Part shown: piece after piece, positions 1-64,000 of the stretch
Numbering within the stretch: position 1 is the stretch's first letter
Layout: each line of letters opens with the position of its first letter
Source: Lachnospiraceae bacterium
GTDB lineage: Bacteria > Bacillota > Clostridia > Lachnospirales > Lachnospiraceae
DNA length: 64,000 nt
Assembly (NCBI GenBank): GCA_017938315.1
Contig: JAGBBV010000031.1
Span: 1-64,000 of the forward strand
Direction of reading: 5' to 3'
The notes under the pieces: model-generated
What the model saw: only the letters and a program-made list of their open reading frames with translations
Told to the model about the DNA's origin: nothing
Database searches by the model: none
Made by a program: the position numbers and the translations under genes

Positions 1-284
1 ACTACTATGGTACAAAACACTGCAAGCACATCACAAACAAGCATTGTCTTCTTTTTATCAAATCTGTCTGTCAATGCTCCTGCAAATATGCTCATTAGCA
101 CATATGGTGCATAAGAGCATATAGTAAGTGTTGCTGTGCTTAATGAAGAACCTGTCTTCTCATACAGCCATAAAGTAAGTGCAAATGCTGTGATACTGCT
201 ACCAAGTTGAGATACACTCTGGGTACTCCAGAGAATCAAAAAATCTTTCAACTGGTATAATTCATTTTTCTTTATATTTTTCAT
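1..284 (-). CDS. MFS drug-efflux type transporter, N-terminal part, cut by window edge
   Basis: The first 94 codons of a membrane transporter, starting at an ATG at 284 behind a good AAAGGAG site. The protein begins with a short basic/polar stretch (MKNIKKNELYQLKDF), then two hydrophobic segments separated by a loop reading LTDRFDKKK, which fits the conserved cytoplasmic loop between helices 2 and 3 of the major facilitator superfamily (G-x-x-x-D-R-x-x-R/K-R/K). The sequence style (ILWSTQSVSQLGSSI) is that of the macrolide-efflux-like MFS group. Substrate cannot be told from this fragment. It stands alone with its own promoter and a long structured leader (287-412), unlike the housekeeping operon to its right, and may be an accessory gene. 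Confidence 0.8.
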   Translation of the reverse strand, partial: MKNIKKNELYQLKDFLILWSTQSVSQLGSSITAFALTLWLYEKTGSSLSTATLTICSYAPYVLMSIFAGALTDRFDKKKTMLVCDVLAVFCTIV

Positions 285-286
285 TT

Positions 287-388
287 CTTTGCTCCTTTTC
301 TTATCAACTATTTCTCAAAACAGAAGCAAAGCCTGAGGATATCAGCCTAGTGCTGTTCCTCCATGCAGTCTCCTCAGACTCTGCATGG
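287..388 (-). promoter_or_regulatory. Predicted translational attenuator in MFS leader RNA
   Basis: Three pairings can be drawn on the minus strand. (1) 383-388 with 361-366 continued by 376-380 with 367-371: an 11-bp stem with a 2-base bulge. (2) 371-380 with 330-339: 10 bp with one G-U, overlapping and competing with stem 1. (3) 322-331 with 287-296: 10 bp with one G-U, burying the AGGAG ribosome site of the MFS gene. Stems 2 and 3 share two bases, so forming stem 2 would strain stem 3. The arrangement resembles ermC-type attenuators, where ribosome stalling on the leader frees the downstream ribosome site. Folding was done by eye. Confidence 0.5.
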
Positions 389-412
389 AGCTACTACAAT
401 GCAAAGTATCAT
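374..412 (-). CDS. Putative 12-residue leader peptide of the MFS gene
   Basis: Short reading frame MILCIVVAPCRV with ATG at 412 and TGA at 374-376, preceded by AAGGAAAG about 8-10 bases upstream. It lies between a strong promoter (482-510) and the MFS start (284). Its last codons form the 5' arm of a hairpin, and its stop lies in that hairpin. This is the usual geometry of drug-sensing leader peptides that stall ribosomes. Seen: the frame, its ribosome site and the hairpins. Inferred: that it is translated and regulatory. Confidence 0.5.
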   Translation of the reverse strand: MILCIVVAPCRV

Positions 413-481
413 TTTTTCTACTCTTTCCTTTTCAATAAAATAAATTACATAACAGAAACTTCAAAGTTTTCTCTCTTTTGT

Positions 482-510
482 ATTATACAGTTATCATACG
501 TCTGCGTCAA
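482..510 (-). promoter_or_regulatory. SigA-type promoter for MFS leader
   Basis: -35 TTGACG (505-510), 17-base spacer, -10 TATAAT (482-487). Transcription would start near 475, giving a leader of about 190 bases before the MFS start codon. Confidence 0.7.
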
Positions 511-634
511 TTAATTGCCATTCTCTTTCAGTTTATCAAACCTAATGCTTTTTATATATCCTTAGTTTCACCTCACTAATTAAATTATCCATTCTTGTTG
601 TATATAAAACAACGGACTATAAGCAACATGTAGA

Positions 635-671
635 CAAAAAAATAGAACCACTAAATTAATAATGGTTCTAT
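635..671 (-). terminator. Intrinsic terminator of the lysS operon
   Basis: A 9-bp stem (ATAGAACCA/TGGTTCTAT) followed on the minus strand by seven T. It lies about 80 bases after the lysS stop codon and separates the housekeeping operon from the MFS leader. Confidence 0.75.
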
Positions 672-692
672 CTAAGCCTGTTCTCCTTATTC

Positions 693-711
693 GGTCGCAA
701 ATCAGTCGCAA
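693..711. repeat. Short direct repeat (GTCGCAA twice, 11-bp spacing)
   Basis: GTCGCAA occurs at 694-700 and 705-711, between the lysS stop and its terminator. It sits exactly where the conserved operon gives way to an accessory-looking gene. It could be part of an integration site, but no integrase is visible in the window. Confidence 0.3.
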
Positions 712-752
712 TTCCCAACCTCAAATCTCTCAAACCCTTATAAATAAAGGCT

Positions 753-2366
753 TTATTTATCCAAACTCTTCATCGTAGGGAACAACAGCACATCCCTAAT
801 CGCAGGTGAATTGGTAAGCAGCATAGACAATCTGTCAATGCCGTATCCGATGCCGCCTGTAGGAGGCATACCGATTTCAAGTGCGTTCATGAAGTCTTCG
901 TCTGTGGTGTTTGCTTCATCATCGCCTGCTGCCAAAGCAGCTTCCTGGGCTTTGAAACGCTCTCTCTGGTCGATAGGATCGTTTAATTCAGAGTATGCGT
1001 TACACATTTCCCAACCATTGATAAAGAGTTCGAAACGTTCTACATAATCCGGCTTGTCCGGTTTACGCTTGGTAAGGGGAGAAATCTCCACCGGATGATC
1101 CATAATAAAGGTGGGCTGGATTAAATGTTCTTCTACAAACTCTTCAAAGAAGAGGTTTAAGATATCACCTTTGGTGTGTCTTGCTTCGTAGTGAACTTCC
1201 TTTTCATCGGCAAGCTTCTTTGCTGCCGCTGTATCTGCCACTTCGTCAAAGTCAATACCTGTATATTTCTTAACAGCTTCAATCATGGTAAGACGTTCAA
1301 AAGGCTTACCAAGGTCAATCATATGCTCGCCGTAAGGTACTTCTGTTTTACCGCAAACTTCCTGTGCTACATGACGGAACATATTCTCGGTAAGGTCCAT
1401 CATTCCGTAATAGTCGGTATATGCCTGATAAAGCTCCATTAATGTAAATTCCGGGTTGTGTCTTGTATCAAGGCCCTCGTTACGGAATACACGTCCGATT
1501 TCATAAACTCTCTCAAGTCCGCCTACGATCAATCTCTTTAAGTATAATTCCAAAGAAATACGAAGTTTGAAATCCTCATCGAGTGCATTGAAATGGGTTT
1601 CAAAAGGTCTGGCAGCCGCGCCGCCCGCATTGGCAACCAGCATAGGAGTTTCCACTTCGATAAAGCCCTGTCCGTCCAGATACTTTCTGATGGTAGAAAT
1701 AATCTTGGATCTCTTGATAAAGGTATCCTTTACCTCTTCATTCATAATAAGGTCTGTATATCTCTGACGATAACGGGTATCTGTATCTGTAAGTCCATGG
1801 AACTTTTCAGGGAGAATCTGAAGGCTCTTACTAAGCAGTGTCATTTCTACTGCATGAATGGAAATTTCACCTGTCTTGGTTCTGAATACATATCCCTTGA
1901 CACCATAAATATCACCGATGTCTGACTTCTTAAAGTCCGCATAAGCATCTTCACCGATGGCATCCTTGGCAACATACACCTGAATTCTGCCCTTCAAATC
2001 CTGAATATTGCAGAAAGAAGCCTTACCCATAACGCGCTTAAACATCATACGTCCTGCGATGATTACGTCAATAGGGCTTGCGTCCATAATGGCTCTTCTT
2101 TCATTATAATCTGTATTCAGCACTTCTCTTGCCTGGGCTTCATCCAGTCCATCCACGCTGGGAGCTACTCTTCCTGCTAACAATTTCTCCTCATGGGCAT
2201 CATATTGTGCCTTTGCATCTGCAGTGTGATGGGTTACATCAAATTTAGTAATCTGAAAAGGGTCCTTGCCTGCTTCCTGAAGTGCTGCAAGTTTCTCTCT
2301 TCTGACCTTTAACAACTGGTTAATATCCTGTTCCTGCTGGGGCTTATTATTCTGCTGATTTCCCAC
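753..2366 (-). CDS. lysS: Lysyl-tRNA synthetase, class II
   Basis: Charges tRNA-Lys with lysine in the cytoplasm. An N-terminal OB-fold anticodon-binding domain carries GRMMFKRVMGKASF. The class II catalytic core follows, with motif 2 (GRVFRNEG) and motif 3 (GIGYGIDRLSMLL) near the C-terminus. At 537 residues it is about 40 longer than the usual bacterial enzyme. The extra length is a polar N-terminal leader rich in N and Q and an insertion before the OB fold (about residues 65-100). The start is GTG at 2366 behind AGGAGA. It is the last gene of a seven- or eight-gene operon, 54 bases after greA, and is followed by a clear terminator. No T-box was seen. Confidence 0.97.
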   Translation of the reverse strand: MGNQQNNKPQQEQDINQLLKVRREKLAALQEAGKDPFQITKFDVTHHTADAKAQYDAHEEKLLAGRVAPSVDGLDEAQAREVLNTDYNERRAIMDASPIDVIIAGRMMFKRVMGKASFCNIQDLKGRIQVYVAKDAIGEDAYADFKKSDIGDIYGVKGYVFRTKTGEISIHAVEMTLLSKSLQILPEKFHGLTDTDTRYRQRYTDLIMNEEVKDTFIKRSKIISTIRKYLDGQGFIEVETPMLVANAGGAAARPFETHFNALDEDFKLRISLELYLKRLIVGGLERVYEIGRVFRNEGLDTRHNPEFTLMELYQAYTDYYGMMDLTENMFRHVAQEVCGKTEVPYGEHMIDLGKPFERLTMIEAVKKYTGIDFDEVADTAAAKKLADEKEVHYEARHTKGDILNLFFEEFVEEHLIQPTFIMDHPVEISPLTKRKPDKPDYVERFELFINGWEMCNAYSELNDPIDQRERFKAQEAALAAGDDEANTTDEDFMNALEIGMPPTGGIGYGIDRLSMLLTNSPAIRDVLLFPTMKSLDK

Positions 2367-2420
2367 TGTTAACTCTCCTTGTCTCTTACGAAAATTACCG
2401 TTTGTAAGTTTATCTGTCTA

Positions 2421-2900
2421 TTAGTTGGAACGCTGGATTTCAAGCACTTTGTACTTTAAGGTTCCTGCCTGTGTATCTACTTCTACAACATCGCCTGCTT
2501 TTTTGCCGATTAAGGACTTTCCTACAGGTGATTCGTTGGAAATCTTTCCTTTTAAGCTGTTTGCTTCTGTAGAACCAACGATTTTATATTCAAGTTCTTC
2601 ATTATATTCCATATCTAAAATTTTAACGCGGCAACCGATGCTGATTTTGTCAAGATCCACTTCATCTTCGTCAATTACTTCCGCATTTTTCAAGATTTTT
2701 TCAAGTTCTTCAATTCTTGCTTCAATATCTCTCTGCTCATCCTTCGCTGCATCGTATTCTGCATTTTCGGATAAGTCACCCTGTTCTCTTGCTTCTTTAA
2801 TCTTCTGTGCTACTTCCTGTCTCTTTACTACTTTCAGTTCGTGAAGCTCATCTTCATATTTCCGAAGTCCTTCATAAGTAAGTATGTTTTTCTTTTCCAT
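2421..2900 (-). CDS. greA: Transcription elongation factor GreA
   Basis: Stimulates cleavage of backtracked RNA by RNA polymerase. 159 residues, normal for the family. The N-terminal coiled coil has the signature [16 protein letters not shown], with the acidic tip residues. The C-terminal FKBP-like domain carries [16 protein letters not shown]. The ATG at 2900 ([11 protein letters not shown]) is preferred over one at 2918 because GGAAGG precedes it and the family begins there. greA-lysS is a common Firmicute pair. Confidence 0.96.
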
Positions 2901-2965
2901 TGCTACTCGCCCTTCCATCTTTTATATCTTCTCTATTGTGTATAGGAAATACATTGCATATTGTC

Positions 2966-3769
2966 CTAATTAACTTTGTTATTGTACCCATTTTTTACCG
3001 CAGTGTCAAGGAATTTCCGCACCCGGCCCTCATTTATATGATAAATTTCGTTCTCTTTTGCGTATTTTGAAACCACAGGCGACACTTTTTCAGTCAAATC
3101 CACCCACACGGTGTCTTTTAACGGATATTTTTGATAATTCATCACCATTCCGTATTCTTCGTACAAATAGTCTTCAAGGAATTTGCTGACGCTGTTCTCT
3201 TCCCCCACAAAAGCCACTTCATTAAGGCGTGGCAAATAGGGATTTAACAAGCCAATCATTTGCTCTGCAACCAGACTGCTGCAATCATCAGGAAGTGATA
3301 TACTGACTTTTGCATCTTTTATTTGTCTCTTTGCATCCCATAAGCACATCTCAAAAAGCTCCGGCGGAATGTTCTCTGCGAAAGGGAAAAAGTTTATCAC
3401 CTCAGAATTTGCCAAGAAATACGTAAACCGCTCATCCTGCAGATTTTCTTCTGCATTTTTTATCGCCTCGTCCATGCAAAAAAACCACTTCGCCATTTTC
3501 TTAGCATTTTCTGCTTCTTTTAAGAAGGTTCTTGGCAAAATGCAATAGCATAAACGTATCCCACCTCCGGGATAAGGAAACTGTCTTAAAACTTCATACA
3601 CAGGCAGTCCGGTTTTCCCTTGCTTTCTATCCTGCCTCCTTTTTATCCACTTTTTTAAAAACGGCTCTCTCTTAGCAAAGCCTGGAGGCTCGCATTTCTC
3701 TTCTTCGATTGTGATATAAAAAAGGTTGATTGTCCTGTTTTCCATAGAAAAGGATATGCAGACAAACAT
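2966..3769 (-). CDS. Conserved-looking protein of unknown function, between dusB and greA
   Basis: A 267-residue soluble protein I cannot assign to a family. There is no signal peptide or membrane segment. The N-terminal third is basic, with KKWIKRRQDRKQGK around residue 40. The middle has many aromatic residues and two C residues in IRLCYCILP. The C-terminal half (about 140-260) has a sequence ISLPDDCSSLVAEQMIGLL and an alpha/beta-like pattern that could be a small Rossmann-type fold. It starts 4 bases after the dusB stop (ATG 3769, or ATG 3745 at MENRTINLF) and is followed by greA, so it is co-transcribed with translation and RNA-modification genes. Confidence 0.7.
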   Translation of the reverse strand: MFVCISFSMENRTINLFYITIEEEKCEPPGFAKREPFLKKWIKRRQDRKQGKTGLPVYEVLRQFPYPGGGIRLCYCILPRTFLKEAENAKKMAKWFFCMDEAIKNAEENLQDERFTYFLANSEVINFFPFAENIPPELFEMCLWDAKRQIKDAKVSISLPDDCSSLVAEQMIGLLNPYLPRLNEVAFVGEENSVSKFLEDYLYEEYGMVMNYQKYPLKDTVWVDLTEKVSPVVSKYAKENEIYHINEGRVRKFLDTAVKNGYNNKVN

Positions 3770-3773
3770 TCTT

Positions 3774-4772
3774 CTATTCTACAAATATTCTGTTTACGGC
3801 GTCTTTTAAATCCTGAACGGTTTCCATTTCATTGACATGCCTGCGGAGTGCTGCCGAGTTGGGATAACCTGCCGTATACCACGCAATGTGCTTACGCATT
3901 TCACGGACTGCAGTATATTCTCCCTTTAAATCAAGCTCCATCTCTCCGTGGCGGAGAATCACTTCCCGCACCTCATCTTTAGAAGGACGCACCATACTTT
4001 CTCCTGTTTCCAAATAGTGTGCCACTTCTTTAAATATCCACGGATTTCCCCGGACGGCCCGGCCTATCATCACACCGTCACATCCGGTTTGTTCCACAAG
4101 TGCTCTTGCAGAGGCTCCGTCTGTCACATCACCGTTCCCGATGACCGGGATGGAAACAGCTTCTTTTACCTTGGCAATAATATCCCAATCCGCTTTTCCT
4201 GCATAATATTGTTCCCTGGTCCTTCCGTGCACCGCAACTGCCGCTGCGCCACAGCCCTCGACAATCTTGGCTATCTCAACGGCATTAACCATATCATCGT
4301 TAAAGCCTTTTCTGATTTTCACGGTTACCGGCTTTTTGATTGCTTTTACTGTCTTCCTTACGATTTCTTCCACCAATTTGGGATTTTTCATAAGGGCAGA
4401 ACCTTCCCCGTTGTTTACTACCTTCGGTACAGGGCATCCCATATTAATATCAAGCACCGCAAAAGGCCGTTCTTCAATTCTTTTCGCCATCTCACTGATG
4501 ATATCTGCATCGGAACCAAAAAGCTGTAAAGACACCGGCTGTTCATCGGGATGGATTTCCAAAAGCTCTTCTGTATTTTTATTATGATAATAAATTGCTT
4601 TGGCACTGACCATTTCCATGCAAACCAGACCGGCACCCTGTTCCTTACAGAGCAAACGAAATGGCAGGTCTGTTACCCCTGCCATAGGTGCCAACACTAA
4701 GTTATTTTGAAAGGTTGCATTTCCGATATTCAGTTCATGCAGCAAACTGTTATCTCTTTGCATTTTTCTCAT
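3774..4772 (-). CDS. dusB: tRNA-dihydrouridine synthase, DusB type
   Basis: FMN-dependent reduction of uridine to dihydrouridine in tRNA. TIM-barrel start [12 protein letters not shown], the catalytic-cysteine motif [11 protein letters not shown], the FMN/phosphate loop [12 protein letters not shown] and the C-terminal barrel motif GNGDV are all present. A C-terminal helical RNA-binding domain follows. 332 residues, normal for the family. It overlaps the end of coaX by 23 bases, so translation is probably coupled. An alternative ATG lies three codons in. Confidence 0.95.
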
Positions 4773-5523
4773 AGATAATCCGTAATCCTTCCAGCGTCAA
4801 ATCCCTGTTATAAATCTGTATCGCATCTGTTTCGTCTGCAATAATTCTGCCAAGGCCACCTGTTGCCACTACTTTTAAATTATCGTAGCCGCTTTCCTTT
4901 TTAACCTGGTTAATAATATACTCTGTCTGTCCAATCTGACCATATACAAGACCTGCCTGCATACTGGAAATTGTTTCTTTTGCCAGAATGGATCTTGGTT
5001 TCTTAATTTCAATTTCCGGTAATTTAGCGGTATCTTCCCAAAGTGCCTTTGCAGAGATACGGATTCCGGGAGCTGTAATACCCACACCAAAGCATCCATC
5101 TTCAGTAATCAAATCATATGTGGTCGCGGTACCGAAATCCAGTACCAGAATGGGACCACCGTAAAGTTCATAACCTGCTACCGCATCCACGATACGGTCA
5201 GGTCCGATTTCTCTCGGGTTATCCGATGTAATCTTGATTCCCGTTTTTACGCCGGGGCCTACAATAAGAGGTTTTTTACCGATATATCTGACAAGGGCCC
5301 CCTCTAAGGCATGCATTACATTGGGAACCACACTGGCAATAATAATCCCCTCTATCTTTTCCCGCTCTATCTGATTCATACGGAGCAGTTCTCTTAAACT
5401 GATACCATATTCATCTGATGTTCTGAGCTGCTTTGTCATCATGCGGAATGTGGTCAATAAATTTTTATCTTCATATACGCCAAAAGTAATATTTGTGTTT
5501 CCTACATCTACGACTAAAATCAT
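4750..5523 (-). CDS. coaX: Type III pantothenate kinase
   Basis: First step of coenzyme A synthesis: ATP-dependent phosphorylation of pantothenate by the acetate kinase/Hsp70-fold enzyme. Three family motifs are visible: phosphate-1 [12 protein letters not shown] at the N-terminus, [12 protein letters not shown], and [11 protein letters not shown]. 257 residues from the ATG at 5523, which is preceded by CAGGAA and matches the family start ([11 protein letters not shown]). The upstream frame stops two bases before this ATG. It overlaps dusB at its 3' end. Confidence 0.95.
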
Positions 5524-5524
5524 T

Positions 5525-5905
5525 TTATTCCTGCCCTTCTGAAAGTTCTCCGGACTCTTCAAGTAACACATCCGCACTTTCATGTAATACAAACACTCTA
5601 TAGTATAAACTTAAAGATTCAAACAATTCCTGTCTCTTTCGTCTGATTTCTCCTACCAAAAGACCACTGCTGACCTCATCATAAAGGAAATCATCATCTG
5701 CAAATTCGGTACGCATGGATATGCTTCCGTCCTGCTCAAATTCGATGGTGAAAATGCCTCCTACTTCCTCCGTAAAAAGCACGCATATAATATGTAATTC
5801 ATTTTGAATGGATTCCGGAATACCCTTGAACTTTTCATTAAAATAATATTTCCGGTCGTAGGCATTTGCCCCGCACAAAACAATTTTTTCATCACACATA
5901 TCCAT
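5525..5905 (-). CDS. Small conserved protein, DUF6145-like
   Basis: 126 residues, acidic and soluble. It begins with a short segment that keeps a C residue ([22 protein letters not shown]), here quoted only to show the pattern. The central region reads [18 protein letters not shown] and a helical C-terminus follows. From memory this is the Lachnospiraceae family DUF6145; no function is known to me. It overlaps birA by 14 bases and abuts coaX, so it travels with biotin and CoA cofactor genes. Confidence 0.65.
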
Positions 5906-6662
5906 AAATTCCTCTCACAGATACTTCTCCTGCATACACATTCCGGATGTCACCGTCTGCACATTGCACCAACAGTTCACCTTCAGGGTTAATCCCCAGT
6001 GCCACGCCTTCGTATTCTCCTTTCGGGTCAAGAACACGCACCGACGCATTTCTGTTTACCAAAAAGGTATTATACTCATCAAGCATCTCTTCTATGGTTT
6101 CCTTTTTACAGAAGACTTGGTAATTCTTTGCAAAACAATCAATCACTTTATTGGTAAGACTCTTCCTGTCAAATTCCGACGCTTCATTCATCTTTTCCAA
6201 AAGAAGAGATGTTGCTGTGGCTGAAATTTCTTCAGGAAATTCTCTTTGATTGACATTAATTCCCACACCGCATACCAGGTAGAAACTGCCATCCGGCTCT
6301 GTCATCAGTTCTGTCAAAATGCCCACTACTTTTTTACCGTTTATCACAATATCATTTGGCCACTTAATAAATGCCTCAAGTTCCGTGGTCTCACGGATGG
6401 CCTGCAGAACGCTAAGTGCCATGACAAGCGTAATCATAGACGCTTTTTCTATTCCAAAAGAAGGGCGTAGCAACAACGACATAAATACATTATTGCCTGC
6501 CGGTGACTCCCAGCATCTGCCTCTGCGCCCCTTACCACTCGTCTGTGCATCTGCGACTACCAAAAGACCATGCTCCGCACCTGCCTCTGCCTGCCGCTTT
6601 ACCTCTTCATTGGTAGAGTCAATCTCCTCAAAATAAAGAATCCGATCACCTATCTGTTTCAT
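5892..6662 (-). CDS. birA: Biotin--[acetyl-CoA-carboxylase] ligase, short form
   Basis: Activates biotin as biotinyl-AMP and transfers it to the carrier lysine of biotin enzymes. Catalytic motifs: DSTNEEVKRQ, GKGRRGR (the biotinyl-AMP loop), KWPNDIVINGKKVVGI and CGVGINVN. A small SH3-like C-terminal domain follows (about residues 205-256). It lacks the N-terminal winged helix of the bifunctional BirA repressor (256 residues against about 320), so it should be an enzyme only. It begins 8 bases after argF. Confidence 0.94.
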   Translation of the reverse strand: MKQIGDRILYFEEIDSTNEEVKRQAEAGAEHGLLVVADAQTSGKGRRGRCWESPAGNNVFMSLLLRPSFGIEKASMITLVMALSVLQAIRETTELEAFIKWPNDIVINGKKVVGILTELMTEPDGSFYLVCGVGINVNQREFPEEISATATSLLLEKMNEASEFDRKSLTNKVIDCFAKNYQVFCKKETIEEMLDEYNTFLVNRNASVRVLDPKGEYEGVALGINPEGELLVQCADGDIRNVYAGEVSVRGIYGYV

Positions 6663-6670
6663 TGCTCTTC

Positions 6671-7657
6671 TTATAATGTAGCTGCCATAATCGCTTTAAT
6701 GGTGTGCATTCTGTTTTCTGCTTCCTCAAAAACGACTGACTGCGCAGATTCAAACACTTCATTGGTTACTTCCATTTCAGCAAGACCGAATTTTGCATGC
6801 ATCTCACGTCCGATTCCTGTATTTAAGTCATGGAATGCAGGCAGACAATGCATAAAGATGGCATCTTTTCCGGCGTTATCCATTACCTTTTTATTTACCT
6901 GATAAGGTAACAATTCTTTGATTCTTTCTTCCCAAATGCTATCCGGCTCACCCATGGATACCCATACGTCCGTATAAATAACGTCAGCACCCTTGGTTCC
7001 TGCTTCCACATCCTCTGTGAGTGTAATACTTCCACCTGTGCTTTCTGCAATTTTCATACATTCTTTTACAAGTGCGTCATCAGGGAAATATCTCTTGGCT
7101 GTACACGCTGTAAAGTGCATGCCCAGCTTCGCACACACTACCATAAGGGAATTACCCATGTTGTAGCGGGCATCACCCATGTATGTCATCTTAACACCTT
7201 TAATTCTTCCAAGTTTTTCTTTAATTGTCAGCACATCGGCAAGCATCTGTGTGGGATGAAACTCATTGGTAAGTCCGTTCCAAACAGGCACACCGGCATA
7301 TTTGGCAAGTTCTTCTACTTTTTCCTGACCATAACCGCGGTATTCAATACCTTCGTACATACTTCCCAGTACTCTTGCGGTATCGGCAATGCTTTCCTTC
7401 TTACCGATCTGGGATGCAGCAGGGTCAAGATAAGTCGCATTCATTCCAAGATCATGGGCTGCCACTTCAAAAGAGCAACGGGTTCTTGTACTTGTCTTTT
7501 CAAAAATAAGTGCAATGTTTTTGCCCGCATGCATATCTCTCGTAGAAATACCTTTTTTCTTTTTATCCTTTAAATCTGCTGCCAAATCCACCAGATAAAG
7601 AATTTCTTCCGGTGTAAAATCAAGTAATTTCAAAAAACTTCTTCCCTTTAAGTTCAT
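6671..7657 (-). CDS. argF: Ornithine carbamoyltransferase
   Basis: Makes citrulline from ornithine and carbamoyl phosphate. The carbamoyl-phosphate loop [13 protein letters not shown] and the ornithine-side motif MHCLPAFHD are both present. 328 residues, as expected. It stands apart from other arginine genes and heads the birA-lysS run. An anabolic (argF) rather than catabolic (arcB) role is inferred from the lack of arcA/arcC nearby. No ARG box or T-box was recognised in the short leader. Confidence 0.94.
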
Positions 7658-7690
7658 TCTGATACCATGCCTTTCCCTAATAAACTAAAT

Positions 7691-7725
7691 TAAAAACTGT
7701 AGCCTGCAGGCATAAACCTGCAGGC
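7691..7725 (-). terminator. Terminator after the SPFH gene
   Basis: A 9-bp GC-rich stem GCCTGCAGG/CCTGCAGGC with a 6-base loop, followed on the minus strand by TACAGTTTTT. It lies between the SPFH stop (7759) and argF (7657). Confidence 0.7.
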
Positions 7726-7758
7726 GTTTATTGTCATACTTATCTGTTTGCAGAAAAA

Positions 7759-8679
7759 TTATTTTTCGGATGCAATTTCCTTTATGGAAGATACAAGACC
7801 TGCGATTCCCTGAATTTCAGAGGGAACGATAATCTTGGTTGCCTTGCCGTCTGCTGCCTTCTCAAACGCTTCCAGACTCTTTAAGCGGAGAACAGCTTCA
7901 TCTGCTCCTGCTTCACGGATCATTCTGATACCGTCTGCAGTTGCCTGCTGTACCTTCATAATTGCTTCTGCCTGACCTTCCGCTTCGCGGATCATCTTTT
8001 CCTTTTCCGCTTCTGCACGGAGAATCGCTGACTGCTTTTCAGCTTCTGCTTCCAAGATCGCTGCAGCTTTCTTACCTTCTGCTTCCAGAATGGAGGCTTT
8101 CTTTTCACCTTCTGCACGGGTTACGGCTTCTCTACGTTCACGCTCTGCCTTCATCTGTTTTTCCATCGCATTCTGGATTTCTGCAGGGGGAATGATGTTC
8201 TTAAGTTCCACACGGTTTACCTTGATACCCCAAGGGTCAGTTGCTTCATCAAGGGAAGCACGCATTTTGGTATTAATAATTTCCCTGGATGTTAATGTCT
8301 GGTCAAGTTCCATTTCACCGATTACGTTACGGAGTGTGGTAGCTGTTAAATTTTCAATCGCCATAATGGGATTTTCCACACCATATGCAAAAAGCTTCGG
8401 ATCTGTAATCTGGAAAAATACAACGGTGTCAATTCTCATAGTTACATTATCCTTGGTGATAACAGGTTGCGGTGCAAAGTCAACTACCTGTTCCTTTAAA
8501 TTAATCTTTTTTGCAACCTTATCAATAATCGGCATCTTAATATGAAGACCAACTGACCATGTTCCCTGATATGCACCGAGACGTTCTACTACATAGCCGT
8601 ACGCCTGAGGTACAATCTTAATACAAGATGCTAAAATCATAATTAAAATTACTAAAAGTACTACAAATAAAAATCCCAT
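7759..8679 (-). CDS. SPFH/band-7 membrane protein, stomatin/QmcA-like
   Basis: One N-terminal membrane helix (about residues 2-22), then a prohibitin-homology domain (PQAYGYVVERLG and VDFAPQPVITKDNV are typical). A long alanine/glutamate-rich coiled coil (about 175-245) has repeats of the type ILEAEAEKQSAI. This suggests oligomeric assembly at membrane microdomains. 306 residues. It lies 18 bases behind an NfeD-family gene, the classic partner of SPFH proteins, so the two probably form a membrane complex. Confidence 0.92.
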   Translation of the reverse strand: MGFLFVVLLVILIMILASCIKIVPQAYGYVVERLGAYQGTWSVGLHIKMPIIDKVAKKINLKEQVVDFAPQPVITKDNVTMRIDTVVFFQITDPKLFAYGVENPIMAIENLTATTLRNVIGEMELDQTLTSREIINTKMRASLDEATDPWGIKVNRVELKNIIPPAEIQNAMEKQMKAERERREAVTRAEGEKKASILEAEGKKAAAILEAEAEKQSAILRAEAEKEKMIREAEGQAEAIMKVQQATADGIRMIREAGADEAVLRLKSLEAFEKAADGKATKIIVPSEIQGIAGLVSSIKEIASEK

Positions 8680-8697
8680 TTTTCATTCTCCTTTTTC

Positions 8698-9135
8698 TTA
8701 TACTTCTTTTTCTTCTACCATAAGCTTTACGCCACTTATGGCACGGATCATAACTACGCTTCCTACAGGAATTTCCTTATCTGCATTTACGCTTCTGGCA
8801 CTCCATTCCTGACCATTTACCGTAACCTGACCGATGCCCTGCAGGTTATTAATTTCGCTGATAACAATGGCCTGTTGGCCTACCAGGCTTTCTGCATTCG
8901 TCTTTACTCTGTCCTTGTTAAAGTATTTCACTGCTATCGGTCTTGTTAAGAACAACAGCACAAGTGACACGACTAAAAACAATCCGATTTGAAGCCATAA
9001 AGAACCGCCAAATGCAGCAACAACCGCTGCTATCAAAGCTCCGCCTGCAAACCAAATGGTCACAAGACCCATGGTTGCAATTTCAATTACAATGCAGGCT
9101 ACCAGTACAATTAACCAAATCGTTGTTAAGCCCAT
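8698..9135 (-). CDS. NfeD-family membrane protein (short form)
   Basis: 145 residues from the ATG at 9135, which is preceded by AAGGAGG; an upstream in-frame codon is poorer. Two to three membrane helices (about residues 3-75) are followed by a C-terminal OB fold with GQQAIVISEINN, GQVTVNGQEWSA and the conserved end pattern. It is the short NfeD lacking the ClpP-like protease domain. Known role of the family: partner of SPFH proteins. It has its own promoter at 9181-9209. Confidence 0.9.
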   Translation of the reverse strand: MGLTTIWLIVLVACIVIEIATMGLVTIWFAGGALIAAVVAAFGGSLWLQIGLFLVVSLVLLFLTRPIAVKYFNKDRVKTNAESLVGQQAIVISEINNLQGIGQVTVNGQEWSARSVNADKEIPVGSVVMIRAISGVKLMVEEKEV

Positions 9136-9180
9136 ATTACCCTCCTTCACCTGACAATAAAATATTGCCTATATAGAGAT

Positions 9181-9209
9181 ATTTTACTACACTAACGCAT
9201 CATAATCAA
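9181..9209 (-). promoter_or_regulatory. Promoter of nfeD-SPFH operon
   Basis: -35 TTGATT (9204-9209), 17-base spacer, -10 TAAAAT (9181-9186). The -35 hexamer touches the edge of the large palindrome (9210). Confidence 0.6.
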
Positions 9210-9708
9210 CTAAAAAGAAATCCCACAGATTGTAAATATTTTATAGATTTTACTCTGCCTTTTGCAAAAGATTTCTTTGTAAAGCATTTCAGAAACTTTG
9301 GTCAGATTTTATAGAAACGCCTTTTTCATAAATGCAATTGTCCGAAGCAATGTCTGAAAAGCCGCTGTTGCAACTGTGCAAAGCCTATAAAACTTTCAAG
9401 AAAAATGTGGTCGACACACTTTAAAGATGTAATAAACAAGCCATTCCAGAACTCGCTGACGCTCAGACATGTTGGAATGGCTTGTACATTTTTTAAAGTG
9501 TGTCGACCCATTTTTTACAAAAGTTTTAAAAGGCTCTTAGCACATGTTGCAAACATGCGGCTTTAAGTTGTGCGAGGACAATTATATAAGCATATGAAAA
9601 AGGCGGGTTCATAAAATCCCTAAAGTTTCTGTATGCTTAAAAAGAAAATTTTGCAAAAGGCAGAATAAAAGTTCTAAACGCTTTTACAATCTGCAGGAGT
9701 CTTTTTAG
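9210..9708. repeat. About 500-bp imperfect palindrome (MITE-like or structured RNA element)
   Basis: The two halves are imperfect inverted copies of each other over their whole length, centred near 9460. Matching blocks from outside in include CTAAAAAGA, CAGATTGTAAA, CTGCCTTTTGCAAAA (15 bp), CAGAAACTTT, CGCCTTTTTCATA (13 bp), AATTGTCC, AAGCCGC, AAAACTTT, GGTCGACACACTTTAAA (17 bp) and ACAAGCCATTCCA (13 bp). The loop of about 24 bases includes CTGACGCTCAG. It fills the gap between the cell-wall hydrolase stop (9712) and the nfeD promoter. No real gene lies inside. It could be a degenerate palindromic mobile element or a very long hairpin RNA in the hydrolase 3' UTR. No target-site duplication is obvious. 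Confidence 0.85.
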
Positions 9709-9711
9709 GGC

Positions 9712-10791
9712 TTACCAAAATACATGATCGCCGAGGACATATCCCTGGCGCTTACCGGCTCTTCTGAAATAGGTTGCATCGCCTACGGTAGTCTCACCGT
9801 TAATAGCTGCCTGGGCTGCCTGCATACACATCTCAGGAACGGTACCGTTATAGATTCTCGCTACTTTACCGGTCATGGCAGGTGTAAACTGTCCTGATGC
9901 ATAGATAACACCATGAATGGTATTGGGATAAGCAGGATGCTTCACACGGTTCATTACCACCGCACCTACTGCCACCATACCTTCATAGGACTGGTTTCCT
10001 GCTTCACAATAGATAAGAGCACCCAAAAGTCGCAGCTCGTCTGCCGATGCATCCAGCGCACCACGGTTTTCTTTCCGTTTGCGTTCTGCTTCCTCCCGTT
10101 CTCTTTGGCGGACAATTTCAATACTTTCCGCCTTATCAATATAAAATTCTACATTGACATATTCTGTATTGATATAACCGGTTTCGCCGTCATAATCAAC
10201 GCTTATCCAGTTATCGTCTATAATATCAATAAATTCCACAGAGTCTTCATTTGCCAGCACTCCATATACTTCCGCTTCAAAATTAGGCTCCATACGGACA
10301 CGTACTGCGGAGGAATCAAGTGTGACAATCCAGTTGCCCACTTCTTCTGCCATGGCTTTGGCATCTTCCCCAAAAAGAAGATATTCATCCTTCGCCCAGC
10401 CCACAACGTTTCCGGAACGTATCTTAGTCCATCCGTCCTTTTGTTCCAGAATAGTACCGCCACAGTCCTTATACAAAAAACCAACCTTTTCAGACTTTTC
10501 ATCAGCCTGTGCACGCACATTTAATGCATTTTTCACATTGGCCATGGCAAGTTCTTCTTCCATTCTTGCCTTTTCACTTTCGAATTTCTGATTAATATTT
10601 AACTCTGTTTGTTCTTCTACGGGAGCATTTGTGCTGTAAGCACCGGGGTCAAGTATTTCTCCTGCTCCTGATGTCAGAAAATCGTATTCTTCTTTTTCAG
10701 CTGCTTGAACGGTTATTTCCTCTGCGCAGATCAGTAACAGGATGCAAAGCATACCCGCTGCCATCTTTAGCAGTCTGTTTCTCCGATTCAT
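9712..10791 (-). CDS. Secreted SleB/CwlJ-type cell-wall hydrolase with two SH3 domains
   Basis: 359 residues with an N-terminal signal peptide (basic MNRRNRLLK, hydrophobic core, cleavage near AAE around 30). Two bacterial SH3 domains follow (about 85-145 and 155-215; NALNVRAQADEKSEKVGF and SAVRVRMEPN are typical starts). A charged linker ends in a C-terminal hydrolase_2 domain (about 250-359) with the catalytic-glutamate motif LIYCEAGNQSYEGM and VGAVVMNRV. The family contains spore-cortex lytic and vegetative muramidase/transglycosylase enzymes. SH3 domains suggest binding to peptidoglycan. It is monocistronic with a strong promoter, and the 9210-9708 palindrome begins 3 bases past its stop. 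Confidence 0.92.
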   Translation of the reverse strand: MNRRNRLLKMAAGMLCILLLICAEEITVQAAEKEEYDFLTSGAGEILDPGAYSTNAPVEEQTELNINQKFESEKARMEEELAMANVKNALNVRAQADEKSEKVGFLYKDCGGTILEQKDGWTKIRSGNVVGWAKDEYLLFGEDAKAMAEEVGNWIVTLDSSAVRVRMEPNFEAEVYGVLANEDSVEFIDIIDDNWISVDYDGETGYINTEYVNVEFYIDKAESIEIVRQREREEAERKRKENRGALDASADELRLLGALIYCEAGNQSYEGMVAVGAVVMNRVKHPAYPNTIHGVIYASGQFTPAMTGKVARIYNGTVPEMCMQAAQAAINGETTVGDATYFRRAGKRQGYVLGDHVFW

Positions 10792-10863
10792 TATGCTACC
10801 TCCAAATGTTCTGTTTGAGCAAATATGTTACGATTTTGTTACAAAACTTTAAGTACGCGAAAC

Positions 10864-10892
10864 ATAATATCAAATGCTTCTATTTTTGTCAA
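10864..10892 (-). promoter_or_regulatory. SigA-type promoter of cell-wall hydrolase gene
   Basis: -35 TTGACA (10887-10892), 17-base spacer, -10 TATTAT (10864-10869). It lies about 70 bases before the ATG at 10791, which has GGAGG. Confidence 0.75.
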
Positions 10893-10961
10893 GTTATTCG
10901 CCATTTCGAGGTATCACTATAGAGGTTTTTACCATTTTTTGTAAAACATATTACACTTTTT

Positions 10962-11756
10962 TTACATGTTTTTGGATTTATCAACTGCTGCCAAAACTGC
11001 ATCTGCCACAATACCGCGGAAAGCATTTTCTTCCAGTACTCTGACTCCCTCAATGGTAGTTCCGCCGGGAGAACATACCATGTCTTTTAATTCCCCGGGA
11101 TGTTTTCCGCTTTCCAGCATCAGTTTTGCACTTCCCATAACAGCCTGGGCTGCAAAGGTATATGCCTGGCTGCGGGGCATACCTGCTGCCACTGCTCCAT
11201 CTGCCATTGCTTCCATAAATAAAAATACAAAAGCAGGAGAAGATCCACTTACACCGGTAACCGCATCCATCAGATTTTCCGGCACTTCCTGCGCAATTCC
11301 GAAGCTTTCCATAATTGCCATGCACTGTTTCATTTCTACATCGCTTACGTTTCCATTACGGCAAACACCTGAGCATCCCGCTCCCACAAGGGCCGGTGTA
11401 TTGGGCATACAGCGCACAAGCTTGATTTCTTTTCCAAAAAGTCCTTCAATTTCCTGAATCTTTTTTCCTGCTGCAATACTGATAATCAGCGTGTTCTCTT
11501 TTACTGCATCCTTCATCTCTGATACTGCCTGGGAAAGAAACTGGGGTTTTACCGCAAGTACCAGAACATCTGCATCGCCGGCTACCTGGGCATTATCTGT
11601 ACATGTTTTAATTCCCCACTGCTTCTTTACATCCTCTGCTGCTGCCTGCATCTTATCTGCGCCGGCAATATCCTCTTTGGAAGCAATTTGTTTCGTAATC
11701 ATACCGCCAATCATTGCTCTTGCCATATTTCCGAGTCCGATAAATCCAATTTTCAT
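10962..11756 (-). CDS. proC: Pyrroline-5-carboxylate reductase
   Basis: Last step of proline synthesis, NAD(P)H-dependent. Rossmann start KIGFIGLGNMARAM, then VLAVKPQFL and the conserved C-terminal dimerisation motif AYTFAAQAVMGSAK with SPGGTTIEG. 264 residues from the ATG at 11756 (MKIGF), which has AGAGAG at proper distance; an ATG two codons upstream is too close to it. There are no proA/proB genes nearby. Confidence 0.96.
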   Translation of the reverse strand: MKIGFIGLGNMARAMIGGMITKQIASKEDIAGADKMQAAAEDVKKQWGIKTCTDNAQVAGDADVLVLAVKPQFLSQAVSEMKDAVKENTLIISIAAGKKIQEIEGLFGKEIKLVRCMPNTPALVGAGCSGVCRNGNVSDVEMKQCMAIMESFGIAQEVPENLMDAVTGVSGSSPAFVFLFMEAMADGAVAAGMPRSQAYTFAAQAVMGSAKLMLESGKHPGELKDMVCSPGGTTIEGVRVLEENAFRGIVADAVLAAVDKSKNM

Positions 11757-11826
11757 AGTCATATCTCTCTTTCTTTTATTATTCTGCTCTTTTTACTTTT
11801 TTATTCATTTACATGATATTTCCGTC

Positions 11827-12648
11827 TTATTTTCCAAAGGCTGCCTGATACATTAAAAGTGCTGCCGCAACGGCTGCATTCAGGGATTCAAGTTGTCCCT
11901 CCATGGGAATTTTAAGGTAGGCATCTGCCATATCGGCCGTTTCTTTTTTCAGACCGTTCCCTTCATTCCCTATCATAAATGCTGCACCGTCTTTATAGGA
12001 AAATTCCTGATAAAACTTCTCTCCCTTTAAATGTGCCGCGTATACTTTAATTTGCTCTTTCTTAAGAAGGGCAATTGCCTCCGAAAGACTGTCCACATAG
12101 ACAAAGGGAACTCTGTATAAAGAACCCATGGTAGACCTTATGGTCTTTGGATTGTAAATGTCCACGGTTCCTTTTGTAAGAATAACTCCATCCGCACCAG
12201 CTCCTTCCGCTGTGCGCATCATAGTACCTAAATTACCGGGGTCCTGCACGTCCTCTACCATAAGAAACAGCGGTGCATGTCCTTCTTTTTTCTTTTTATC
12301 ACAGGATGTTTCTATCAAATCTTTAAGCCGGTAGGTATGCCTTTTCATCACACACAAAATCCCCTGTGGGCTTTGTGTGTCAGACATTTTCGCAAAAACT
12401 TCTTTTGAGACGGTCTCTATGGGAATCCCGTCACGGATACACTGTTGCAACTTTCCCCCGTCAGCTTCTGCTCTCATGGTTTCAAAAAGTTTTTCTTCTA
12501 TATAAATTTCTGCAAGCATATCCATGGGGGCTTCCTCAAACATTTTGAGGCCTTCTGCTACAAAAACGTTTTCCTTCGCCCTGTTTCTGCTCTTTTCCTG
12601 CAACGCTACAATTCTTTTTACTTTATCGTTTGCACAACTTGTAATCAT
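11827..12648 (-). CDS. SpoU/TrmH-family 2'-O-ribose RNA methyltransferase
   Basis: SAM-dependent methylation of ribose in rRNA or tRNA. An N-terminal L30e-like substrate-binding domain (about 1-110) precedes the knotted SPOUT domain, with motif 1 VEDVQDPGNLGTMMRTAEG, motif 2 MIGNEGNGL and motif 3 LESLNAAVAAALLMY. 273 residues. The ATG at 12648, behind AGGTGAT, is preferred to a GTG three codons earlier. It is most like the RlmB/TsnR branch; the target nucleotide cannot be told. Confidence 0.9.
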   Translation of the reverse strand: MITSCANDKVKRIVALQEKSRNRAKENVFVAEGLKMFEEAPMDMLAEIYIEEKLFETMRAEADGGKLQQCIRDGIPIETVSKEVFAKMSDTQSPQGILCVMKRHTYRLKDLIETSCDKKKKEGHAPLFLMVEDVQDPGNLGTMMRTAEGAGADGVILTKGTVDIYNPKTIRSTMGSLYRVPFVYVDSLSEAIALLKKEQIKVYAAHLKGEKFYQEFSYKDGAAFMIGNEGNGLKKETADMADAYLKIPMEGQLESLNAAVAAALLMYQAAFGK

Positions 12649-12660
12649 ATTTATCACCTA

Positions 12661-12688
12661 TAAAACAAGGCGGAGCCATGCTCCGCCC
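12661..12688 (-). terminator. Terminator after pfkA
   Basis: An 8-bp GC-rich stem GGCGGAGC/GCTCCGCC with a 3-base loop, followed by TTGTTTTAT on the minus strand, just after the pfkA stop codon. Confidence 0.75.
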
Positions 12689-12696
12689 TATACTCT

Positions 12697-13671
12697 TTAC
12701 TGAGATAACAAGCGGCTTACCTGATACTGATATTCCGGTATCTCTTTCTGCATCGCCAGTGCCTCTTCTATATCAAAATCTACAAATTCGCCATGCTGAT
12801 ATCCTACCACACGGTTGCTCTTTCCGGCACATAAAATGTCCGCTGCATAGGCACCCATAATGGATGCATAAAAGCGGTCCTTACATGTAGGACTACCGCC
12901 ACGCTGCATATAACCTAAAATGGTTGCTCTGGTTTCCACACCGGTGGCTGCTTCAATTCTTCTGGCCATGGATGTGGAATGACCGATTCCCTCTGCATTG
13001 ATAATAATGTGATGTTTCTTTCCTCTTTTACGGTTATTAATAATGTTATTAATAATACTCTGCTCATTAAAATCATACTTTTCAGGAAGGAGAATGTCTT
13101 CCGCACCGTTTGCCACACCGCACCAAAGTGCAATGTAACCTGCATTTCTGCCCATTACCTCAATAATACTGCAACGCTCATGGGAGGAAGAGGTATCTCT
13201 TACTTTATCGATAGCCTGCATGGCGGTATTTACTGCTGTGTCAAAACCAATCGTATAGTCGGTACATGCAATATCAAGGTCAATGGTCCCCGGAATGCCT
13301 ACGGTATTAATTCCCAGTCTTGCAAGAGCCTGGGCACCGCGGTAAGAACCGTCACCACCGATGACAATCAGACCGTCAATCCCATGTTTTTTACAAATTT
13401 CTGCGCCTTTTTTCTGTCCTTCTTCTGTCTTAAACTCAGCACATCTTGCCGTACCCAAAATCGTGCCACCCTTTTGGATGGTATCTGAGACAGCCTTTTT
13501 TTCCATATCTATGATTTCTTCATTTAAAAGGCCCTGATATCCTTTGTTAATGCCTTTTACTTTTACACCGTTTCCAATGGCTTTTCTTACCACAGCGCGG
13601 ATTGCTGCATTCATTCCGGGAGCATCGCCTCCGCTGGTAAGCACACCGATTGTCTTAATTTCTTTAGCCAT
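12697..13671 (-). CDS. pfkA: ATP-dependent 6-phosphofructokinase
   Basis: Phosphorylates fructose 6-phosphate in glycolysis. It has GGDAPGMNAAIRAVV, the ATP-site motif GGDGSYRGA (G rather than D before the second motif points to ATP, not PPi), the catalytic-aspartate motif PGTIDLDIACTDYTIGFDTA, and MGRNAGYIA. 324 residues, normal for the short bacterial allosteric form. It lies 76 bases behind dnaE, a common Firmicute arrangement, and is followed by a terminator. Confidence 0.96.
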   Translation of the reverse strand: MAKEIKTIGVLTSGGDAPGMNAAIRAVVRKAIGNGVKVKGINKGYQGLLNEEIIDMEKKAVSDTIQKGGTILGTARCAEFKTEEGQKKGAEICKKHGIDGLIVIGGDGSYRGAQALARLGINTVGIPGTIDLDIACTDYTIGFDTAVNTAMQAIDKVRDTSSSHERCSIIEVMGRNAGYIALWCGVANGAEDILLPEKYDFNEQSIINNIINNRKRGKKHHIIINAEGIGHSTSMARRIEAATGVETRATILGYMQRGGSPTCKDRFYASIMGAYAADILCAGKSNRVVGYQHGEFVDFDIEEALAMQKEIPEYQYQVSRLLSQ

Positions 13672-13747
13672 TTAAATTCCTGTCCTTTCCTGCAAACAGT
13701 TTCTCTTTACAAAGCATTTCCTATTTTACTCTGTTTTATGGGCTATT

Positions 13748-16700
13748 TCAATCTTTTTTCACATCCCAGACAATTTTTATGTTTTCCTCACCATATTTAT
13801 CACACAGTATTTTCTGTAAGCTTTCATCTGCATTTACACTGCGGTTGGGAGGAAGTTTCTTCATTACTTTTTCTGCTTCAATGTAAATAATCACGCTGTC
13901 TGTTCCGTCTGACCCGGCAAGTGTTCCTAAGAGTTCCTCAATATTTTGTTCATAATCCTCCATATTGGAAAACTTAACCCAAAGTTTCTTCGGAATTTCA
14001 TCAAACGCGGTAATCTTCTCGCAAATCAGTTTACCGTCCCTATCTTCCTCCAAAGACACCCTGCCTCTGACAAAGACTTTATTGTCTTCCACAAGCTTCG
14101 CACTGTTTTTTTCATAGTCTCTGGGGAACACAATGACTTCCACCGTCCCCAAAAGGTCCTCCACCTGTAAAAATGCCATAATCTTGTCATTTTTCGTGTA
14201 TTTTATTTTTTTGTCTGCAATAAGACCACCGACAACCGCAGTAGCATTATCCTTTACTACCGTTTCACCAGTTTCTTCATCTAATGCAAAATCCACTGTG
14301 GTATTGGTAATTCCTTTTTTCCAAAGGTCTTCCCACTCTTCCATAGGATGACCGCTGATGTAGACGCCCAATACCTCTTTTTCAAAAGCAAGCATCATCT
14401 CTTTGGAATATTCTCCCACATCAGGAAGCTTCACGTCATATTCTTCCTTCTGATCTTCAGATACAATATCAAAAAGGCTCATCTGCCCTGCCATATTGTT
14501 TTTCTTATCATGAACAATATGATCCATAATCTGAATATAAGCACTCATAAACTGCTTGCGTGTTCCCGGAAGGGAATCAAAAGCACCGGCCTTGATAAAG
14601 TTTTCAATGGCCTTTTTGTTTACATCCTTATCTGCAACCCTGGTGATAAAGTCCTTCAGATTGGTAAATTCTCCCCGTTCATTACGCTCCGAAACCACTG
14701 CCTCAATCACCGGTCTTCCCACACTCTTAATGGCTGTGAGGGAATAAATAATGGCATTATCCTTTACGGAAAATCCACTTTCCCCCTGATTGATATCCGG
14801 AGGTAAAATCTTAATTCCCATGTTACGGCAGGTCATAATGTACTCCGCCACCTTAGAGGAATTATCTATCACGGAAGTCATCAGTGCCGCCATAAACTCT
14901 ACGGGGTAATAATATTTCAAATACGCCGTCTGGTATGCCACCACTGCATAGCATGCCGCATGTGATTTATTGAAGGCATACTTCGCAAAATCCATCATGT
15001 CATCATAAATCTGGGAGGCAACCGCTTCAGAAATACCTGCTGCCGCACATCCGGGCACACCTTCCTCCTCATTGCCATATACAAAGTTGGCGCGCTCCTT
15101 TTCCATTACCGACTGTTTCTTCTTACTCATGGCACGGCGCACCAAATCACTTCGTCCAAGGGTATAGCCACCAAGATCACGGACAATCTGCATTACCTGT
15201 TCCTGATACACAATACAGCCGTAAGTAGGGGCTAAAATAGGCTCAAGTTGAGGACAGGAATAAACAATCGGTCCCGAACTGTTTTTCCCCTTAATGTACT
15301 TCGGAATAAAATCCATAGGGCCGGGGCGGTACAGGGATACTCCTGCAATAATGTCTTCCAGATTCTCCGGCTTTAACTCCTTCATGAAGTTTTTCATACC
15401 GCCGCTTTCCAGCTGGAATACGCCATCCGTCTTTCCTGTTCCGATGGATGCAAGAACCTTTTTATCATCATAGTCAATATTGTCAATATCAATATGCACG
15501 CCTTTACTTTTTTCTATCATGGCAACTGCATCGCGGATTACGGTAAGGGTACGAAGGCCCAAAAAGTCCATTTTAAGAAGACCAAGTTCTTCAATGGTTG
15601 TCATGGTAAACTGCGTGGTGATGGAACCATCGGAGCCTCTGGATAAGGGCACCAATTCTTCTGCGGGTCTGGAACAGATAACGACACCTGCCGCATGCAT
15701 GGATGTATGTCTGGGCAAGCCTTCTAACCTCTGACTCATATCGATTAATTCTTTTACCTGAGGGTCTGTTTCGTACATTTTACGAAGCTCAGGATTAATC
15801 TGCAAAGCCCTCTCAATGGTAATATTAAGTTCATTGGGAATCATCTTGGCAAGGGAATCTACATAAGCATAGGGCAAATCCATCACACGTCCTACGTCCC
15901 TGATAACACCCTTCGCTGCCAAAGTACCGAAAGTTACAATCTGCACTACCTTTTCGGCACCGTATTTACGCCCCACATAATCAATGACTTCCTGCCTCCG
16001 CTCGAAGCAGAAGTCAATATCAATATCCGGCATGGACACACGTTCCGGATTCAAGAAACGTTCAAACAGTAAACTGTATTTAATGGGATCAATATTCGTA
16101 ATTTTTAGTGTATATGCAACAATACTTCCCGCCGCAGAGCCTCTTCCCGGTCCTACCATGATCCCGTTTTGCTTGGCATAATTAATAAAGTCCCAAACAA
16201 TCAGGAAGTAATCCACATATCCCATATTTTTAATAACATCTAATTCATAATCAAGACGCTCTTTTAATGTAAGCCCTGTATCTCCCGCAGGTGCATTTTC
16301 ATCTTCTCCGTAACGCTCATGTAGGCCGTCATAGCAAAGTTTATTCAAATAAGTCCATGAATCATAGCCTTCCGGCACTTCAAAATGAGGGAGCTTGGTT
16401 ACGCCGAATTCAATCTCTACATTACAGCGCTCCGCAATCCTCTGTGTATTTTCCACTGCCTCCCATGCATAAGGAAACAGTCCTTTCATTTCTTCTTCGC
16501 TCTTTACATAATACTGGCCGCCTTCATAGCGCATTCTGTCTTCGTCCGCCAGTTTCTTTCCTGTCTGCAGGCAAAGCAGAATATCGTGAGGCTTCACGTC
16601 ATCCGCATAAGTATAGTGAACGTCATTGGTAGCCACAAGAGGAATATTTAATTCCTTGCTCATCTGCAAAAGAGCAGTATTTACCATTTTTTGTTCCGGC

Positions 16701-17239
16701 ATTCCATGGTCCTGCAGTTCCAGAAAATAATTATCCTCACCAAAGCAATCTCTGTACTTTAACGCCGCCTTCTTTGCCTCATCAAAAAGTCCTTTTTGAA
16801 TATACCTTTGTACTTCTCCGGCAAGACAGGCAGAAAGGGCAATAATTCCCTCATGGAATTCTCTTAACACGTCCATATCCACACGGGGTTTATAGTAATA
16901 GCCCTCGGTAAAACCGCGGCTTACAATCTTCATCAGATTATCGTAACCGGTATTATTTTCTGCAAGTAAAACAAGGTGGTAATACCTGTCCTCACCACCG
17001 GTCAGTTCCTTGTCAAAACGGGAATTTGGCGCTACGTAAACCTCACATCCAAGAATTGGTCTGATTCCTTCCGCCTTACAGGTCTTATAAAAGTCAATCA
17101 CACCGTACATAACTCCATGGTCTGTAATCGCTGCACTGTCCATGCCCAGCTCTTTGACGCGTTTTACATATTCTTTTATTTTATTAGAGCCGTCCAAAAG
17201 ACTGTACTCTGTATGGACATGAAGATGTGCAAATGCCAT
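13748..17239 (-). CDS. dnaE: DNA polymerase III subunit alpha, DnaE1 type
   Basis: Replicative polymerase of the C family. Domains in order: PHP (starts FAHLHVHTEYSLLDGS, then ITDHGVMYGVI), palm with catalytic motifs GPGRGSAAGSIVAY and PDIDIDFCFERR, fingers/thumb, tandem HhH (about 830-900), and a C-terminal OB fold with TEVIVFPRDYEKN-like sequence (about 990-1080). 1163 residues. The ATG at 17239 has GGGAGG. Clostridia normally also carry PolC, so this is probably the DnaE partner. It heads the dnaE-pfkA operon. Confidence 0.96.
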   Translation of the reverse strand: MAFAHLHVHTEYSLLDGSNKIKEYVKRVKELGMDSAAITDHGVMYGVIDFYKTCKAEGIRPILGCEVYVAPNSRFDKELTGGEDRYYHLVLLAENNTGYDNLMKIVSRGFTEGYYYKPRVDMDVLREFHEGIIALSACLAGEVQRYIQKGLFDEAKKAALKYRDCFGEDNYFLELQDHGMPEQKMVNTALLQMSKELNIPLVATNDVHYTYADDVKPHDILLCLQTGKKLADEDRMRYEGGQYYVKSEEEMKGLFPYAWEAVENTQRIAERCNVEIEFGVTKLPHFEVPEGYDSWTYLNKLCYDGLHERYGEDENAPAGDTGLTLKERLDYELDVIKNMGYVDYFLIVWDFINYAKQNGIMVGPGRGSAAGSIVAYTLKITNIDPIKYSLLFERFLNPERVSMPDIDIDFCFERRQEVIDYVGRKYGAEKVVQIVTFGTLAAKGVIRDVGRVMDLPYAYVDSLAKMIPNELNITIERALQINPELRKMYETDPQVKELIDMSQRLEGLPRHTSMHAAGVVICSRPAEELVPLSRGSDGSITTQFTMTTIEELGLLKMDFLGLRTLTVIRDAVAMIEKSKGVHIDIDNIDYDDKKVLASIGTGKTDGVFQLESGGMKNFMKELKPENLEDIIAGVSLYRPGPMDFIPKYIKGKNSSGPIVYSCPQLEPILAPTYGCIVYQEQVMQIVRDLGGYTLGRSDLVRRAMSKKKQSVMEKERANFVYGNEEEGVPGCAAAGISEAVASQIYDDMMDFAKYAFNKSHAACYAVVAYQTAYLKYYYPVEFMAALMTSVIDNSSKVAEYIMTCRNMGIKILPPDINQGESGFSVKDNAIIYSLTAIKSVGRPVIEAVVSERNERGEFTNLKDFITRVADKDVNKKAIENFIKAGAFDSLPGTRKQFMSAYIQIMDHIVHDKKNNMAGQMSLFDIVSEDQKEEYDVKLPDVGEYSKEMMLAFEKEVLGVYISGHPMEEWEDLWKKGITNTTVDFALDEETGETVVKDNATAVVGGLIADKKIKYTKNDKIMAFLQVEDLLGTVEVIVFPRDYEKNSAKLVEDNKVFVRGRVSLEEDRDGKLICEKITAFDEIPKKLWVKFSNMEDYEQNIEELLGTLAGSDGTDSVIIYIEAEKVMKKLPPNRSVNADESLQKILCDKYGEENIKIVWDVKKD

Positions 17240-17297
17240 GATTGCCTCCCGTTTTCGTTGTTTCTTTCCACTGAAAAAACTTCTTTTTTATTGTAGC

Positions 17298-17337
17298 AAA
17301 AAAGAAATGTCTTGGAAAGTCCCTGACATTTCTTTTT
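17298..17337 (-). terminator. Terminator after the DUF3021 gene
   Basis: A stem of at least 11 bp (AAAGAAATGTC/GACATTTCTTT) followed by a run of T on the minus strand, directly after the DUF3021 stop. The T tract merges into TTGCTACAAT, which could serve as the -10 region of the dnaE promoter. Confidence 0.7.
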
Positions 17338-17341
17338 GTGA

Positions 17342-17761
17342 CTATCTCTTCTCCTGATACTCTGCTAACCGCTCATTCATCAATTCAGCTTCCTTCATTA
17401 CACTCTTCCATGTAACCACAGACACAAACAAATAGATAATTGCTATCAGAACCAGCATTCCGATTACCTGCGGCAAGTTATCAGCATAAAACCACTCAAA
17501 CCAAAGTCCACACACCACCACAATCACATTCACCATGAAATAATGAATCACACATCTGATCTTCATACTGTTTTTAGTGATATCATCTGTGTACATTAGA
17601 GTACCTGCACTGGTAAGGAAGGATACCAGTAATATCTGCCACATAATATCTGTGTCAAAATTAAGCTCAGGGAAGAAAATCATACAGTATACTGCAACTC
17701 CCAAAACAACGCAGGTGGTTACTTTTGTAAACACATCTAACAATACTTTCAGTCTTGCCAT
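17342..17761 (-). CDS. DUF3021 four-helix membrane protein
   Basis: 139 residues with four membrane helices (about residues 12-32, 40-58, 70-92 and 98-118), a few charged residues at both ends and no catalytic motif. Single-domain LytTR regulators are commonly followed by a DUF3021 membrane protein that acts as their antagonist or sensor. Here it follows a LytTR gene by 12 bases and ends the ABC transporter operon. It is probably a membrane anti-regulator of that LytTR protein. Confidence 0.8.
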   Translation of the reverse strand: MARLKVLLDVFTKVTTCVVLGVAVYCMIFFPELNFDTDIMWQILLVSFLTSAGTLMYTDDITKNSMKIRCVIHYFMVNVIVVVCGLWFEWFYADNLPQVIGMLVLIAIIYLFVSVVTWKSVMKEAELMNERLAEYQEKR

Positions 17762-17773
17762 TTTTCTTCCTCC

Positions 17774-18211
17774 TTACAGTCCTAATTTTTCTTTCAAAAC
17801 CGGCACATACTGCCTGGAAATAATCAGCTTTTCACCATTTTTCATGGTTGCTTCAAATCTGCCGTTAAATGCCGGGCTTAAAGATTTCACCTTTGACAAA
17901 TTTAAAATAACAGACTTGGATACCCTAAGGAAATCTGTATCTTGAAAGCGTTCTTCCAACTCATACAATTTCAATTTCGTTTCATAAACTTCTTTATCCA
18001 AATACAAAAACACCTTATTATCCACAGCCTCAAAATAATAAATCTCTTTAGGTGTCACCTGCACAATATCCGTTCCTTTGGTAGCCGTTAGTTTTTCCTG
18101 TCCCGCCTTCAGGGCATATACCAGTTTTAGTAAATGTTCATCCATCTGTTTACAGCGGATAATAATTTCATCCTCTTCCCCGTCTATGGGGTCCACAATT
18201 GTAATTTTCAT
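17774..18211 (-). CDS. LytTR DNA-binding regulator without receiver domain
   Basis: 145 residues from the ATG at 18211, which has AAAGGTG (overlapping the permease stop). An upstream extension of the frame has no ribosome site. The N-terminal third is a short beta-rich region. The LytTR domain (about 45-140) has EIYYFEAVDNKVFLYL, FLRVSKSVILNLSKV and the ending pattern ISRQYVPVLKEKL. With no receiver domain it is expected to be controlled by the adjacent DUF3021 protein. Likely target: its own ABC operon (inferred). Confidence 0.88.
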   Translation of the reverse strand: MKITIVDPIDGEEDEIIIRCKQMDEHLLKLVYALKAGQEKLTATKGTDIVQVTPKEIYYFEAVDNKVFLYLDKEVYETKLKLYELEERFQDTDFLRVSKSVILNLSKVKSLSPAFNGRFEATMKNGEKLIISRQYVPVLKEKLGL

Positions 18212-18221
18212 TCTTACACCT

Positions 18222-19136
18222 TTATCTGTCACGAATCTTTCTCCGTTTGCTGATGACCGTTGCCACCACAATTGCTATTATACCATAAAGTGTCAAAATA
18301 AGAATCTGCTTTTCCAAAGTTATTTGCACATCCCCGTTCCACAAGACAATTCCCAATTCCTTTGCAAACACTTCACATACTATATCCGGCAATCCCTCAA
18401 AGGTTACTTCCATGGCATCTTTTGTTAAAACTTCCCGCATCATGGAAGCTCCGTGAAGGACGGGCAAACATTTTAATACCTTTACAATGTTTTCTGAAAG
18501 CATAGATACCGGCAGATAAATACCCCCCAGGAAACCTACCAATGTACCTACCACTGTAAGCATTCCTCCCCATGCACTTTCACTGTGGATAAATAATGCC
18601 AACAGATATCCTACCGCTGCATAAACAAATGCATTCAGCATAATCATGAAAAGCACCTTGACAAAAGCATCCATAGACAGTAGCGGATTCCCCTGTGCTA
18701 CCATGTATACCTCTCCCACTAACAAGGTCAAAAAGCTCATGCCGCTACCGATTGCCCATGCAGCCAAAATATAGCCCAACGCTATTTTAATCCGCTTTAC
18801 GGGCGCTACATAAAAACATGCCAGCTGGCCTTTTACCTCGTCGCGGATCATGGTCTGCATCACTGTCAGTGAAACGGTAACCGTATTTACTGCCAAAATT
18901 CCTGCCAGGGTCCACATCTGTATTAAGTATCCGGCATTCTTCTCGTCCGTCAGTGCATCCCTTTCTCCGCCATATTCTGAAAGAATCCACAGCACTTCGT
19001 CAGTATTCATTTTCCCCAAAAATACCACCATCAAAAGAAGTATGATAAGCATAGAAAGCACAGAGAAAAATACTGCACCATAATCTCTTAAAAACACAAG
19101 CACATTTCTTTTAAACAAATAATAAATTTCTTTCAT
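18222..19136 (-). CDS. ABC-2 type transporter permease
   Basis: 304 residues with six predicted membrane helices: one near residues 20-40, then five between about 85 and 290, with a large outer loop after helix 1. It has the ABC-2 family signature around GGIYLPVSMLSENI and LPVLHGASMMRE. It lies one base from the ATPase gene and forms an exporter with it. The substrate could be a lipid, drug or peptide; nothing in the sequence decides. Confidence 0.88.
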   Translation of the reverse strand: MKEIYYLFKRNVLVFLRDYGAVFFSVLSMLIILLLMVVFLGKMNTDEVLWILSEYGGERDALTDEKNAGYLIQMWTLAGILAVNTVTVSLTVMQTMIRDEVKGQLACFYVAPVKRIKIALGYILAAWAIGSGMSFLTLLVGEVYMVAQGNPLLSMDAFVKVLFMIMLNAFVYAAVGYLLALFIHSESAWGGMLTVVGTLVGFLGGIYLPVSMLSENIVKVLKCLPVLHGASMMREVLTKDAMEVTFEGLPDIVCEVFAKELGIVLWNGDVQITLEKQILILTLYGIIAIVVATVISKRRKIRDR

Positions 19137-19137
19137 T

Positions 19138-20058
19138 TTATCCCTCCAACGTTCTTCCTGTCACATTCAGGAACACATCATCCATTGATCCTTGCACCAT
19201 TTCAAATCCTTCTATGAATGGACATATGGCATTAAGAATAGGCACTGCGGACATACTGTCTTTTAATCCAACCTGTAAAAATTCTTCTTTTTTCTTGAAG
19301 TCTATTTGCTTTTGTATGAAATATTCTTCTATCTCTTTTTCCGTCTCTCTTTTCGGAATTAATTTCAATTTATCTTTTGCATATTTTTCCTTTAATAAAA
19401 AAGAGGTTCCATACTCCTTTATCTCCCCTGCATCTATAATTGCAATATGGGATGCCCTTGCCGCCTCTTCCATATAATGGGTGGTGAGAAAAATGGTCAT
19501 ATTTTCTTCCTTTCGGAGCCTGCTGATGCTCTCCCACACAATTTTTCTTGTTGATGGATCAAGTCCCGTGGTAGGTTCATCCAAGAACAAGATTTCCGGT
19601 GCATGGAGCAGTGCTCTTGCAATTTCACAGCGGCGCTTCCACCCACCGGAGAGCTTACCAAATTTCCGTCCGTACACTTCCGAAAGTTCCAGTATCTCAC
19701 AGACACGGGACACATTCTCTGTCAGTTTCTTTCTGTCCGTTTCATACAAGGCACCTCTGACAAGCAAATTTTCCTTGACCGTCAGCCTATCGTCCAGACA
19801 ATTGTTCTGATAAACAACACCTATCTTCTTACGGATTTCTTCATCTTCTTTTCCAACTTCTAATCCACAAATATCTGCTTTGCCTGCGGTAGGTTTTAAT
19901 ACCGTACACAGCATATTAATGGTCGTTGACTTTCCGGCACCATTTACGCCGAGAAACCCAAACAGTTCTCCTTTTTCTACCTGAAAGTCAATCCCCTTTA
20001 CTGCTTTTACACTTCCGAAATGTTTCTGCAAACCTTCCACTTTTATAATCGGTTCCAT
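19138..20058 (-). CDS. ABC transporter ATPase (DrrA/CcmA-like)
   Basis: 306 residues from the ATG at 20058 behind GGAAAGG. Walker A GVNGAGKST, Q-loop VVYQNN, signature LSGGWKRRCEIA (W in place of the usual Q or M), Walker B ILFLDEP and H-loop TTHYMEEA. The C-terminal 90 residues resemble the DrrA-type regulatory tail. It heads the operon ATPase > permease > LytTR > DUF3021. Confidence 0.92.
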   Translation of the reverse strand: MEPIIKVEGLQKHFGSVKAVKGIDFQVEKGELFGFLGVNGAGKSTTINMLCTVLKPTAGKADICGLEVGKEDEEIRKKIGVVYQNNCLDDRLTVKENLLVRGALYETDRKKLTENVSRVCEILELSEVYGRKFGKLSGGWKRRCEIARALLHAPEILFLDEPTTGLDPSTRKIVWESISRLRKEENMTIFLTTHYMEEAARASHIAIIDAGEIKEYGTSFLLKEKYAKDKLKLIPKRETEKEIEEYFIQKQIDFKKKEEFLQVGLKDSMSAVPILNAICPFIEGFEMVQGSMDDVFLNVTGRTLEG

Positions 20059-20121
20059 ATTTTTTCCTTTCCTCTTCCAATTGGCAATCACTGTTTCTTG
20101 CCGTTTTTTACATAGTAAGCA

Positions 20122-20165
20122 AAAAAGCAGCCTGTCGCAATATCACTTGCGGTAAGCTGCTTTTT
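20122..20165 (-). promoter_or_regulatory. Terminator-like hairpin in front of ABC operon
   Basis: Stem AAAAAGCAGC/GCTGCTTTTT with an inner CGCAA/TTGCG stem, followed by TTTTTTGC on the minus strand. It sits 65 bases upstream of the ABC ATPase start and 40 bases past the metK terminator. It is either a second metK terminator or a transcription-attenuation element of the ABC operon. Confidence 0.55.
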
Positions 20166-20199
20166 CTGATATGTAAGTTGCATTCATGGCCTGCCAAAT

Positions 20200-20236
20200 G
20201 CAACAAAAGGCCAACCCAAAGGGATGGCCTTTTGCA
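20200..20236 (-). terminator. Terminator of metK
   Basis: A long stem between AAAAGGCCA and TGGCCTTTT, extended by CCC/GGG, with a short loop, followed by TTTTGTTGC on the minus strand. It starts about a dozen bases after the metK stop. Confidence 0.75.
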
Positions 20237-20247
20237 TGATAGCGTTC

Positions 20248-21435
20248 TTATAAATATTTCTTCAAATCATCAACCTTGTCAAGTTTCTCCCAAGGAAGAT
20301 CAAGGTCATTACGGCCAAAGTGTCCGTACGCCGCTGTCTGTTTATAAATAGGACGGCGGAGATCTAACATTTTAATAATTCCTGCGGGACGAAGGTCGAA
20401 GTTTTCTCTTACGATTTCAACCAACTTTTCATTGGAAAGCTTGCCTGTTCCGAAAGTATCCACCATGATAGAAGTAGGCTGTGCGACACCAATTGCATAG
20501 GATAACTGGATTTCACACTTGTCAGCAAGACCTGCTGCAACAATGTTCTTTGCAACGTAACGTGCTGCATAAGCTGCACTACGGTCAACCTTTGTACAGT
20601 CTTTTCCGGAAAAAGCACCGCCGCCGTGACGGGCATATCCACCATAGGTATCAACGATAATCTTACGTCCTGTAAGACCTGCATCTCCGTGAGGTCCACC
20701 AATTACAAAACGTCCTGTAGGGTTAATAAAGAATTTTGTGTTTTCATCAATTAATTCTGCAGGAAGAATGGGATCAAATACATATTTCTTAATATCTTTA
20801 TGAATCTGTTCCTGTGTCACATCAGGATCATGCTGTGTAGATAATACAACTGCTTCCAATCTTACAGGTTTATCGTTTTCGTCATATTCTACGGATACCT
20901 GGCTCTTTCCATCGGGTCTTAAGTAAGTTAATGTACCATCCTTACGAATCTTGGTAAGCTGAAGTGCCAGCTTGTGGGCAAGGGAAATAGGGTAGGGCAT
21001 AAATTCAGGTGTTTCGTTTGTTGCATAACCAAACATCATACCTTGGTCACCTGCACCGATTGCCTCGATTTCAGCTTCACTCATTTTGTTTTCTTTCGCT
21101 TCAAGTGCTTTATCAACACCCATCGCAATGTCAGCGGACTGTTCATCGATTGCCACAAACACTGCACAGCTGTCACCGTCAAATCTGTAATCTGCCTTTG
21201 TGTAACCGATTTCCTTTACAGTATCACGAACCACCTTCTGCATGTCAACATATGCGTTGGTAGTAATTTCACCGGTAATTAAAACGAAACCTGTACAACA
21301 TGCGGTTTCACAAGCAACACGGCTCATGGGGTCCTGTGCCATGCAGGCATCAAGGATAGCATCAGAAATCGCATCACAGACTTTGTCGGGATGTCCTTCA
21401 GTTACGGATTCGGAAGTAAATAATCTTTTTTCCAT
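20248..21435 (-). CDS. metK: S-adenosylmethionine synthase
   Basis: Makes SAM from methionine and ATP. It has the N-terminal [19 protein letters not shown], the [12 protein letters not shown] hexapeptide region and the [20 protein letters not shown]-loop-like motif. 395 residues from the ATG at 21435, which is preceded by AAGGAG; the frame runs further up through the riboswitch, but that part is untranslated leader. It is controlled by the SAM-I riboswitch at 21456-21631. Confidence 0.97.
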
Positions 21436-21455
21436 CTTTTTTCTCCTTTTCTTGT

Positions 21456-21631
21456 TAAAAATAAAATATCCGCTTATGAAACATAAGCGGACCGACTGTC
21501 GATAATCAAATCCTCTTATTGTTCGAATAACCAAATATGCTTGGCAGATACTCGCTCAGGCAGGCACCTTCCGATTACGGGGTTGCCGTGGCTTCACAGG
21601 TCCTATGCACCTCCACCACTCTGAATAAGAG
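21456..21631 (-). ncRNA. SAM-I (S-box) riboswitch with terminator platform
   Basis: On the minus strand the aptamer begins CTCTTATTCAGAGTGGTGGA and carries the conserved GGAGG-x-ACCTGTGAAGCC and CGGCAACC core. The P1 helix closes between 21624-21631 and 21513-21520 (CTCTTATT/AATAAGAG). The expression platform is a 10-bp hairpin (21482-21491 with 21469-21478) followed by TATTTTATTTTT, a terminator about 20 bases before the metK ribosome site. Known logic: SAM binding stabilises P1 and lets the terminator form, shutting metK off. Confidence 0.93.
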
Positions 21632-21722
21632 ACTCTTCACAATATTGAATTTTCCTATCTGTACATAGGCTACACCAGAAATATATTTTTGTCAACTATG
21701 TCATAAAATAATTGATAAAATA

Positions 21723-21751
21723 TTGACAGTAATACCGAGAAAACTTATAAT
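21723..21751 (+). promoter_or_regulatory. Consensus promoter of HD-GYP gene
   Basis: -35 TTGACA (21723-21728), 17-base spacer, -10 TATAAT (21746-21751): a perfect match to the SigA consensus. It is divergent from the metK leader. The 90 bases between the riboswitch and this promoter show nothing else clear. Confidence 0.8.
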
Positions 21752-21802
21752 TTAAATAGGACATTTGTGCCATTTGCACTATAATACATATTGGAGTTGC
21801 TA

Positions 21803-22876
21803 ATGAGAAGAATAAATACCTCTGAATTAGTTCCCGGTATGGTTACTGCCGAGGATATATTAAATTTTAACAATCAACTAATTCTTCCAAAGGGTCTTGT
21901 CTTAACAGACAAAACTATTACGAAGCTTGCCTTTTATTCCGTCCTTCAGGTCAGAATTGAAGACGATCCGGCATCCCCCGGCGATGACACCTTTTTTGAG
22001 CCATCATATGCCGAAAAAATCCGCCGCAGTCCGGAATTTATTCAGTTTAAGCAGGAATTTGAAGAAGATGTTGATGCCTTTAAAGACGTCATGAATGATG
22101 TTATCGAAAAAGGAACTCCTCTTGACGTTGACAAATTAATGAATCACACACTCAATATTTTAGAACCCTCGTGGACTAGCCCGAACGTATTTGATATGCT
22201 TCACGGCATGCGGGAATATGATGATGCCACTTACGTGCATTGCATGAATGTTGCTCTTATCTGTAATGTCTTTGCCCGTTGGCTGAGACTAAACGAAGAA
22301 GAAATACGTATGGCTACCATCAGTGGTCTCCTTCATGATGTCGGTAAAACCAAAATTCCCGACAACATTATCAAAAAACCCGGCAAGCTTACAGAAATAG
22401 AATATAACATCGTCAAAACACATCCTCAAAAAGGATATCGCATGTTAGAAACATCTCCTTTGCCCAAGTCCGTTCTTAATGCCGTGCTGATGCATCACGA
22501 AAAATGTGACGGAAGTGGTTATCCATTTGGATTAAAAGGCGATAAAATTGATCCATATGCTAAAATGGTAGCCATCGCCGATATCTATGATGCTATGACT
22601 TCAGCGAGAATTTATCGTGGACCCCTGTGTCCATTCAAAGCAATCGGTTTATTTGAGAGTGAAGGTTTGCAGAAATATGATGCCCGCTTTATTTTGACCT
22701 TCCTTGAAAACGTTGTAAATAGTTATCTGCTTAACGACGTACGATTAAATAATGGTGTAACCGGAAAGATTGTCTTTATCAACAAAGAACACCTGGCTTC
22801 ACCTACTATCAAGACATCTGAAGGTTTTCTTGATTTAAGCGAACATCCGGATCTTTATATCGATGATTTAATTTAA
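21803..22876 (+). CDS. HD-GYP domain cyclic-nucleotide phosphodiesterase
   Basis: Probably hydrolyses cyclic-di-GMP or a related dinucleotide. 357 residues from the ATG at 21803, which has GGAG; a TTG four codons earlier is weaker. An N-terminal region of about 125 residues typical of DUF3391-like HD-GYP proteins (starts RRINTSELVPGMV) is followed by the HD-GYP domain. That domain has GLLHDVGKTKIPDNI, the H-H-E-x-x-x-G-x-GYP block (HHEKCDGSGYPFGL) and DIYDAMTSAR. All metal ligands seem present. There is no membrane segment. It is monocistronic with a terminator behind it. Confidence 0.93.
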   Translation: MRRINTSELVPGMVTAEDILNFNNQLILPKGLVLTDKTITKLAFYSVLQVRIEDDPASPGDDTFFEPSYAEKIRRSPEFIQFKQEFEEDVDAFKDVMNDVIEKGTPLDVDKLMNHTLNILEPSWTSPNVFDMLHGMREYDDATYVHCMNVALICNVFARWLRLNEEEIRMATISGLLHDVGKTKIPDNIIKKPGKLTEIEYNIVKTHPQKGYRMLETSPLPKSVLNAVLMHHEKCDGSGYPFGLKGDKIDPYAKMVAIADIYDAMTSARIYRGPLCPFKAIGLFESEGLQKYDARFILTFLENVVNSYLLNDVRLNNGVTGKIVFINKEHLASPTIKTSEGFLDLSEHPDLYIDDLI

Positions 22877-22890
22877 TAGGAAACATAAGT

Positions 22891-22923
22891 TAAGCCGTCA
22901 CATCACTGTGACGGCTTATTTTT
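22891..22923. terminator. Bidirectional terminator between HD-GYP gene and murA
   Basis: An 11-bp stem AAGCCGTCACA/TGTGACGGCTT with a 4-base loop, followed by ATTTTTA on the plus strand. It serves two converging genes and touches the murA stop codon. Confidence 0.8.
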
Positions 22924-24214
22924 AACCTGTTTTCAATCGGAACTTCTGTAATTCTCTTTCAGTGCTCACCTTTTCAATCTGGGCACCAAGCATCTGCAAC
23001 TTATGCGGGAAATCTTCATAACCTCTCTCGATAAATTTTATGTCGTCGATAATAGAAATACCCTCTGCCGCTAACGCTGCCGTTACAAGTGCTGCTCCTG
23101 CACGCAAATCAGGTGCACTGATACTGGCTCCTGTATATTTAGACACGCCATCAATAATGGCTGTGTTTCCTTCTACTTTTATGTTAGCTCCCATTCTGGT
23201 AAGTTCATCCACATATTTGAATCTGTTTTCAAAAATGCTTTCTGTCACAATACTCGTACCTGTAGAAAGACCAAGTGCAACCGTAATCTGGGGCTGCATA
23301 TCCGTAGGAAAACCGGGATATGGCAGTGTTTTTACATGAGTGTGTGTCAGAGGTTTTGCCGCAACTACACGTACAGCATCATCCGATTCTTCCACCTCGC
23401 ATCCGATTTCCATTAGTTTTGCACTGATAGACTCCAAATGCTTGGGAATTACATTCTTCACTGTAATATCGCCTTTGGTTACTGCTGCCGCAAACATAAA
23501 GGTTCCTGCTTCAATTTGGTCAGGAATAATGGTATACTCCGTTCCGTGAAGCTTGTGAACTCCTTTAATTCTGATTACGTCAGTTCCTGCACCTTTGATA
23601 TTAGCACCCATACTGTTTAAGAAGTTTGCCACATCTACTACATGGGGCTCTTTCGCAGCATTTTCAATAATCGTCTGACCTTCTGCCATAACTGCCGCCA
23701 TCATTACATTAATGGTAGCACCTACAGTCACCACATCAAGATAAATATGGTTTCCTTTTAACTGCTCTGCCTCTGTAATAATTAATCCATGTTCAATTCT
23801 GACATCTGCACCAAGTGCACGGAATCCTTTAATATGTTGGTCTATCGGTCTTAATCCGATATTACATCCTCCGGGAAGTGCAACTTCTGCCCTCTTATAT
23901 CTTCCTAAAAGAGCACCAAGAAAATAATAAGACCCTCTGATTTTTTTACTACTGTCATCCTCTACCACTAAACTGTTAACAGTCTTCGCCGTTATTTTCA
24001 CAGTGTGTCTTCCTAATTGCTCTACCTGACACCCAATACTTTCTGTCGCCTGAATCATTGCTTTTGTATCGCTTAAATCCGGCACATTATCTATTATCAC
24101 AGGTTCATCTGTCATGACTGCTGCTGCCAAAATAGCCAAAGCTGCATTTTTGGCACCACCTATTTCCACTTCACCAACCAGCGGATTACCGCCTCTAACT
24201 GCATACTGTTCCAT
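22922..24214 (-). CDS. murA: UDP-N-acetylglucosamine 1-carboxyvinyltransferase
   Basis: First committed step of peptidoglycan synthesis: transfers enolpyruvate from PEP to UDP-GlcNAc. It has IGGAKNAALAI at the N-terminus and the catalytic-cysteine loop LPGGCNIGLRPIDQH (the fosfomycin target cysteine is present), then FPTDMQPQ. 430 residues, a little longer than average. It is preceded by a promoter whose -10 is covered by a palindrome (24267-24281). The M23 envelope gene lies just upstream. Confidence 0.96.
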   Translation of the reverse strand: MEQYAVRGGNPLVGEVEIGGAKNAALAILAAAVMTDEPVIIDNVPDLSDTKAMIQATESIGCQVEQLGRHTVKITAKTVNSLVVEDDSSKKIRGSYYFLGALLGRYKRAEVALPGGCNIGLRPIDQHIKGFRALGADVRIEHGLIITEAEQLKGNHIYLDVVTVGATINVMMAAVMAEGQTIIENAAKEPHVVDVANFLNSMGANIKGAGTDVIRIKGVHKLHGTEYTIIPDQIEAGTFMFAAAVTKGDITVKNVIPKHLESISAKLMEIGCEVEESDDAVRVVAAKPLTHTHVKTLPYPGFPTDMQPQITVALGLSTGTSIVTESIFENRFKYVDELTRMGANIKVEGNTAIIDGVSKYTGASISAPDLRAGAALVTAALAAEGISIIDDIKFIERGYEDFPHKLQMLGAQIEKVSTERELQKFRLKTG

Positions 24215-24266
24215 AGTATACCTCTATATTTATCATAAAATGTTATTATCGCAAAAAAACATAAGC

Positions 24267-24304
24267 ATACTAATTTAGTATAACATATTCTCCTCATTTG
24301 TAAA
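24267..24304 (-). promoter_or_regulatory. murA promoter with overlapping dyad
   Basis: -35 TTTACA (24299-24304), 16-base spacer, -10 TATACT (24277-24282). The -10 is overlapped by the perfect dyad ATACTAA-A-TTAGTAT (24267-24281), which could be an operator. Confidence 0.5.
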
Positions 24305-24313
24305 TGCCAAACG

Positions 24314-25897
24314 TTAGTTCAGATACTTAAACGGATCTACCTGCTTACCATTCACTAATATTTCAAAATGAAGGTGCGGTCCTGTACTGACACCTGTATT
24401 ACCGCTTAACGCTATCTTTTGCCCCTGGGATACTGTCTGTCCTGCTGACACCAGCACCTTACTGAGATGTCCGTACCTCGTCTGTCTTCCGTCTTCATGA
24501 TTAATATAAACCACATAGCCATAGCCGCTTGCCCATCCGGCTCTTGCAACCTTTCCGCCGGAAGATGCCACAACTGCCGTTCCTGTGGGAGTCGCCCAGT
24601 CTACTCCCTTATGGTAGCTGCTTGCACCTCTGGTAGGTGCATTACGCCTTCCGAATTTGGAACTGAGACGACCGCCGGAAATGGGTTTGATATAAGTAGG
24701 CGGTATCTTTGTTCCCCGCTCTACTATCTTGGGAATCGCTTCATAAGTAACTTCCTGTTTCACAATTTCCCTTCCTGTTTCCTTATCATTTTCATAAGTA
24801 ATGATGGCTACCACTTTTCTGTGTCCTGCCGAAGGCTCCTGAAGCGTCACCTGGTCCGTGGTATACCACTCATCATTGTCCACATAGATAATGTCCGCTT
24901 CATAATCTTCTTCATAATATCGCTCTTCCTGACGCACTACCGTAAGTTCAGGCTTAGGAACCGTAATAATCAATTCATCGCCCGGACGGATCATAGACCT
25001 TTCATCTTCAAGATTTTCATTCAGTTCTATCAATCTGTCTACGGGAATGTTCGTAGTGATAGAAATTTCAGACAGCGTATCACCCGGTTGTACTTCATAT
25101 ACCTCATTTTTTTCTTTTTCTTTTGTGATACGTTCTATCGCTACATCTAAATCGGTAAGTTCTCCTGTAGCCAGGTAGGCCTCTACCACTTCTATAGTAT
25201 CCCCAAAATCCATGGAAATTAATCCTAGGTCATAGTCTTTAAAGTCTAATTCTTTTGCAGGCTTGATATTCTCAAAAAGAATATCCACTTCCGCATCAAT
25301 TCCGGCACTTACGGCAACTGCTTGTGCTTCTTCTTCCTGCACTTCAATCTCTTCTTCCGACTTTACATTTGTAGTTAAAACTGACAATTCCCTGTCCGGG
25401 TCAAGATTGACTTCTACCGTATATTTGTTTTCAGAGTCATATTTATCTATTGCTGCTTGCAGAAGTGCAAGCACTTCCTGCTCATCTGCCAGGTTGATTA
25501 CTAATTCGTTTATTTTCACAATGTAAGAACGGTTCATCGTCTCCCGTACACTATCTGCTAACACCATTGCCATATTGGAAATCACTGTCTGTGGGTCATC
25601 TGTCTGTCCCCATAAAACTTCAGACCCCTGGGTTCTTAACTGTGCTTCTACAAGTACTAATTCCTCACTGTCTGAAGCAAGCTGCTTTCTTGCTTCCCTC
25701 ATAAAACTTTCAGCTTCCTCTACAGTTCCCACCGTTCCGACTCTTACATCATTTAAAAACACCGTATACATATTATCTCCGGTGCTTTCAAATTTCATAT
25801 AAGAAGGCAGAAAAAAGATACTGACAAATACTGCCAGTATTGCAATTTTAATACTTCTAACCTTTATTCTTTTATAATGGCAGGTAATAAACTTCAT
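24314..25897 (-). CDS. M23 metallopeptidase with LysM and G5 domains
   Basis: Envelope peptidoglycan endopeptidase of 527 residues. An N-terminal membrane anchor or signal (about 15-32, after a basic stretch) is followed by a long acidic extracellular region, a LysM domain (about 272-315; EVQPGDTLSEIS to RPGDELII) that binds glycan, and a G5 domain (about 335-405). The C-terminal M23 domain has the zinc ligands HKGVDWA and GPHLHFE and begins GGRLSSKFGRR. This layout is typical of clostridial cell-surface remodelling enzymes. The ATG at 25897 has AGAGG. Confidence 0.92.
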   Translation of the reverse strand: MKFITCHYKRIKVRSIKIAILAVFVSIFFLPSYMKFESTGDNMYTVFLNDVRVGTVGTVEEAESFMREARKQLASDSEELVLVEAQLRTQGSEVLWGQTDDPQTVISNMAMVLADSVRETMNRSYIVKINELVINLADEQEVLALLQAAIDKYDSENKYTVEVNLDPDRELSVLTTNVKSEEEIEVQEEEAQAVAVSAGIDAEVDILFENIKPAKELDFKDYDLGLISMDFGDTIEVVEAYLATGELTDLDVAIERITKEKEKNEVYEVQPGDTLSEISITTNIPVDRLIELNENLEDERSMIRPGDELIITVPKPELTVVRQEERYYEEDYEADIIYVDNDEWYTTDQVTLQEPSAGHRKVVAIITYENDKETGREIVKQEVTYEAIPKIVERGTKIPPTYIKPISGGRLSSKFGRRNAPTRGASSYHKGVDWATPTGTAVVASSGGKVARAGWASGYGYVVYINHEDGRQTRYGHLSKVLVSAGQTVSQGQKIALSGNTGVSTGPHLHFEILVNGKQVDPFKYLN

Positions 25898-25966
25898 TTG
25901 AAACCTCTATATAAAATGTCGTATTTCGACACGTTATGCTTTTCGTAACATTTTCGTAATAATTAC

Positions 25967-25995
25967 ATTTTATCAGTAAATGTTTTTCTTGTAAA
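25967..25995 (-). promoter_or_regulatory. Promoter of M23 peptidase gene
   Basis: -35 TTTACA (25990-25995), 17-base spacer, -10 TAAAAT (25967-25972). The mRNA leader would be about 65 bases. Confidence 0.6.
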
Positions 25996-26012
25996 GGGTA
26001 GTTATTTGTGTA

Positions 26013-26042
26013 TTGCTGTAATAGGGGAATCTCTGCTACAAT
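26013..26042 (+). promoter_or_regulatory. Probable promoter of Y-family polymerase gene
   Basis: -35 TTGCTG (26013-26018), 18-base spacer, -10 TACAAT (26037-26042), 40 bases before the ATG at 26082. No convincing SOS box was found here. Confidence 0.45.
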
Positions 26043-26081
26043 TATTTTAATAAAACGAAATCATTCGGAAAGGAGTGTCCC

Positions 26082-27275
26082 ATGGAGCAAATTATTTTTC
26101 ATATTGATGTAAATTCTGCTTTCTTAAGTTGGAGCGCCCTTTCCATTTTAGAGCAGGGAAATCCCACCGATATCCGTGAAATTCCTTCTATTATCGGCGG
26201 GGATATCGAGAAACGCCATGGTGTTGTTCTTGCCAAGTCTATACCCGCAAAAAAGTATGGCATTGTTACCGGCGAACCTATTGTTCACGCCATGCGCAAA
26301 TGTCCGGGATTACATATTGCAGAACCGGATCACGCCCTTTACCACCAAAGAAGCAAACAACTCATGGAGTTTTTGGCAGATATCTGCCCTGATATTGAAC
26401 AGGTGAGTATTGATGAGTGTTACATGGATTTTACTCCTATCCAAAACCAATATGCCTCTCCTATTGAAGCTGCTTGTTCCATCAAAGATCAAGTGAAGGA
26501 AAAGTTTAAATTCACAGTAAACATTGGAATTTCTGACGTAAAGATGCTTGCCAAGATGGCCTCCGACTTTAAAAAGCCCGATAAGGTTCACACTCTCTTT
26601 TCTCACGAGATCAGGGAAAAGCTTTGGCCTCTTCCGGTTTCTTCTTTATTTATGTGCGGCAAATCAAGCGTAGAGACACTAAGGAAACTGGAAATCCGTA
26701 CCATTGGCGAGTTGGCAACCTCAGACCGGGACATTCTTTATGCCCACCTAAAAAGTCACGGCATTACCCTTTGGGAATATGCAAACGGCATCGATTCATC
26801 AGTTGTTTGTTCCGCCCCACCGGAAACTAAGGGAATCGGTAACTCTACTACCTTGTCAAAGGATGTGATCAACCGGGAAGATGCCTGTAAAACATTATTA
26901 TGGCTATCAGAATCTGTAGGCACACGATTGAGGGAAGCCGGACAACTCGCAGGTATGGTCAGCGTGGAAATCAAGTACAGTAGTTTCCGTAGCGTTTCCC
27001 ATCAAACTACGCTTGTTTCCCCTTCCGATTCCACGCAACTGATATACCAGACCGCTTGCAGGCTGTTTGACGAATTGTGGGATTTCTCTCCCATCCGTCT
27101 CTTAGGCATCCGGACCTCAAAGCTTGCATCCGTTGAAAGTCCTACACAAATCAATTTGTTTGATTATGCAAATCAGCTTTCCTCCCGCGAAAAGCTGGAA
27201 GCACTGGATAAAACCTTAGATTCCATCCGAAAAAAATACGGAGAGGATTCCATCAAAAGAGGAACCTTTTTGTAA
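26082..27275 (+). CDS. dinB: DNA polymerase IV-like Y-family polymerase
   Basis: Translesion DNA polymerase. Palm motif FHIDVNSAFLSWSA (the D-x-D/N metal site here is D-V-N-S) and the catalytic SIDECYMD are visible. A helix-hairpin-helix region (around residue 200) and a little-finger domain at the C-terminus follow. 397 residues. The HIDVNSAFLSW variant differs from the classic DMDxFFASVE, as in a clostridial subgroup annotated DinB/UmuC-like. The ATG has AAAGGAG. No C-terminal beta-clamp peptide of the canonical form was recognised, although INLFDY at about 365 is a plausible clamp-binding motif. Confidence 0.9.
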   Translation: MEQIIFHIDVNSAFLSWSALSILEQGNPTDIREIPSIIGGDIEKRHGVVLAKSIPAKKYGIVTGEPIVHAMRKCPGLHIAEPDHALYHQRSKQLMEFLADICPDIEQVSIDECYMDFTPIQNQYASPIEAACSIKDQVKEKFKFTVNIGISDVKMLAKMASDFKKPDKVHTLFSHEIREKLWPLPVSSLFMCGKSSVETLRKLEIRTIGELATSDRDILYAHLKSHGITLWEYANGIDSSVVCSAPPETKGIGNSTTLSKDVINREDACKTLLWLSESVGTRLREAGQLAGMVSVEIKYSSFRSVSHQTTLVSPSDSTQLIYQTACRLFDELWDFSPIRLLGIRTSKLASVESPTQINLFDYANQLSSREKLEALDKTLDSIRKKYGEDSIKRGTFL

Positions 27276-27287
27276 TTTAATAATAAT

Positions 27288-27325
27288 AAAAGAGTCATGC
27301 GCTACATTCAGTCCATGACTCTTTT
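27288..27325. terminator. Bidirectional terminator
   Basis: A 12-bp stem AAAAGAGTCATG/CATGACTCTTTT with a 14-base loop between converging genes. The minus side is followed by TATTATTATT and the plus side by TCTCAATT. Confidence 0.65.
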
Positions 27326-27334
27326 CTCAATTCC

Positions 27335-27907
27335 CTATTTACTTTTCTTCTTTCTGACACTGTAACCAAAACTGCCAAGCTCTTTTCCCAGAGAGTAATA
27401 TGTTCCGTGAGAGTATACCATGGGATTTGCCTTGCTTAAAGAAAACTTTCCTTTTTCATCCATGTACTTCTCGTCAGCATGAACTGCAACCACTTCCGCT
27501 AAAAACATATCATGCGTCCCCAACTTAATCACTTCTTTTACTTTGCACTCTATATTTACGGGACTTTCCTCAATCAGTGGAGCCGATACCTTTTCCGCTT
27601 TGATAGGAGTTAATTTCATTTCTTTAAATTTATTCACATCCCTGCCGCTCTTAACTCCACAGTAATCAGTGGCAAAAGTAAGTTTTTCGGTTGTCAGGTT
27701 AATAACAAATTCTCCGGTCTCCTCTATCATGTGATGAGAATAGCGCTCCGGTCTTACTGAAATAGATACCATCGCCGGATCACTGCACACAGTTCCAGTC
27801 CATGCAACGGTAAAAACATTTTGGTTTCCTGCTTTATCTGAGACAGTTACTAAAACTGCCGGAAGAGGATATAACATATTTCCGGGTTTCCAACTCTGTT
27901 TGGCCAT
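27335..27907 (-). CDS. Flavin reductase-like (FMN-binding split barrel) protein
   Basis: 190 residues. It starts WKPGNMLYPLPAVLVTV, with the FMN-binding pattern TVAWTGTVCSDPAMVSISVRP (quoted in part) and then YSHHMIEETGEFVINL. It resembles the clostridial flavoredoxin/flavin-reductase family that binds FMN and transfers electrons to unknown partners. The ATG at 27907 has AGAAGG and suits the family start; another ATG at 27925 also has a fair site. It is alone between a terminator and a coiled-coil protein gene. Confidence 0.87.
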   Translation of the reverse strand: MAKQSWKPGNMLYPLPAVLVTVSDKAGNQNVFTVAWTGTVCSDPAMVSISVRPERYSHHMIEETGEFVINLTTEKLTFATDYCGVKSGRDVNKFKEMKLTPIKAEKVSAPLIEESPVNIECKVKEVIKLGTHDMFLAEVVAVHADEKYMDEKGKFSLSKANPMVYSHGTYYSLGKELGSFGYSVRKKKSK

Positions 27908-27957
27908 TTTTGTACCTTCTGCCATAAGGCAGACCTTTCATTTGTCTCTTTACGTTT

Positions 27958-28530
27958 TTAAAACAAACCAAATATTCTGGCAATCGCAATTCCCAAATTA
28001 GCCAGTGAAACAATCATGGTTATAATAACGAAAGGAATAAGTACCTTATAACTTTTTCCGACTTTGTTCTGGGCTTCCTTAATCTCAGCTGTCTGTTTCT
28101 CCAATTCTTCAATCATGGCTGCCTGTACGTTACGGTACACCTTTACATTGTCCGTATGTAAGAAGTCTTCCATACTCTTAAAAGACTCTTCCAGTTTATC
28201 CTGCATGCCGGTCATAGTCTCTGTAATCGCGTCTACATTATCAGCATTTTCTTTAATTTCAGCAATTTTGGCAAGACTCTCTTCCACCGTTTTATTTAAA
28301 TGGGCATTAGCCTGATTTGCCAACTGCTGTACATCTTCCGCACTCTCTATATTTTTCAGATTTAACTTTCTCATTTCCTGAAGACATTCATCGTATTTAC
28401 CCATCTGTTCTTTAAACAATTCCATCTGTGTCTCAAGACTCTGAAGTTCCGCAGCATCTGCCGCTGCATTTGCCCGAATCATGTCCTGTGAAGTTAATTT
28501 CTGTGCTACCTTATCCATAAAGTTATCCAT
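27958..28530 (-). CDS. Coiled-coil protein with C-terminal membrane anchor, unknown function
   Basis: 190 residues from the ATG at 28530 behind GGAGG. Residues 15-155 are almost wholly heptad-like (AADAAELQSLETQMELF and IEELEKQTAEIKEAQNKV are examples). A single hydrophobic helix follows (about 165-185), and the protein ends IARIFGLF. This gives a cytoplasmic coiled coil held to the membrane at its tail. No enzyme motif is visible. I do not recognise the family. Confidence 0.72.
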   Translation of the reverse strand: MDNFMDKVAQKLTSQDMIRANAAADAAELQSLETQMELFKEQMGKYDECLQEMRKLNLKNIESAEDVQQLANQANAHLNKTVEESLAKIAEIKENADNVDAITETMTGMQDKLEESFKSMEDFLHTDNVKVYRNVQAAMIEELEKQTAEIKEAQNKVGKSYKVLIPFVIITMIVSLANLGIAIARIFGLF

Positions 28531-28798
28531 GCTACATCCCTCCGGGTACATTATCCTTATTCTTCTGTACTCATTTCTCTATTGCTATCTTATCACTTTT
28601 AATGAGAATTTACAATGTGCTATATTTTTGTGCACTTTGCACAATATTATTACTTGTTTTTTGTGTGCCTTGGTACTATTAACGATATTTTCATACGTTG
28701 TTCATAATTTGTTCATATTTATAGGTTATATTAAACATATAGATAAAGAATAGTTACGTAATGTTTTTCATTACACACAGATAAATTTTTTCATAATA

Positions 28799-28854
28799 GC
28801 CCAGGCGCAGAAATGTGTCTGGGCACTCCTCATTTTTAGGGTGTCTTCTTTTTT
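28799..28854 (+). ncRNA. Candidate small RNA or attenuator: two overlapping hairpins and T tract
   Basis: Hairpin 1: 28799-28809 with 28814-28824, 11 bp including two G-U pairs and a GAAA tetraloop. Hairpin 2: 28822-28829 with 28839-28845, followed by TTCTTTTTT, which looks like an intrinsic terminator. The two share GGC, so they may exclude each other. No plus-strand gene follows, so a free small RNA is more likely than a leader. The rest of the 28552-28942 gap holds an AT-rich stretch with a GTAATG/CATTAC hairpin (28758-28774) and nothing else clear. Confidence 0.35.
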
Positions 28855-28863
28855 CGGGCGTAA

Positions 28864-28906
28864 TGTAAAAAGACTGTAATTCATGTTATCATGCAATTAC
28901 AGTCTT
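28864..28906 (-). terminator. Terminator of the alarmone synthetase gene
   Basis: An 11-bp stem AGACTGTAATT/AATTACAGTCT with a 13-base loop, then TTTTT on the minus strand, about 40 bases after the stop codon. Confidence 0.75.
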
Positions 28907-28942
28907 CCTTATTGTTACAAAATTTCAAATGGCCGGAAAAAG

Positions 28943-29584
28943 TCATTCACTTTCCAGTCCAATTGCCTGCACTTCTTCATTCAGTGAAAGCATTCTCTTA
29001 TCCAGTTCAGAAATCATCTTTGAACATTCAATCAATTCATTTTTAATATGTACGGGAACATTTCTTTCAAATTTATAATTAATCTTATGCTCCAAGCTGG
29101 CCCAAAAATCCATAGCCACTGTCCGTATCTGGATTTCCACTTTCGTATCTACAATTCTGTCAGAAAGATATACCGGCACCGTTACCAGCATGTGATAACT
29201 CTTATATCCACTGGGTTTCGGGTTATTAATATAATCTTTTATGGATATTACCTTAATATCACTCTGGTTACCCAGCATTTCTGCAATCTGATAAATATCT
29301 GAGGTAAAAGAACATATTACCCTGATTCCTGCAATATCATTGACATATTGAATCATATTCTCAATCGTAGACTCGTACCCATGCCTTTTCAGCTTTTTTA
29401 CAATGCTCTCCGATGTCTTCATTCGTGATTTAATATGCTCTATGGGGTTATATCTGTGCACATGTTGAAACTCATCATTTAATATCTGCAATTTCGTCGA
29501 TATCTGCTTTAATGCAGAGTTATAAATCAAATTGACTTCTTTCCAATTATCTACATCGCTCTCGCGACCTGATCTCAATTCCAT
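28943..29584 (-). CDS. Small alarmone synthetase, RelQ/SasB type GTP pyrophosphokinase
   Basis: Makes (p)ppGpp by transferring pyrophosphate from ATP to GDP/GTP. 213 residues: a synthetase domain alone, without the hydrolase or regulatory domains of long RSH proteins. Motifs: HIKSRMKTSESIVKKL, NDIAGIRVICSF, NNPKPSGYKSYHM (the G-loop) and VEIQIRTVAMDFWASLEHK. A C-terminal helix would support the RelQ tetramer. It is monocistronic, with AAGGTGG before the ATG at 29584. Confidence 0.93.
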   Translation of the reverse strand: MELRSGRESDVDNWKEVNLIYNSALKQISTKLQILNDEFQHVHRYNPIEHIKSRMKTSESIVKKLKRHGYESTIENMIQYVNDIAGIRVICSFTSDIYQIAEMLGNQSDIKVISIKDYINNPKPSGYKSYHMLVTVPVYLSDRIVDTKVEIQIRTVAMDFWASLEHKINYKFERNVPVHIKNELIECSKMISELDKRMLSLNEEVQAIGLESE

Positions 29585-29750
29585 TTTATTACCACCTTAC
29601 TACAAAAACTACTACTGTCTTACTGCTATGTTTATATTTTACCATATTCCGACTAAAATGTACACTTTTCACAATTTTTTAATATTCTTTTTATTCCTTT
29701 TATGATATGATGATATAATCAAAAACATTACTTTTAATAAGGAGCTTTGT

Positions 29751-30017
29751 ATGTTTCGTCTTTGGGCCAAAGTTTTTAAAGGCAATCATCTAATAAAAGA
29801 CACCGTCATTTGCAATGATGATCATGACACCCGCACCCATAAAGTTTTTGGGGCAATTGATCGAGTTTGTTATGAATTCGATTTAGGAAAGCCTATTTGG
29901 CTGGATGCTACTGTTGCGGAATTTAAGCGACATGCAAAAGCCAGATTTACCCAGGATAATTTTATCGAATCCATAGACTTTGATTATTTGGAAATACATG
30001 TAATTGAGGAAGATTAA
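29751..30017 (+). CDS. Small conserved-looking protein, unknown function
   Basis: 88 residues with a strong AAGGAG site and a perfect terminator behind it, so it is a real single-gene unit. It is rich in aromatic, acidic and basic residues. Patterns of note are NHLIKDTVICNDD, FGAIDRVCYEFDLGKPIWL and a C-terminal FIESIDFDYLEIHVIEED-like acidic end. No membrane segment or known motif was seen. Confidence 0.75.
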   Translation: MFRLWAKVFKGNHLIKDTVICNDDHDTRTHKVFGAIDRVCYEFDLGKPIWLDATVAEFKRHAKARFTQDNFIESIDFDYLEIHVIEED

Positions 30018-30046
30018 ACAGCTCTGCATTGCAGGGCTGTTTTTTT
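30018..30046 (+). terminator. Terminator after the 88-residue protein gene
   Basis: An 11-bp stem ACAGCTCTGCA/TGCAGGGCTGT (one G-U) followed by seven T, starting at the stop codon. Confidence 0.8.
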
Positions 30047-30059
30047 AAGAATAAATTTA

Positions 30060-30088
30060 TTGACATCGGAAATAATATATTGTAGTAT
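30060..30088 (+). promoter_or_regulatory. Promoter of hemolysin-III family gene
   Basis: -35 TTGACA (30060-30065), 17-base spacer, -10 TAGTAT (30083-30088). The leader is about 105 bases and contains a short reading frame. Confidence 0.65.
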
Positions 30089-30109
30089 TAAAACGTATTA
30101 GATGTAGTT

Positions 30110-30166
30110 ATGAAAACTACTTGTTGTGCATTTAGGCATCGCAGGCTTTTTTCTCCACATCAATAG
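30110..30166 (+). CDS. Possible 18-residue leader peptide before hemolysin-III gene
   Basis: Reading frame MKTTCCAFRHRRLFSPHQ. Its ATG sits in the loop of a small hairpin (GTAGTT 30104-30109 with AACTAC 30115-30120), about 15 bases after the expected transcription start. The composition (CC then RHRR) is unusual enough to suggest a sensing leader. The ribosome site is poor, which weakens the case. Confidence 0.35.
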   Translation: MKTTCCAFRHRRLFSPHQ

Positions 30167-30199
30167 TTCAGTCGCTCATATGTCAAGGAGGTTATTAAA

Positions 30200-30850
30200 A
30201 TGCAAATTACAATTCGTGAACCGGGAAGTGCAATCACTCATTTTATCGGAATGATGATGGCCGTTTTCGCAGCGACCCCACTCCTGATTAAAGCAGCTCT
30301 TTCATCAGGACCGTTAGCATTTACTGCTATGGGAATTTTTGCTCTCAGTATGGTTTTACTATACGGTGCCAGTGCCACTTATCATACCGTAAACATTTCC
30401 GGAAAATCACTCCGTTTTTTCCGGAAAATAGACCACATGATGATTTTTGTCTTAATTGCAGGCTCCTACACACCGGTATGTCTGATCGTTTTAGGTGGCA
30501 AACTTGGTTATACGCTTTTAACTGTAGTATGGGGAATTGCACTTTTTGGCATGATACTGAAAATGTTTTGGATTACCTGTCCCAAATGGTTCTCTTCTCT
30601 ACTTTATATTTCCATGGGCTGGGTATGTTTAGGAGTGTTTGGAACTTTATGGAATGTTTTGCCTCACGCTGCTTTCCTTTGGCTTCTCGCAGGCGGAATT
30701 TTCTATACCATAGGTGGTGTAATATATGCTATGAAAATCCCTGTATTCGGCAATCGTTTTCAGTATTTCCGTGCCCATGAACTTTTCCATGTTTATGTCA
30801 TGGCAGGCAGTGTATGCCACTTTATCTTTATGTACAATTATGTCGTTTAA
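30200..30850 (+). CDS. Hemolysin III / PAQR-family membrane protein
   Basis: 216 residues with seven predicted membrane helices. Metal-site residues of the family are in place: S/H in ASATYHT, D-H in RKIDHMMIF followed by AGSYTP, and the final H-x-x-x-H in AHELFHVYVMAG with VCHF. The family (YqfA, HlyIII, adiponectin-receptor fold) is thought to act as zinc-dependent lipid hydrolases. CAAGGAGG precedes the ATG. It is monocistronic with a perfect terminator. Confidence 0.9.
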   Translation: MQITIREPGSAITHFIGMMMAVFAATPLLIKAALSSGPLAFTAMGIFALSMVLLYGASATYHTVNISGKSLRFFRKIDHMMIFVLIAGSYTPVCLIVLGGKLGYTLLTVVWGIALFGMILKMFWITCPKWFSSLLYISMGWVCLGVFGTLWNVLPHAAFLWLLAGGIFYTIGGVIYAMKIPVFGNRFQYFRAHELFHVYVMAGSVCHFIFMYNYVV

Positions 30851-30867
30851 CATGTTTTGCCAGTAAC

Positions 30868-30906
30868 AAGGGGCATATCATCAACTGATATGCCCCTTCT
30901 TTTTTC
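30868..30906 (+). terminator. Terminator after hemolysin-III gene
   Basis: A perfect 13-bp stem AAGGGGCATATCA/TGATATGCCCCTT with a 5-base loop, followed by CTTTTTTC. Confidence 0.85.
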
Positions 30907-30926
30907 TTTATTATCTTATCAATGAA

Positions 30927-31943
30927 TTACTCTTCATATCCGTTCGGATTATTACTTTGCCATCTCCAGGAGTCTGCGCACATATCTTTGATATCATACT
31001 GTGCTTCCCATCCCAGTTCTCTCTTTGCTTTAGATGCATCGGAATAGCAGGTTGCAATATCACCGGGACGTCTATCCTTAATCACGTAAGGCACCTTCAC
31101 ACCGGTTGCTTCTTCAAAATTCTTTACGATGTCAAGAACACTATAACCCACACCGGTTCCTAAATTATAAACACAAAGTCCTGCTTTTTCTTCTATCTTC
31201 TTTAATGCTTTCACATGACCAAGTGCCAAATCAACTACATGGATGTAATCACGCACACCGGTTCCATCCGGTGTATCATAATCATTACCAAAAACACCCA
31301 GTTCTTTTAATTTTCCTACTGCCACCTGTGTAACATAAGGCATTAAGTTGTTGGGAATTCCGTTGGGGTTTTCACCAATGGTTCCGCTCTTATGTGCTCC
31401 GATTGGATTAAAATAACGGAGTAATATCACATTCCACTGCGGGTCTGCCTTTTGCATATCGGAAAGGACCTGTTCCAACATGGACTTGGTCCAACCGTAA
31501 GGATTGGTACACTGTCCCTTCGGACACTCTTCCGTAATGGGAATCATGGCCGGATCACCGTATACCGTTGCGGAAGATGAGAAGATGATGTTCTTTACTC
31601 CGTGCTTTCTCATCACATCTACCAATGTAAGCGTACCTGCAATATTGTTTTCGTAGTACTCCCAAGGCTTTTGAACAGATTCACCAACTGCCTTTAATCC
31701 CGCAAAATGTATACAGGAATCAATCGCTTCTTTTTCAAAAATTACATTTAACGCTTCCCTGTCCAAAATATCCGCTTCATAAAATGCAACTGCCTTTCCG
31801 GTAATCGCTTCCACTCTCTTTAGGCTTTCTTTACTGGAATTGCTCAAATTGTCGACAACTACAACCTCATATCCTGCATTCTGTAATTCAACCACCGTAT
31901 GACTACCAATATAGCCGGCACCGCCTGTTACCAAAATCGCCAT
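30927..31943 (-). CDS. galE: UDP-glucose 4-epimerase
   Basis: Interconverts UDP-glucose/UDP-galactose, and possibly UDP-GlcNAc/UDP-GalNAc. Extended SDR: NAD motif [19 protein letters not shown], catalytic S in SSSATVYG and Y-x-x-x-K in NPYGWTKSM, with a C-terminal GTGVGYSV. 338 residues. It follows the UDP-sugar pyrophosphorylase by 37 bases, so both are probably read from the Pho-type promoter at 33242-33270. Confidence 0.95.
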
Positions 31944-31980
31944 TTCTATATTCTCCTTTGTTTCCTATTATTTCCGGAAG

Positions 31981-33207
31981 TTATAATGTAATTCCGTTTT
32001 CCTTGCAAAGCTGCCTTGCACTTTCCACGGAATCTACACCCGTCTTATTTTTAATCGGTGCAAACTCTTTATTCCGCTCAACTTCAAAAGGAAGACAACT
32101 GTCAAGTTCATGAATCATATCAAGCACTAACTGTTCAAATTTATAACCGTTGGGCTCTTCGGGTTTTACTTTTTCACCATCCTTGTCAAGACAAGGTATC
32201 TTTTTCTCTACTATATGCAAAGGAAGTTTCTTTTCCCTGATTTTTTCAAGATCAGATATCTTAAATAAATAGTTCAAAATTACGCCGAAATAATATGCCG
32301 GATCACCATTTTCGTCTTTTGCATCCGCAAGTTCATCAGTTAGTTCATAGTATTCAATGATAGAAGGCTTACCATCCTCCAGACACATCACACCTACTTT
32401 TTCATCCGGTGCGCATTTGCGCACTACCTTGGAACCGCAGGCCGCACCACTTTCAATGACTGCTCCCACAAAACAAGGATCTGCAATTCTCTGAAGAACA
32501 TTGTCCACTGCAAATACATTTAACCACTCTACACCATCTTCCATGGCTTTCTGTGCAATTCCCCATTTATACATGGATGAATACCATCCGCCGTTTCCGT
32601 TGGGAGAGGTGGAAATTTTCCACTTTTCTTCCATATATACCAAGCCTTCATAGTCAGATGCAGGTGCCATTTCCTGCATGAAGAAAGTAATATAGTCACT
32701 ATTGTATCCAAAATAATCATGTTCTTTTAAGAAATTTACAGTTGCCGTATGATTCTTATCGCTTGTCATCACATAGAGAGGAACCCACGCATCCGCTGAC
32801 TTTACCACATCCATAAGATTTTCAATCAGTCTTTGGAAAATATAAACATCTTTCGTAATGCCAATATTATACATACCTTTTGGATTATCAGAGCCCAGCC
32901 TGGTTCCCATTCCTCCTGCCAAAAGTACCGCTCCTACTTTTCCTGCTTTCACAGCTTCCATGCCAATTTTTATAAACTCTTCTTTCTTATTTGTAATTTC
33001 TGAAAGCTGCATTGCTTTTAGAGGGGATATCTGACCTTTATTATTTTCCTTTATTTCATCCTTACAGGAAGATAACACGGAAAAATCCGTATCTGCTATC
33101 TGGGAAAGCAATTCTTCCTTCTGACTGTCATTCAATTCATCATAATATGCAAGTACATGTTCCTGACCAAAACGCTGTAACTTCTCTAAAGCTTCTTTGT
33201 AATTCAT
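31981..33207 (-). CDS. UDPGP-family uridylyltransferase (UDP-GlcNAc/UDP-glucose pyrophosphorylase type)
   Basis: Forms a UDP-sugar from UTP and a sugar 1-phosphate. 408 residues from the ATG at 33207 behind GGAGG. The nucleotide-binding loop LLAGGMGTRLG is followed by NPKGMYNIG; the helical N-terminal region (about 1-95) and FEQLVLDMIH near the C-terminus match the eukaryotic-type AGX/UAP1 fold rather than bacterial GalU or GlmU. The exact sugar cannot be told; HexNAc 1-phosphate is the better guess. galE downstream would then give the 4-epimer. Confidence 0.85.
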   Translation of the reverse strand: MNYKEALEKLQRFGQEHVLAYYDELNDSQKEELLSQIADTDFSVLSSCKDEIKENNKGQISPLKAMQLSEITNKKEEFIKIGMEAVKAGKVGAVLLAGGMGTRLGSDNPKGMYNIGITKDVYIFQRLIENLMDVVKSADAWVPLYVMTSDKNHTATVNFLKEHDYFGYNSDYITFFMQEMAPASDYEGLVYMEEKWKISTSPNGNGGWYSSMYKWGIAQKAMEDGVEWLNVFAVDNVLQRIADPCFVGAVIESGAACGSKVVRKCAPDEKVGVMCLEDGKPSIIEYYELTDELADAKDENGDPAYYFGVILNYLFKISDLEKIREKKLPLHIVEKKIPCLDKDGEKVKPEEPNGYKFEQLVLDMIHELDSCLPFEVERNKEFAPIKNKTGVDSVESARQLCKENGITL

Positions 33208-33241
33208 TATCGTGTCCTCCACGTTTCATCTTTTACCATAT

Positions 33242-33270
33242 TATTATAAGAGTAATCCGGCAAATATGCA
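33242..33270 (-). promoter_or_regulatory. Promoter of pyrophosphorylase-galE operon
   Basis: -35 TTGCAT (33265-33270, weak), 17-base spacer, -10 TATAAT (33242-33247). A phased CTTAAC array begins 17 bases upstream of the -35, as expected for an activator-dependent promoter. Confidence 0.6.
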
Positions 33271-33287
33271 ACACCCCGCACCTTCAT

Positions 33288-33348
33288 GTTAAGGGGTTGT
33301 TAAGTCTATGTTAAGCCTACGTTAAGACAATGCAAAGGTCTTGTTAAA
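33288..33348 (-). promoter_or_regulatory. PhoP-box-like array, CTTAAC repeated every 11 bp
   Basis: CTTAAC occurs on the minus strand at 33288-33293, 33299-33304, 33310-33315 and 33321-33326: four copies at exactly 11-bp period. The next phase (33332-33337) is degenerate (CTTTGC), and TTTAAC recurs in phase at 33343-33348. The Firmicute PhoP consensus is TT(A/T)ACA-type hexamers repeated every 11 bp on one face of the helix. The match to spacing is exact and to sequence is good. No phoPR lies in the window. Confidence 0.65.
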
Positions 33349-33425
33349 AAGCCTTTTAAACACTTTTTTCGCTGTATTTCTGCTGTTAAAATGACTTTGC
33401 AAATAAAATCACGAGGTGCAAAAAC

Positions 33426-33569
33426 ATGAACATAGGACTTTTACTTATTATGATTATCGGTGGGGCTGCCGGATTACTTTCCACACTATTTTTAGTTATT
33501 TCTCTTCCGGCTGTAATTATTTGGAAATTTTATAGAAGAATAACAAAAAAAATTCCTCTCACCATGTAG
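33426..33569 (+). CDS. 47-residue membrane peptide, unknown
   Basis: The ATG at 33426 has GAGGTG seven bases upstream. The protein is one long hydrophobic helix with a glycine patch (IIGGAAG), about residues 3-36, then a basic tail (KFYRRITKKI). It overlaps the 3' end of the dipeptidase gene on the other strand by 11 bases. This pattern suits small membrane-inserted regulators or type I toxin-like peptides. Only the frame, its ribosome site and its composition support it. Confidence 0.5.
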   Translation: MNIGLLLIMIIGGAAGLLSTLFLVISLPAVIIWKFYRRITKKIPLTM

Positions 33570-34650
33570 ATGTTTCTTCCGGCAATATTTCCTGCAAATA
33601 ACGCAGGAAATTGCCACCCATTATCATAACCACATCTTCTTTACTCATTCCTCTCTGCAAAAGTGCCGCCGTAAAAAGAGGAATCTGTCCGTGATGAAGG
33701 AAGCAATCAGCACTTTTGGGTAACTGCAATTCCTTATCTTCTTTACTGCGAAGTTTAAACTCTGCCCTGTCATAGGAATCACACAAATCAAATCCGAATC
33801 CCACGTGCTCTGCTCCAATTTTCTGCACTTCATACTCTGCGTGACGGCAAAGCATTTCCAAATGATTTCCACTTTGCGAGCCGGTAATCAGTCGGCATCC
33901 GTTTATCCCCATAACTCCGCCTTTTGCAGCCAGTTTTCCCATCTGCTCATCGGTCAGATTTCTGTAGTTATCATATACCGTTTTCGAGCAGGAATGTGTT
34001 GCCAGAAAAGGGCTTTCAGTTATGTTCACAATATCCTCAAAACCATCATCGTTCAAATGACTTACATCTAAAAACCAACTCATTTTTTCCATTTCTTTCA
34101 CGACTTCTTTTCCAAGTTCTGTGAGTCCTCCGGTCACCTGTCTGTACTCCCCTGCCTTACAGCATCCTCGTGCCAAAGCATTATCACGGCTCCATGTAAG
34201 GGATGCTCCACGAACACCCAGTTTATGCAGAAAAAAAAGACGCTCCTTATCCGTTCCAATACAATCCAGGCCTTCCATATAAATCAAAATTCCGATTCTA
34301 TTCTCCTGCTTCAAAAGTTCCAAATCTTTTTTACCGGTAACAAAAAATATTTCCGGCAAATTTATGCAATCAGCTTTTAATGCCTCTATTTGCTTGAGCG
34401 CATCCTCCCACGCCCCTTCTGTTCCCAATTCATCAATCACTCTTGTATGAACATATATCGACGAAAAAATAAGTTTGATTCCCGCACTTTGCCAATTGTC
34501 TAAATAGTAATTCTTGATAATCTCCGTTTCGCCTGCCCTCCTACGCAAAAGAATTTCCCCTGCCAAATCCAGATGGGCATCCACTACCGGATTTTCCCTG
34601 TGCAACTTTTTTGCCAATTGCAAATATTCTTCTCTTACCTTAATATCCAT
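33559..34650 (-). CDS. Membrane-dipeptidase family (M19) peptidase
   Basis: Zinc dipeptidase of the renal-dipeptidase family. 363 residues: first metal motif VVDAHLDLA (H-x-D), bridging glutamate in IYMEGLDCI, DVSHLNDDGF, ATHSCSKTVYDNYRNL and the C-terminal MGGNFLRYL. There is no signal peptide, so it is probably cytoplasmic. It lies alone between the Pho-type promoter region and the PseB-like gene, with CGGGGGAAG before the ATG. Confidence 0.92.
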   Translation of the reverse strand: MDIKVREEYLQLAKKLHRENPVVDAHLDLAGEILLRRRAGETEIIKNYYLDNWQSAGIKLIFSSIYVHTRVIDELGTEGAWEDALKQIEALKADCINLPEIFFVTGKKDLELLKQENRIGILIYMEGLDCIGTDKERLFFLHKLGVRGASLTWSRDNALARGCCKAGEYRQVTGGLTELGKEVVKEMEKMSWFLDVSHLNDDGFEDIVNITESPFLATHSCSKTVYDNYRNLTDEQMGKLAAKGGVMGINGCRLITGSQSGNHLEMLCRHAEYEVQKIGAEHVGFGFDLCDSYDRAEFKLRSKEDKELQLPKSADCFLHHGQIPLFTAALLQRGMSKEDVVMIMGGNFLRYLQEILPEETSTW

Positions 34651-34660
34651 ACTTCCCCCG

Positions 34661-34700
34661 AAACAAAAAGGGTACTTTGGAATTCCAACGTACCCTTTAT
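34661..34700 (-). terminator. Terminator at the end of the polysaccharide cluster
   Basis: A long stem built from AAAGGGTAC/GTACCCTTT and inner TTGGAA/TTCCAA, then TTTTTGTTT on the minus strand. It follows the PseB-like gene by about 20 bases. Confidence 0.8.
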
Positions 34701-34720
34701 TTTTGTAATAGTATATGCAA

Positions 34721-35719
34721 TTATTTTTCCAAATCTACCATCTTTAACAATTCTCTGATTTGTTCCACAGAAAGCCACTCTGTATTATTATCGGAACTGT
34801 AAGAAAATCCTTCCGGCACCTTCTTGCCGCTTGTGTTAATTTTCTGTTTACTGTTCCATGTCACCTGCGGATAAACAATGAAATGCTTTTCATATTCATA
34901 AGTAGTGGATGAATCTTCCACGGTTACCATGATTTCATGAAGTTTTTCACCGGGATAAATACCAATCTCCTTTGTTTTGCATCCGGGAAGCATTGCTTCT
35001 GCCAAATCAGAAATCTTAAAGGATGGAATTTTGGAGATAAAGGTTTCTCCGCCGGTTGCTTCCTCTAAGGCTTTAATAACAAGTTCCACTCCCTGTGTCA
35101 AACTAATCCAGAAACGTGTCATACGATAATCTGTGATCGTAAGTTCTGTGCATCCGTTCTTAATCATATCATAAAATTTCGGAATAACGGAGCCGCGGCT
35201 GCCTGCTACATTTCCATAACGTACGATAGAGAAATTAATATCCTTTGTTCCTGCATATGCATTGGCTGCAATAAAAAGCTTATCCGACACTAATTTGGTT
35301 CCTCCATAAAGGTTTACCGGATTAACCGCCTTATCGGTAGAAAGTGCAACCACCTTCTTTACGTTGGTATCAAGTGCTGCATCAATTACATTCTGCGCCC
35401 CGTGAATATTGGTCTTAATCGCTTCATTCGGGTTGTATTCACAGGCAGGAACCTGCTTTAATGCTGCTGCATGAACCACATAATCCACACCTTCAAATGC
35501 TCTGGTGAGTCTTTCTTTATCTCTTACATCACCGATAAAGAAACGGAGTTTGTCCGCATATTCTTTAAATTCTCCCTGCATGATAAACTGCTTAAATTCA
35601 TCTCTGGAGTAGATAATAATCTTTTTAGGATTGTAGTGGGTAAGCACGTATTTGGTAAAGCATTTACCGAATGAGCCTGTCCCTCCCGTAATTAATATTG
35701 TCTTGTTATCTAATAACAT
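34721..35719 (-). CDS. Inverting UDP-GlcNAc 4,6-dehydratase, PseB/FlaA1-like
   Basis: SDR enzyme expected to convert UDP-GlcNAc to the UDP-4-keto-6-deoxy-L-hexosamine used for pseudaminic acid or L-FucNAc/QuiNAc-type sugars. 332 residues from the ATG at 35719 (MLLDNK), which has GGAGG at 8 bases. NAD motif ITGGTGSFG, then HAAALKQVPACEYNP, STDKAVNPVNLYGGTK and VRYGNVAGSRGSV: the full PseB/CapE signature. It is a soluble short form without the membrane domain of CapD/PglF. It has its own promoter and no following pathway genes. Confidence 0.88.
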   Translation of the reverse strand: MLLDNKTILITGGTGSFGKCFTKYVLTHYNPKKIIIYSRDEFKQFIMQGEFKEYADKLRFFIGDVRDKERLTRAFEGVDYVVHAAALKQVPACEYNPNEAIKTNIHGAQNVIDAALDTNVKKVVALSTDKAVNPVNLYGGTKLVSDKLFIAANAYAGTKDINFSIVRYGNVAGSRGSVIPKFYDMIKNGCTELTITDYRMTRFWISLTQGVELVIKALEEATGGETFISKIPSFKISDLAEAMLPGCKTKEIGIYPGEKLHEIMVTVEDSSTTYEYEKHFIVYPQVTWNSKQKINTSGKKVPEGFSYSSDNNTEWLSVEQIRELLKMVDLEK

Positions 35720-35762
35720 AATCATAGCCTCCGCTGATTTCCAAAAATTACTCTCGCCCTAC

Positions 35763-35792
35763 ATTTTAACACGAATAACGCCATTTCGTAAA
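35763..35792 (-). promoter_or_regulatory. Internal promoter before the PseB-like gene
   Basis: -35 TTTACG (35787-35792), 18-base spacer, -10 TAAAAT (35763-35768), in the gap after the GT2 gene. Confidence 0.45.
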
Positions 35793-35797
35793 GCATC

Positions 35798-36796
35798 TTA
35801 CAACTTTTTCAAAAACCGGTGCACTTTTCGCACAAATACCGGTGCATAAGAAAATAAAAGCAAGTATTTTTTATTTTTTTCTGTCAGGTATACATTCTTT
35901 TTTATTTGCTTGCGATGACTTTTTACATATTTGCACACCTGTACATAAAAAGCATTATTTAAATGCATCTTTGAAATGGGAATATGTAAAAGGTAATCAA
36001 GCCGCTGAAACAGTGCAAACCTTTGCGCTTCTTCCATTAGTTGCGGATACTGTGTCTCCACAATTTTTTCCACTCTGTCCGCGTTGCGCACGATGTCTTC
36101 AAACACTCTGGGAAAAACATTTTCTTCTCTGGTTCTGGTATTACTTCCATATCTGTAAAACACGTGATAGTCCTGTTCCGGCAAGATAGCCACCGCCGGT
36201 ACCTTAGGCAGTAAGTTGACTAACAACCTAAAGTCTTCGTTCAATTCCCCTTCCGGAAAGCGGTCTTCTTTTAATAGGGAAGCATGCGTTAACTTTGTGC
36301 AGAAAGAGCAGTCGCCCCTATGCAAAAGCAGTTCTCTCATAAATTTATCACTTTCCCAAATTTCCGCTTTTTCAGGTGGCATACATACGTTTTCCATAAG
36401 ATTTCCGTTTTCATCGATTTCATCACGGGAAGTCTGTACCATCAAAAGATTTTCTGCAAGTGCAATAGATAAAAGCCGTTCATACATTTCCGGCTCAATA
36501 TAATCGTCACTGTCCACAAAACCGATATATTCTCCGGTTGCCATTTCTATTCCAAGATTCCTCGCTGTGGAAACACCACCATTCTCTTTATGAAAAACCC
36601 GAATACGTTTATCCTCCATGGCAAACTTCTCTGCCATGGCACCGCTGGTATCCGTAGAGCCGTCATCTACCAATATAATTTCCAGATTGCGGTAGGTCTG
36701 TTTCCTTATGGAATTTACACATCTGGGCAAATATTCCACAATATTATAAATCGGCACAATTACACTAATCAGTACCGGTTTCTGTCCTTGTTCCAT
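35798..36796 (-). CDS. Glycosyltransferase family 2
   Basis: Adds one sugar of the exopolysaccharide repeat on the cytoplasmic side. GT-A fold: ISVIVPIYNIVEYLPRCV at the N-terminus, DDGSTDTS, NGGVSTARN and the metal motif VDSDD. The C-terminal 100 residues are basic with no membrane helix. 332 residues. It begins 12 bases after the GT4 gene upstream. Confidence 0.9.
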   Translation of the reverse strand: MEQGQKPVLISVIVPIYNIVEYLPRCVNSIRKQTYRNLEIILVDDGSTDTSGAMAEKFAMEDKRIRVFHKENGGVSTARNLGIEMATGEYIGFVDSDDYIEPEMYERLLSIALAENLLMVQTSRDEIDENGNLMENVCMPPEKAEIWESDKFMRELLLHRGDCSFCTKLTHASLLKEDRFPEGELNEDFRLLVNLLPKVPAVAILPEQDYHVFYRYGSNTRTREENVFPRVFEDIVRNADRVEKIVETQYPQLMEEAQRFALFQRLDYLLHIPISKMHLNNAFYVQVCKYVKSHRKQIKKNVYLTEKNKKYLLLFSYAPVFVRKVHRFLKKL

Positions 36797-36808
36797 TCCT
36801 CTTCTCCT

Positions 36809-37993
36809 TTATTTCCCGGGTGATATCACAGGAGCTATGCTAAGTGGCCCTTCCTTTGCCGGAAGGGGATTTCCTTCCATAATTTCCCCACAAAAACGGA
36901 CCAGTTCCTTGGCTGCATAAGATGCATTCCAAAGAGAGGAAATCGTCTCATAAGCGTTCCTGCTCATTTCTCTCATTTTTTCCGGTTTTTTTACCAAAAA
37001 GCAAACCGCCTCTGTCATTTTCTTTACATCGTCATCCTGATAAATCATGCCGTTTTTTTCATGGCAAACCAAATAAGGAACAGCGCCTGCCTGCATACTT
37101 GCCACTTCCACACAACCACTGTTCATTGCCTCATTTACCACTGCCCCCCAGCCTTCCAAGTGGTTGCTGGTGAAAACATGGATATGGCACTTTTCCATAA
37201 TCTCTCTCACCTTCTCCGGTTTCATAAAGCCGTGAAAAGTAATTTTATCTTTTACACCACAGTTTTCTGCCATGCAGAGAAGTTCCTCTTCCATCTCTCC
37301 ACTTCCCACCATGTGAATATGAAAATCAGAAAACTCATTGTCATGCCATAACTGCTTATCTTTTTTTAATTCTTCTGCCAATCTTATCATGTATTCCGGG
37401 TGCTTTAAGGGCATAAATCTTCCGGCCCATACAATTTCAACCGTACCGTCTTTCCTCTTTAATGTCTCCCACTGCTCCTTCGTATATGTTACTGTCTCCG
37501 GAAAATATCCCCACTTATACATCTTGCCGGGATATGCTTTAATTAAAGAAAAATCGGATGCTACATAAGCACCTGCACAAAGCAGATATGCCTTTGCGTT
37601 TCTAAAACGGATATGCTCTTTGTATTTATGTAACAGTCCTTTGGGAGATATCATCTTCCACTGACCTTCGCGATAAATACGTTCGCTGATGCGGATGACC
37701 GGTTTACCGGCAAGAAGTCTTTTCTGCACCAAATCTTCTCTTTCACTCCAACCGGCAAGAAGGACATCACATTCTTCTATCATTTTCAGGCAAGACGTCT
37801 CATCCTTATATAGTAAATGAACATAGGAAAGTTTGTCACTGTCCCTGTCCCATCCCATGTCAATCCGCTCCTGCTCCATGGGCATTGCCTGGACAAAGGT
37901 AAACTTATCTCCCAGCATTTCATAGCAGGCATCACAAAAGGGTTTTTGATGATGATTCATATAATTGGATAAAAAAGTAATTGTCACGCCCAC
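36809..37993 (-). CDS. Glycosyltransferase family 4/1 (GT-B)
   Basis: 394 residues. Two Rossmann lobes with the linker VEIVWAGRFMPLKHPEYMIR, then HMVGSGEMEEELL, ITFHGFMKPEKV and the donor-site E-x7-E motif EGWGAVVNEAMNSGC. A polysaccharide-repeat transferase. It starts two bases after the next GT4 gene. The GT1/GT4 domain is complete. Confidence 0.9.
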   Translation of the reverse strand: MGVTITFLSNYMNHHQKPFCDACYEMLGDKFTFVQAMPMEQERIDMGWDRDSDKLSYVHLLYKDETSCLKMIEECDVLLAGWSEREDLVQKRLLAGKPVIRISERIYREGQWKMISPKGLLHKYKEHIRFRNAKAYLLCAGAYVASDFSLIKAYPGKMYKWGYFPETVTYTKEQWETLKRKDGTVEIVWAGRFMPLKHPEYMIRLAEELKKDKQLWHDNEFSDFHIHMVGSGEMEEELLCMAENCGVKDKITFHGFMKPEKVREIMEKCHIHVFTSNHLEGWGAVVNEAMNSGCVEVASMQAGAVPYLVCHEKNGMIYQDDDVKKMTEAVCFLVKKPEKMREMSRNAYETISSLWNASYAAKELVRFCGEIMEGNPLPAKEGPLSIAPVISPGK

Positions 37994-37995
37994 TT

Positions 37996-39285
37996 TTACG
38001 TCCTTCCCATTATTTCATAAATTTCAAGCAATCTCCGGTAATTTTGATGTCCGTCATGCTGTAGCTTTGCACGTTCTTTTGCCGCATGAGAAAGGGTTTC
38101 TGCCAAATCTTCCTCATCAAATATTCTGTAAACAGCCTTTGCAAGAGCATCCACATCGCCACATGCAAACAACAGACCGTCTTTCTCATTTGTAATCATA
38201 TCGGGAATCCCACCAACATTAGCTGCTACCACCGGCACACCAAGAAGCATAGCTTCCCCAATGGTGTTTGGTGAATTTTCCAAAACAGAGGGACAGACAA
38301 ACACTTCCGAGTGCAAAAATCTCTCTTTCATCTTCTCCTCGGAAAGTTTGCCCAGAACAACCACCTTATCCTTCAAGTCATATTTGTTCATCACAGAAAG
38401 AAGGTATTTTCCGTAGGCCGATAATTTAATCTTATCTTTAACCGTATGATGTTCCATAATACTGTTGCCTGCCAGATATAATTTTGCATTCGGGTATTTA
38501 GAAAGAATTTGTGGCATTGCTTCCAGCATAAAATGGAAGCCCTTCAACGGATAATCTCCCTGTCCCATAAAGATACTGTGTCTCTCACACGCATCCCGGT
38601 TCCATTCTCCTGTATAAAAGGCACTGCGCATGGTTTCATTCATAGGGTGGTATACAGCATTGGGATTCATCTTTGCTGTTTTCTCTTTATCAAAAGAAGT
38701 TCTGCCTGTAATATGACCGGATAAACGGATGATTTCCTTTTCCCGCTCTCCGCGTATCCTAAACTTTTCCTGCTGTTGTTTTAAGGAATCCTTTCTGATA
38801 AAGTCCCTAAAGCTCACACTTTTACTTACTTTTTCAGGAATACCTGCCATATATACCTTTGCAATTTCGCTGCATAGTCCCTGGATTCCGATTAATGTCC
38901 TCTCCGGCTTGTCAAAAGTTTTAATTGCCGCAAGTGCATGGGGAAATTCTGTTCCAAACACATGAATCATATCCGGCTTAAAGTCTTCCAATATTTCTGA
39001 AAATCTTTTTTCCAAAGACACATCATAATTCTCAGGATGTACCAAGTCCTCAGCAAATCCATAACAGGGGACTCCCTGTACCCAAATTGCATCTCTGCCG
39101 ATCCTTTCTATGGTTTCGGCAGATACTGGAAAACAAATTCCAAGTAAGACCTCTGTATTTTCTTCTCCTTGCGTAAGCGCATTTAGTATGCCGGTAAGCC
39201 ACCCTTCTCTGTTACTGTAGGGTAGATTTATTTCTTTTGCAATTACCGGCAACATAATGTTACAAACCCATAATACTTTTTTCAT
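37996..39285 (-). CDS. Glycosyltransferase family 4/1 (GT-B)
   Basis: 429 residues. It has the N-terminal VLWVCNIMLPVIAKEI, a linker with MGQGDYPLKGFHFMLEA, KLYLAGNSI, VVLGKLSEEKMKERF and the donor motif ENSPNTIGEAMLLGVPVVA with VGGIPDM. This C-terminal half is close to the EpsF/TuaC-type GT4 proteins. Of two adjacent ATG codons the second (39285) has better spacing from GAGG. Confidence 0.9.
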   Translation of the reverse strand: MKKVLWVCNIMLPVIAKEINLPYSNREGWLTGILNALTQGEENTEVLLGICFPVSAETIERIGRDAIWVQGVPCYGFAEDLVHPENYDVSLEKRFSEILEDFKPDMIHVFGTEFPHALAAIKTFDKPERTLIGIQGLCSEIAKVYMAGIPEKVSKSVSFRDFIRKDSLKQQQEKFRIRGEREKEIIRLSGHITGRTSFDKEKTAKMNPNAVYHPMNETMRSAFYTGEWNRDACERHSIFMGQGDYPLKGFHFMLEAMPQILSKYPNAKLYLAGNSIMEHHTVKDKIKLSAYGKYLLSVMNKYDLKDKVVVLGKLSEEKMKERFLHSEVFVCPSVLENSPNTIGEAMLLGVPVVAANVGGIPDMITNEKDGLLFACGDVDALAKAVYRIFDEEDLAETLSHAAKERAKLQHDGHQNYRRLLEIYEIMGRT

Positions 39286-39305
39286 CATAAGCCTCAGCCT
39301 TCTGC

Positions 39306-40118
39306 CTACTTTTTATAAATCAATTCTTTCATCTTATTATAAATGCCCGCTGTCCATTTATTCTGTGCGATCTTGGTGCGGAGCGGTGCAAGGGTTATCC
39401 ACATAACAGCCCTGTATTTCAGGACTTGTCCCCTGCTCATATATTGATACACAATTTCTCTATGTTCCTTCGCCGATAATTTCCGGTTCTCCTTTGTCTC
39501 CGAAAAACCGCCTCCCTCATAATCCGCAATTAAAATATCTTGATATAAAAATTTTACAGGTTCTTCTAAGGTCTTTGTAAAAAAACACCATAAAAATTGT
39601 TCATAATCAGCTCTTACAAGGTACTTTGTATCAAAGGGATGCAAAGCCAGCAGCTCTCTATCATAAAAGCAGGCCTGATGGCATGGCACATTCCGATAGC
39701 ACCCAAATGCATCCAGTTTGGGATTAGAATAAATCTCCTGCCCGGTCAGCCTCTCAAAAATATTTCCATAGTAAATTCCATGCTTAGCAGGATTTTGGCA
39801 AATCAGCTTTTCCATTTTTGCGAGCACGTTCTCATCGTAAAAGAAATCTCCGCAATTCAAGTAATAAGCATATTGTCCGGATGCCTCTAAAACCGCCTGA
39901 TTCATGGCATCATAAATGCCTGTATCCTTCTTACACACCTGCTTAATCCGGCAATCGGCAAGTTCCCCGATACAGTCTAATGAACCATCTGTAGATCCGC
40001 CATCTTTTACGATTACTTCATAATCCGTAAAAGTCTGTTTCAAAATACTTTGTAACGTATTCTTTAATTTATCTCCGGGGTTTAAGCAAACCACCAATAT
40101 AGAAAATAAAGGTTTCAT
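39306..40118 (-). CDS. Glycosyltransferase family 2, WcaE-like
   Basis: 270 residues, GT-A fold: FSILVVCLNPGDKLKNTL, VKDGGSTDGSLD (DGGSTD is typical of this GT2 branch), then DTGIYDAMNQAV and LNCGDFFY in place of DxD. It is basic at the C-terminus. It sits directly behind the EpsG-like polymerase. Confidence 0.9.
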   Translation of the reverse strand: MKPLFSILVVCLNPGDKLKNTLQSILKQTFTDYEVIVKDGGSTDGSLDCIGELADCRIKQVCKKDTGIYDAMNQAVLEASGQYAYYLNCGDFFYDENVLAKMEKLICQNPAKHGIYYGNIFERLTGQEIYSNPKLDAFGCYRNVPCHQACFYDRELLALHPFDTKYLVRADYEQFLWCFFTKTLEEPVKFLYQDILIADYEGGGFSETKENRKLSAKEHREIVYQYMSRGQVLKYRAVMWITLAPLRTKIAQNKWTAGIYNKMKELIYKK

Positions 40119-40126
40119 AACCCCTC

Positions 40127-41233
40127 CTAGCTTACATCTGAAAGAATGGGAACCATCTCATGAAAGAAAAATGTTTCATATGGCAGTATGCGGAGTCCGT
40201 CCGCTCCCGCTTTTCTCATAAACAAAACAAAATATAAAACAGCTGCCAATATCACGCCTGCTTTAAAAAGCTTCTTTAATTTTTCATTACCAACCTGCCC
40301 GATTAACGCAGGAATAAAGAAAATATGGGTAATGGTCAGATAATAGCCGATTCTGGAAATAATAGGCAAAAAGGAACAACACACATACATCACAAGTGCT
40401 CCTAAATTGCAATAAAAGTAGAATCTGTTTCTTTCATTTCCCTTTACAACTTTTTTATAATAGATAAGTGCCAATATCAACACTGCCACACAGCGGATGA
40501 TATTCACGTAACTGGTGCCGCCCTCCAAGTACTCCGTATCTTCATATGTGGGATATAAAAATACCACCACTTTCAAGTAAAAGTCCTGCATAAAAAAGAA
40601 CGTACTGCAAAAGAGTGCTGCAATCGCCAATTGCCACTTTTTCCAATTCAGGGATGCTAGAAAATAAAGGGGAATTACCACAAGCAATGATTTGTGGAAA
40701 GTTGCTCCCAAAAGCACCAGAAAAATGAATTTCAACCATTCTCTTCGAAGCACATAAGGAATAACAAAAAGAGCAATGGCAAGTGCAAGGTAATATCTTA
40801 CCGTATTAAAGGATTGGAAATAGTAGCCCAACGCCATAAACAGAAAAAAACTGAAACCAAAGGAATCAGCCTGCTTATAAATTGCTACGAGAAACAGTAA
40901 TATTGTAAAAAACGCAAAAAAAGCAAACACTAACAGAAAGTTTTCAAATCCGCTTAGTGTATACAAAAACTTTACCACACTGTTAAAACCTATTTCCGTA
41001 GGTACATAGGCATTACAATTGACCAGATGCATAAACTCCACATACTTGGCATAGTCATTTCCCACATTAAGTCTGCACGCACAAACCACAAACAAAATAA
41101 GAAAGATAAATGTAAGGCACACTCCGTTAAGCATCTGCTGCCTACTCATCCTGTTATTTACTTTACTGCACTGATTATTGATAAGCAGCCCCAAAAATAC
41201 AGTACCTACTGCCACCATAATATATACAATCAT
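40127..41233 (-). CDS. EpsG-family polysaccharide polymerase (Wzy-like)
   Basis: A membrane protein of 368 residues with about ten hydrophobic helices over its whole length. The loop GNDYAKYVEFM after helix 2 matches the R-x-G-x-D-Y-x-x-Y pattern of EpsG proteins (here RLNVGNDYAKY). FNTVRYYLALAIALF fits the later conserved helix. Proposed role: links repeat units outside the membrane. It is the only polymerase candidate in the cluster. Confidence 0.85.
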   Translation of the reverse strand: MIVYIMVAVGTVFLGLLINNQCSKVNNRMSRQQMLNGVCLTFIFLILFVVCACRLNVGNDYAKYVEFMHLVNCNAYVPTEIGFNSVVKFLYTLSGFENFLLVFAFFAFFTILLFLVAIYKQADSFGFSFFLFMALGYYFQSFNTVRYYLALAIALFVIPYVLRREWLKFIFLVLLGATFHKSLLVVIPLYFLASLNWKKWQLAIAALFCSTFFFMQDFYLKVVVFLYPTYEDTEYLEGGTSYVNIIRCVAVLILALIYYKKVVKGNERNRFYFYCNLGALVMYVCCSFLPIISRIGYYLTITHIFFIPALIGQVGNEKLKKLFKAGVILAAVLYFVLFMRKAGADGLRILPYETFFFHEMVPILSDVS

Positions 41234-41236
41234 AGA

Positions 41237-42019
41237 TTACCTCAATTTCCCTTCAGCAATTCCGCTCTTCATCCACCGATATGCCTGCTTAAGGGATACC
41301 TCTTTGCACATCTCTCCCTTATGTGCAAACAAAAAACGTAGGGAAAAGGGCTTCGCCATTTTCCCATAAAGAAAATGATACAGCACACCTCTGTCTGTAA
41401 AAAACTTTTCATTATATCCGCAAAACCATGTAGATTCCCTAAAAACTTCTTCCCCGATTTCCTCTGTAGAAGCATACATATGCATTCCACTCTTTAAACA
41501 ATCCCTTAAAAACAGACTGTCTTCACCGTTACTATACTTGGCACCACCGCCAAACAATAAGGAAAAACTTACATTTGCCTTACGCAGTGCATCCAGCTTT
41601 GCTGCCACTGCAAAGGTAGGATATCTTCCGTAATTATGCCACCTGATTCTCCGCTCTTTCGTATTGTAATAAGTGGCACGGGATTCATGCACTTTAAAAT
41701 TGAAAGTGATTAAATCTGCATCTCTATTTTTTTCAAACGCAGAAATCACTTTTTCTTTATAATCATCATAAAAACAAATATCTTCATCGGAAAATAGTAC
41801 AATATCACCCGTTGCATGCAGTAGCGCTGTATTGCGGTTTAAGCCCACGCCCCGCTCTGCCATAGAGAAACTCTGTATCCTATTTTCTCCCTTGAAAAAC
41901 TCCTGATATCCGTAGCTGTCACACTGATTCACAATCACCGCATCCGTTTTCAAATGCATATTCTCTGCCAGCTCATTTATCTCTTTACTTACTGCCGCTA
42001 CCAATACCTGTAACTTCAT
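41237..42019 (-). CDS. Glycosyltransferase family 2, divergent
   Basis: 260 residues. The N-terminal LQVLVAAVSKEINELAENM is unlike the common P-x-YN start. RGVGLNRNTALLHATGDIVLFSDEDICF supplies the donor/metal region (D-E-D in place of D-x-D). A W-rich C-terminal half follows. It resembles the GT2 proteins found beside EpsG genes. Its start is 12 bases after the Wzz-like gene. Confidence 0.85.
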   Translation of the reverse strand: MKLQVLVAAVSKEINELAENMHLKTDAVIVNQCDSYGYQEFFKGENRIQSFSMAERGVGLNRNTALLHATGDIVLFSDEDICFYDDYKEKVISAFEKNRDADLITFNFKVHESRATYYNTKERRIRWHNYGRYPTFAVAAKLDALRKANVSFSLLFGGGAKYSNGEDSLFLRDCLKSGMHMYASTEEIGEEVFRESTWFCGYNEKFFTDRGVLYHFLYGKMAKPFSLRFLFAHKGEMCKEVSLKQAYRWMKSGIAEGKLR

Positions 42020-42031
42020 AATTCTCCCTTA

Positions 42032-43159
42032 TCAGTTATAATAACTGTTTAAAAAGTCTTCATCCGCCTGTGTAACAATCATACCTATCACTTCACAGTC
42101 CTGATTCTTCAAAAGATTTAATACGCGTTCTGTCTTCTTGCTGACATCTGTACCGTATGGCAATAGAAGGATGGCACCCTTAAGGCTTCTTATCTTTGCA
42201 CAATCTTCTGCCGTTATTACACTTTCATTGAAGGGAACTGCTTTCCAAGCATCTTCTCTTTCAGTTTCTCCTTCCGGCTTTGGCAGGGTCCATGTAAGTC
42301 CACCCATCTCACCGTCGCCACCGATAAACTCATTTTCACCTGCATTTAACAAACGTTCCAGTTCCATGGTACGGACATCTGCATGCCCATCCATATCAAT
42401 CAGGACAAACTCTCTTTGCTCTCCCAGCACATATGTGATATTGGCAATCAGTTCTCTTGCATAGGGTTGCAGGCCTTTCTGGCTTTTCATCATTATGCCA
42501 AGTGCCCGGGTTTTATATCTTTTTTCAACATCTGCCTGCACATAAACTGCATCATCCATTACATAGAATATGGTCAGCACAAAGATTCCTACAATGGCAA
42601 ATGCCACTGCACTGAGCACACCTGCCGTAACCGTCTTATCATCCCAATACACGCGCTCCGGTTCCATGGAACGGATTACCTCAATTCTCTTTAACTCTTC
42701 ACTTTCCTTGGAGTAATCCACAAGACCGGCTTCTACTGCTGACTGAATTTCCCTAACTGTCTTCTCATCCGCTCCTTGCACAGTCACTGTAAGAAGCCGG
42801 ATATCAGATAAAATCTCCGCTTTTGTAGCTTCAATCACTTCCTGTGCGGTATAATCATCTGATAAATTATCTTCTATCTTTTCCATAATCGGATCCGTAT
42901 CAAGCAGTTCATTCCAAGTATAGCCATTGTAATACTGGTATACATCTCCGTTTTCATCTGCTGCAAAGCTGATGTACAATTTGGAAACAGCTTCATAAGT
43001 AATGGGCATACGGGTAGCTCTCGCAATCTGATATCCCACGCCACCTATAACAGCACCTAATACAATCAACATAATAAGGAGCCATATTTTCCCCTGCATC
43101 CGAAGAAACAAGCGTTTCAAATCCATGCTTTGTTTGTCATAATCCTGATTTTTTTTCAT
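42032..43159 (-). CDS. Wzz-like chain-length protein with degenerate kinase-like C-terminus
   Basis: 375 residues. A membrane helix (about 28-50), an extracellular Wzz domain with a coiled region, and a second helix (about 200-222) are followed by a cytoplasmic C-terminal domain (about 240-375). That domain has FVLIDMDGHAD, AILLLPYGTDVSK and VIGMIVTQADEDF, the layout of a CpsD/BY-kinase P-loop domain. No Walker A (GxxxxGK[ST]) is present, and the C-terminus ends SYYN rather than in a tyrosine cluster. It is probably a chain-length/export regulator with a dead kinase domain fused to it. Confidence 0.82.
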   Translation of the reverse strand: MKKNQDYDKQSMDLKRLFLRMQGKIWLLIMLIVLGAVIGGVGYQIARATRMPITYEAVSKLYISFAADENGDVYQYYNGYTWNELLDTDPIMEKIEDNLSDDYTAQEVIEATKAEILSDIRLLTVTVQGADEKTVREIQSAVEAGLVDYSKESEELKRIEVIRSMEPERVYWDDKTVTAGVLSAVAFAIVGIFVLTIFYVMDDAVYVQADVEKRYKTRALGIMMKSQKGLQPYARELIANITYVLGEQREFVLIDMDGHADVRTMELERLLNAGENEFIGGDGEMGGLTWTLPKPEGETEREDAWKAVPFNESVITAEDCAKIRSLKGAILLLPYGTDVSKKTERVLNLLKNQDCEVIGMIVTQADEDFLNSYYN

Positions 43160-43162
43160 GCT

Positions 43163-44557
43163 TTACTCCTCAGTCCTATCCGCAGTTTTCATAGCTGTTA
43201 CCTGACTATTATCTATCCCCTCCGTGCTTTCTGCCTGGAAAAGAATTTTTAGGGTCAGAAGCATCAGTTTAATATCCAGCCATACGGAATAATTTTCAAT
43301 ATATGATAAATCCAATTTCAACTTATCGTAAGGGGTGGTGTTGTATTTCCCATATACCTGCGCATATCCTGCCAGCCCTGCTTTCACTTTCATACGGAAT
43401 ACAAATTCCGGCATTTCTTCTACATACTGCTTAATGATTTCCGGTCTTTCCGGTCTGGGACCTATAAAGGACATATCACCTTTTAATATATTAAACAACT
43501 GAGGTAATTCATCAATCCGGACAGCACGGATGAACTTTCCTATGGGCGTAATTCTACTGTCATTTTTCGACGCAAGTCTTGCCACTCCGTCTTTTTCCGC
43601 ATCAACACGCATGCTCCTGAATTTCATAATCCAGAATTCCCTGCCGCCCACAGTACAACGTACTTGTTTATAAAATACCGGTCCCTTATCATAGCACTTA
43701 ATGCAAACTGCAGTAATCAGCATAATGGGGGAGGATATTATGATCAGTAGCAATGCACATATAACATCAATCGCACGCTTGGTCATTCTCTGCTCTACTG
43801 TAAGAGCATATTCCCTGGTAAGCAAAATCGGTGTATCAAACAAATGAAGCTGGTCTGACCCTGCAACCAACACATCAGGTATCTTCGGCATCATATATAC
43901 TCTGATGGATTGTCCGTAGCAATACTTCAGCAATTTATTTCTGTCTGCGGTAGGAATATCCCAAAGTACAACTGCACCATATTTCTGCTTAATTTCTGCT
44001 TCAATTTTTTCAATTCCCTCTGAAATATTGATGCATTTTACAATATTGTATTTATCCTTACGGGAAGCAAACTTTCTCAAAATATCATCTATAGAACGCT
44101 CTCCGTAAATAAGAAGCATTTCCCTCGGCGGTGAAACTTTCCTATAGACAAAGTTACAAATATAAATCCAAAAGGCTGCAATCAGAAGCTGTGCGAGCAT
44201 TGCCCCCACAAAATATTCCGGTGTTACCAGCCAGTTGTTCATCAATGATATCTGCAAATAAGTGATTATATTGACAAACAAAAGCGAAAACAGTTGTGAA
44301 AAAAACACTTCCATGGGCTTTAAATAGCCCACTTTCAGTCCACCATAGGTATGAAAGAAAAAGAAAAGCAGCACAAAATAAATGGCTATCATCAGCAAAT
44401 GTCCGTTTTTGTAAAACTTAAAACGCGCCGTAAATTTACTGATGGCCGGGTAATAGTAAGAAAACCATACAAATGCATATACTGCCGTATGAAATATCAT
44501 TCCTATAAAGTTAAGACATAATACAATCATTCTTTTCGCTGATTCCATCTGTTTCAC
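43163..44557 (-). CDS. Undecaprenyl-phosphate sugar-1-phosphate transferase, WbaP/CpsE type
   Basis: Starts repeat-unit synthesis by moving a sugar 1-phosphate to undecaprenyl phosphate. 464 residues from a GTG at 44557, whose AGAGGTG site overlaps the stop of the preceding gene. Four membrane helices come first (about 10-160), then a CoA-binding-like domain, a fifth helix, and the catalytic domain with KRAIDVICALLLII, VFYKQVRC, KFRSMRVDAE, RIDELPQLFNIL and FIGPRPERPE. Which sugar is used cannot be told. Confidence 0.92.
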   Translation of the reverse strand: MKQMESAKRMIVLCLNFIGMIFHTAVYAFVWFSYYYPAISKFTARFKFYKNGHLLMIAIYFVLLFFFFHTYGGLKVGYLKPMEVFFSQLFSLLFVNIITYLQISLMNNWLVTPEYFVGAMLAQLLIAAFWIYICNFVYRKVSPPREMLLIYGERSIDDILRKFASRKDKYNIVKCINISEGIEKIEAEIKQKYGAVVLWDIPTADRNKLLKYCYGQSIRVYMMPKIPDVLVAGSDQLHLFDTPILLTREYALTVEQRMTKRAIDVICALLLIIISSPIMLITAVCIKCYDKGPVFYKQVRCTVGGREFWIMKFRSMRVDAEKDGVARLASKNDSRITPIGKFIRAVRIDELPQLFNILKGDMSFIGPRPERPEIIKQYVEEMPEFVFRMKVKAGLAGYAQVYGKYNTTPYDKLKLDLSYIENYSVWLDIKLMLLTLKILFQAESTEGIDNSQVTAMKTADRTEE

Positions 44558-44567
44558 AGTTACACCT

Positions 44568-45350
44568 CTATATTCTTCGCAGTGTGGCACGAAATGCCCA
44601 GAAGATAAAATAATATATTGCGGCAACCAAAGGAAGTTTTTCCTGTTTCCTATAAAGATTCCATATTCTTTTAATTGCCTCTATTTTATTAGAAGACAGC
44701 GACTTTGCCGGCCTTCTGTATATGGCAAGCACTTCGTCAAGTCCGTATGCCGTAAAGCCGTTTCTTAAAAGTTTCCACCAAAATGCGGTATCTTCGCTCT
44801 TTACCACCGGCATACTAAGAAGCTCTCCCGGTATTTTTTTCTTATCAAGTACTACTGTCGTGGTAAAAATAACAGTTCTCGACAAAGCCTTTCTATAAGA
44901 TAATGTCTCCGGAACACGAACCACCTTTCCGGTCCCTTTTGCATATTCATCACCAAATTCATACGCGGAGAAAATAAATGCGGCATCTTTCTCCTTCATA
45001 AACTCTATTTGTTTTCTAAGCTTGTCCGCCATCCATATATCATCGGCATCCAAAAAAGCAATATATCTGCCCCGTGATAGTGCCATTCCCGTGTTCCTGG
45101 CCATGGCAGGTCCTTCATTTTTCTCCTTGGAAATTAACCGGATTTCCTGTAGTTTCTTTCCATGCTCCGTTTCTTTTCGTTTCTCTAAATACGCTCCAAT
45201 GATTTCTCTGCTGTCATCGTCAGAACAATCATCTATCAATATCAGTTCCCAATCCGGATAAGTCTGACATTCTACCATGCGGATGGTCTCTTCTATATAT
45301 GCTCCGGCATTGTATACCGGCACTATAACGCTTACAAGTTCTTCCTGCAT
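44568..45350 (-). CDS. Glycosyltransferase family 2
   Basis: 260 residues from the ATG at 45350, which lies five bases after the stop of the preceding gene; longer versions of the frame run back into that gene. GT-A: SVIVPVYNAGAYIEETI, IDDCSDDDS, EGPAMARNTG and LDADDIWM. The C-terminal half is basic with one weak hydrophobic stretch. Confidence 0.9.
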   Translation of the reverse strand: MQEELVSVIVPVYNAGAYIEETIRMVECQTYPDWELILIDDCSDDDSREIIGAYLEKRKETEHGKKLQEIRLISKEKNEGPAMARNTGMALSRGRYIAFLDADDIWMADKLRKQIEFMKEKDAAFIFSAYEFGDEYAKGTGKVVRVPETLSYRKALSRTVIFTTTVVLDKKKIPGELLSMPVVKSEDTAFWWKLLRNGFTAYGLDEVLAIYRRPAKSLSSNKIEAIKRIWNLYRKQEKLPLVAAIYYFIFWAFRATLRRI

Positions 45351-45355
45351 GTACG

Positions 45356-46285
45356 TTAAATCTCCTCTTTCACAAGGTATATAGGTCTGTTTTTTACTTC
45401 CATATAAGTTTTCGCCAAATACTGTCCCACGATTCCAAGACACAATAGTTGTACGCCGCTAATCAAAGAAATAATACACACAAGAGACGGCCATCCGGAT
45501 GTGGGATCTCCAAACACCAATGTCCTAATGATAATAAATATAATCAGGGCGAAGGAAGCAACGCAAAACAGCATTCCCATTACCGCAGCAAAAGCAAGCG
45601 GGGTAGTTGAAAAAGAGGTGATTCCTTCCAGTGAATAAATAAACAGCTTCCAGAAAGACCACTTAGTCTCTCCCTTTTTCCTTTCCACGTTATCAAACTC
45701 AAGCCACTTAGTCTTAAATCCTACCCAGCCGAAAATGCCCTTTGTGAAGCGGTTATACTCTCTCATGGAAACAATCGCATCGGCCGCAGGTCTGGTCATC
45801 AAGCGGAAATCTCTTGCTCCATCTGCAATCTGCGCATCCGATATTTTATTCATTAATCTATAAAACATGCGGGCGAAAAAAGAACGTATGGGGGGTTCCC
45901 CTTTTCGGTTTACCCGTCTGGTGGCAACCATGTCATATCCTTGCCAAATATTTTCAAACATTTCAGGAAGCAGACTCGGCGGATCCTGTAAATCAGCATC
46001 CATACATGCCACATAATCACCTTTTGCCTTCTCAAACCCCGCAAAAATAGCTGCGTCTTTTCCAAAATTACGGGAGAAGGTAAGCAAGTGTACCCTGGAG
46101 TCTTTTTGAATTAATTTTTTTACTTCCTCTGCTGTTTTATCCTTGGATCCGTCATCAATATACCACAATTCAAAATCCAAATTATTTTCTTTAAAAAAAC
46201 TTTCATTTTTCAAAAATTCCTCATAAAAGTAAGGAACATTTTCTTCTTCGTTATAGCATGGGACAATGGCACTTAACAGTTTCAT
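45356..46285 (-). CDS. GtrB/DPM1-like membrane glycosyltransferase
   Basis: Expected to load a sugar onto the lipid carrier. 309 residues: GT2 domain with AIVPCYNEEENVPYF, IDDGSKDKT, RNFGKDAAIFAGF and MDADLQDPP, then two C-terminal membrane helices (about 230-252 and 265-290) and a short tail VKNRPIYLVKE. It is the first gene of the polysaccharide operon and has a good promoter. It could feed side-chain glucosylation or glycosylation of another envelope polymer. Confidence 0.9.
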   Translation of the reverse strand: MKLLSAIVPCYNEEENVPYFYEEFLKNESFFKENNLDFELWYIDDGSKDKTAEEVKKLIQKDSRVHLLTFSRNFGKDAAIFAGFEKAKGDYVACMDADLQDPPSLLPEMFENIWQGYDMVATRRVNRKGEPPIRSFFARMFYRLMNKISDAQIADGARDFRLMTRPAADAIVSMREYNRFTKGIFGWVGFKTKWLEFDNVERKKGETKWSFWKLFIYSLEGITSFSTTPLAFAAVMGMLFCVASFALIIFIIIRTLVFGDPTSGWPSLVCIISLISGVQLLCLGIVGQYLAKTYMEVKNRPIYLVKEEI

Positions 46286-46320
46286 ATTTCATCACCTCGT
46301 ATGCTTTCCTTAATTTATTT

Positions 46321-46349
46321 ATTGTAACACATCTAAAAGAATATCACAA
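46321..46349 (-). promoter_or_regulatory. Promoter of the polysaccharide operon
   Basis: -35 TTGTGA (46344-46349), 17-base spacer, -10 TACAAT (46321-46326). The leader is about 30 bases, with GAGGTG before the GtrB-like start. The promoter begins 15 bases after the kinase stop. Confidence 0.6.
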
Positions 46350-46363
46350 CACGCATGCTTTCG

Positions 46364-47059
46364 TTAACGCTTATAAAGGTGTAAAAAAACTGTTATTTTA
46401 AAAATTCCTTTTTCTGTATTTATTTCCAGCCTTCCCTGATGCTTATTCACGATTTCCTCTACCGTTTGCAGCCCTATTCCATGGTTCTTTTTATCTTTCT
46501 TTCTGGTAATTATTGCTCCGTCACTTCCATAGACTATTTTATTGTATAAATTTGACATACGGATCAGAACCGCTGTATGGTCAGATACTATTTCAACATA
46601 AATCCATCTTTCCTTTTTAGGCAAATATGCACATGCCTCTATGGCATTGTCAAACAAATTCCCCAAAACAGTCACAATATCCGCCGCACACCTTTTTTCA
46701 CTACCTGCAAGTTTTATTTTTGTTTTTAATTCTATTGCATGTTGCCTTGCTAAAGCATTCTTATAATTGATTATCATATCAATTTCTTTGTTTCCCGTTT
46801 GAACTGCTTTATGGCTGTCATCCATATCTTTTATGTTGTCCATATACAATTTTTTTAACTTGTCATACTCACCACTTTCCAGATATCCAAGCCCTAATAC
46901 ATATTGATTTTTCATGTTATGTTGTATTTTCCTCATCTTTTCCCATTCTTTGTTTATTTGTCCGTCTTGTTCCCACTCCGGTTGGTTTACTGTTCTTTTT
47001 CTGCCCCTGCCGATAATCCAAGCCAGAATTACCATACACACATAACCAAATTTTCTCAT
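46364..47059 (-). CDS. GHKL sensor kinase, AgrC-like, with sensor domain missing
   Basis: 231 residues. One short hydrophobic N-terminal segment (about 4-17) is all that remains of the usual 5-7-helix sensor. The H-box is IQHNMKNQY (canonical RHD-x-KNH; the histidine is kept). The N-box GNLFDNAIEAC and G-box HGIGLQTVEEIV are intact. AgrC relatives are usually about 430 residues, so this is either a truncated copy or a partner kinase that senses through another protein. It lies on the same strand as the AgrA-like regulator, 281 bases further upstream. Confidence 0.85.
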   Translation of the reverse strand: MRKFGYVCMVILAWIIGRGRKRTVNQPEWEQDGQINKEWEKMRKIQHNMKNQYVLGLGYLESGEYDKLKKLYMDNIKDMDDSHKAVQTGNKEIDMIINYKNALARQHAIELKTKIKLAGSEKRCAADIVTVLGNLFDNAIEACAYLPKKERWIYVEIVSDHTAVLIRMSNLYNKIVYGSDGAIITRKKDKKNHGIGLQTVEEIVNKHQGRLEINTEKGIFKITVFLHLYKR

Positions 47060-47186
47060 TTCCGTTCCTCATGCTTTTTTATTAAACATAACTCATATTT
47101 GGGTCGCATGTTCCGGAATGTCATAAAAACGCCAAAACTTGTCACGATTTGTGATTTATTCCGACGTTTTTATTTCATTTAGCATT

Positions 47187-47228
47187 TCAAAAAGACAGCA
47201 GCAGGGAACCAGCTTGCTCCCTGCTGCC
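47187..47228 (-). terminator. Terminator between regulator and kinase genes
   Basis: A 10-bp stem GCAGCAGGGA/TCCCTGCTGC with a 10-base loop and then TGTCTTTTTG on the minus strand. The kinase is therefore probably transcribed separately. A second hairpin (ATAAAAACG at 47123-47131 with CGTTTTTAT at 47165-47173) lies in front of the kinase. Confidence 0.75.
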
Positions 47229-47340
47229 TTAGAATAAGTGCACGTGCATTTAGATTATCCGGGCATTTTTATATCCATTATATCGATATTTTTATTTTTC
47301 ACGTTATTCATGTAATAAATATATATACCAAATGTCATTT

Positions 47341-48066
47341 TCAACATAACCGTTCTAAACATTTCATATGGTTTTGCATCACATATTCTCTTTGACGGGT
47401 GCTGACAGGCAGCCTTTCTTTGTTTCTCATAATTACATATTTGGGATAATATTGAAAAATTTGTGCCGCATTTACCAAGTATGATTTGTGAATCCTTAAA
47501 AACAAATGATTATATTTACTTAATATATTTTCCACCCTGTCCAGCTTACTGTAAAACATGTATTTATCCCCATTTTCCATGCATATCCGTACCATTCTTT
47601 TATTGCTCTCAAAATAAAGAATCTCCCGTACCCTTACACTACTTGTAATACCTTTAAAGCGAAACACAAAAACCTCTTGCAGGCACCTGCAATTAATAAG
47701 TGCCTGTTCCAGACATTCCGTTAATTGTTTCCGCATAACCGGCTTTTCCAGATATTGAAAGGGATGCAGTCCAAACACTTCTTTATAGTAATTATCGTAC
47801 TGTGACACAAAAACCAAACATACATCTCTATATTGTTCCTTAATTTGGGTCGCCGTGATAATCCCATCCATTCCACCTTCCAATTCTATATCTAAAAAAA
47901 CTATATGAAAATATCCTGTACCTTCTACGTCAGACATAAGCTCTTCCCCACTGACATATTTTTTCAGTTCTATTTTAATCCCTTTTTTCCTTGCCCATTT
48001 TTCTATTACATTGCCAAAAATGTCTCCATACCCTGGCATATCATCACATACAGCTATCCTTATCAC
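47341..48066 (-). CDS. LytTR response regulator, AgrA/VirR-like
   Basis: 241 residues from a GTG at 48066 with GGAG. The receiver domain (about 1-120) has acidic pocket IAVCDD, phosphoryl-accepting D in VFLDIEL, and the conserved K in LEKPV. The LytTR DNA-binding domain (about 140-237) has EILYFESNKRMV, FLRIHKSYLVN and a C-terminal VSTRQ. AgrA-type regulators bind paired 9-bp direct repeats. It probably pairs with the GHKL kinase and, by position, may control the polysaccharide operon (inferred). Confidence 0.92.
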   Translation of the reverse strand: MIRIAVCDDMPGYGDIFGNVIEKWARKKGIKIELKKYVSGEELMSDVEGTGYFHIVFLDIELEGGMDGIITATQIKEQYRDVCLVFVSQYDNYYKEVFGLHPFQYLEKPVMRKQLTECLEQALINCRCLQEVFVFRFKGITSSVRVREILYFESNKRMVRICMENGDKYMFYSKLDRVENILSKYNHLFLRIHKSYLVNAAQIFQYYPKYVIMRNKERLPVSTRQREYVMQNHMKCLERLC

Positions 48067-48087
48067 AATATCATCTCCACATCCAAA

Positions 48088-48128
48088 AACAAAAAAACAG
48101 CACTCTGCATATAGGATTGCAAAGTGCC
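48088..48128 (-). terminator. Terminator after the CofE-like gene
   Basis: Stem GGCACTTTGCA/TGCAGAGTGCT with one mismatch and an 8-base loop, followed by GTTTTTTTG on the minus strand. Confidence 0.7.
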
Positions 48129-48149
48129 GTCAATACTTGTTTCTTATTC

Positions 48150-49340
48150 TTAACTTACATAATTATCAAAATAACCCTGAATTAAAATAACAGGAGTACC
48201 CTTATCTCCGGAACCGCTTGTAAGGTCACAGAGAGAACCGATTAAATCTGTTAATCTTCTGGGGGTTGTTCCCTGGGAAGCCATATCACCCACCAGATTG
48301 TCTTTCTTTTCCCTGATACGGTTGGAAATCGCTTCCTTAAGTGCATCACCGGATAAATCCTTAAAATCATTGTCCGCAAGATATTTTAATTTTACTTCGT
48401 TAGGAGTTCCGTCAAGTCCGGGTGTGCTTGCAGGAGAGACAACCGGGTCAGCAAGTTCCCAAATCTTTCCTACAGGATCTTTAAATGCACCGTCACCGTA
48501 CACCATAACTTCTACATGCTTTCCTGTTCTGTCAAGCACTTCCTTCTGGATGTCCATAACCAAATCAGTACATTCTCTGGGGAAAAGCTTAATAGAATCT
48601 TCTGTAGATTTATTGGATCCGAGAAGACCATACTTTTCATTACATCCGCTTCCGTTTACGGAGTTGTTTAAAATATCGTCAAGTCCACATACAACTTCCG
48701 CACCACATGCTTTTAAGATTCTCTTGGAACGTGCACGTGTATGGATATCACATGTAAGCACCTTCTTAGTATAGTTTAAAATCTTACGGCAGTCATTTGC
48801 AAAAATAACCTCTACCTCTGCACCGGATTCGCGAATCAACTGACTATAATAATCCACATAATCAACGCCTGTGAAAGGATGCACATTTGCTCCGAATAAT
48901 TCTCTATATTTTTCAAGGGTAAGCACATCGCTGTAAGGATTCACACCTGCTTCATCAAGCTGATCCCATGAAACCAATTCATTTCCAACTTCGTCACTGG
49001 GATAGCTGAGCATAAGAACAATCTTTTTAGCACCCTTTGCAATTCCTCTTAAGCAGATTGCAAAGCGGTTTCTGGACAGAATAGGGAATATAACACCGAT
49101 GGTTTCTCCACCCAATTTGTTTTTCACATCTTCCGCAATAGCATCTACAGATGCATAATTTCCCTGTGCACGAGCCACAACAGACTCTGTAACTGCAATA
49201 ACATCTTTGTCACGAAGTTCAAAGTTTTCACTTGCTGCTGCTTCAAGCACACTATCTGTTACGATTTTAACCAGATTATCGCCTTCTCTGATAATAGGAC
49301 AGCGAATACCTCTGGATACTGTTCCGATTTTTCTTTCCAT
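48150..49340 (-). CDS. CofE-like (F420-0:gamma-glutamyl ligase family) protein
   Basis: 396 residues. The N-terminal part DNLVKIVTDSVLEAA with DKDVIAVTESVVARAQG matches the start of the CofE fold, which joins glutamate to a phosphorylated cofactor using GTP. The later NDCRKIL, VMVYGDGAFKDPVGKIWE and SQGTTPRRLTDLIGSLCDL are conserved in a clostridial subgroup. It is longer than archaeal CofE (about 250). No other F420 genes (cofC, cofD, cofG/H) lie nearby, and Lachnospiraceae are not known for F420. The real substrate is probably different. It has its own promoter and terminator. Confidence 0.78.
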   Translation of the reverse strand: MERKIGTVSRGIRCPIIREGDNLVKIVTDSVLEAAASENFELRDKDVIAVTESVVARAQGNYASVDAIAEDVKNKLGGETIGVIFPILSRNRFAICLRGIAKGAKKIVLMLSYPSDEVGNELVSWDQLDEAGVNPYSDVLTLEKYRELFGANVHPFTGVDYVDYYSQLIRESGAEVEVIFANDCRKILNYTKKVLTCDIHTRARSKRILKACGAEVVCGLDDILNNSVNGSGCNEKYGLLGSNKSTEDSIKLFPRECTDLVMDIQKEVLDRTGKHVEVMVYGDGAFKDPVGKIWELADPVVSPASTPGLDGTPNEVKLKYLADNDFKDLSGDALKEAISNRIREKKDNLVGDMASQGTTPRRLTDLIGSLCDLTSGSGDKGTPVILIQGYFDNYVS

Positions 49341-49380
49341 ATAGCATTTCTCCCTTGGTGTTTTTTCTACAACACTATAT

Positions 49381-49408
49381 ATTATAATGTATGTCTTTCA
49401 AATTGCAA
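49381..49408 (-). promoter_or_regulatory. Promoter of the CofE-like gene
   Basis: -35 TTGCAA (49403-49408), 16-base spacer, -10 TATAAT (49381-49386). Confidence 0.55.
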
Positions 49409-49424
49409 ATATTTTTTTTTAATA

Positions 49425-50276
49425 TTACCCCTCGCTAATAAACAATACGCCCAATGTTCCCGGTCCGCAATGGCTTGATATTACGCCGCCTGCAACCGTT
49501 TCCAAAATTTCATCAAAGTATCCCAGTGCTTCCAAATAGTTTCTTACCTCTTCCACCACTTCTCTACTGCAACCGGAATGGGTAATAAATACCCTGTCTT
49601 TCTTCGCATGGCAAAGTTCTTCTTCCATGTCTTTCACATATGACATAATCACCTTACCTATGCTGCCGCGATATTTCTTACCCGGGCTCATCTTGCCGTT
49701 TTCTACGGCTATTCTCGGATGAAGTTTCAACGCGCCTCCGGCCATAGCTGCAAGCCCGCTGCATCTGCCACCCCGGTATAAATACATCAATGTATCCACT
49801 ACAAAGCTGGCTCTCACAAAAGGTTTTAATTCCTCGATGCGGGCAACAATATCGTCTACAGCCATCCCCTGCTTTGCCATAACAGCTGCCTCAATCACAA
49901 GCAAGCCGATACCTGTGGATAGATTGGCAGAATCCACTATTTTTACTTTTCTTTCCGCGTCCAATGCCTCCACTGCAAGTCTCATAACATTTCCCGAAGT
50001 GGACATTCCTGATGCTATGTTAAAGCTGATGATTTCATCGCCTGCATCCACAAAGGGTCTTAGCACGGAAACTGCCTTTTCAATGGAAACTGCTGAAGTC
50101 TTCGGTGTTGTTTTATTTTCATCAGCCCACTTGAAAATCTGCATGGGCGTAATATTTTCTCCATCAAGAAATTCTTCTTCACCCAGCAGAATATTCAGCG
50201 GGATAATGGTAATATCATATTTTTTTATCAGTTCCTTTGACAAATCGCAGGTGCTGTCAGCCACAATTCTTATCAC
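49425..50276 (-). CDS. DegV-family fatty-acid-binding protein
   Basis: 283 residues, the usual DegV length. It starts IRIVADSTCDLS and has KTSAVSIEKAV, FNIASGMSTSGNVMRLA, VVDTLMYLYRGGRCSG and THSGCSREVVEEV. The family binds a fatty acid and hands it to the FakA kinase (FakB role) for phospholipid synthesis. The start is GTG with AAGG. It is the last gene behind two Na+ symporter genes. Confidence 0.93.
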   Translation of the reverse strand: MIRIVADSTCDLSKELIKKYDITIIPLNILLGEEEFLDGENITPMQIFKWADENKTTPKTSAVSIEKAVSVLRPFVDAGDEIISFNIASGMSTSGNVMRLAVEALDAERKVKIVDSANLSTGIGLLVIEAAVMAKQGMAVDDIVARIEELKPFVRASFVVDTLMYLYRGGRCSGLAAMAGGALKLHPRIAVENGKMSPGKKYRGSIGKVIMSYVKDMEEELCHAKKDRVFITHSGCSREVVEEVRNYLEALGYFDEILETVAGGVISSHCGPGTLGVLFISEG

Positions 50277-50330
50277 AGTTTTATGCCTTCTTTCTTATCT
50301 CAAACAATTTTGTCTGGCATAGTTGTCCTA

Positions 50331-51734
50331 TTAAATAAACGTAACAATTCCTAAAGACTTAAGTAACAGAATCAGTAATAATGCAGGTGCAACAAATTTC
50401 AGCATCACAATGTATAATTTCTTTCTGCCAAATTTGCATCCTGATTTTTCCACTTCTTCTATCACTGTTCCAGGCTTTAACACCCATCCGATTAGTATGC
50501 ATGTTCCGATTGCTACAAGGGGCATCAAACAGTTGTTGCTGATGTAATCCATAATATCCAAAATCTGTGCAACCGCTCCATTAGGAAGTGTATATTCAAA
50601 ATACCAGATATTATATCCAAAGCAAACAACAAGTCCTCCCACAAGGGCAATCACGATTTCGATAATGGCTGCTTTTACCCTCGATAAATGGAATTTATCC
50701 ATAAGACTGGCCACTACTGCTTCCATAATGGAAACAGCACTTGTAAGTGCCGCAAACAATACCATGGCAAAGAAAAGAATTCCTACAAAGGTACCAATCG
50801 TTCCCATAGCTGCAAAAATCTTAGGAAGGGATACGAACATTAAACTGGGACCGGATGCTACCATTCCTTCCGTTCCCATAAATGTATATACTGCAGGAAT
50901 AATCATGGCACCAGCCAAAAACGCTACTACCGTATCGAAAATTTCAATCTGGTTAATGGATTTGCCCAGATTTGCATCATCCTTTACATATGAGCCATAT
51001 GCAATCATAATACCCATTGCCACGCTCAAACTATAGAAAAGCTGTCCCATGGCATCCATCACTACCGTGAAAAATCCTTTTAACGTAAGTCCTTCAAAAT
51101 TGGGAACTATGTAAATTTTAAAACCTTCCATGCCGCTTCTTGTCACGCCACTGGCATCGGTATTACTGATTGTCAGGGAAAAAATTGCAATACCCAAAAT
51201 CAGCACCACCAAAATGGGCATCAAAACTTTAGAAAAGGATTCAATTCCTTTATTGACACCACGTAAAACAACAAATGCACATATCGCTAAAAAGATTACC
51301 GTAAATACAATAGGCTGTGTCTGCGCTGTAATAAATCCTGTAAAGTAACCATCCTCTGCAGCCACAATGCCTTCCCCTGTTAGGAATGCAATCAGATACT
51401 TGATTACCCAGCCACCGATCACACAATAATATGGCATGATGATCATAGGTACCACACAAGCCAGAACACCTAAGAATCCCCATCCCTTTTTCAAGTGCGT
51501 ATAGGCTGTCAAGGGACTCTGCTTTGTTTTTCTTCCGATGGCAATTTCCGAAGTCAAAAGAGTAAACCCGAAGGTCAATGCCAAAATGATATAAACTACT
51601 AAAAATAGTCCGCCACCGTCTTTTGCTGCAAGATACGGAAATCTCCAAATGTTACCAAGTCCTACCGCACTTCCCGCAGCGGCAAGGACAAAGCCGATGG
51701 AACCGGAAAATGAATTTCTGCTTTTTTCTTTCAT
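50331..51734 (-). CDS. Sodium-dependent SNF/NSS-family transporter
   Basis: Amino-acid or related Na+ symporter of the LeuT fold. 467 residues with 11-12 helices. TM1 carries GFVLAAAGSAVGLGNIWRFPY, cited here only as the family's Na+ and substrate signature (G-x-x-x-G-L-G-N-x-W-R-F-P-Y; N and the unwound G are present). TM6 has SLSVAMGIMIAYGSY. It starts 15 bases after a paralogue of similar size. Confidence 0.92.
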   Translation of the reverse strand: MKEKSRNSFSGSIGFVLAAAGSAVGLGNIWRFPYLAAKDGGGLFLVVYIILALTFGFTLLTSEIAIGRKTKQSPLTAYTHLKKGWGFLGVLACVVPMIIMPYYCVIGGWVIKYLIAFLTGEGIVAAEDGYFTGFITAQTQPIVFTVIFLAICAFVVLRGVNKGIESFSKVLMPILVVLILGIAIFSLTISNTDASGVTRSGMEGFKIYIVPNFEGLTLKGFFTVVMDAMGQLFYSLSVAMGIMIAYGSYVKDDANLGKSINQIEIFDTVVAFLAGAMIIPAVYTFMGTEGMVASGPSLMFVSLPKIFAAMGTIGTFVGILFFAMVLFAALTSAVSIMEAVVASLMDKFHLSRVKAAIIEIVIALVGGLVVCFGYNIWYFEYTLPNGAVAQILDIMDYISNNCLMPLVAIGTCILIGWVLKPGTVIEEVEKSGCKFGRKKLYIVMLKFVAPALLLILLLKSLGIVTFI

Positions 51735-51749
51735 AAATTGTATCCCCCT

Positions 51750-53105
51750 TTATCTTAATCCCATAACTAAAATTACTATAATCATAACCGGTATCACAAA
51801 TGTGACATACCCTCTTAAAAATCTAGGGAACTTTACACCTTCTCCGGTATTTACTTCTTCTAAATATTTATCAAATCCCCAGCCCCATTTGGTTGTACAG
51901 AACAACAGAAACAGCAGGGAACCGATAGGCAGAAGTAAATTACTTACAATAAAATCTTCCAAATCAAGTACGGTGCTGCCTGTTCCCCTGGGCTGAAAAC
52001 TACTCCATACATTAAATCCGAGCACGCAGGGAAGTGATGCAATGAGTAACACAATGCAGTTAATAAAGGATGATTTTTTTCTGCTTAAATTCCACTTATC
52101 CATACAGCATGCTACAATATTTTCAAACACTGCAATAATAGTTGAGAAGGATGCAAAGGTCATAAAAAGGAAGAACAGACTTCCCCAGAATCTGCCTCCG
52201 GTCATAGATGCAAAAATATTCGGAAGAGTAATAAAAATCAGTTCCGGACCTGCTCCGGGATCAACTCCATACGCAAAACATGCCGGGAAAATAATAAGTC
52301 CGGACATAATTGCCACGAAAGTATCCAATCCCGCAATTCTCAAAGACTCTCCAAACAACGTATGTTCCTTCGACATATAACTACCGAATATTTCCATAGA
52401 ACCGATACCTAAACTGAGTGTAAAGAACGACTGGTTCATGGCTGCCACAATAACATTCCAAAGCCCCACTTCCTCTACTTTGCTCCAATCGGGAACCAAA
52501 TAAAATTTAAGGCCTTCCATACCGCCTTCCAGGGTAACACTGTTTACAGCCAAAATCACAATCAATGCAAGAAGTCCCAGCATCATGGGTTTGCTGATTT
52601 TTTCGACCCCCGCCTGTACACCTAACGAACAAACTAAGAAACCGCCGATAACGGTAACTACCATCCAGAATCCCATTCCCAAGGGGTCCGCCATCATTCC
52701 GCCAAATTCATCCGTTACCTGCTGAGGCGTAAGTCCTGTAAAAGTTCCTTTTAGGAACCGATAAAAATAACTAATCATCCATCCCGATACCGTCGTGTAA
52801 AACATCATCAAAAGATAGTTTCCCACAAGTGCCAAATTACCGTGTATGTGCCACTTCTGTCCCGGCTTTTCCAGTTCCTGATAACAGCGGGTGATACTCT
52901 GCTTGCTGGCACGCCCTACCGCAAATTCCATGGTAAGCACCGGCACTCCCATTGCAATTAAAAAGAATAAATAGATTAACACAAAAATTCCACCGCCGTT
53001 TTGCCCTGTGATATACGGAAATTTCCATACATTTCCTATTCCTATGGCACAGCCGGCAGAAATCAGTATAAAACCAAGTCTTGACTTAAAATTTTCTCTT
53101 TTCAT
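51750..53105 (-). CDS. Sodium-dependent SNF/NSS-family transporter (paralogue)
   Basis: 451 residues, LeuT fold. TM1 reads IGIGNVWKFPY (K where the neighbour has R). TM6 has TLSLGIGSMEIFGSYM. The two proteins share layout but differ at the substrate-facing residues of TM1 and TM6, so they may carry different amino acids or work together. It is the first gene of the symporter-symporter-degV run. Confidence 0.92.
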   Translation of the reverse strand: MKRENFKSRLGFILISAGCAIGIGNVWKFPYITGQNGGGIFVLIYLFFLIAMGVPVLTMEFAVGRASKQSITRCYQELEKPGQKWHIHGNLALVGNYLLMMFYTTVSGWMISYFYRFLKGTFTGLTPQQVTDEFGGMMADPLGMGFWMVVTVIGGFLVCSLGVQAGVEKISKPMMLGLLALIVILAVNSVTLEGGMEGLKFYLVPDWSKVEEVGLWNVIVAAMNQSFFTLSLGIGSMEIFGSYMSKEHTLFGESLRIAGLDTFVAIMSGLIIFPACFAYGVDPGAGPELIFITLPNIFASMTGGRFWGSLFFLFMTFASFSTIIAVFENIVACCMDKWNLSRKKSSFINCIVLLIASLPCVLGFNVWSSFQPRGTGSTVLDLEDFIVSNLLLPIGSLLFLLFCTTKWGWGFDKYLEEVNTGEGVKFPRFLRGYVTFVIPVMIIVILVMGLR

Positions 53106-53180
53106 CTTAATTTCTTTTCTCCCGTAATAAAATATACCTAAACATCATACCACATGATTTCTGATTTGAATATCACTTTT

Positions 53181-54281
53181 TTATTTTAAAGTGATGCTGT
53201 TATTCAGCACTGACGTGCTGTACAAAAACAGCACATCCTGATTTTCAAATGTCACATAATTCCCAATATAGGCACTGGGGAGATATCTGATATCGATTAA
53301 TGTGGTTTTTCTATATCCTTCTGCCAAAAGGGGCACCATACTTCTGCTGAAGGAATCTCCGAATACCACCAATTCCTTCTCTGATACCGCACCCGGATTT
53401 TCAATGGTAGCCAGGGAAATGTTTCCTCCCAGAAACATCTCATAGGCATCTCTGCCATATGCCTTACTTTCATCATAAAGAGGAATTTCCACGTTATTTT
53501 CATAATCATAAACAATACATTCGTCTAAAATGCCATTGGAACAATAACTTATTTCATCGGGTTTTGTCATAAGTGCCGCCTGCCCGGCATAGACACCATA
53601 AAACGGAACGTCTAAGGTCTTTACTCTATATTCTCCCGAAAGAAAGACACCCATCTCTTTTCCTATATAGGCAGCCGTTTCTGTGATTTCTTCCTGTTTC
53701 CAATGAGTATCTGTTCTATAATAATCAGAAAGTTGCAGCTTGTCTTCTATCCTGATAGGAGTCAGAAAATCTGCACAGCTGTACGTTTTCTCCAAAAAAG
53801 CACTATAATCCATTGATAAATACGTCTTGTCAGCCAGATAATAGCTTTTATCAGGAATTACTGACATATAGACGCTTACTTCTTTTTCTTCTAAATGTTT
53901 TTCATAAATATTCCGGAAAATGGAAGCTGCCCTTTCTACAGACGCCTCATCCATCGGATATTCCATGGCACATAGATACCCGTCCTTAACATAGATATCA
54001 TGGTTATCCTTCTTTTGCATGATATGCATCGAAAAATTAGCCTTACATGCCCGTAGTAAGTCCCGAAAGGGAAATTGATCCGTCACATATTCTTCCATTT
54101 GTGCCGCATACGTCCCCGTCACCATGCTCTTCCATGAAAACATCGGTTTTTGTGCAAGGAGCCGCCTTTCACTAAGGGAATATTCCCCGGCAGGTTTCAA
54201 AAAGCATGCTGCGACGATTATGATATAAGTCACACCAACTATTGCTATCATCCACTTTTTTTGTTTTGTACTCTTTTCCAT
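53181..54281 (-). CDS. DHHW-family (AlgX/AlgJ-like) surface polysaccharide modification protein
   Basis: 366 residues. One N-terminal membrane helix (about 10-28) is followed by an extracytoplasmic SGNH-like domain. It has YSLSERRLLAQKP and the YVTDQFPFRD motif, the DTHWK motif that names the family, and GDSFSRSMVP as the nucleophile-serine block. It sits 11 bases behind an MBOAT gene. In alginate and cellulose systems such pairs move acetyl groups from the membrane protein to an exported polymer. The acceptor here is unknown. Confidence 0.88.
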   Translation of the reverse strand: MEKSTKQKKWMIAIVGVTYIIIVAACFLKPAGEYSLSERRLLAQKPMFSWKSMVTGTYAAQMEEYVTDQFPFRDLLRACKANFSMHIMQKKDNHDIYVKDGYLCAMEYPMDEASVERAASIFRNIYEKHLEEKEVSVYMSVIPDKSYYLADKTYLSMDYSAFLEKTYSCADFLTPIRIEDKLQLSDYYRTDTHWKQEEITETAAYIGKEMGVFLSGEYRVKTLDVPFYGVYAGQAALMTKPDEISYCSNGILDECIVYDYENNVEIPLYDESKAYGRDAYEMFLGGNISLATIENPGAVSEKELVVFGDSFSRSMVPLLAEGYRKTTLIDIRYLPSAYIGNYVTFENQDVLFLYSTSVLNNSITLK

Positions 54282-54292
54282 ATCCTCTCCTC

Positions 54293-55675
54293 CTAAAATC
54301 TGAAATAAAGGAACGGATTAAAAGAGCCGTCCACCAGATATGCCGTTGACAAAATGAGCAGCAATAAAACACCGGCTATTTTTAGAATCTGCCATCTGCC
54401 TGCAAATTTTTTAGCCACAGGTAAGCAGCCTATCATCGACACTAAAAAAGTAACACCATAGCTTTTCAGATAATAAAGTGCTTCTCCTGACACAACCGGA
54501 ATGCCTCCCATGCCAAACATACATCTGATATCCAGCCATGCCTCCTTCATATTTGACGCATTAAATATGATAAAACTAATAAGAAGTAAAAAAATCACAT
54601 ATAGATGCTTTATCACTTTTGTTTTGTCAAGTATCTTTAGCAGCCATCTTTTTTCTATCATCAAAATAACGCCAAAGAAGAGCCCCCAAAGCACAAAATT
54701 CCATGACGCACCATGCCATAATCCGGTAAACATCCACACTATGAAGATATTACGGATCCACTTTACCTGCGATACCCGGTTTCCCCCAAGGGGAATATAT
54801 AAGTAATCTCTAAACCAGGTTCCCAAGGACATATGCCATCTTCTCCAAAATTCCGTAATACTGCCGGAGATATATGGATAATTAAAATTTTCCGGAAAGG
54901 AAAATCCCAAAATTCTTCCCAGTCCAATGGCCATATCGCTATAGCCGGAAAAGTCAAAATAAATGTGCAGCGTAAACGCTGCCGCATACATCCAATAATA
55001 GAGCACAGATTTATCTCCCGATGCCCTAAAGATCTCACACAATGCCCCCAGTTCATTGGCAAGAAGCACTTTCTTTGAAAGTCCTATAATAAAACGACAG
55101 ATACCGCTTTCCAGCATAGCTACTGTGCTTTTTCTGTTTTCAAGTTGCCCGCTTATATCCGTATAACGGACAATTGGGCCTGCGATTAATTGGGGGAACA
55201 TGGCAATATAGGTTGCCAAAGATATGATATTCCGCTGTGCTTTTGTTTCCCTTCGATAAATATCCACCAGATAACTGATTATTTGAAAGGTATAGAAGCT
55301 GATTCCAATAGGCAATACAATATGCAGTAACGGGATTTCAGTTCCCGTTACTGCATTAAAACTTCTTATAAAAAAGTCAGTATATTTAAAATAAATAAAC
55401 AATCCTGTGAAAATTACAATTGAACCGGAAAGTACTGCCTTCGGCGTTATAGCCTTCCATTTTCTTTCCATGCTTTGCTCCAACAAAATTCCGGATACGT
55501 ATCCCACCAGAATTGAAAAGAGCATAAGCAAAATATAAACCGGTTCTCCCCATGCGTAAAAAGCAAGGCTTGCTACTAACAATACACCGTTACGACCCTT
55601 AGCAGGCATAAGAAAATAAGCAAGTAACACACATGGCAAAAAATAATACAAAAAAGGTATACTCGAAAAAACCAT
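54293..55675 (-). CDS. MBOAT-family membrane O-acyltransferase (AlgI-like)
   Basis: 460 residues with about 11 membrane helices. It has the MBOAT signature region with RRWHMSLGTWFRDYLYIPLGG and the invariant catalytic histidine in GLWHGASWNF. It passes an acyl group across the membrane for the DHHW partner. It is translated 10 bases after a DUF4358 gene. Confidence 0.94.
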   Translation of the reverse strand: MVFSSIPFLYYFLPCVLLAYFLMPAKGRNGVLLVASLAFYAWGEPVYILLMLFSILVGYVSGILLEQSMERKWKAITPKAVLSGSIVIFTGLFIYFKYTDFFIRSFNAVTGTEIPLLHIVLPIGISFYTFQIISYLVDIYRRETKAQRNIISLATYIAMFPQLIAGPIVRYTDISGQLENRKSTVAMLESGICRFIIGLSKKVLLANELGALCEIFRASGDKSVLYYWMYAAAFTLHIYFDFSGYSDMAIGLGRILGFSFPENFNYPYISGSITEFWRRWHMSLGTWFRDYLYIPLGGNRVSQVKWIRNIFIVWMFTGLWHGASWNFVLWGLFFGVILMIEKRWLLKILDKTKVIKHLYVIFLLLISFIIFNASNMKEAWLDIRCMFGMGGIPVVSGEALYYLKSYGVTFLVSMIGCLPVAKKFAGRWQILKIAGVLLLLILSTAYLVDGSFNPFLYFRF

Positions 55676-55685
55676 TTCTATCCTC

Positions 55686-56267
55686 TTACTGCACCAGACT
55701 CTCCTCGTACATTACTGCCGCCGCTTCATACTGTGCCAACAACTTAGTTTTAAACGTTTCTATTATTTCTGCATTTCCAAATGCGGAAACCACATATTCA
55801 TTGCCTACAGAAGCAATCACTAAGGTGTCAGGAAAACCGCACATCCATTGTCTGTTCATAATATTTTCTTTCAAAGCATCTGCAAATTCCTGCTGTCCTT
55901 TGCCATCTGTCAAATGGTAGGCACCACAGGTAAAAGTATTGGCATTCATCATATGCATAATGGAGGCCGCATCATCAATCATAGTAGCACTTGCCTGTGG
56001 CAAGCCAAGTACAGAATCCATTTCTTCTGCTTTTGACACATCATATTTTCCCGGTGCATCCATTACCACATTTTCAAAATCACCACCGCCAATGGGAAAC
56101 AGTTCTGCCTCTTCATAACTACTCCAGACATTAGTTAAAAGTTCTGTGGCATCGGCAACATCTACTGTTACTGCTTCACTTGTCTGGGAATCTTCCTTTT
56201 TATTTCCGCAGCCTGCAAGTGCCGCAATCATCATTACAGAAATCAAACATAAAATTTTCTTTTTCAT
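55686..56267 (-). CDS. DUF4358 lipoprotein
   Basis: 193 residues. The signal peptide ends in the lipobox LAGC (Cys at about 20), followed by a polar linker with many acidic residues and a compact domain. GKYDVSKAEEMDSVLGLP and MMNANTFTCGAYHL are distinctive. A family of unknown function, usually beside MBOAT/DHHW genes. First gene of that operon. It is expected on the outer face of the membrane, where it could help acyl transfer. Confidence 0.82.
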   Translation of the reverse strand: MKKKILCLISVMMIAALAGCGNKKEDSQTSEAVTVDVADATELLTNVWSSYEEAELFPIGGGDFENVVMDAPGKYDVSKAEEMDSVLGLPQASATMIDDAASIMHMMNANTFTCGAYHLTDGKGQQEFADALKENIMNRQWMCGFPDTLVIASVGNEYVVSAFGNAEIIETFKTKLLAQYEAAAVMYEESLVQ

Positions 56268-56359
56268 AATTCCTCACAATCTGCCATTTTATGGCCTCTT
56301 TCTTAATCTTCAACTATTCTACCACATATTATTGATAAAAAAACTTTAAAATATTACCA

Positions 56360-59140
56360 TTAAAGAATTTCTTCCACTTTTGCAATTAATTTCTTCAAAC
56401 TGTCAATGTATGTTCCATACTCTGCCAGAAGAAACGCTTCGTCTTTTTCTTTTCCGGCCATTTCGTGTTGCAGGGAAAGTTTGGAAAAATTAACAGCGCC
56501 AATATTTAGTGAATTTCCTTTTAATGCATGGGCAATCATCCCATAGTCATCCCAGTTTCTGCTTGCAAAGTGTTCTTCCAGCTGTGGTATATATGTATTA
56601 CTTTGCTTGCAAAATACCCCCAGCACTTCTTTATACAGTTCTTGGGAATTCATGCAATAAGAAAGTCCCACTTCGCGGTCAACAAAAGTCACATCTTTAT
56701 TATCCGTTTCCGTTTCCTCACCTTCACTTTGCTCTCTTACCAAATATGCCCCTTCTCCTGAATTCGCATCCTGCAATAATCCTTCAGGTACATATTTCTT
56801 TAGTAGTTTTTCCAGTTTATTTACTTCTATGGGTTTTGCCAAATAATCATCAAATCCGTAATTCAAATACATCTCTCTGCTACCCGCAATTGCGTTTGCA
56901 GTAAGTGCGATAATTGTTGTCTCATTGTTTGGATTGGTCTGATCTTCACGTAAGAAGCGGAGCGTCTCAACGCCATCCATTTCCGGCATCATATGGTCCA
57001 TTAAAATCACATGATAGGCCTTGTGCTTCGTAAGTTCCAAACATTCCTTACCGCTCATCGCCGTATCTGTCTGCACCTTTGTCCGACGCAGCAATTCCTT
57101 GATAACAGCCAAATTCATTGCATTGTCATCAACCACCAGCACTGTAGCATCCGGTGCCATAAACTGTTGCTCTTCCATAACAATTTTTTCTTTTTCTTCC
57201 TGCAAAACCTTCCAGTCCCCAATAGGGGTTTTGTCCACCACTTTCTGCGGTATGGTAACCGTAAATACAGATCCTTCCCCATACACACTTTCAACCATGA
57301 TATCTCCGAGCATCAAGTCCACAAGCTGCTTGGTTATACTAAGCCCCAGACCGGTACCTTCAATGTTATGGTTTTTGTTTAATTCTAATCGCTTAAATCC
57401 TGCAAATAATTTTGTCAGGTCTTCTCTCCTTACTCCAATCCCCGTATCCTTCACCGCAAAGCAAAGCATCACATTCTCGGAATCAATCCATTTAAATGTA
57501 GCTTTTAATGAGACGGTTCCTTCCTTCGTATATTTCACTGCATTAGAAAGAAGGTTTGTAATAATTTGTTTAATGCGAAGCTGATCTCCATAAAAAACAG
57601 ATGGAAACTTCGGATCAATATCCACTTCTATTTCTATGGGTTTTCCTGCGGCTCTTGCATTTAATAAAAGAATTTCATCCTTCATCAAGGATTTAAAATC
57701 ATATTCGCTGTTTACCAATTCAAGCTGTCCTGATTCTATCTTGGAAAAATCCAAGATATCATTCACCAGTTCCAGCAGCATATTGCTGGCACGCTTCACA
57801 TTGTTTGCATATTCCGCCACTGCTTCATTCTGATTCTCACGCAATATCATCTCGTTCATACCGATTACTGCATTAATAGGCGTACGGATTTCATGGGACA
57901 TATTGGCAAGAAACTTTGATTGTGCTTCTTTTGCCATAATTGCCTGTTGTTTTTTCTTTTCAGACTCAAATAGGTCCTGTCCTGTCTTAATAATCGCCAT
58001 AATCAGCAAAAACAATAATCCGGTTCCCAAAACCGTACCTAAGGATGTTGCACTTTCTAAGTAATAAAGAAGCATTTCCATAACAGCAGCAATCAGAAGT
58101 CCCAAAACACCGATTCCTACAAATAAATATTTTTTAGCCTGCCCCCTAACCACATCAACCGCAATCGTTCCTATCAGGCAGACGATTGAGTAGGCAAGCC
58201 CTGCATGTATCCATGTTACCATTTCTACAAATTCTACCAGTTCCAATACTTGCAGTAATGTACCACCAAATAAAATAATTGCAGAATACACAAATGATAC
58301 TAAATAAAATTTTTCGTATCTTTCCTCTTGAATATCGTTAATATACAGAAGTAATGGAAAAGGTATTAACATCAGGCACCAGTATGTCGCACTTGATAAT
58401 ACCGATATATTTCTAAAAATAATTTGGCGGAATGCACTTTCTGACAGCATCCACAATGCACATAAAAAGATTGTCCACGCCAGGTAAATCAGCGCAAGTC
58501 TCTTTTTATATACAAAGTGCAAAATGGCGCATGTAAAAACACAGAACACGCTGAGCATCAAAAGGAAAATTGCAATTACCGTACGTATTCCCGAATCCAT
58601 AATGAAAAACGCCCATATACTTGCCCAGTCACCGATATAGCATTCCCGCATATCGCCCGTATATTTTGAATCACTCACAAAGGAATAGGTCAGTTCTTTT
58701 CCTGCATCCGCTTCTGAAAGTTCTACAAAAATATATCTCATGGCGCTATTGGTCCCGAAAGGCCTTGAATTTTCAGTAGAATAACTTACCCTGAGTTCAT
58801 CCCCGACGTAAATATCTACATCCTGCCATATAACCCAGAAGCATAAATTTTCCCCGTTCTCTATTTTTTCAGGTAATTTTGCCTTTAATGTCACAACTTC
58901 CCCATACTCTGCAGGCACCGTGCCCGGTACTGATATGGGTATCCGCTCTCCCGTTTCTTTTATCTGTTCCCATTCTGTTTCAAACACACGGCAATCTGTC
59001 TTTATGGCATCCCTTTCGTCTGGGTATACAAAGCCTCCAATGATTAAAAATGCAAAAATCAAAAAAGTGGCAACACCAAAGAAAGCTTGGGCTGCCACCG
59101 TGTACTTATGTAAATTTCTTTTCTTACCTTTTGTTCTCAT
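56360..59140 (-). CDS. Hybrid histidine kinase with 7TM sensor, receiver and HPt domains
   Basis: 926 residues. Membrane helix (about 17-38), an extracytoplasmic beta-rich domain (about 45-180) like the jelly-roll sensors of 7TMR-DISM proteins, then seven helices (about 185-390) and a short coiled linker. The HisKA domain has the phospho-His in SHEIRTP (about 417). The ATPase has N-box ITNLLSNAVKY, DTGIGV and GTGLGLSI. The receiver has the acceptor D in ILMDHMMPEMDG (about 716), and the HPt has His in AHALKGNSLNIG (about 872). All phosphorelay residues are present. No output regulator is adjacent. Ligand unknown; polysaccharide or lipid signals suit the sensor type. Confidence 0.92.
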   Translation of the reverse strand: MRTKGKKRNLHKYTVAAQAFFGVATFLIFAFLIIGGFVYPDERDAIKTDCRVFETEWEQIKETGERIPISVPGTVPAEYGEVVTLKAKLPEKIENGENLCFWVIWQDVDIYVGDELRVSYSTENSRPFGTNSAMRYIFVELSEADAGKELTYSFVSDSKYTGDMRECYIGDWASIWAFFIMDSGIRTVIAIFLLMLSVFCVFTCAILHFVYKKRLALIYLAWTIFLCALWMLSESAFRQIIFRNISVLSSATYWCLMLIPFPLLLYINDIQEERYEKFYLVSFVYSAIILFGGTLLQVLELVEFVEMVTWIHAGLAYSIVCLIGTIAVDVVRGQAKKYLFVGIGVLGLLIAAVMEMLLYYLESATSLGTVLGTGLLFLLIMAIIKTGQDLFESEKKKQQAIMAKEAQSKFLANMSHEIRTPINAVIGMNEMILRENQNEAVAEYANNVKRASNMLLELVNDILDFSKIESGQLELVNSEYDFKSLMKDEILLLNARAAGKPIEIEVDIDPKFPSVFYGDQLRIKQIITNLLSNAVKYTKEGTVSLKATFKWIDSENVMLCFAVKDTGIGVRREDLTKLFAGFKRLELNKNHNIEGTGLGLSITKQLVDLMLGDIMVESVYGEGSVFTVTIPQKVVDKTPIGDWKVLQEEKEKIVMEEQQFMAPDATVLVVDDNAMNLAVIKELLRRTKVQTDTAMSGKECLELTKHKAYHVILMDHMMPEMDGVETLRFLREDQTNPNNETTIIALTANAIAGSREMYLNYGFDDYLAKPIEVNKLEKLLKKYVPEGLLQDANSGEGAYLVREQSEGEETETDNKDVTFVDREVGLSYCMNSQELYKEVLGVFCKQSNTYIPQLEEHFASRNWDDYGMIAHALKGNSLNIGAVNFSKLSLQHEMAGKEKDEAFLLAEYGTYIDSLKKLIAKVEEIL

Positions 59141-59187
59141 ACGCTGTCGCTCCTATTCAAGCAATGAATATTAACCGGTACTTTTTT

Positions 59188-59216
59188 ATCATACCACTGT
59201 TTGAACAATTAAGCAA
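59188..59216 (-). promoter_or_regulatory. Promoter of hybrid kinase gene
   Basis: -35 TTGCTT (59211-59216), 17-base spacer, -10 TATGAT (59188-59193). Confidence 0.55.
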
Positions 59217-59238
59217 CAAAGCAAGGCGTCAGTTTGCC

Positions 59239-59934
59239 TTATTTTTTCTGCTTTTTAGCAGTCTGCCAAATACCTGTCAGCATAAAAACAATGCCAAGTA
59301 TTGCTACGCAGGTCCATAATAGTTCAGATACACTTTCTTTCATCATAAGCGCACAAGCGTTAAGCAGTAATCCGCTAATTAACAGCGGTGACATTTCCCT
59401 GGGGTTTTCCGGTGCAATTCCTGTACGCTGCTCTTCTAATTTATAAATAATGTTTTTAGTCTTCGCTATCACATTGACAAGCACGATAATAAGAAGAAGT
59501 ATCACAGCCGCTGCCACAACCGCTGCAGAAACATCACCAACAAAGGCTGCCATACACTCTATGAAGAAGCAGATGAGTTCTAAAACAGTTACCGCTTTAA
59601 ACATTTTAAGGATCTTGGTGTAATGTTCGATTTTTGATTCTACATCCGTATATAGTTCAAAGGCTCCTTTGCTTGCCTCTTTGCGCAGAATAATCCAATA
59701 TCCCCAATTCTGGAGAATTTCCACTTCCATCTCACTCATCAAATCCCGGTAATCATCGCTTACTTTACCAAACTTCTCACCAAAATCTATCTGATAAGTG
59801 TATTTTCCCGGTTCCGTTTTTTCAAAATTATAAAATCCCGCATAAAAGCTCTTTAGTGCCCATCCCTGCACACTCATTTCATTTAACCATTTTGTTTCTT
59901 CATCTTTGTCAAAATATAAGTGAAATTTAATCAT
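59239..59934 (-). CDS. DUF2812 membrane protein
   Basis: 231 residues. The N-terminal domain of about 110 residues carries the DUF2812 pattern (FDKDEETKWLNEMSVQGW and FYNFEKTEPGKYTYQID are typical). It is followed by about four membrane helices (about 115-135, 140-160, 185-200 and 205-222). It overlaps the PadR gene by 8 bases, the usual pairing in Firmicutes. Function unknown; probably the regulated membrane partner of the PadR protein. Confidence 0.85.
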   Translation of the reverse strand: MIKFHLYFDKDEETKWLNEMSVQGWALKSFYAGFYNFEKTEPGKYTYQIDFGEKFGKVSDDYRDLMSEMEVEILQNWGYWIILRKEASKGAFELYTDVESKIEHYTKILKMFKAVTVLELICFFIECMAAFVGDVSAAVVAAAVILLLIIVLVNVIAKTKNIIYKLEEQRTGIAPENPREMSPLLISGLLLNACALMMKESVSELLWTCVAILGIVFMLTGIWQTAKKQKK

Positions 59935-60253
59935 TGTTCTTATCCCCCATCATCTTTCCGTTTCTTACCAGTTCCTCTAAGCGGTTAAGCTCTTTCTCAA
60001 AAGCCTGCGTTCCCGTTTTTGTGATCACATATTCCTTTTTCTTTCTGGACTCTGCATCCTGACTGTAAACTTTAATCCAGCCCCTTTTTTCTAAAGTCTG
60101 CAATGCCCCGTACAAGGTTCCTGCTCCTAAAGTCACGCGTCCACCTGTAACTTCCTCTATCTCCTGGGTAATTCCATATCCGTGATTGGGCTTTCTCAGT
60201 GCTAACAAAATATAGTAAAACGCTTCTGTCAGCGGTGTATTTAATTCTATCAT
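59927..60253 (-). CDS. PadR-family transcriptional regulator
   Basis: 108 residues. Winged helix with LTEAFYYILLALRKPNHGYGI, of which the HGYGI signature matters, then VTLGAGTLYGALQTLEKRGWI as recognition helix and wing, and a short C-terminal dimer helix. PadR-s1/LtrA-like subfamily 2 size. It begins behind AAAGGAGA, downstream of a promoter loaded with inverted and direct repeats (60267-60334), so it very likely represses its own operon. Confidence 0.92.
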   Translation of the reverse strand: MIELNTPLTEAFYYILLALRKPNHGYGITQEIEEVTGGRVTLGAGTLYGALQTLEKRGWIKVYSQDAESRKKKEYVITKTGTQAFEKELNRLEELVRNGKMMGDKNND

Positions 60254-60266
60254 AGTGTTCTCCTTT

Positions 60267-60334
60267 CGTCTCGCGATATATCGTCTCGCGATATGTCATG
60301 TCATTAATATATCGTAAGTCGATATATTTGTCAA
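60267..60334 (-). promoter_or_regulatory. PadR operon promoter with operator palindrome
   Basis: -35 TTGACA (60329-60334), 17-base spacer, -10 TATATT (60306-60311). A perfect dyad AATATATCG-N5-CGATATATT (60306-60328) covers the spacer and -10. Downstream lies a tandem 13-bp repeat CGTCTCGCGATAT at 60267-60279 and 60282-60294 (15-bp period), between the start site and the PadR ATG. Confidence 0.75.
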
Positions 60335-60336
60335 CA

Positions 60337-61557
60337 CTATTCTTCAAAAAATTTTATATCCTTCGAAAAGTAGGTTGAGGATATATAAATTTTATCAAAC
60401 AAATTTTTAATTGTAGGGTTTTCGCAGAACTTTTTTACAGGAATATCCTGCCTGTAAAATAACAGGCATCCTGCTGTTTCATTCAAATGTGTAATCAATA
60501 ATGAGCACAATGGTAATCGCATGCTACTTCTTTGAAAGTGAAGTAAATCCATCTCCACATCTTTTACAAATTCCTGCAAACTTACATGTGGTGCATAACG
60601 AAGTTTGCCCTGCCATTCATTTTCCAAATTTGTTTTATCTGCTTCCGCTATCCCCAATTCATTAGCTTTACACTCATGTGGTAGCGGACCTGCACCATGC
60701 CTAGTCACATAACTTCGGCTCACATAAACCACTTCATCCATTTCAGCACCTATCTGCTTCAGAAAATTACACGGGTTTGTAAGACCGGTCCGGGATGCTG
60801 TTACATGGGGACTATATTCTACATTTTCCGAATCCAAAAGTAGCCCCTGACCGTTTTCAAAAATAATACAATCAAAGTCATTTACAAATTTTTTTATATC
60901 GTGAATTACATTTATGTATTTTATATTTGTAAGTATTTCCTCTGCTACGTTTGCAAGAACATCAGTACTTTTCAACATTTCATCATACTCTCCCAAGTCC
61001 TTTCGTCGTAATCCCAATTCCTTCAATCGCACCGGCAAGTACTTATCGCGAATCTCCTTCAACCGCTCTACCAGTTCATCCTTGGTAATGTTTATTATTT
61101 CACCTATCTTTATGCCAAATCCGGATTCATTTCTACACTGTGCTTCATATATTCCCATACCACAGCTTCCATGTCTGTCTGATCCCCTCTTCTTTTCGAT
61201 TGCCATATTCAGAAGAACATCATCTATAATCGTAATCGAAGTATTATAATCAGAAATTATTTGGGGAATAAATCCGGCTACATGATAAAAGGCAGATAAT
61301 TCCTCTCCCAATTTATATAAATCAGGAAAATAAGTATCTGCCCAAAAAGTGACCGCATGACGAAAAGAACCGGAAGAAAGTTCATGAAACACAACACGCT
61401 TATCCGGCAAATCAACTGTGTGTCCTGACTGGGCACCACCGTTATGCCGAATCACCAACACGTTTTCGTGCTGCGAGGAAAGAAAATCCACCGCCATTCC
61501 TTTCCCCTCATCACCAAATCCTTTTCCTACTACTGCACAAATATATGGTCTACTCAA
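60337..61557 (-). CDS. Divergent adenylosuccinate-synthetase (PurA)-like enzyme
   Basis: 406 residues. It aligns with PurA at GFGDEGKGMAVDF (catalytic Asp about 16), RHNGGAQSGHTV (catalytic His about 46), FENGQGLLLD, SPHVTASRTG and YVTRHGAGPLPHE. The canonical aspartate loop (TTGRxRR-GW) is replaced by a region around NEWQGKLRYAPHV, and the C-terminus is shortened and altered. The enzyme family joins Asp to a purine nucleotide with GTP; here the GTP/IMP-site chemistry may be kept with a changed substrate. Phage PurZ proteins are one known example of such a change. Its ATG overlaps the VWA gene stop by 4 bases. A housekeeping purA role is unlikely. Confidence 0.82.
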   Translation of the reverse strand: MSRPYICAVVGKGFGDEGKGMAVDFLSSQHENVLVIRHNGGAQSGHTVDLPDKRVVFHELSSGSFRHAVTFWADTYFPDLYKLGEELSAFYHVAGFIPQIISDYNTSITIIDDVLLNMAIEKKRGSDRHGSCGMGIYEAQCRNESGFGIKIGEIINITKDELVERLKEIRDKYLPVRLKELGLRRKDLGEYDEMLKSTDVLANVAEEILTNIKYINVIHDIKKFVNDFDCIIFENGQGLLLDSENVEYSPHVTASRTGLTNPCNFLKQIGAEMDEVVYVSRSYVTRHGAGPLPHECKANELGIAEADKTNLENEWQGKLRYAPHVSLQEFVKDVEMDLLHFQRSSMRLPLCSLLITHLNETAGCLLFYRQDIPVKKFCENPTIKNLFDKIYISSTYFSKDIKFFEE

Positions 61558-62450
61558 AAGAAAAACCCTTTCTTTTTATTTTTAATTACCAGATTTTTTA
61601 TTGCATTCTTTACAACCGGCTGTGCAAGCTCTGACCACTGTCCTACAACCTTGCTCTCTTCCATCCCGTCAACTAATTGCATGGTACTAATAATAATCTC
61701 GGGAAGCATACTAACTGCTGTCGGGGGAATGCATAAAACCCGTCCCGGAAGAATCTTCGCAAAATTGGAGGGCACACCAAAGCCATTTGGTCGGATATGT
61801 ATGTGAAAAATCTCAAACTTCTCACCAGCCATTTTAGCAAGCTTCTCAGAACTGATACTCTCCGACTCATCATCAAAAATTCGCTTAATATCTTCCGATG
61901 CCAACTTCGAATGACAGTCCGCATCACCAATCGTAAACAGAAATCCTTTTTTACCATGTTTCTCAAACGCATCCGCCTGAACATGCTTCGCCGCAAAATA
62001 CCACAATAATTCAAAGTCCTCCGGCATATCTCCTCCGGCTGACTCTAGCCATAAGCTAAGCAACTGTTCTGCAATACGGATGTCTGATTCAAATTGTGTT
62101 ACTTGCAGTGGTGCCAAATCAGTCACATCACCAATCGCCGCAAACAGCATCTGCGGATCTTTTACCGGATTAGTGGAATATATTTTCATCATGGTTTCAT
62201 TCAATCCGTTTTTGGCTATTTCTGCAGACAAATACCCCATAGACCCTGTCACATCCAGCCCAATCATAATTGGTGTAGAGTCAGGATGTTCCTCAGAATC
62301 TCTGGATTCTCTTACATTAATAAACTTAGGATTAAATCTTTCTTCCATCTGGTTTGCTCTGAAAATCTGTGAAGCTGTTGATGTTTCTGTTATCTTCGAA
62401 CTATTTTTTAATTTTTTCCAATCTGCACTTGTATAACTACCTCTTCCCAT
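61554..62450 (-). CDS. VWA-domain protein with MIDAS motif
   Basis: 298 residues. After about 60 polar residues comes a von Willebrand factor A domain: IGLDVTGSMG (D-x-T-G-S metal site, Asp about 66), then GGDMPED and FLFTIGDADCH as later metal/strand elements. There is no signal peptide or membrane helix, so it is probably cytoplasmic. The N-terminal start GRGSYTSADW is unusual. It begins behind GGAGG, 26 bases after the zinc-ribbon gene, and ends by overlapping the PurA-like gene. VWA proteins often pair with AAA+ ATPases or serve as assembly scaffolds; none is visible here. Confidence 0.8.
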   Translation of the reverse strand: MGRGSYTSADWKKLKNSSKITETSTASQIFRANQMEERFNPKFINVRESRDSEEHPDSTPIMIGLDVTGSMGYLSAEIAKNGLNETMMKIYSTNPVKDPQMLFAAIGDVTDLAPLQVTQFESDIRIAEQLLSLWLESAGGDMPEDFELLWYFAAKHVQADAFEKHGKKGFLFTIGDADCHSKLASEDIKRIFDDESESISSEKLAKMAGEKFEIFHIHIRPNGFGVPSNFAKILPGRVLCIPPTAVSMLPEIIISTMQLVDGMEESKVVGQWSELAQPVVKNAIKNLVIKNKKKGFFF

Positions 62451-62476
62451 TTCCTTATTCTCCTCCTTTTATCTTC

Positions 62477-63370
62477 CTACATAGTAAACTTTGTAAAATG
62501 TCTTCCCCCTAATTCCTCTTCTATCACTTTATCCCACATCTCGAAGTCTTCATATGCATTTTCCCTGGGCTTACTCTCTAGAAATTCGATAAGCGGATGC
62601 GGTGCATCCCCATATTTTTCCCCCAACAAAGCCGTTGCTACCATTCTAATATCTTTTATGTCCTGTTTTGCTCCATTTATCTGTTCACCGGCTTTATGCC
62701 AATTGCCATATAATGCTGCTTCATGTGTCTTCGTATTAATGTAAACTGCCTCCCGCGTAATACCACCATGGCACTTATCGCAAAAGGCCAGTACGCATGC
62801 AATATTTTCTAATCTGGATATTATCCACTCTACATGTTTCGCCGGTAAGGTGCCAAACATAGCAACCGGATGTAAATTCTCATCCTTGGAATATACCAGC
62901 ATAACTCTTTCATCCGCAAGCTCATACTTCCCTGCAAAGTCCGGAAAACTTCTGCGCAGTCCCTTCATATCAGCCTGTGGGAATGTCACTTCTGACAGTT
63001 GTCTTACTGCCATATCCGCCATTTGACTCTTATCTTTTGGGAAAATATATATTACATTCCTACGGGCAGCATACATACTGATTCCTTCTTCTATACTCTT
63101 GTATATGTACTGTATGGTAATATCTGTCCCATTTTTGTCGGTCAATACTTCTGTTTCATAATCACTCCACAAACATTCCAAATATCCTTCTGCACTCTCA
63201 TCATCTGCTGCTGCGCTTAAATATTCAAGGATTCTCTTTCGGAACATTTTGTATTCTTGTAATTCATGATCATTAAAAAATTGCCTCGAACCACAATATG
63301 GGCATTTCAAATCACCAATCCGGCTAACTGCCATTTCCCCGGCACAATTTGCACACTTGAAATTAACCAA
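62477..63370 (-). CDS. Zinc-ribbon protein, unknown function
   Basis: 297 residues, starting with TTG at 63370 behind GGGGGG. The N-terminal zinc ribbon has C6-x2-C9 and C23-x2-C26 (FKCANCAGEM then KCPYCGS). A long alpha/beta region contains RRNVIYIFPKDKSQMADMAV. A second C-x2-C (FCDKCHGG, about 195) may bind another metal with nearby H residues. The C-terminus is acidic and helical (EDFEMWDKVIEEEL). I do not recognise the family. First gene of the zinc ribbon > VWA > PurA-like operon. Confidence 0.72.
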   Translation of the reverse strand: MVNFKCANCAGEMAVSRIGDLKCPYCGSRQFFNDHELQEYKMFRKRILEYLSAAADDESAEGYLECLWSDYETEVLTDKNGTDITIQYIYKSIEEGISMYAARRNVIYIFPKDKSQMADMAVRQLSEVTFPQADMKGLRRSFPDFAGKYELADERVMLVYSKDENLHPVAMFGTLPAKHVEWIISRLENIACVLAFCDKCHGGITREAVYINTKTHEAALYGNWHKAGEQINGAKQDIKDIRMVATALLGEKYGDAPHPLIEFLESKPRENAYEDFEMWDKVIEEELGGRHFTKFTM

Positions 63371-63401
63371 TATCCATCCCCCCTATTTTACATATAGCGC
63401 C

Positions 63402-63431
63402 ATTATATCACACTTTCTGCACAAGGACCAA
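63402..63431 (-). promoter_or_regulatory. Promoter of the zinc-ribbon/VWA/PurA-like operon
   Basis: -35 TTGGTC (63426-63431), 18-base spacer, -10 TATAAT (63402-63407), about 30 bases before the TTG start. Confidence 0.5.
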
Positions 63432-63440
63432 GATTTCTGC

Positions 63441-63797
63441 TTAATTATATTTGCAACCGCACACACCGCAATAGGCGCTATCTTTACGGATGTTTCTGTT
63501 TCCACACACACCGCATTCGTATTGTTCATTTTTAATCTCTATTTTCACATTCTTATGTTTTGCAAAAAATTTATCTATCTCATTATCCTGTCTGAGTTCC
63601 ACAAACAGAAGGCATGCAAAACCTCCCAACAATAATCCGCCTATTACAAACAGTATTTTGGCAAGTATAATAGCAATCCTACATTCACAAAAAGTATTTA
63701 GCCACAATAATATTCCCGGTATCAGGAGCATCATTGTTAAGCCCATACCGATTACTTTTCCCCCATAATGAATGGAATTAATTTTCTTTATTTTCAC
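63441..63797 (-). CDS. Small membrane protein with C-terminal zinc ribbon
   Basis: 118 residues from a GTG at 63797. Two membrane helices (about 15-35 and 40-66) precede a charged linker. The last 26 residues hold two C-x2-C pairs (CGVC and CGVC, separated by about 12), a treble-clef or ribbon. It overlaps the upstream partial gene by 20 bases in another frame, so translation may be coupled. The recurrent zinc ribbons suggest a functional link with the 62477 gene. Confidence 0.72.
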   Translation of the reverse strand: MKIKKINSIHYGGKVIGMGLTMMLLIPGILLWLNTFCECRIAIILAKILFVIGGLLLGGFACLLFVELRQDNEIDKFFAKHKNVKIEIKNEQYECGVCGNRNIRKDSAYCGVCGCKYN

Positions 63798-64000
63798 TAC
63801 TACACACCTTCATAATTCCGTTTAATGTTACAACTCCTAACGTCAGTTTAGCTGCCGGAGATGCCGGCGGAATAAACATGATTGATTTTATATTTTTGTT
63901 TTCTACTTTGCCTAAATTGGTGATACTGTAGGACTTCGGACTACTAAGTCCGAACATGCTGCCACCGACAAACTTGCCTGCTTTACTTTCAAATCCACCC
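63778..64000 (-). CDS. 3' part of an unknown gene running off the right edge
   Basis: The last 73 codons of a minus-strand frame, stopping at 63778-63780. It contains FVGGSMFGLSSPKSYSITNL and a proline/alanine stretch IMFIPPASPAAKLTLG, and has no membrane segment. The overlap with the membrane zinc-ribbon gene suggests they are one operon. The domain identity cannot be told from this fragment. Confidence 0.6.
   Translation of the reverse strand, partial: GGFESKAGKFVGGSMFGLSSPKSYSITNLGKVENKNIKSIMFIPPASPAAKLTLGVVTLNGIMKVCSSENKEN

Follow-up and report, generated by a model that had tools for sequence, protein, structure and literature searches.

Phages carry many members of the adenylosuccinate synthetase (PurA) family: a 2026 survey counted 481 PF00709 proteins in viruses and assigned 147 phage sequences to the PurZ group, in which the catalytic Asp13 is replaced by Ser, and its passage on these proteins does not state the function of the remainder (PMC12884076). 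Between two PurZ enzymes the tip of the aspartate-contacting loop is conserved, according to the relevant section of PMC8342488. The proposed ARG systems also contain Nudix-type regulators and vWA proteins, as set out in part of PMC9503650, the main text of which does not contain the word adenylosuccinate. How does the locus presented here compare with these systems? At one end of the window (the whole 64,000-nucleotide stretch of DNA that was analysed, from a gut bacterium) lies a trio of genes encoding a divergent PurA homologue, PurAL, a VWA-like protein and a zinc-ribbon pseudokinase, pK (Table 1), and the findings suggest an enzyme system, not described before, that is connected with NAD metabolism. 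Literature searches gave no published description of a PurAL/VWA/pseudokinase module, which agrees with the suggestion of a sequence-only reading of this DNA that the system was undescribed. The five open reading frames named in that reading are all present, on the minus strand, and the four-base overlap that it noted between the PurA-like and VWA genes follows from the ORF coordinates (61554-61557). Extending the sequence past position 64,000 completed the gene cut by the window end, which is condensation/acyltransferase-like. A promoter for the trio was rejected, since promoter-like sites are no more numerous than chance predicts (24; 23.8 expected).

Table 1. Genes of the PurAL locus and its neighbours (window coordinates unless stated otherwise)
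Feature	Position	Strand	Description
PurAL, divergent adenylosuccinate-synthetase homologue	60337-61557	-	406 aa, TTG start; PF00709 and residue table
VWA-like (MIDAS motif) protein	61554-62450	-	298 aa; phrog_2971 relative
Zinc-ribbon pseudokinase (pK)	62477-63370	-	297 aa; family alignment and PDB-profile matches
Membrane zinc-ribbon protein	63441-63797	-	118 aa; neighbour, judged outside the module
PadR-type regulator, downstream neighbour	59927-60253	-	PF03551, 5.7e-18; judged outside the module
Condensation/acyltransferase-like gene, cut by window end	continues to contig position 64989	-	Pfam, 5.5e-11

The sequence-only reading had grouped with the trio the membrane zinc-ribbon gene and, next upstream, the acyltransferase-like gene; because they have no relatives in 15 other loci, we do not count them as parts of the module. 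The TetR, PadR and DUF2812 genes likewise have no relatives in those 15 loci, and PadR and TetR relatives were also not found in a second set of loci compared.

PurAL belongs to the PF00709 family, in which it scores 120.6 bits with the cut-off at 27 (E 9.1e-35), and its AlphaFold2 model has a pLDDT of 96.5 and a pTM of 0.94. Not only does it score below the NCBIfam purA equivalog cut-offs (90.4 against 395.55 bits for TIGR00184, 103.6 against 402 bits for NF002223), but the genome also encodes, as anticipated, a second, canonical purA on contig C8 (546 bits); PurAL is not the housekeeping enzyme. In E. coli PurA numbering, PurAL shares with PurA the GDEGKG loop, Asp13 (85 of 86 aligned relatives, the remaining row being a gap), Lys16, Thr239 and, in 86/86 each, His41 and Gln224. 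On the other hand, the TTGR string of the aspartate loop (the R303 loop) is found in 0 of the 86 aligned relatives and 0 of 12 further sequences, the profile alignment placing a gap at this position, and Val273 has become His in 86/86 and in 12/12, respectively. Asn38 is mostly Gln (82/86) and Lys331 mostly Cys or His (83/86). The residue alignment therefore bears out the description of a divergent PurA homologue in which the catalytic Asp and His are retained without the aspartate loop. PurAL forms its own clade apart from PurA and PurZ (49 rows, support 99/94). By alignment and tree it is a third PurA-family branch, one whose nucleophile site has been rebuilt; it is the predicted catalytic subunit of the module. 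The GTP-side motif S-x-G-P occurs in 38 of 74 viral rows versus 0 of 12 cellular ones and the window PurAL has Asn at the Asp333 position, so that GTP as its donor is unsure. Could PurAL simply be a functional adenylosuccinate synthetase that raises the supply of AMP, with incidental neighbours? It retains the PurA fold and most catalytic residues, but the universal loss of TTGR, the invariant His at position 273 and the tight linkage to the VWA gene render an auxiliary purine gene highly improbable.

Like PurAL, PurZ and PurZ0 of Z-genome phages are phage-borne enzymes of the PurA family, although with other gene partners. PurZ, which the sequence-only reading offered as a precedent, fails as one by mechanism: PurAL keeps the very Asp that PurZ replaces, and the PurZ of phiVC8 reads GSTGKG in alignment with PurAL. 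Membership of the PurZ group is ruled out by a score of 28.6 bits against the 300 of the NCBIfam PurZ model NF038379 and by the near-universal Asp13. These differences bear on the idea that PurAL, in the manner of PurZ, makes a modified purine nucleotide as a DNA-base precursor for phage DNA. The enzyme is of the right family and common in phages, and PHROG 1211 is even named "2-aminooxy adenylosuccinate synthetase", but Asp13 stands where PurZ has Ser (in the account of PMC12884076), the PurA-type loop is missing where the PurZ loop tip is conserved (in that of PMC8342488), and the module is also found in bacteria and plasmids; we regard the idea as distinctly unlikely.

The PurAL/VWA-like pair is conserved beyond the window genome, as had been proposed, recurring in bacteria, plasmids and large phages. 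Two of the searches for relatives cover the best 80 of 350 and the best 80 of 326 matching stretches. The 159 viral loci fetched comprise 34 duplicates (identical in the first 150 VWA residues), 6 without one of the genes and 119 with both PurAL and the VWA-like gene; in 93 of these 119 the PurAL start lies less than 400 bp from the VWA end. The pair is found in Vibrio phage Va1 and Rhizobium phage RHph_TM30, and the whole trio in Mycobacterium phage Sebata and on plasmids of Agrobacterium, Acetobacter, Rhodococcus and Tsukamurella. Bacterial spread is patchy: 11 of 295 genomes of the order, counting the window genome and one weak match in a 2609-aa frame, and only the window's own among 398 genomes of the phylum, with fragmentary copies in two genomes of the same genus. 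Such a distribution would suit a bacterial stress or anti-phage defence module, as suggested in the sequence-only reading, the phage copies being captured or competing systems; so would the occurrence of Nudix-type regulators together with vWA proteins in the ARG systems proposed in part of PMC9503650. However, the five proteins, the fifth partial, have no match up to E 1 among known defence systems (PADLOC 2023), many relatives are phage-borne, and no nuclease- or NADase-type effector was seen by eye in the 60 largest neighbour clusters, which are partly annotated. We consider a defence module unlikely. Our results support the sequence-only reading in part; it did not foresee that many relatives belong to large phages, nor that several branches have neighbourhoods suggestive of NAD salvage.

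In large phage contigs the module often adjoins genes of phage NAD+ salvage (NadV with NadM or NadR; NARP pathways). Against a null of uniform placement that ignores phylogeny, and in 50 contigs chosen non-randomly by length (39 with a tabulated PurAL position in part of the tests), NAMPT/NAPRT (PF04095) is at most 8 kb away from PurAL in 11 of 22 viral contigs containing it (expected 1.81, P 1.8e-7) and PF01467 in 11 of 21 (expected 2.74, P 1.4e-5), whereas the controls ribonucleotide reductase (RNR; 1 of 25, expected 1.91) and ThyX (1 of 8, expected 0.74) do not stand out; positions are approximate for G751, G758, G760 and the RNR of G735. RNA ligases show a mild enrichment at the same distance (8 of 27 contigs, expected 3.43, P 0.013), so the NAD link may reflect a general counter-defence region. 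Together with a gene annotated as polynucleotide kinase close to the Sebata copy and the chaperone-like partners in the trio, they would be compatible with a role in RNA repair through protein or RNA modification, a nucleotide being attached to a macromolecule by the trio following RNA damage. This enrichment is weaker than that of the NAD genes, however, and no nucleic-acid-binding domain was recognised in the trio, making such a role very unlikely. Among 26 cellular and plasmid loci, an NrtR or NrtR-like Nudix gene is nearby in 7, from four lineages (the winged helix being weak or absent in 2 of the 7), and an NAPRTase in 3, from two lineages. In sister loci L039 and L041 the NrtR and NAPRTase genes are 3-6 kb off and adjoin larB/larC, to which they may belong rather than to the PurAL module; a nickel-pincer link to the module was rejected, as it appears only in these two. 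The 17 loci nearest the window have neither an NrtR with winged helix nor an NAD enzyme in the stretch examined, and the window's NAD link is thus by homology only. A Nudix-like ORF of 150 aa (E 5.7e-6) is present in one of the 17, and the window's own genome gave no NrtR_WHD match. The module shares its neighbourhood of Nudix regulator and vWA-like protein and its NAD/ADP-ribose theme with the ARG-centred systems, unlike which its enzyme is PurA-like and no ADP-ribosylglycohydrolase was noticed in passing, and PurAL matches none of the enzymes of the NAD+ salvage route as presented in part of PMC9503650.

In the reading to which we give a probability of about 0.4, a mononucleotide is activated by PurAL and coupled to some nucleophile that is not aspartate, in an NAD-linked phage-host conflict. 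The conserved module comprises PurAL and the VWA-like protein and, in one form, also the pseudokinase with its zinc ribbon or J domain; its carriers are large phages and, in a patchy distribution, bacteria and plasmids. Of the active site, PurAL keeps the half responsible for binding a nucleoside 5'-monophosphate and phosphorylating its oxo group, while the nucleophile side is rebuilt, with the invariant His for Val273 and a loop with conserved N310, Q316 and R320 replacing the aspartate loop; PurAL is therefore expected to couple the activated mononucleotide to a different amine. A probable task of the VWA-like protein and the pseudokinase is to present or mature a partner protein, the J domain by Hsp70 recruitment and the VWA domain by Mg-dependent peptide binding. 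The product might support NAD+ or nucleotide maintenance during the conflict, because phage copies often adjoin NAD salvage genes and several cellular copies adjoin NrtR, an ADP-ribose-sensing regulator. More specifically, NaMN, NMN or NAD could be the substrate from which PurAL makes an NAD-derived nucleotide or cofactor not described so far; the MIDAS protein would then handle a metal or a protein target, and the J/zinc-ribbon pseudokinase would serve as maturation chaperone. This version is quite improbable, and if true it would add to NAD chemistry a new branch that phages and bacteria use in conflict. For phage genes that now go by the names "PurA-like" or "2-aminooxy adenylosuccinate synthetase", the module supplies a constant partner and an NAD-salvage context, which makes their chemistry testable.

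The VWA-like protein has a MIDAS-like motif, D66-x-T68-x-S70, and invariant D108 and D176. Searches up to E 1 placed it in no Pfam family, and no PDB profile of a VWA domain matched it, so that the label, motif-based and confirmed by no library, is weaker than had been stated. The gene that it follows encodes the zinc-ribbon protein of the sequence-only reading, which is a pseudokinase: PDB-profile matches of the family are to DnaJ (4.3e-7) and protein kinase (3.5e-5). An active protein kinase was rejected, the DFG motif being found in 0 of 39 aligned rows and an Asp at the HRD position in only a few (read by eye). TerY-P and Ter stress modules combine a VWA protein with a kinase-fold protein, much as this module combines a VWA-like protein with a kinase-fold protein that bears a zinc ribbon; here, however, the kinase looks dead, a PurA-like enzyme is added, and no Ter partner was noticed in passing. 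In viral loci with neither the pseudokinase nor C3, a third alternative first gene was rejected: 34 of 40 such loci were examined with a crude gene caller, 31 of the 34 have an upstream ORF, and these ORFs form no family larger than two. Most viral pK homologues have a DnaJ-like domain in place of the zinc ribbon. A viral pseudokinase (from L065) as query matched none of the named phages, and the mycobacterial form as query matched named phages in 191 records.

The PurA-like protein (PurAL) of the window belongs to the PurA family (PF00709, 120.6 bits), and the loss of its aspartate-binding loop, proposed in the sequence-only reading, holds across its relatives. With E. coli PurA numbering transferred by profile alignment, the TTGR motif is present in 0 of 86 PurAL rows, whereas the catalytic Asp13 (85, one gap) and His41 (86) are kept, as are Lys16 (85, one gap), Gln224 (86) and Thr239 (85). 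Val273 is replaced by His in 86/86 rows, Asn38 by Gln in 82/86 and Lys331 by Cys or His in 83/86, and N310 (86/86), Q316 (85/86) and R320 (85/86) are conserved among them. Position 333 is Asp in 65 rows and Asn in 21, including the window protein; a D333N change in E. coli PurA shifts its preference from GTP to XTP. PMC8342488 covers the role of R303, and PMC12884076 terms Asp13 essential. Twelve further PurAL sequences all have His at 273 and none has TTGR; the Asp loop motif G-D-x-G-K-G occurs in 11 (the pattern misses the twelfth), and some of them conserve the new PurAL loop less strongly. An S-x-G-P motif near the C-terminus is found in 38/74 viral and 0/12 cellular sequences. AlphaFold2 predicts the PurAL structure with high confidence (pLDDT 96.5, pTM 0.94).

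The gene positions of the sequence-only reading were confirmed, all on the minus strand. A canonical purA lies elsewhere in the genome, on contig C8 (546 bits), and the PurAL/VWA pair recurs, so PurAL is neither the only purA nor half of an unconserved pair, the two outcomes named in advance as counting against a distinct system. Past position 64000, where extension had been suggested, the contig reaches 125 kb; the window-end gene is condensation/acyltransferase-like and is followed by a TetR regulator. By eye, three large hybrid sensor kinase-like genes, one in the window and two in L003, flank the module on both sides, and a gene resembling membrane O-acyltransferases, next to an AlgJ-like one, perhaps serves polysaccharide acetylation.

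Features of the window and of fetched loci (L numbers)
Locus	Position	Feature	Remark
Window	53181-55675	Membrane O-acyltransferase-like	By eye
Window	56360-59140	Hybrid sensor kinase-like	By eye
Window	60337-61557 (-)	PurAL	406 aa
Window	61554-62450 (-)	VWA-like	
Window	62477-63370 (-)	Zinc-ribbon pseudokinase	
L003	13860-16532; 16536-18959	Hybrid sensor kinase-like	By eye
L047	6722-7558	Module fragment	Same genus
L048	6338-6710	Module fragment	Same genus
L097	7276-7989	C3	Viral
L039	8180-8767	C3	Cellular
L222	5965-7293	Labelled PurAL	Sebata
L221	5983-7233	Labelled PurAL	RHph_TM30
L239	10728-11624	HipA-like	Pfam 1.5e-8
L041	13780-17378	NAPRTase, larB, larC	
L039	17419-21089	NAPRTase, larB, larC	
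L223		NrtR divergent from trio	Agrobacterium plasmid, 2.1e-15
L224		NrtR winged helix, same place as in Agrobacterium	Acetobacter plasmid, 5.6e-15; split over two ORFs
L225		NrtR-like	Rhodococcus plasmid, weak
L226		Nudix only	Tsukamurella plasmid

A scan of genome contigs gave 11 PurAL relatives, and a VWA-like gene adjoins PurAL in all 11 (in pieces in L040); the zinc-ribbon gene was also matched in six of these loci. In the same order, 11 of 295 genomes matched the VWA profile; these include the window's own and one hit only weakly, within a very long frame. The other nine genomes supplied ten loci: VWA-like and PurAL genes occur together in nine of the loci, with the pseudokinase between them in L239, and the tenth ends at its contig edge. 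Phylum-wide, the single match among 398 genomes was the window's own. In a 60-genome set including it, two other genomes carry good copies, at 42-43% identity, and a further two carry fragments; fragments in two same-genus genomes are tabulated. The trio of pseudokinase, VWA-like and PurAL genes is also carried on plasmids of Agrobacterium, Acetobacter, Rhodococcus and Tsukamurella.

IMG/VR contains 350 stretches with a gene for a VWA-like relative and 326 with one for a PurAL relative. Taking the best 80 from each set gave 159 loci, from which 34 duplicates and six lacking one gene were removed; the 119 retained carry both genes at a median gap of 37 bp (below 400 bp in 93), with the pseudokinase in 43, a different family termed C3, which takes the pseudokinase's place, in 36, neither in 40 and both in none. 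C3 proteins have about 200-300 amino acids and a Met/Gly-rich tail, and are mostly encoded directly before the VWA gene; a Pfam/PHROG scan of two members gave no match of note. Among named phages, 206 records have a VWA-like relative, which covers 80% of the query in only 16 of them; 188 are from Mycobacterium phages, 10 from Rhizobium, 6 from Vibrio and two from others. PurAL relatives occur in 224 records, a figure that may also count other genes of the PurA family. Sebata encodes a kinase-fold gp260, a VWA-like gp261 and a PurA-like gp263; its pseudokinase matched 191 named-phage records, 190 of them mycobacterial, and another single viral pseudokinase query matched none.

In a 58-row tree with several long branches, rooted for drawing only, PurAL branches as a single clade (99/94), separate from PurA (100/98) and from the one PurZ included. 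Bacterial copies closest to the window's form a clade nested among viral sequences, which suggests derivation from phages. Some phage PurALs are labelled '2-aminooxy adenylosuccinate synthetase'; because they retain the catalytic Asp, they lack the PurZ change, and the label is likely a misannotation.

When 32 proteins encoded by the module's first gene were aligned into a profile, its PDB matches were to DnaJ domains (4.3e-7) and to protein kinases (3.5e-5). Single proteins matched DnaJ at 6.6e-6 and 1.3e-5, both slightly below the Pfam cut-off, and the Sebata protein matched kinases above it (1.7e-9). A CxxC zinc ribbon replaces the J domain in the window protein, most near relatives and viral L141. 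Since DFG, searched by eye, was absent from 39/39 aligned rows, we call the protein a pseudokinase.

What might such a module do? We infer that PurAL would activate a mononucleotide and join it to a nucleophile other than aspartate, that the VWA-like protein and the chaperone-like pseudokinase would assist it as subunits, and that the module would act in NAD-linked phage-host conflict, a tentative reading with a probability of about 0.4. Phage NAD+ salvage includes the NARP1 and NARP2 pathways. No paper on the PurAL/VWA module was found in full-text literature covering few subscription journals. PMC9503650 proposes ADP-ribose systems in which Nudix-type regulators occur with vWA chaperones, and describes phage NadV, NadM and NadR; 'adenylosuccinate' was not found in its main text.

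When ORFs of 175 loci were clustered, duplicate contigs included, the commonest neighbours after the module and C3 were NMNAT/NadM-type and NAMPT families (20 loci each, one member of each identified). PF04095 occurs in 22 of 50 whole viral contigs and, assuming uniform placement of non-independent contigs and ignoring phylogeny, lies <8 kb from PurAL in 11/22 (expected 1.81, P 1.8e-7); on the same terms the figures are 11/21 for PF01467 (expected 2.74, P 1.4e-5), an intermediate 8/27 for RNA ligase (expected 3.43, P 0.013), and 1/25 and 1/8 for the controls ribonucleotide reductase (expected 1.91) and ThyX (expected 0.74). Ten of the 11 near cases remained after PurAL dereplication at 60% identity.

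A small set of NAD-related queries was run against 26 cellular or plasmid loci with the module. Seven of these (L239, L039, L041, L223, L224, L225, L226), representing four lineages, have an NrtR or an NrtR-like Nudix gene, and three (L239 and the sister loci L039 and L041) have NAPRTase. Such neighbours occur in 0/17 of the loci closest to the window, of which 12 fall in one tree clade and some end at contig edges, and a search for NrtR in the window's genome found none, which leaves the window copy a putative NAD link by homology only. The clearest case is L239, where NrtR (3.5e-17), NAPRTase (5.2e-56), a nicotinamidase-like gene (1.7e-8, weak, start unsure), PurAL, pseudokinase and VWA genes are almost gapless; a HipA-like gene lies shortly behind the NrtR-NAPRTase-PurAL run. 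In L041 and L039, NAPRTase and the nickel-pincer cofactor genes larB and larC stand in a row downstream of a C3-type module, with NrtR close by.
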